Assembly: GCA_021775835.1 (NCBI GenBank)
Contig: JAJFHC010000144.1
Location: 1 to 12,188, forward strand
Reading direction: 5' to 3'
DNA from: Hyphomicrobiales bacterium
GTDB taxonomy: Bacteria; Pseudomonadota; Alphaproteobacteria; Rhizobiales; JAJFHC01
Length of the DNA: 12,188 nt
Under the pieces are notes generated by a model, which worked only from the letters and a program-made list of their open reading frames with translations, searched no databases and had not been told where the DNA came from. The translations under genes were made by a program, and so were the position numbers. Shown piece after piece: positions 1-12,188 of the stretch. How positions within the stretch are numbered: position 1 is the first letter of the stretch; each line of letters begins with the position of its first letter.

Positions 1-490
1 GCGCGACACACCACTCGATTATTTCGAATCCGGCACTGAAGGTGAGAATGAACGCGAATGCCACCATTCCGGCCGTAACCGTGGTTCGAGTGACTACCCG
101 AAGCGTCACTTCACGAAACGGATAGACGATCAGCAAACCGAAACTGAAATGGATCAACCGATCGTAGTGGTTTCTGCTGAGGTCCAAAGTATCCCTGAGC
201 CAGAAACCGAACGGCACCTCGGAATATGTGTAATGGGCACCGATGGCGTGCAGGCACATGAAAACAAAGATCAGTAAGTACGAAAGATCGGACAGGGGAA
301 AACGTCGATAGGTTACCGTGATTATGACGAACCCGACGACGGCCAGAATATTCTCAAGAAACCAGTCGAACGGATGAACCGGGTTTATTGCCGTCAACGT
401 CCAGATGCCCACATAGGCGATCAGCAAGCCTTTGAGCAGCGGGTTCCTTCGAAACCCGCTGCTTTGCGGCGAGTCTGCCCTGGAAATCAT
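1..490 (-). CDS. YjdF/DUF2238-family inner-membrane protein (partial, C terminus beyond window edge)
   Basis: The first 163 codons are in the window and the frame stays open to the left edge. The start is the ATG at 490-488, 14 bases after the stop of the stress-protein gene, with a modest GGGG-rich ribosome site ahead of it. The translation is very hydrophobic, with likely membrane helices near residues 19-35, 44-60, 68-85, 112-126 and 138-156. It carries the family signatures LHAIGAHYTYSEVPF (residues 80-94) and NHYDRLIHFSFGLL (107-120), which I recognise from the YjdF/DUF2238 family. The family's biochemical role is unknown to me; it is an integral membrane protein. The tight spacing suggests co-transcription with the upstream universal stress protein, not with the sox genes. 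Confidence 0.82.
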   Translation of the reverse strand, partial: MISRADSPQSSGFRRNPLLKGLLIAYVGIWTLTAINPVHPFDWFLENILAVVGFVIITVTYRRFPLSDLSYLLIFVFMCLHAIGAHYTYSEVPFGFWLRDTLDLSRNHYDRLIHFSFGLLIVYPFREVTLRVVTRTTVTAGMVAFAFILTFSAGFEIIEWCVA

Positions 491-504
491 GTCCCGGCCC
501 CAGA

Positions 505-1347
505 TCAATGCATCATGAATATCGGCAGGTTCATGTTCCCAAAAATATGCCGCGTGGCGCCTCCGAATACGAATTCCCGCATTCTGGAATGCCCGTAGGC
601 GCCCATGACGATCATGTCACAGCCCCGGGCATTTGCCTCCGACAACAGCTCCTCTCCAACCGACAATGAACTGGTCTGCGAGCTGCTTGTTTCGACATTT
701 ACGTCATGCCGCGCCAAGTTTGTCGCAAGGGCTGCCCCGGTTACCGCTACATCGTGAGCAACGTCCGCCGGTGGATTGACCCAGTGCACATAGGCTTGGT
801 CCGCAGACTTCAGGAACGGCAACGCTGCAAGGGTTGCACGAGACGCTTCTGCGCTACCATTCCAAGCAACCATGATGTGTCCGCCGAATGGTTTGATGTC
901 ACCAGAATTCGGCATCAAGAGCACTGGCCGTCCGACCTCCATCACGATCCTCGCCTGAATAGAACTGTCGTCAGGACCGTCTATCTCTGTGTCCCACTGA
1001 GACATAAGCAAAAGATCGGCGGTCCGGGCATGTTCAACCACCGTGGATGACCTGTCTGCCTGTAATGAATCGGCGGATCGCCATTCCGCCGAAACGCCTT
1101 CCCTGGCTGTCGCTGCCTCAAACGATCGGCCAATCCTTTCGGCAATTTCACTGTGGTGGTCACGGTGAGATTCGACAATTTCGACCGGGATGTCGATGGC
1201 AACTGCAGGGTAGAACTGAATTGCCGGCTTAACATACAAACCGATCAGGTGGGCCTCGTGCTTGGTTGCCAGGCTTGCCGCCATCTGCAGAACGCGTTGT
1301 GCGTGCACCTCGTTGCTGAAATAGACAAGTATGGTCTTGTAGGTCAT
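505..1347 (-). CDS. Universal stress protein, tandem UspA domains
   Basis: A cytoplasmic protein of 280 residues, twice the length of a single UspA domain. Domain 1 spans about residues 1-147 (opening TYKTILVYF, ending RPVLLMP) and domain 2 about 155-280 (GGHIMVAWNGS to LPIFMMH). The second domain carries GAYGHSRMREFVFGGATR at 249-266, a version of the G-x2-G-x9-G nucleotide-binding loop; the first domain has no such loop, so only the C-terminal half probably binds ATP. The frame extends 16 codons upstream to 1395, but the ATG at 1347 starts the conserved strand and has a GGGA ribosome site about ten bases ahead, so I chose it. A candidate FNR/FixK-type box lies 64-77 bases upstream, which would suit oxygen-responsive expression. 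It is followed by the DUF2238 gene. No signal peptide is visible. Confidence 0.88.
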   Translation of the reverse strand: MTYKTILVYFSNEVHAQRVLQMAASLATKHEAHLIGLYVKPAIQFYPAVAIDIPVEIVESHRDHHSEIAERIGRSFEAATAREGVSAEWRSADSLQADRSSTVVEHARTADLLLMSQWDTEIDGPDDSSIQARIVMEVGRPVLLMPNSGDIKPFGGHIMVAWNGSAEASRATLAALPFLKSADQAYVHWVNPPADVAHDVAVTGAALATNLARHDVNVETSSSQTSSLSVGEELLSEANARGCDMIVMGAYGHSRMREFVFGGATRHIFGNMNLPIFMMH

Positions 1348-1410
1348 GATTTGAGTTCCCAGATTGTGCCAGCGATATGATTCAATCTGAAGCATTCTGG
1401 AGAAAACGGG

Positions 1411-1424
1411 TTGATTTGCGTCAA
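1411..1424 (-). promoter_or_regulatory. Candidate FNR/FixK-type box upstream of the stress-protein gene
   Basis: The plus strand reads TTGATTTGCGTCAA, matching 9 of the 10 fixed positions of the FNR/FixK consensus TTGAT-N4-ATCAA (G for A in the right half); the minus strand reads TTGACGCAAATCAA. Its centre is about 70 bases upstream of the usp ATG. A regulator bound at -41.5 would put the transcript start near 1376, leaving a leader of about 29 bases. The matching -10 sequence (AGATTG, 1388-1383) is weak, as is common for activator-dependent promoters. The assignment is by motif only. Confidence 0.55.
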
Positions 1425-1479
1425 CTTGCCAAGGGCCCGTTAGCTAAGATTGCTTTCGTGTTGCCATCTAGCTTTTTTA

Positions 1480-1497
1480 ATCTTTATCGATAGAGAT
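1480..1497. other. 18-bp near-perfect palindrome in the soxH-usp gap
   Basis: ATCTTTATCGATAGAGAT is an inverted repeat with 9-base arms and one mismatch, around the perfect core TATCGATA. It sits in the 236 bp gap (1348-1583) between the soxH stop and the usp start, next to a run of six T on the plus strand. With no loop it fits a protein-binding site better than an RNA hairpin, but I can name no regulator. The same gap holds a small GAGTC-CAC-GACTC hairpin at 1510-1522 without a U tract, so I see no convincing terminator after soxH. Confidence 0.25.
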
Positions 1498-1583
1498 CAG
1501 TGGTTTAATGAGTCCACGACTCGGGAAGCCTTGTTGGTGTGACCCCTGTCATAACGTAAATTCTCAAGTGTCTCATGCGAGGC

Positions 1584-2534
1584 TCACTCAAACTCCATCT
1601 GTTCGAACACGCGTCCGGCATTGCGTTTTGCCAATTCCTTGAAGGTGTCCAAGTGGGCAAAAGCTGACTGATCGACATCGTAGGCGTCCTGAAGACTGCC
1701 TCCGGCATCGATCAGTTTTTTGATTTCACCACGCAGAAACACCAGGTAGTCCTTTGTGTAGCGGCGCACTTGCGCAATGTTCGTAGGGTGACCATGGCCG
1801 GGGATGACATAAAGCGCTCCGAGGGCCTCGAATTTCTCCCAACTCTCAAGCCAGCCGGCGGTATCCGTGTCGTCGAAGATCGGGGGCAGCCGTTCGTGAA
1901 ATGCCATATCACCGGCAATGACGAGTTTGCGGTCGGGCAACCAGACGGAGATGTCACCCGGCGAATGCGCCGGACCGATCATCCGCACTTCGACTTTGAA
2001 GTTGCCCATCTCCACAACTTCCAACTCCGCAAAAGTCTTCGTCGGACCCTGGACTTTTGTGCCGTCGGCCTTATCTCGATTATACCCCTTCATGCGATCC
2101 AGAATGTCATAGGCGCGTTCTTCGAACTCCGCCGCCGCATCCTCATGGGCCAGGATTGGCACACCCTGCTCTGCCCAGTAGCTGTTTCCCAGCATGGCAT
2201 GTCCCTGACCATTTTCATTTATCACCAGCTTTACGGGCTGGTCTGTAATCTTGCGGATCTCTGCGTGAAGTGCCTTGGCGAGAACATAAGCCGCACCGCC
2301 ATTGACAACGATGACCCCCTCGCCTGTCACGATGAATGAGAGATTGTTGTTGTGGCCGGTATTCTCGTAGGTCGGCGGTCCGCTGGCGCCGATGGCCGAC
2401 CAGACGTGCGGGATGACCTCGACAGGCTTTGAATACAGAGCCGATTGCGGATATTGGTCCGGGATTGACTGACTGGCCCAAGACGTCGTGACCAAGGCGA
2501 GAGTTCCGAAAAGTGCGGCAAACATCATACGCAT
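1584..2534 (-). CDS. soxH: SoxH-like periplasmic metallo-beta-lactamase-fold protein
   Basis: A 316-residue protein with a signal peptide (residues 1-20, ending TTSWA) followed by a metallo-beta-lactamase fold. Later metal-site elements are present: GPAHSPGD with His190, AGDMAF with Asp209 and VIPGHGHP with His247. The first, normally HxHxDH, aligns without gaps to N108-x-Q110-x-H112-A113 in INENGQGHAMLGN, so most of the usual first zinc ligands are gone, and the usual Asp before the first helix is Asn78. MBL-fold SoxG/SoxH proteins are known in Paracoccus-type sox clusters, and length and position fit SoxH; their exact reaction is unsettled. The start has a strong AAGGAG site nine bases upstream. 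It has its own promoter at 2566-2593. It might be catalytically altered, use one metal, or represent the norm for this subfamily. Confidence 0.72.
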   Translation of the reverse strand: MRMMFAALFGTLALVTTSWASQSIPDQYPQSALYSKPVEVIPHVWSAIGASGPPTYENTGHNNNLSFIVTGEGVIVVNGGAAYVLAKALHAEIRKITDQPVKLVINENGQGHAMLGNSYWAEQGVPILAHEDAAAEFEERAYDILDRMKGYNRDKADGTKVQGPTKTFAELEVVEMGNFKVEVRMIGPAHSPGDISVWLPDRKLVIAGDMAFHERLPPIFDDTDTAGWLESWEKFEALGALYVIPGHGHPTNIAQVRRYTKDYLVFLRGEIKKLIDAGGSLQDAYDVDQSAFAHLDTFKELAKRNAGRVFEQMEFE

Positions 2535-2565
2535 GTCGAACGGCTCCTTAGGTGGTTCCGCATGA

Positions 2566-2593
2566 ATTATATACTTATATGCGAATGTTACAA
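2566..2593 (-). promoter_or_regulatory. soxH promoter with ATTCG operator inside the -35/-10 spacer
   Basis: On the minus strand a consensus -10 TATAAT (2571-2566) lies 16 bases after a -35-like TTGTAA (2593-2588). The spacer holds ATTCGCATATAAGTAT (2586-2571), one mismatch from ATTC-N8-GAAT and closely related to elements before soxX and soxC. A repressor bound there would block RNA polymerase directly. The transcript would start near 2559, about 24 bases before the ATG. The -35 overlaps the end of the gap beside the hydrolase stop codon (TAA, 2597-2595), so soxH can be expressed apart from the genes above it. Confidence 0.65.
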
Positions 2594-2594
2594 T

Positions 2595-3527
2595 TTAATT
2601 GCTCTGTTGCGCAACGAACTCCGCAATCAGATCAGCGGCGTCCTCCGAGTAGAAATCGAGGAACATGTGGCCGGCGTCTTCAATGATCTTCAATGAAATG
2701 TTCTTTTTGGCGCCAAGCTGACCAATTCTACGGGCCACATCGGGCACAACCGTGTCGGCGGAACCGGCAATCACCAGGATCGGCCGGGCAATCTCTGACA
2801 AGAGAGAAGTTGTATGCATTCGAGGATCGCTGCCGTAATAGGAGACAACGCTCGCGGCGGTGGCTTTCGACGCACCACAGTACACAAAGCCCGGCATGTC
2901 GATGAACTCAGAACCCTTGCCGGCTTTCACAAGTGTCCTTGCCTGATCGAGCAGTGGTCCAAGTTCGGCCTTGAACCGTTTCTGGAACCCGGCTGCCGTA
3001 TCCGCCGCCGACGCCCCCATGGCAGGCGCCAACAGTATGAGTTTGTCGAACTTGTTTTGTTCGGCCGCAAACCAACTCACCTGATTGCCACCACGACTGT
3101 GGCCAAACAGCGAAATCCTCGATGCGCCATTGGCGCGCAACCACTTGACCCAGGCGCCGATTTCTTCGACCGCATCCTCATGGCGGTGACTGTTGACTTG
3201 CGCGCAGTCATACATTCCCTTCCGCCGATCGATGCCCAGAGTGAGGGAATGGGCAAGCGATGCGACGCCACGCTCGGCCAGAAGCGTCTGCAAACCTTCA
3301 ACCAATTCCATGTCTTTGTGGGCCAGCGTTCCGTGGGTAATGAGGACAACGCCATCGGCCATTGAACCGTCGTCTGGCACAACCAAGTCACCTAGCGCGG
3401 TATAGCCGTCGATCCCGATTTCAACAGATGTTGTGCCCGCATGCACCGACTGCATCCAGGCTCCACAGACAATAATCCCGGCCACCAGGGTAAGGACGCC
3501 GCGCGCCACCGAAATTCTACCAGACAT
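2595..3527 (-). CDS. Secreted alpha/beta-hydrolase-fold protein in the sox operon
   Basis: A 310-residue protein with an N-terminal signal (hydrophobic residues 10-25, likely cleavage after SVHA at 30), so periplasmic. It shows the alpha/beta-hydrolase plan: oxyanion-side LITHGT (62-67), nucleophile elbow GHSRGG with Ser144, acid candidate Asp258 in AGSADTVVP, and His287 in EDAGHMF. The order and spacing of Ser, Asp and His are right for an active enzyme such as an esterase, thioesterase or peptidase; the substrate cannot be read from sequence. The ATG at 3527 lies inside the end of soxW (11-base overlap) with AAGGGGAT upstream, suggesting coupled translation. The open frame runs up to 3860, but that extension is soxW in another frame and precedes the signal peptide. 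It is not one of the named Sox proteins I know. Confidence 0.85.
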   Translation of the reverse strand: MSGRISVARGVLTLVAGIIVCGAWMQSVHAGTTSVEIGIDGYTALGDLVVPDDGSMADGVVLITHGTLAHKDMELVEGLQTLLAERGVASLAHSLTLGIDRRKGMYDCAQVNSHRHEDAVEEIGAWVKWLRANGASRISLFGHSRGGNQVSWFAAEQNKFDKLILLAPAMGASAADTAAGFQKRFKAELGPLLDQARTLVKAGKGSEFIDMPGFVYCGASKATAASVVSYYGSDPRMHTTSLLSEIARPILVIAGSADTVVPDVARRIGQLGAKKNISLKIIEDAGHMFLDFYSEDAADLIAEFVAQQSN

Positions 3528-4128
3528 CGGGCTTGATCCCCTTGGCCGCATGGTCCGCAAACTTGTCCTGCAGAAAGCGTTGAAACCCAACGCTCTCATA
3601 GGCCTTCTGGTCGACGAACTCGAACATTGACAAAAAGTGGAAAGGTTTGAAGTAGCCGGGAATACGGGCAACTTCCATATCCCGACCTGTCTTGCCGGCA
3701 GGAATGTTGGTATCAAAGAACTGAATCGTCGGTGTAAAATTGACCGCCCACTTGCGGGCAAGTGCCCGTTCTTCATGTTCGGTTCCGTCAAAATCAGTGA
3801 CGGTGCGCGATCCCCAGAGATTGAGTTGAAGAACCGCGAACTTCTGGCTAACGAACTCAACGATCTGCTTTTTCTGAAAATTCACGGCATGCATCTCTCG
3901 GCAATAGGGACAACCACGTTGTTCCCAAATGACTACAAGTCGTTTGTTTTCACCGGCCGCCTCCTTGTGGTCCTCCCGTAGGTCCAGGAAGGTCTCGAGA
4001 AACCATGGCTGCGTGTGCAGCCCGTCGTCATTGACTTCCAGTTCCGACGCCGCCCAACCGCTACCACCCGTGAACGCCGCCCCTGCAGCGATCAGGCAAC
4101 CGCTGCAAAACATCCTTCTGTCGATCAT
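3517..4128 (-). CDS. soxW: SoxW-type periplasmic thioredoxin-like protein
   Basis: A 203-residue thioredoxin-fold protein with redox motif C73-P-Y-C76 in WEQRGCPYCREMH and the conserved cis-proline region NFTPTIQFF (Pro133). The N terminus has two arginines and a hydrophobic stretch (DRRMFCSGCLIAAGAAF), an export signal that may be Tat-dependent, cleaved near residue 27. SoxW proteins take electrons from the membrane transporter SoxV/CcdA and reduce thiols or disulfides of Sox components such as the SoxY cysteine. In Paracoccus soxW sits beside soxV ahead of soxX; here it lies after soxF while a SoxV-like gene is at the far right. Start ATG at 4128 has AGAGGTGG upstream; the in-frame ATG at 4158 lacks a good site and would precede the signal peptide. 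It ends with TAG overlapping the next gene. Confidence 0.82.
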   Translation of the reverse strand: MIDRRMFCSGCLIAAGAAFTGGSGWAASELEVNDDGLHTQPWFLETFLDLREDHKEAAGENKRLVVIWEQRGCPYCREMHAVNFQKKQIVEFVSQKFAVLQLNLWGSRTVTDFDGTEHEERALARKWAVNFTPTIQFFDTNIPAGKTGRDMEVARIPGYFKPFHFLSMFEFVDQKAYESVGFQRFLQDKFADHAAKGIKPDVW

Positions 4129-4170
4129 GTTTCCACCTCTTGCCGGATCAAAGAACATTCGTCTGACACC

Positions 4171-5472
4171 TCATTTGAGACCATAGGTCTCCTGTAACAT
4201 CTGCTTGGGCCAACCGGCAGCGACCCGTGCATTCTCCTTGCGCTGCGATTCCTCATCGCCCACGTCACTTGTCGTTCTCTCTTTTGTTTTGAATGTTGTG
4301 CCCGCCACCTGATACGTCGCGGCCATGAAGACGGCATCACCCGTCGCCACCGTCGACCAACACTTGTCGAAGACCTGAATCTCTTCTTCGACCTTCATGT
4401 GCAGGAGGCGGTGAACGATATCACACGCCGCCAGGCGGGCTTCGACTTGAGCTGCGTGGGCTGATTTTGATAACTCCCCGACCGACGCTGAGTCGCCTAT
4501 CACATACACGTTTTCGTCGACCGTCGATCGCATGGTGGCAGCATCTATAGGCGCAAATCCGCTCTGGTCGGTAAGGCCCGATTCAACAAGCACCCGTGCA
4601 GCAGTCTGTGGAGGAACTACATTGAGGACGTCTGCGGTGAAAGTTTCGTCACGTGCGCTGACGGTACCTGTCTTGTAGTCCACGCTTTTGATTCCGCCGT
4701 GAAAATCCTTCGGCACCCATTCGACAATGCCATCATAATAGTCGGCAAAGGCGGCTTCGAATTGAGCCTGTAGCGGATAACTATCCTTGTCGTCGATGAT
4801 CACTACGGTGGCTTTTGGGTTACGTTCCTTGAACCAGTGTGCGGCCCGACAAGCACGTTCGTAAACGGCCGGTGGGCATCTGTGCGGTCCCGACGGTGCG
4901 GAAATCGCCAACCGTCCACCCTCAGGCACGGAACTAAACAGATCGATCAAATCTCTGCAGGACGATCCGGCGGTCCACAAAGGATCCGTCCTTGGGCCCT
5001 GCACGTCATCGAACGTCTTCCAGTCCAGAGACACTCCGGGAGCCGCGACGAGTATGTCATACTCCAGTGTTTTGGGAGATGCGTTGAGGGACTGGAGGTT
5101 CACCGTACGCTTTCCCGTGTCGATCCCAGTTGCCGTTGCCGGAACGACCGAAACACCAGTCCCGGTCAAGACCTTCGCAAGATCCACAGACTCCGGAGCG
5201 CACTCCTGCACCGTTGCAAAAGCATGAATGGAAAAAGGCGGGGAATAGGACTGGGTACCGGAGATCAGCTTGAGATCAATCGCGTCGCCGGCCAGCAGCC
5301 GAATGTTTTGCGCCACTGTAGCCCCTCCGACTCCCGCCCCAACGATCAATACGCGGGGTTTGGTCACGGCGCGGGCATTTGGCACGAACATCGGAGCAAG
5401 CGAAACGATAGACACTGTTGCCGCGATCATCCTCCGGCGGCTCAAATGGGACTTGCATGACGTGCGCGGCAT
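4171..5472 (-). CDS. soxF: SoxF-like flavoprotein (flavocytochrome c sulfide dehydrogenase flavin subunit family)
   Basis: A 433-residue protein with a Tat signal (SRRRMI at 11-16, cleavage near ARA at 35) and the FAD-binding glycine loop VGAGVGG (44-50). GDS at 326-328 is the second FAD contact. Along its length it follows the FccB/SoxF family, which oxidises sulfide to sulfur and passes electrons to a c-type cytochrome. Cys199 in HRCPPAVYERA matches one half of the family's redox disulfide. The partner, normally a Trp-Cys-Pro, aligns with F306-A307-P308, and the flavin-linking cysteine of a Tyr-Thr-Cys context aligns with Y76-S77-P78. So two of three functional cysteines seem absent. No cytochrome partner (soxE/fccA) is next to it. 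Start 5472 has AGAGGG eight bases upstream; the ATG at 5526 would precede the signal. It may be catalytically changed. Confidence 0.82.
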   Translation of the reverse strand: MPRTSCKSHLSRRRMIAATVSIVSLAPMFVPNARAVTKPRVLIVGAGVGGATVAQNIRLLAGDAIDLKLISGTQSYSPPFSIHAFATVQECAPESVDLAKVLTGTGVSVVPATATGIDTGKRTVNLQSLNASPKTLEYDILVAAPGVSLDWKTFDDVQGPRTDPLWTAGSSCRDLIDLFSSVPEGGRLAISAPSGPHRCPPAVYERACRAAHWFKERNPKATVVIIDDKDSYPLQAQFEAAFADYYDGIVEWVPKDFHGGIKSVDYKTGTVSARDETFTADVLNVVPPQTAARVLVESGLTDQSGFAPIDAATMRSTVDENVYVIGDSASVGELSKSAHAAQVEARLAACDIVHRLLHMKVEEEIQVFDKCWSTVATGDAVFMAATYQVAGTTFKTKERTTSDVGDEESQRKENARVAAGWPKQMLQETYGLK

Positions 5473-5549
5473 TGGATGACCCTCTGTCAGGCTTTCATTC
5501 GCCCCTTCGGCCCCAGTGAAAAGCAAGCCTTGAAACTATAGCACGGTGA

Positions 5550-6206
5550 TTAATCGATCGCCGCCGACGGATTCTTTTCTTCGTCCGGTGTTACATCGAG
5601 AACCAGGGCCCGCTTGGTGATCTCCACCACCGGCTTACAGTCCGTCATGCAAGGTTTCTGTTCGCTGATCATCGGCGTATCTGGTCTGGAGTCTTCGATG
5701 AAGTTATTCTCGTTCGGCATCCTGATCGATGAGAAGTTGTCCTTCGACAGAACAAAGTCAGCGTCCACAATATCGTTCATGTGCAGAAGGAATGCCGTTA
5801 CTGCATAAACTTCCTCGGGCTCAAGCGACTGGGCGTCACCAAAAGGCATGGACCGGTTGATGTAGTCAAAGACCGTGGACAGATAGGGCCAGTAGGACCC
5901 GATCGTCTTCTTTGGGTCTTCACCGGCCAGCGAGTCCTGGCCGCCCGATAACTCAGGCCATCTGTCGACGCCTTCCGCAAAATCGCCATGGCAAGAAGCA
6001 CATTTTTCGCTGAAGATTTCCTCGCCCTTAGTCACACTCCCCTGGCCGTCGGGGAGCCCCTGCCCGTCCGGTCGGACATCGATATCCCAGGCGGCGATTT
6101 CTTCTGGAGTTGCCTCCCGTCCAAGGTTCAACTTGCCTGCAAACGCCGCCTCCGAAAGAGACACGGTGGTCAGCAAGAACAGGGCGAATTTAAGATACTT
6201 CGACAT
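5550..6206 (-). CDS. soxD: SoxD, short monoheme cytochrome c subunit of sulfane dehydrogenase
   Basis: A 218-residue exported cytochrome c: signal peptide 1-23 (ending AAFA), heme motif C69-A-S-C72-H73, probable axial Met120 in RSMPFGD, then the linker seen in SoxD with CMTDC (186-190) and VVEITKRALVLDVTP. SoxD accepts electrons from the SoxC molybdenum centre. The Paracoccus-type SoxD I know is diheme, roughly 350-400 residues; this protein stops just after the linker, so the second cytochrome domain is missing. Only 77 bases separate its stop from soxF, so no broken remnant lies downstream. The ATG at 6206 overlaps the end of soxC by 17 bases and has GGCGAG seven bases upstream; ATG 6221 is an alternative that adds five residues. 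Confidence 0.87.
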   Translation of the reverse strand: MSKYLKFALFLLTTVSLSEAAFAGKLNLGREATPEEIAAWDIDVRPDGQGLPDGQGSVTKGEEIFSEKCASCHGDFAEGVDRWPELSGGQDSLAGEDPKKTIGSYWPYLSTVFDYINRSMPFGDAQSLEPEEVYAVTAFLLHMNDIVDADFVLSKDNFSSIRMPNENNFIEDSRPDTPMISEQKPCMTDCKPVVEITKRALVLDVTPDEEKNPSAAID

Positions 6207-7467
6207 TCTCAATCTCGCCATTGCTCTGAACATGCCAGGTCTGAATACCGTTGTTGTGATAGATCGAGTTGGTGCCGCGGACGGCACGCAACTGGTCCTT
6301 TGTCGGTTGGGCGTACCCTGTCGAGTCGACAGCCCTGGACTGCAACAGGAGCGGGCCGCCATCCCATTCGAACTCGTAGTAAAAACGGTGGAGCGCCTTT
6401 GGCAGACTGAGTCCGTCAATCCGGGCCCGGTGCCAGTTCTTGCCACCGTCAATCGTTACGTCGACCCGGTCGACCGTCCCGCGGCCCGACCACGCGAGCC
6501 CGGAAAGGATCGTGTGACCCTTGCCATGGGTAATCGGGGCTTGCGGACTTGGATTGGTGATGACCGACTTGCAGTCCATTTCCCAGGTAAACCGTCGCGC
6601 TTTACCGTTTTCCATGAGGTCGGTGTACTTCGACGTTTCCTCGCGGGCATGCCAGGGCATATCGCCGACTTCTATGCGGCGAAGCCATTTGACCCACATG
6701 TTGCCCTCCCAGCCGGGCACGACCAGACGAAGCGGATACCCCTGCTCGGGACGCAAGGCCTCGCCGTTCATCTTGTAGGCAACGAGGCAGTCGTCGAGCG
6801 CCTTCTCAAGCGGCACCGAACGGTTCATGCCCGAAGCGTCGCCGCCTTCCGGCATCAGCCAGCGGGCGTTGGTCTTCAGGCCGGCCTCCTCCAGGATATG
6901 CTTGAGAGAAACACCCGTGTACATGACACAATGAACCATGCCGTGAGTAAACTGGCAGCCATTGAGCTGTGCACCGCGCCATTCCATGCCCGAATTCGCA
7001 GCACATTCCAGAAAGTACAACTTGTTCGTGCGCGGAAAACGCATGAGGTCTTCCATAGTGAAGATCAATGGCTTGTCGACCAGCCCATTGATCATCAGCC
7101 TGTGGTCAGCCGGATCAATTTCCGCGATGCCGGCGTGATGGCGTTCAAAGCAAAGGCCGTTGGGCGTGATGATGCCTTCCAGTTCGTGCAGCGGCGTGAA
7201 ATTGACAGAGCTTTCCGTTGACGCTGTGAGCCAGCGCACATGCCGGCGAACGGTTTCCTTCTCAAACTCCGCAGGCGCCCCATAGGCACGGGCATCGACG
7301 CCCTCGCCCAGCGACTTTGACCAGTCTGGAATGTTGGGCGGCAAGTTTTCCGGATTGCCTGCGGCACCTGCAGACCTGACACCCGCCGTCAATGCGACGC
7401 TTCCCGCCGCAGCAGACGCAAGCAATGTTCTGCGGTTCATGACGGTGTTCTTGTTCATTTCACTCAT
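6190..7467 (-). CDS. soxC: SoxC, molybdopterin subunit of sulfane dehydrogenase
   Basis: A 425-residue sulfite-oxidase-family enzyme. Cys155 in YFLECAANSGMEWRG is the expected molybdenum ligand. The dimerisation domain follows from about residue 305 (NPSPQAPITHG), with IDGGKNWHRARI at 340-350 typical of the family. The N terminus has a Tat-type signal (MNRRTLLASAAAGSVALTAG from residue 10), consistent with export of a folded molybdoenzyme. With SoxD it removes six electrons from the SoxY-bound sulfane sulfur, so thiosulfate goes fully to sulfate. I start it at ATG 7467, which has GGAGG six bases upstream; longer frames would run through the promoter into soxB, and ATG 7440 also precedes the RR motif. 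The ribosome site can be paired in a small hairpin (7472-7486). Its length matches the family. Confidence 0.95.
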   Translation of the reverse strand: MSEMNKNTVMNRRTLLASAAAGSVALTAGVRSAGAAGNPENLPPNIPDWSKSLGEGVDARAYGAPAEFEKETVRRHVRWLTASTESSVNFTPLHELEGIITPNGLCFERHHAGIAEIDPADHRLMINGLVDKPLIFTMEDLMRFPRTNKLYFLECAANSGMEWRGAQLNGCQFTHGMVHCVMYTGVSLKHILEEAGLKTNARWLMPEGGDASGMNRSVPLEKALDDCLVAYKMNGEALRPEQGYPLRLVVPGWEGNMWVKWLRRIEVGDMPWHAREETSKYTDLMENGKARRFTWEMDCKSVITNPSPQAPITHGKGHTILSGLAWSGRGTVDRVDVTIDGGKNWHRARIDGLSLPKALHRFYYEFEWDGGPLLLQSRAVDSTGYAQPTKDQLRAVRGTNSIYHNNGIQTWHVQSNGEIENVEVS

Positions 7468-7471
7468 CAAC

Positions 7472-7486
7472 ATCCTCCAAGAGGAT
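7472..7486 (-). promoter_or_regulatory. Hairpin pairing the soxC ribosome-binding site
   Basis: In the mRNA sense the sequence reads ATCCTC-TTG-GAGGAT, a perfect 6-bp inverted repeat with a 3-base loop. The GGAGG ribosome site of soxC (7478-7474) lies in its loop edge and 3' arm, so folding would mask the site unless a ribosome or factor opens it. The stem is short, so the effect may be small. Confidence 0.4.
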
Positions 7487-7489
7487 AAC

Positions 7490-7516
7490 ATTACATATGA
7501 ATATACGAATATAAAC
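7490..7516 (-). promoter_or_regulatory. Candidate internal soxC promoter with ATTCG operator
   Basis: The 61 bp soxB-soxC gap is AT-rich compared with its neighbours. On the minus strand ATTCGTATATTCATAT (7510-7495) aligns with the operator before soxH, and the next bases give TGTAAT (7495-7490), 5 of 6 matches to the -10 consensus, in the same register. GTTTATATTC (7516-7507) is an exact 10-base match to a stretch before soxX. No good -35 is visible at normal spacing, and TATCCT (7487-7482) is an alternative -10. The site suggests that soxCD and the genes below it can be started separately under the same regulator. Confidence 0.5.
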
Positions 7517-7528
7517 GCGACAAAACGA

Positions 7529-9217
7529 CTACACACCAACCACTTTGACAGCGTCGTTCGGCGCAACGCTCACTGGTGAATGGGTTTTCAGATGATTTTC
7601 CACCACATCCCAGATCGGCGGTCCTTCGGTCTCCTGGTTGATGCTTGCCCAACCGGCGACCACATATTCCCGGACGGGGTCAATCGGCGCATTGTCCTTC
7701 AGACTCACCATGCTTGAGATCCGTTGGCCAATCGGTTTCAGAGGATCGATCGTGTAACCAAGCCCGCCCACACGAACCATGTCACCGCCCTGCTGATAGT
7801 ATGGATCAGGGTTGAAGAGGTTGTCCGCCACATCTTCCAGCACCTCCTTCAGGAAGGCACCAGTCATCTTCGTGCGATAGGCCGCCGGATAGCTCATGGC
7901 ACAGACATTGTGCAGGTCTTCGACTGTAATATCCTGTCCCGGCAACAGGCTCGGGCCCCACCGGAACCCCGGGGAAAGAGCAATTTCCGCATCGCGTTCT
8001 TCCAGCAGGGCCTGACAGATGAGGTCATCGACAGTCCCGTTGAAATTGCCCCTGCGGTAGAGCAGGCTGTCGGTTCGACCGACAACCCGTTTCAGTTCAG
8101 TTTCGTACGGTGCACGAACCTTCGTGACCAGTTCCGACATTTCCGGATCGGCGTCGATGACGTCTGAAAAAATTGGAATCAAGCGGTAACGGTATCCTTT
8201 GAGACCGTCCTGCCCCACGTCGAGATCGATCCTCGACAGAAACTTGCCATTTGAACCACTGGCGACGAGAAGAGTATTGCCGACCTTGAGCGGTTCCGGC
8301 AGGGCATCATGGGTGTGCCCGCACAGGATGACGTCTATACCGTCGACTTTGGATGCCACCTTGCGGTCGACATCGAATCCGTTGTGCGACAGGAGCACAA
8401 CCAGCTTCGCACCTCCTGCCCTTGCGGCCTTGACCTGCTTGCGGATCTCTTCTTCCCGAATGCCAAATGACCAGTTGGGTATCATCCAGCGGGGATTGGC
8501 GATTGGGGTATAGGGGAAGGCCTGACCGATAACGGCAATCTTGACACCGCCACGTTCGAACATCTTTGCTGCTTCGAACGCAGGTTCTTCCCACTCGTTG
8601 TCAAATATGTTGGCCCCCAGGAAGGAAAACGGCAGTTCTTCGACGATTTCCTTGACCCGGTCGGCACCCAGTGTGAATTCCCAATGACCCGTCATGGCGT
8701 CCGGTTCAAGCGCGTTCATGACCTCGACCATGTCGGCGCCCTTGGTCTGGAGAGCAGTGTAGCTTCCATGCCAGGTATCACCGCCATCCAGGAACAGCGT
8801 ATTGCCGGGACGCTCCGCCCGGATGTGTTTCAGGACCGTTGCGATACGGTCGATACCGCCCATGCGGCCGTATTGCCTGGCCAGAGACTCGAACCCTTCC
8901 GACTGCAGGGCATAGGCCTCTGCCGAACCGGCGGGAATGCCGTAACGTTCGAGAAAGTCGAGCCCGGACACATGGGGTGGCTGCCCCTTCGCCTCGCCGA
9001 CTCCAAGGTTGATGGAAGGCTCGCGAAACCAGACCGGTTTCAGTTGTGCGTGAATATCCGTCAAATGCGCGAGTGTGACATTGCCGAAGGGCTCGAACGA
9101 CAACAGGTCCGCCTGTGAGACTTTCTGCTGTGCGGCAAGCCGGTTCCAGGGCATGGTCCCGCCATAGATCGCCGCAAGCGCTCCTGTGGCTTGCAAAAAT
9201 TCCCGGCGTGACAGCAT
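7529..9217 (-). CDS. soxB: SoxB, dimanganese sulfate thiol esterase
   Basis: A 562-residue periplasmic hydrolase of the 5'-nucleotidase/calcineurin-like family, full length for SoxB. It has a Tat signal (SRREFLQATGA at 3-13). Metal and substrate ligands appear in order: Asp54 and His56 (TDIHAQL), Asp147 (GGDTWHG), GHWEFT with His178 (SoxB-specific form of the usual GNHE), Asn203 (GANIFDN), His278 (LLSHNG), and His301/His303 (CGHTHD). The C-terminal domain covers about residues 375-560. SoxB releases sulfate from the SoxY-cysteine-bound thiosulfonate. The start has CGGGAAA about seven bases upstream. The 111 bp gap to soxA (9218-9328) holds no gene and no clear promoter or terminator, so it is probably read through from soxX. 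Confidence 0.97.
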   Translation of the reverse strand: MLSRREFLQATGALAAIYGGTMPWNRLAAQQKVSQADLLSFEPFGNVTLAHLTDIHAQLKPVWFREPSINLGVGEAKGQPPHVSGLDFLERYGIPAGSAEAYALQSEGFESLARQYGRMGGIDRIATVLKHIRAERPGNTLFLDGGDTWHGSYTALQTKGADMVEVMNALEPDAMTGHWEFTLGADRVKEIVEELPFSFLGANIFDNEWEEPAFEAAKMFERGGVKIAVIGQAFPYTPIANPRWMIPNWSFGIREEEIRKQVKAARAGGAKLVVLLSHNGFDVDRKVASKVDGIDVILCGHTHDALPEPLKVGNTLLVASGSNGKFLSRIDLDVGQDGLKGYRYRLIPIFSDVIDADPEMSELVTKVRAPYETELKRVVGRTDSLLYRRGNFNGTVDDLICQALLEERDAEIALSPGFRWGPSLLPGQDITVEDLHNVCAMSYPAAYRTKMTGAFLKEVLEDVADNLFNPDPYYQQGGDMVRVGGLGYTIDPLKPIGQRISSMVSLKDNAPIDPVREYVVAGWASINQETEGPPIWDVVENHLKTHSPVSVAPNDAVKVVGV

Positions 9218-9328
9218 CTGTTTTCCCGATCAGCTTCGTCGATATCCAAGTGACAGAAGACGCAAACGTTACGTTGACTCGATCGAAGAGCGAGGCCCTC
9301 GTTCAACAACTGGTGCGTTAAGCCCGAC

Positions 9329-10174
9329 CTAGTTACGAACGGCAGGCGTCTCTACTTGCAGACCCTTGCCACGTTGCGCGAGATAGATTTCCAGGGCAAC
9401 GAACTCGTCAGAACCGCGTTTGTATGGAGTGGCGCGAATGTTGGCCATGCACCCCTTGAAACGGCGGTGAAGCGAGCCCAGTTTCTGCCACTTCAACCGA
9501 TAGGTTGGAAAACCATTCGATTGTCCTTGGCTCAGAAAATCTGCCCGGATGAATTTGCCGTAGTTCGCTTCATGGCAGTTGGCGCAGGACATGTCGAGCT
9601 GGCCGACCCGGGTGTAATAAAGCTCCTTGCCCTTCTCGGCCCAGGACTGCATCGGACCGTCAGCCTGAACATTCACCGGCATGCCGCGCGATTGATTGCG
9701 GACGTAGGCGGTCATGGAAAGCATCTGGTTGGATTCCCACTTCCACTCCTTGGCACCCATGTTTTCCGTACGGCAATTATTGACACGCTGTTCCATGGTC
9801 ATCGGCCGCTTCAGTTTCGCATCCCACTTTGGCATGGCCGCGCCGACACCTTTCATGGACTCAGCTGCGTCATTGTGACAGGACGCGCATGACTTGTCGG
9901 CCGACCCTTCAACCGTGTTCCACAGAGCCTCACCCTGTTCAACCCAGAGGAAGCCGGGATTTTCGAAGTCGTCCTGCTGCAGGGATTGCGTTTCCGGTGC
10001 ACGAAAATGCCAACCGGAGAGCAATTCCTCCAGAGGATGATCCTTGGACGGGGCCGCCGCTTTCACACTGGTGACACCCTCAGGCAGAGAATCGCTGGAA
10101 TTGACGGTTCCCGCCGAGAAAAGACCAATAGACGTCAGGACGCAAATCATCCCGGTTTTTGCTGATACCCTCAT
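9329..10174 (-). CDS. soxA: SoxA, diheme cytochrome c subunit of SoxAX
   Basis: A 281-residue exported protein with signal peptide about 1-26. Two heme motifs are intact: CASCH (96-100) and CANCH (197-201), making this the diheme form. Cys134 in VNNCRTENMG fits the cysteine axial ligand of the first heme. The active-site cysteine that becomes a persulfide is Cys242 in HRRFKGCMANIRATPY, and the upstream stretch YRLKWQKLGSLHRRF is highly typical. With SoxX it joins thiosulfate oxidatively to the SoxY cysteine. The start is preceded by GGGAAGGAAG with good spacing; a 30-base hairpin lies in the 55 bp gap after soxZ. Confidence 0.96.
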   Translation of the reverse strand: MRVSAKTGMICVLTSIGLFSAGTVNSSDSLPEGVTSVKAAAPSKDHPLEELLSGWHFRAPETQSLQQDDFENPGFLWVEQGEALWNTVEGSADKSCASCHNDAAESMKGVGAAMPKWDAKLKRPMTMEQRVNNCRTENMGAKEWKWESNQMLSMTAYVRNQSRGMPVNVQADGPMQSWAEKGKELYYTRVGQLDMSCANCHEANYGKFIRADFLSQGQSNGFPTYRLKWQKLGSLHRRFKGCMANIRATPYKRGSDEFVALEIYLAQRGKGLQVETPAVRN

Positions 10175-10190
10175 CGTGTGCTTCCTTCCC

Positions 10191-10220
10191 AGCCGTGACT
10201 GTTTTGTCCAGTCTGTGGCT
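10191..10220 (-). other. Imperfect hairpin between soxZ and soxA
   Basis: The plus strand reads AGCC-GT-GACTG-TTTTGTC-CAGTC-TGT-GGCT: an outer 4-bp and an inner 5-bp stem separated by a small internal loop, with a 7-base loop at the tip. No U tract follows on the minus strand, so it is not a classical terminator. It may mark an mRNA processing or stability boundary between the soxXYZ part and soxAB, just upstream of the soxA ribosome site. Confidence 0.35.
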
Positions 10221-10229
10221 AATCACTTG

Positions 10230-10559
10230 TCAGCTGACCGTCAGTTTTGATTTCTTTGAGTAGGTCTCGCCGTTGTCGTCCATCCAGATGAATTCGAATT
10301 CGCCGGACTCTTCAGCCTTCATTGAAAACTGAAAATACGGGTTTGCCGAAATCGCCGGATCGATATCAACAGAGAACACCTCCTCACCATTAAACTTGGC
10401 GATGAACTTGTTGATAATCTGCCGGGGGATGATCTCCCCGGTTTTCTTATCCTTCCGAAGGCCGGTTTCCATCTTGTGGGAGATCAGCGTCTTGATCGTG
10501 ACGATGTCGCCCTTGGCGGCTTTCTTGGGCGCTTTCACGCGTGGTTTTGGCTTTGCCAT
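10230..10559 (-). CDS. soxZ: SoxZ, partner of the SoxY sulfur carrier
   Basis: A 109-residue small immunoglobulin-like protein, normal length for SoxZ, with characteristic stretches RVKAPKKAAKGDIVTIKTLI (7-26), ISHKMETGLRKD (26-37) and MDDNGETYSKKSKLTV (93-108). It contains no cysteine and no signal peptide; it is exported as a complex with SoxY using the SoxY Tat signal. Together they form the carrier that shuttles sulfur intermediates between SoxAX, SoxB and SoxCD. The ATG at 10559 is preceded by GAGGAG about ten bases upstream; a longer frame to 10604 overlaps soxY and is not needed. The gap from soxY is 25 bases, consistent with balanced co-expression. Confidence 0.96.
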   Translation of the reverse strand: MAKPKPRVKAPKKAAKGDIVTIKTLISHKMETGLRKDKKTGEIIPRQIINKFIAKFNGEEVFSVDIDPAISANPYFQFSMKAEESGEFEFIWMDDNGETYSKKSKLTVS

Positions 10560-10584
10560 GTCTATTTGCTCCTCAGTGCGCCGG

Positions 10585-11034
10585 TCAGCCGCCGCATCCG
10601 CCAATGGTGACTTTCACCTGGCGTTTGGTCATGTGAAACGATCCGTCAGACAACTCCGCCACGGCGACAACGTTCTGTGTCTTGGCCAGGCGCATCCGTG
10701 TGGAAGCTTCAGCCACGCCGCTCTTTGGCGAAAAGTTGAAGGTGATGACTTCCGGCCGCGGATTGCCCTCTGCAACGATGATGACCCTCTTGACGTGATC
10801 ATCGGCCGTCATTGGGCTATCGACGGAAATAGACAGCGGCACGGTATTGCCGTTCTCGGCGATCTCCGGCATCTCCAGGGTGACCTTACCTTCTGCGGTC
10901 GTCTTGCCACCCGTAAACTTCGCGAGCACCGACTTTGCGTCATTGGTCTCTGCGGCAATGGCGGGGCCAATCGCCAGGGCGACCGCCGCTGCTCCGCCGA
11001 GAACCATGGCGTCTCTGCGTGTGATTGTTTTCAT
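10585..11034 (-). CDS. soxY: SoxY, sulfur carrier protein
   Basis: A 149-residue protein whose C terminus is the hallmark swinging arm GGCGG, with Cys147 as the covalent attachment point for sulfur intermediates. The N terminus is a Tat signal (TRRDAMVLGGAAAVALAIGPAIA, shown here in pieces: TRRDAMVLGG then AAAVALAIGP), cleaved near residue 28. The mature domain is the immunoglobulin-like SoxY fold (NTVPLSISVDSPM at 63-75, RVIIVAEGNPRPEV at 83-96). It forms the SoxYZ heterodimer on which the whole pathway runs and is the likely thiol target of SoxW. The start has GGGAAG seven bases upstream and lies 11 bases after the soxX stop. Confidence 0.97.
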   Translation of the reverse strand: MKTITRRDAMVLGGAAAVALAIGPAIAAETNDAKSVLAKFTGGKTTAEGKVTLEMPEIAENGNTVPLSISVDSPMTADDHVKRVIIVAEGNPRPEVITFNFSPKSGVAEASTRMRLAKTQNVVAVAELSDGSFHMTKRQVKVTIGGCGG

Positions 11035-11045
11035 GTCAGTCTTCC

Positions 11046-11516
11046 CTATTCCCTGAGGGTCATCACGTAGGCGATGATGTCTTCGATCTGTTGTCCGGAA
11101 AGGATTGTCTTGTCCTTGAACTTCTTGGCCATCCGGGCTCCCGCATTAACCCGGTAGAATCCCGGCATAATGGTTTCATCTCCAAACACAGCCTTTGAAT
11201 TGACCAGGATCGCTCTCAACTGTGCCTCTGAATAGCGGCTGCCGGCGCCATCGATCGGCGGACCGATTTCGCCGTGGAACGGCTTGCTGGTCAAATCCTT
11301 GTTGGCATGACACGCAAGGCAGTTACCCAGCTTGCGGTTGGCAAACCACTTCTTCCCGTCTGCCACGTTGCCAGGCGCCTTTGTCAGCGATGCACTGACC
11401 TCGACATCCTTTAGAACGACTTGATCCGGTGGTGTTGCGTCGGCGATCGCCGCGCTGACGCCCAAGGTGCATCCCAACACGACGCAGGACGCAACCCATC
11501 TGATTGCTTGCTTCAT
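11046..11516 (-). CDS. soxX: SoxX, monoheme cytochrome c subunit of SoxAX
   Basis: A 156-residue exported cytochrome with signal peptide about 1-26 (ending AAIADA), one heme motif C66-L-A-C69-H70 and a probable axial Met117 in TIMPGFYRV. GPPIDGAGSRYS (85-96) and the C-terminal IEDIIAYVMTL helix are typical of SoxX. With SoxA it oxidatively couples thiosulfate to SoxY and passes electrons to small c-type cytochromes. It is the first gene of the core run, behind a 174 bp region with an operator, and its mRNA leader is predicted to be about 107 bases. Start supported by AGAGGA nine bases upstream. Confidence 0.96.
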   Translation of the reverse strand: MKQAIRWVASCVVLGCTLGVSAAIADATPPDQVVLKDVEVSASLTKAPGNVADGKKWFANRKLGNCLACHANKDLTSKPFHGEIGPPIDGAGSRYSEAQLRAILVNSKAVFGDETIMPGFYRVNAGARMAKKFKDKTILSGQQIEDIIAYVMTLRE

Positions 11517-11630
11517 TCCAGTGTTTCCTCTTCGTCCGCGTTCGCCGGATCGAGGGTCCTAAAGGGACCTTGTTTTCACTCCGACCTGCAGCGCCCCAAA
11601 GACTGTCAGAGATAGAAACTAAAATCAATG

Positions 11631-11665
11631 ATAATATTCGCATAAACGAATGAAAGAATATAAAC
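11631..11665 (-). promoter_or_regulatory. soxX promoter/operator with perfect ATTC-N8-GAAT palindrome
   Basis: Positions 11636-11651 read ATTCGCATAAACGAAT on the plus strand: ATTCG-N6-CGAAT, a perfect 5+5 inverted repeat. This matches ATTC-N8-GAAT, the site type I recall for the ArsR-family persulfide sensor SqrR; SoxR and BigR are close relatives. On the minus strand the palindrome runs directly into TATTAT (11636-11631), a good -10, so binding would cover the promoter. A second half-site, GTTTATATTC (11665-11656), is shared exactly with the soxC region. The rest of the ccdA-soxX gap (11517-11630) is the predicted leader and shows no gene. Confidence 0.65.
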
Positions 11666-11690
11666 CCTTCATATTGGATCTGTTTCCGGG

Positions 11691-12188
11691 TCATCCAACA
11701 CGGCCAAGCCCCGGCAGACTCTCCAGCAGGTAGAACGCAATCTGACTCATCATGCCCGTCAAAAATGCCACACCGGTAAGAATCAGAAGCACACCCATGA
11801 CAACCTGGATCGTGTTCATATGAGACCGAAGACGGGGCATGGCGCGCATGAAGGGCCCGGCGAACGCGGCCGCAACGAGGAACGGCAAACCGATCCCAAG
11901 GGAATAGGCCGACAGCAACACAACACCGCCACTCACGGTTTCTTCGGCACCGGCAGTGAACAGTATTGCTGCCAGTACAGGACCGACACACGGCGTCCAT
12001 CCAAAGGCAAAGGCAAGCCCCATGACGAAGGCACCAAACAAGCCCGGCGGCTTGCGGTTCACATGGACACGGGCCTCCCGGTAAAGAAAACCGATGCGCA
12101 GTACGCCAAGAAAATGCAGCCCCATCAAGATGATGGCAATGCCCGCCACGACTGACAGCGTGCGCATGTGTTCTTGGACAAACTGCCC
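11691..12188 (-). CDS. soxV: SoxV/CcdA-type membrane thiol-disulfide transporter (partial, N terminus beyond window edge)
   Basis: The frame is open to the right edge, so the true start is outside the window; an internal Met at 12167 is not the start because conserved family sequence precedes it (QFVQEH). The visible 165 codons are the C-terminal part of a CcdA-family protein: VAGIAIILMGLHFLGVLRIGFLYREAR, here seen as a membrane segment and loop, then FAFGWTPCVGPVLAAILF with one of the two redox cysteines (codon 11990-11988), and two further helices. CcdA-type SoxV carries electrons from cytoplasmic thioredoxin across the membrane to periplasmic SoxW. It is codirectional with soxX but 174 bp away with an operator in between. 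A general cytochrome-c-maturation CcdA is the alternative; context favours SoxV. Confidence 0.82.
   Translation of the reverse strand, partial: GQFVQEHMRTLSVVAGIAIILMGLHFLGVLRIGFLYREARVHVNRKPPGLFGAFVMGLAFAFGWTPCVGPVLAAILFTAGAEETVSGGVVLLSAYSLGIGLPFLVAAAFAGPFMRAMPRLRSHMNTIQVVMGVLLILTGVAFLTGMMSQIAFYLLESLPGLGRVG

Follow-up and report, generated by a model that had tools for sequence, protein, structure and literature searches.

Candidate SoxR/SqrR-type operators precede soxX, soxC and soxH in the sox cluster of a Hyphomicrobiales bacterium

SoxR is an ArsR-family repressor encoded beside soxS in Paracoccus pantotrophus, Pseudaminobacter salicylatoxidans, Bradyrhizobium diazoefficiens and Hyphomicrobium denitrificans. 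The excerpts of PMC5748708 used here place SoxR-regulated promoters between soxS and soxV in known sox clusters, and excerpts of PMC10451225 report binding of H. denitrificans SoxR to four of the five probes and its release by polysulfide. The site of Rhodobacter capsulatus SqrR (RcSqrR) is given as ATTC-N8-GAAT (PMC9774250, in excerpt), and SqrR controls sulfide:quinone reductase as well as other genes (PMC9143464, in excerpt). BigR controls sulfide detoxification genes (PMC5823870, in excerpt).

We examined a stretch of 12,188 nucleotides from a Hyphomicrobiales bacterium (the window), for which the original prediction proposed one operator type repeated at three promoters. All features given here lie on the minus strand. 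Each of the three predicted sites precedes a sulfur-oxidation gene, a placement that is gene-specific in relatives as well. Operator 1 (11636..11651) stands 135 nt before soxX (11046..11516, TIGR04485), which is followed by soxY, soxZ, soxA and soxB; it is a perfect ATTC-N8-GAAT dyad, found nowhere else in the window. Operator 3 (2571..2586), 52 nt before soxH (1584..2534, PF00753), has one mismatch across the eight core bases (GTAT for GAAT). The soxH product has a metallo-beta-lactamase fold, and SoxH-related NCBIfam models matched it below their cut-offs only. Operator 2 (7495..7510) lies 43 nt before the start of soxC (6190..7467, TIGR04555; soxD follows), taken as the ATG at 7467 that is preceded by GGAGG; its left half ATTC is exact and its right half reads ATAT, making two mismatches. 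The predicted likeness to ATTC-N8-GAAT therefore holds fully at soxX and nearly so at soxH, but the right half-site at soxC is degenerate. The coordinates and strand of the three 16-mers were correct, as was the observation that the final T of each is the first T of a putative -10 hexamer, namely TATTAT at soxX (11631..11636) and TGTAAT at soxC (7490..7495), both recognized by eye, and TATAAT at soxH (2566..2571). Identity among the three 21-nt blocks had been overstated, however, since an ungapped count gives 13/21 positions rather than 14/21.

We then considered whether this likeness could be mere chance among AT-rich promoter sequences. All three gaps are indeed AT-rich (GC 0.37-0.38 around the sites). 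A symmetrised 20-nt matrix was built from 24 soxX-upstream sites of other genomes that match ATTC-N8-GAAT exactly, leaving out the window and dropping the site of one relative, L016; choosing the training sites by this rule builds the eight core bases into the matrix. Among 12,169 positions, the matrix ranked the three window sites 1, 2 and 3 (soxX 13.99, soxH 10.45, soxC 6.81). Of 2000 column-scrambled symmetric matrices, 0.5% equaled the real one in all three gaps, which leaves chance some room, and 2.3% reached at least three window matches above the same threshold. As a rule-free check, every 4-nt dyad with a gap between 2 and 14 was counted upstream of sox genes, with the window excluded for soxX. 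ATTC-N8-GAAT was the commonest such dyad upstream of soxX (31/88 regions), the second commonest upstream of soxB (8/92) and the fourth upstream of soxC (10/76); it fell outside the top eight in the 76 regions upstream of soxV. A pattern drawn from the three window sites gave 9 matches in total, overlapping and reversed ones included, vs. 1.83 expected. Two genome motif patterns were derived from those genomes' own sites and therefore show rarity, not independence. In one genome, G038, a one-mismatch place (C36:93967) had no sulfur gene that we recognized by eye among its ORFs, and further one-mismatch places occur on C6 and C56. Chance likeness was rejected on the independent matrix ranking together with selective conservation in a close relative, gene-specific recurrence and the sites at soxH units, all described below, and we consider it very improbable.

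The closest relative found, L161 (SoxB 92%, SoxH 90%), has kept all three operators. Identity to the window is 21/21 at soxX, 21/21 at soxC and 20/21 at soxH (62/63 in total), compared with 113/153, 35/40 and 31/39 in the remainder of the respective gaps (179/232 in total), so that the operators are better conserved than the bases surrounding them (p 1.4e-5). Another relative, L001, lacks the soxH operator; there, soxH and the end of a hydrolase gene overlap. The soxC block could be a relic or simply an AT-rich promoter, with only the soxX and soxH sites serving as SoxR operators; in that case soxCD would be controlled by readthrough from soxX. The degenerate right half and low score at soxC fit such a reading, as does the presence of a soxC site scoring at least 9 in just 14/74 loci that have soxX, soxB and soxC. 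However, the soxC block is unchanged in L161, where it scores 6.8 as in the window, perfect dyads occupy the same position in L001 and L016, and sites precede soxC in 12/71 cases in relatives, a frequency that none of 300 controls reached. We therefore regard this alternative for soxC as unlikely.

The expectation that the motif is commoner at sulfur-gene promoters was borne out in relatives. Sites scoring at least 9 were found upstream of soxX in 49/83 cases (partly training sites), soxS in 28/80, soxV in 21/74 (a level that 1/300 scrambled matrices equaled), soxB in 18/87, soxC in 12/71 and soxW in 11/76, and all six genes were enriched. No site of this score occurred in relatives upstream of five other sox genes (soxZ, 0/86; soxA, 0/84; soxD, 0/71; soxF, 0/40; soxR, 0/71). 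Units containing soxH had a site scoring at least 12 within 1.2 kb in 13/36 cases (control mean 0.59, none of 300 controls as high), and 21/36 soxH genes had none scoring at least 10 within that distance. Sulfitobacter aestuariivivens (L057) and Tateyamaria omphalii (L074) both combine sites at soxX and soxB with one at the soxH unit. At a score of at least 9, 19/74 loci lacked an operator at soxX, soxB or soxC. Operators at soxB and soxC tended to exclude one another (Fisher p 0.03 at a threshold of 6.5 and about 0.10 at 8, 9 and 11), with one threshold for all loci including the window and kinship left uncorrected, so mutual exclusion is suggestive only. Near the dyad, offsets of +8, -8 and +6 were the best for a secondary register; these were strongly negative on average, and for this reason we do not claim a second register 8 nt away, as cooperative binding might produce.

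Although the window contains no regulator gene, as originally noted, in relatives soxR lies just past the edge homologous to the window end. There, soxS-soxR is found just upstream of soxV on the opposite strand, with soxR adjoining soxV in L001 and L161; the 3' part of a CcdA-like soxV (11691..12188, PF02683) is cut by the window edge. In L161, soxR, soxS and soxV stand in front of soxX. We infer that the window's own genome carries SoxR too. In four relatives, SoxR has the two sensing cysteines of SqrR/SoxR, C40 and C106, which are invariant among these proteins and the closest PDB chain, and its reading helix VSQQLARLR is the same as in that chain. The best PDB matches of the L001 protein are chains of the 6o8k-6o8o group, which we take to be SqrR. 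It is conceivable that the operators are real and read by another ArsR-family protein, BigR-like or another paralogue, since the L001 genome has 8 PF01022 matches and the ArsR proteins BigR, HlyU and YgaV are near SoxR in sequence. The NCBIfam BigR model gave the L001 SoxR 109 bits, below its cut-off of 155. However, soxR is encoded in the cluster in 60/67 relatives' loci that extend far enough to show it, and the soxX operator is commoner where soxR is present (37/60 vs. 1/7 loci, p 0.037). Together with the shared reading helix, this makes a different reader quite unlikely.

The proposal of one operator type at three promoters, answering to an ArsR-family SoxR/SqrR-like sensor, is thus supported by the matrix ranking, the conservation in L161, the reappearance of such sites at these genes in other alphaproteobacteria, and the soxR of relatives. 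We consider it highly probable, judging from sequence, that the three blocks are SoxR operators through which the promoters of the core, the dehydrogenase and soxH stay repressed until sulfane sulfur becomes available. The gene for SoxR, a sulfane-sulfur sensor of the SqrR type, would lie past the window end at 12188, as part of a soxS-soxR-soxT unit transcribed away from soxV. Without oxidizable sulfur, a SoxR dimer would occupy each dyad directly upstream of, and touching, the -10 element. RNA polymerase would consequently have no access to three promoters, those in front of soxXYZAB, soxCD with its followers, and soxH. This arrangement appears clearest at soxH, where the dyad would fill the spacer between TATAAT and a -35-like TTGTAA 16 nt before it (2588..2593, also in L161). 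Sulfane sulfur would then bridge the two SoxR cysteines and take the protein off all three operators, allowing core, dehydrogenase and soxH to be expressed together. Strict -10 phasing was not accepted as proof, because offset 15 at soxC (4.38 of 6) is about equaled by the mirror offset -3 (4.19), and at soxX, soxB and soxV other offsets score better than 15. For soxH, 2/7 phasing rows were unusable: in L205, the locus ends within soxH and the soxC site was taken instead, and in L167 the match is 10 nt from the soxH start.

On balance, we favor the view that alphaproteobacterial sox clusters are sets of parallel SoxR promoters rather than a single operon under SoxR, with operators at soxS/soxV, at soxX, often at one internal gene (soxB or soxC by lineage, hardly ever both) and in front of the soxH unit, even where soxH is on another contig. 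If so, the response to sulfane sulfur would include SoxH as a matter of course, and soxB or soxCD would form a module with its own dosage. To our knowledge, the role of soxH in sulfur oxidation is unclear; the sites tie it to a sulfane-sulfur sensor in several lineages. The arrangement also makes it possible to test directly whether a single sensor governs the Sox core and the SoxCD dehydrogenase through promoters of their own. The operator matrix carries over between genomes, making sox regulons predictable from sequence.

The operator family and its motif are already known; both are extended here by operators at soxH and at an internal gene, which is soxC in the window and soxB elsewhere. 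We found no earlier description of sites before soxC/soxB or soxH in the literature excerpts covered, which did not include the binding studies on P. pantotrophus or P. salicylatoxidans. SoxR of the relatives belongs to the same ArsR branch as BigR, with PDB 3pqj matching the L001 protein at E 9.6e-20. It resembles SqrR in the ATTC-N8-GAAT site, both cysteines and VSQQLARLR, but in the window such sites accompany sox genes, and the aligned identity of SoxR and SqrR is 56%. As in known SoxR clusters, the window's relatives have the soxR-soxS-soxV layout with sites at soxS (28/80) and soxV (21/74); what differs is that sites of this type are also found ahead of soxC (in other lineages, ahead of soxB) and of soxH or the unit containing it.

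The minus strand of the window carries a sox cluster of alphaproteobacterial type: the 3′ part of the CcdA-like soxV, ending at the window edge (12188), is followed by soxX, soxY, soxZ, soxA, soxB, soxC and soxD, a soxF-like flavocytochrome c flavoprotein gene, thioredoxin and alpha/beta-hydrolase genes in that order, soxH, and last a gene for a universal stress protein. The original prediction placed one operator type before soxX (11636..11651), soxC (7495..7510) and soxH (2571..2586), all on the minus strand. The three 16-mers are present at these coordinates, and the last T of each begins a -10-like hexamer; a recount over 21 nt gave 13 identical positions rather than 14. The likeness to ATTC-N8-GAAT, which the available text of PMC9774250 gives as the RcSqrR site, is perfect at soxX, the only such match in the window, but the eight core bases contain one mismatch at soxH and two at soxC. 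At soxH, TATAAT is preceded at 16 nt by a putative TTGTAA element, and the dyad occupies the spacer between the two.

A matrix made without the window bears out the claim of a single operator type. When the species-representative genome collection was scanned for SoxB, at least 591 candidate stretches emerged, of which the best 80 were used; among the matches listed, locus L001 was nearest to the window (80% identity). Exact ATTC-N8-GAAT occurred at 25 sites in soxX upstream regions (two from L078), and 24 of these, with the L016 site removed, were symmetrised into a 20-nt matrix. Over 12,169 window positions this matrix ranked the soxX site first, soxH second and soxC third. Only 0.5% of 2000 scrambled symmetric matrices equalled it in all three gaps, and 2.3% of 2000 gave at least three matches above threshold. 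Since the training sites had been chosen by the ATTC-N8-GAAT rule, every 4-nt dyad with a gap between 2 and 14 was counted as well: this dyad was the commonest before soxX (31/88), second before soxB (8/92), fourth before soxC (10/76) and outside the top eight before soxV (76 regions).

The operators are also conserved in the closest relative found. A SoxH search of 297 genomes from the order of G001 found a match in 207, and the SoxH of genome G038 was 90% identical to that of the window. Its sox locus, L161, has the same gene order (SoxB 92%), with soxR and soxS ahead of soxV, and sites before soxX (score 15.8), soxC (6.8) and soxH (16.6), plus an additional one between soxS and soxV (8.8). 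The 21-nt operators of window and L161 are identical at 21/21 (soxX), 21/21 (soxC) and 20/21 (soxH) positions, against 113/153, 35/40 and 31/39 in the remainder of the same gaps (pooled Fisher p 1.4e-5). A pattern from the soxX and soxH sites of G038 has two perfect matches in that whole genome, namely those two sites. In L001 the soxC operator is a perfect dyad, and ATTCNNNNATNCGAAT, a pattern taken from these sites, has its single perfect match in that genome at soxC. No operator lies upstream of soxH in L001, because soxH there begins within the final part of the hydrolase gene.

Among 36 soxH genes (at least 60% identity, 1.2 kb upstream available), 13 had a site scoring at least 12 within 1.2 kb (controls: mean 0.59, highest 8, 0/300 reaching 13). 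At a threshold of 10 the count was 15/36 (control mean 1.4, highest 13), including the window's own site (10.4), which is not among the 13; the other 21 had no site of at least 10 within 1.2 kb. The site lies 50-60 nt 5′ of soxH in the window, L161, L162, L135 and L134 (score 11.9), and weaker sites (6.6-6.9) precede soxH in L136 (70 nt) and L140; L134, L135 and L136 are similar across the site and not independent. In ten other loci (L142, L143, L145, L049, L051, L055, L057, L062, L074 and L078) it lies 16-39 nt before a gene of ~300-323 codons adjoining soxH on its 5′ side. A ~300-codon gene stands between a strong operator and soxH in L057, L074, L078, L170, L171 and L173, and belonged to the metallo-beta-lactamase superfamily in both cases checked (L170, L057). 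In G062 and G284, soxH and the sox core are on separate contigs, and the soxH site is strong in the former and weak in the latter.

The motif is specific to certain sox genes. In the 160 nt 5′ of each gene in the best 80 and further loci, identical regions being counted once, scores of at least 9 were found before soxX in 49/83 (partly circular, as training sites are included), soxS in 28/80, soxV in 21/74, soxB in 18/87, soxC in 12/71, soxW in 11/76, the soxT-like gene in 6/75 and soxY in 3/86, and before none of soxZ (0/86), soxA (0/84), soxD (0/71), soxF (0/40) and soxR (0/71). The 300 scrambled matrices gave mean fractions of 0.1-3.2%; none equalled the real value at soxX, soxS, soxB, soxC or soxW, one did at soxV and at the soxT-like gene, and eight at soxY. 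Among 74 loci having soxX, soxB and soxC, threshold-9 sites occurred at soxX only (23), soxX and soxB (17), soxX and soxC (9), soxC only (4), soxB only (1), all three (1) or none (19); with a score of 6.8 in both the window and L161, the soxC site falls below this threshold and goes uncounted here. An internal operator thus precedes soxB or soxC and hardly ever both, an exclusion without significance at most thresholds.

Several further observations concern individual loci. Six Bradyrhizobium loci (L014, L015, L021, L024, L034, L036) carry the operator (13.6-19.6) before a soxW-like gene instead of soxX, where their sole site is a weak one in L015. Rhodobacterales soxX promoters (for example L044:7553, L056:7600 and L080:7595) have a strongly conserved TTGTTGTTGC-like block directly behind the operator, with about 16-23 of 25 sites agreeing per position; a promoter element and a second protein site are candidate roles. 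Some operators have an overlapping second register 8 nt off (L204:11969/11977, L205:9331/9323, L207:8804/8796), which was unconvincing as an average of 117 sites. L008, titled Oceanobacillus sp. HTM 045, holds a sox cluster of alphaproteobacterial type whose SoxB matches that of the window at 70%, and its record may have a wrong title or a wrong assembly.

The regulator's anatomy was examined in relatives. The best PDB match of L001 SoxR was the 6o8k-6o8o group, annotated just as 'ArsR family', which we take to be R. capsulatus SqrR. Cysteines C40 and C106 and the VSQQLARLR of this chain are kept in the SoxR of four relatives. Among 67 loci with enough sequence (five near a contig edge were skipped), a soxX site of at least 9 was present in 37/60 with soxR vs. 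1/7 without (p 0.037, kinship ignored).

The analysis directly shows the sites, the matrix that finds them, their conservation and gene specificity, and the make-up of the regulator in relatives; we infer that the window's genome encodes such a SoxR and that it binds these sites at functional, responsive promoters. The best reading is repression of all three by SoxR with release by a sulfur bridge: SoxR dimers on the dyads would block RNA polymerase, and a bridge joining the two SoxR cysteines would free all three operators. Separate promoters under one sensor would make expression of soxCD and soxH possible without readthrough from soxX.

The regulator family, the motif and sox targets are already known. 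In the portions of the sources available, SoxR-regulated promoters lie between soxS and soxV (PMC5748708), and H. denitrificans SoxR bound four of five probes and was released by polysulfide (PMC10451225). No description of an operator before soxC or soxH was found in those portions or in searches of a paper library, where the binding studies on P. pantotrophus (2005) and P. salicylatoxidans (2007) figured as references only. The target promoters proposed here are thus more than we found described there, which does not prove the absence of earlier reports. In a region beyond the end of the window, soxR of L001, L161 and further relatives is followed on its own strand by a soxT-like gene for a YeeE-like transporter, an order that matches the soxSRT arrangement described in the available part of PMC11582611.
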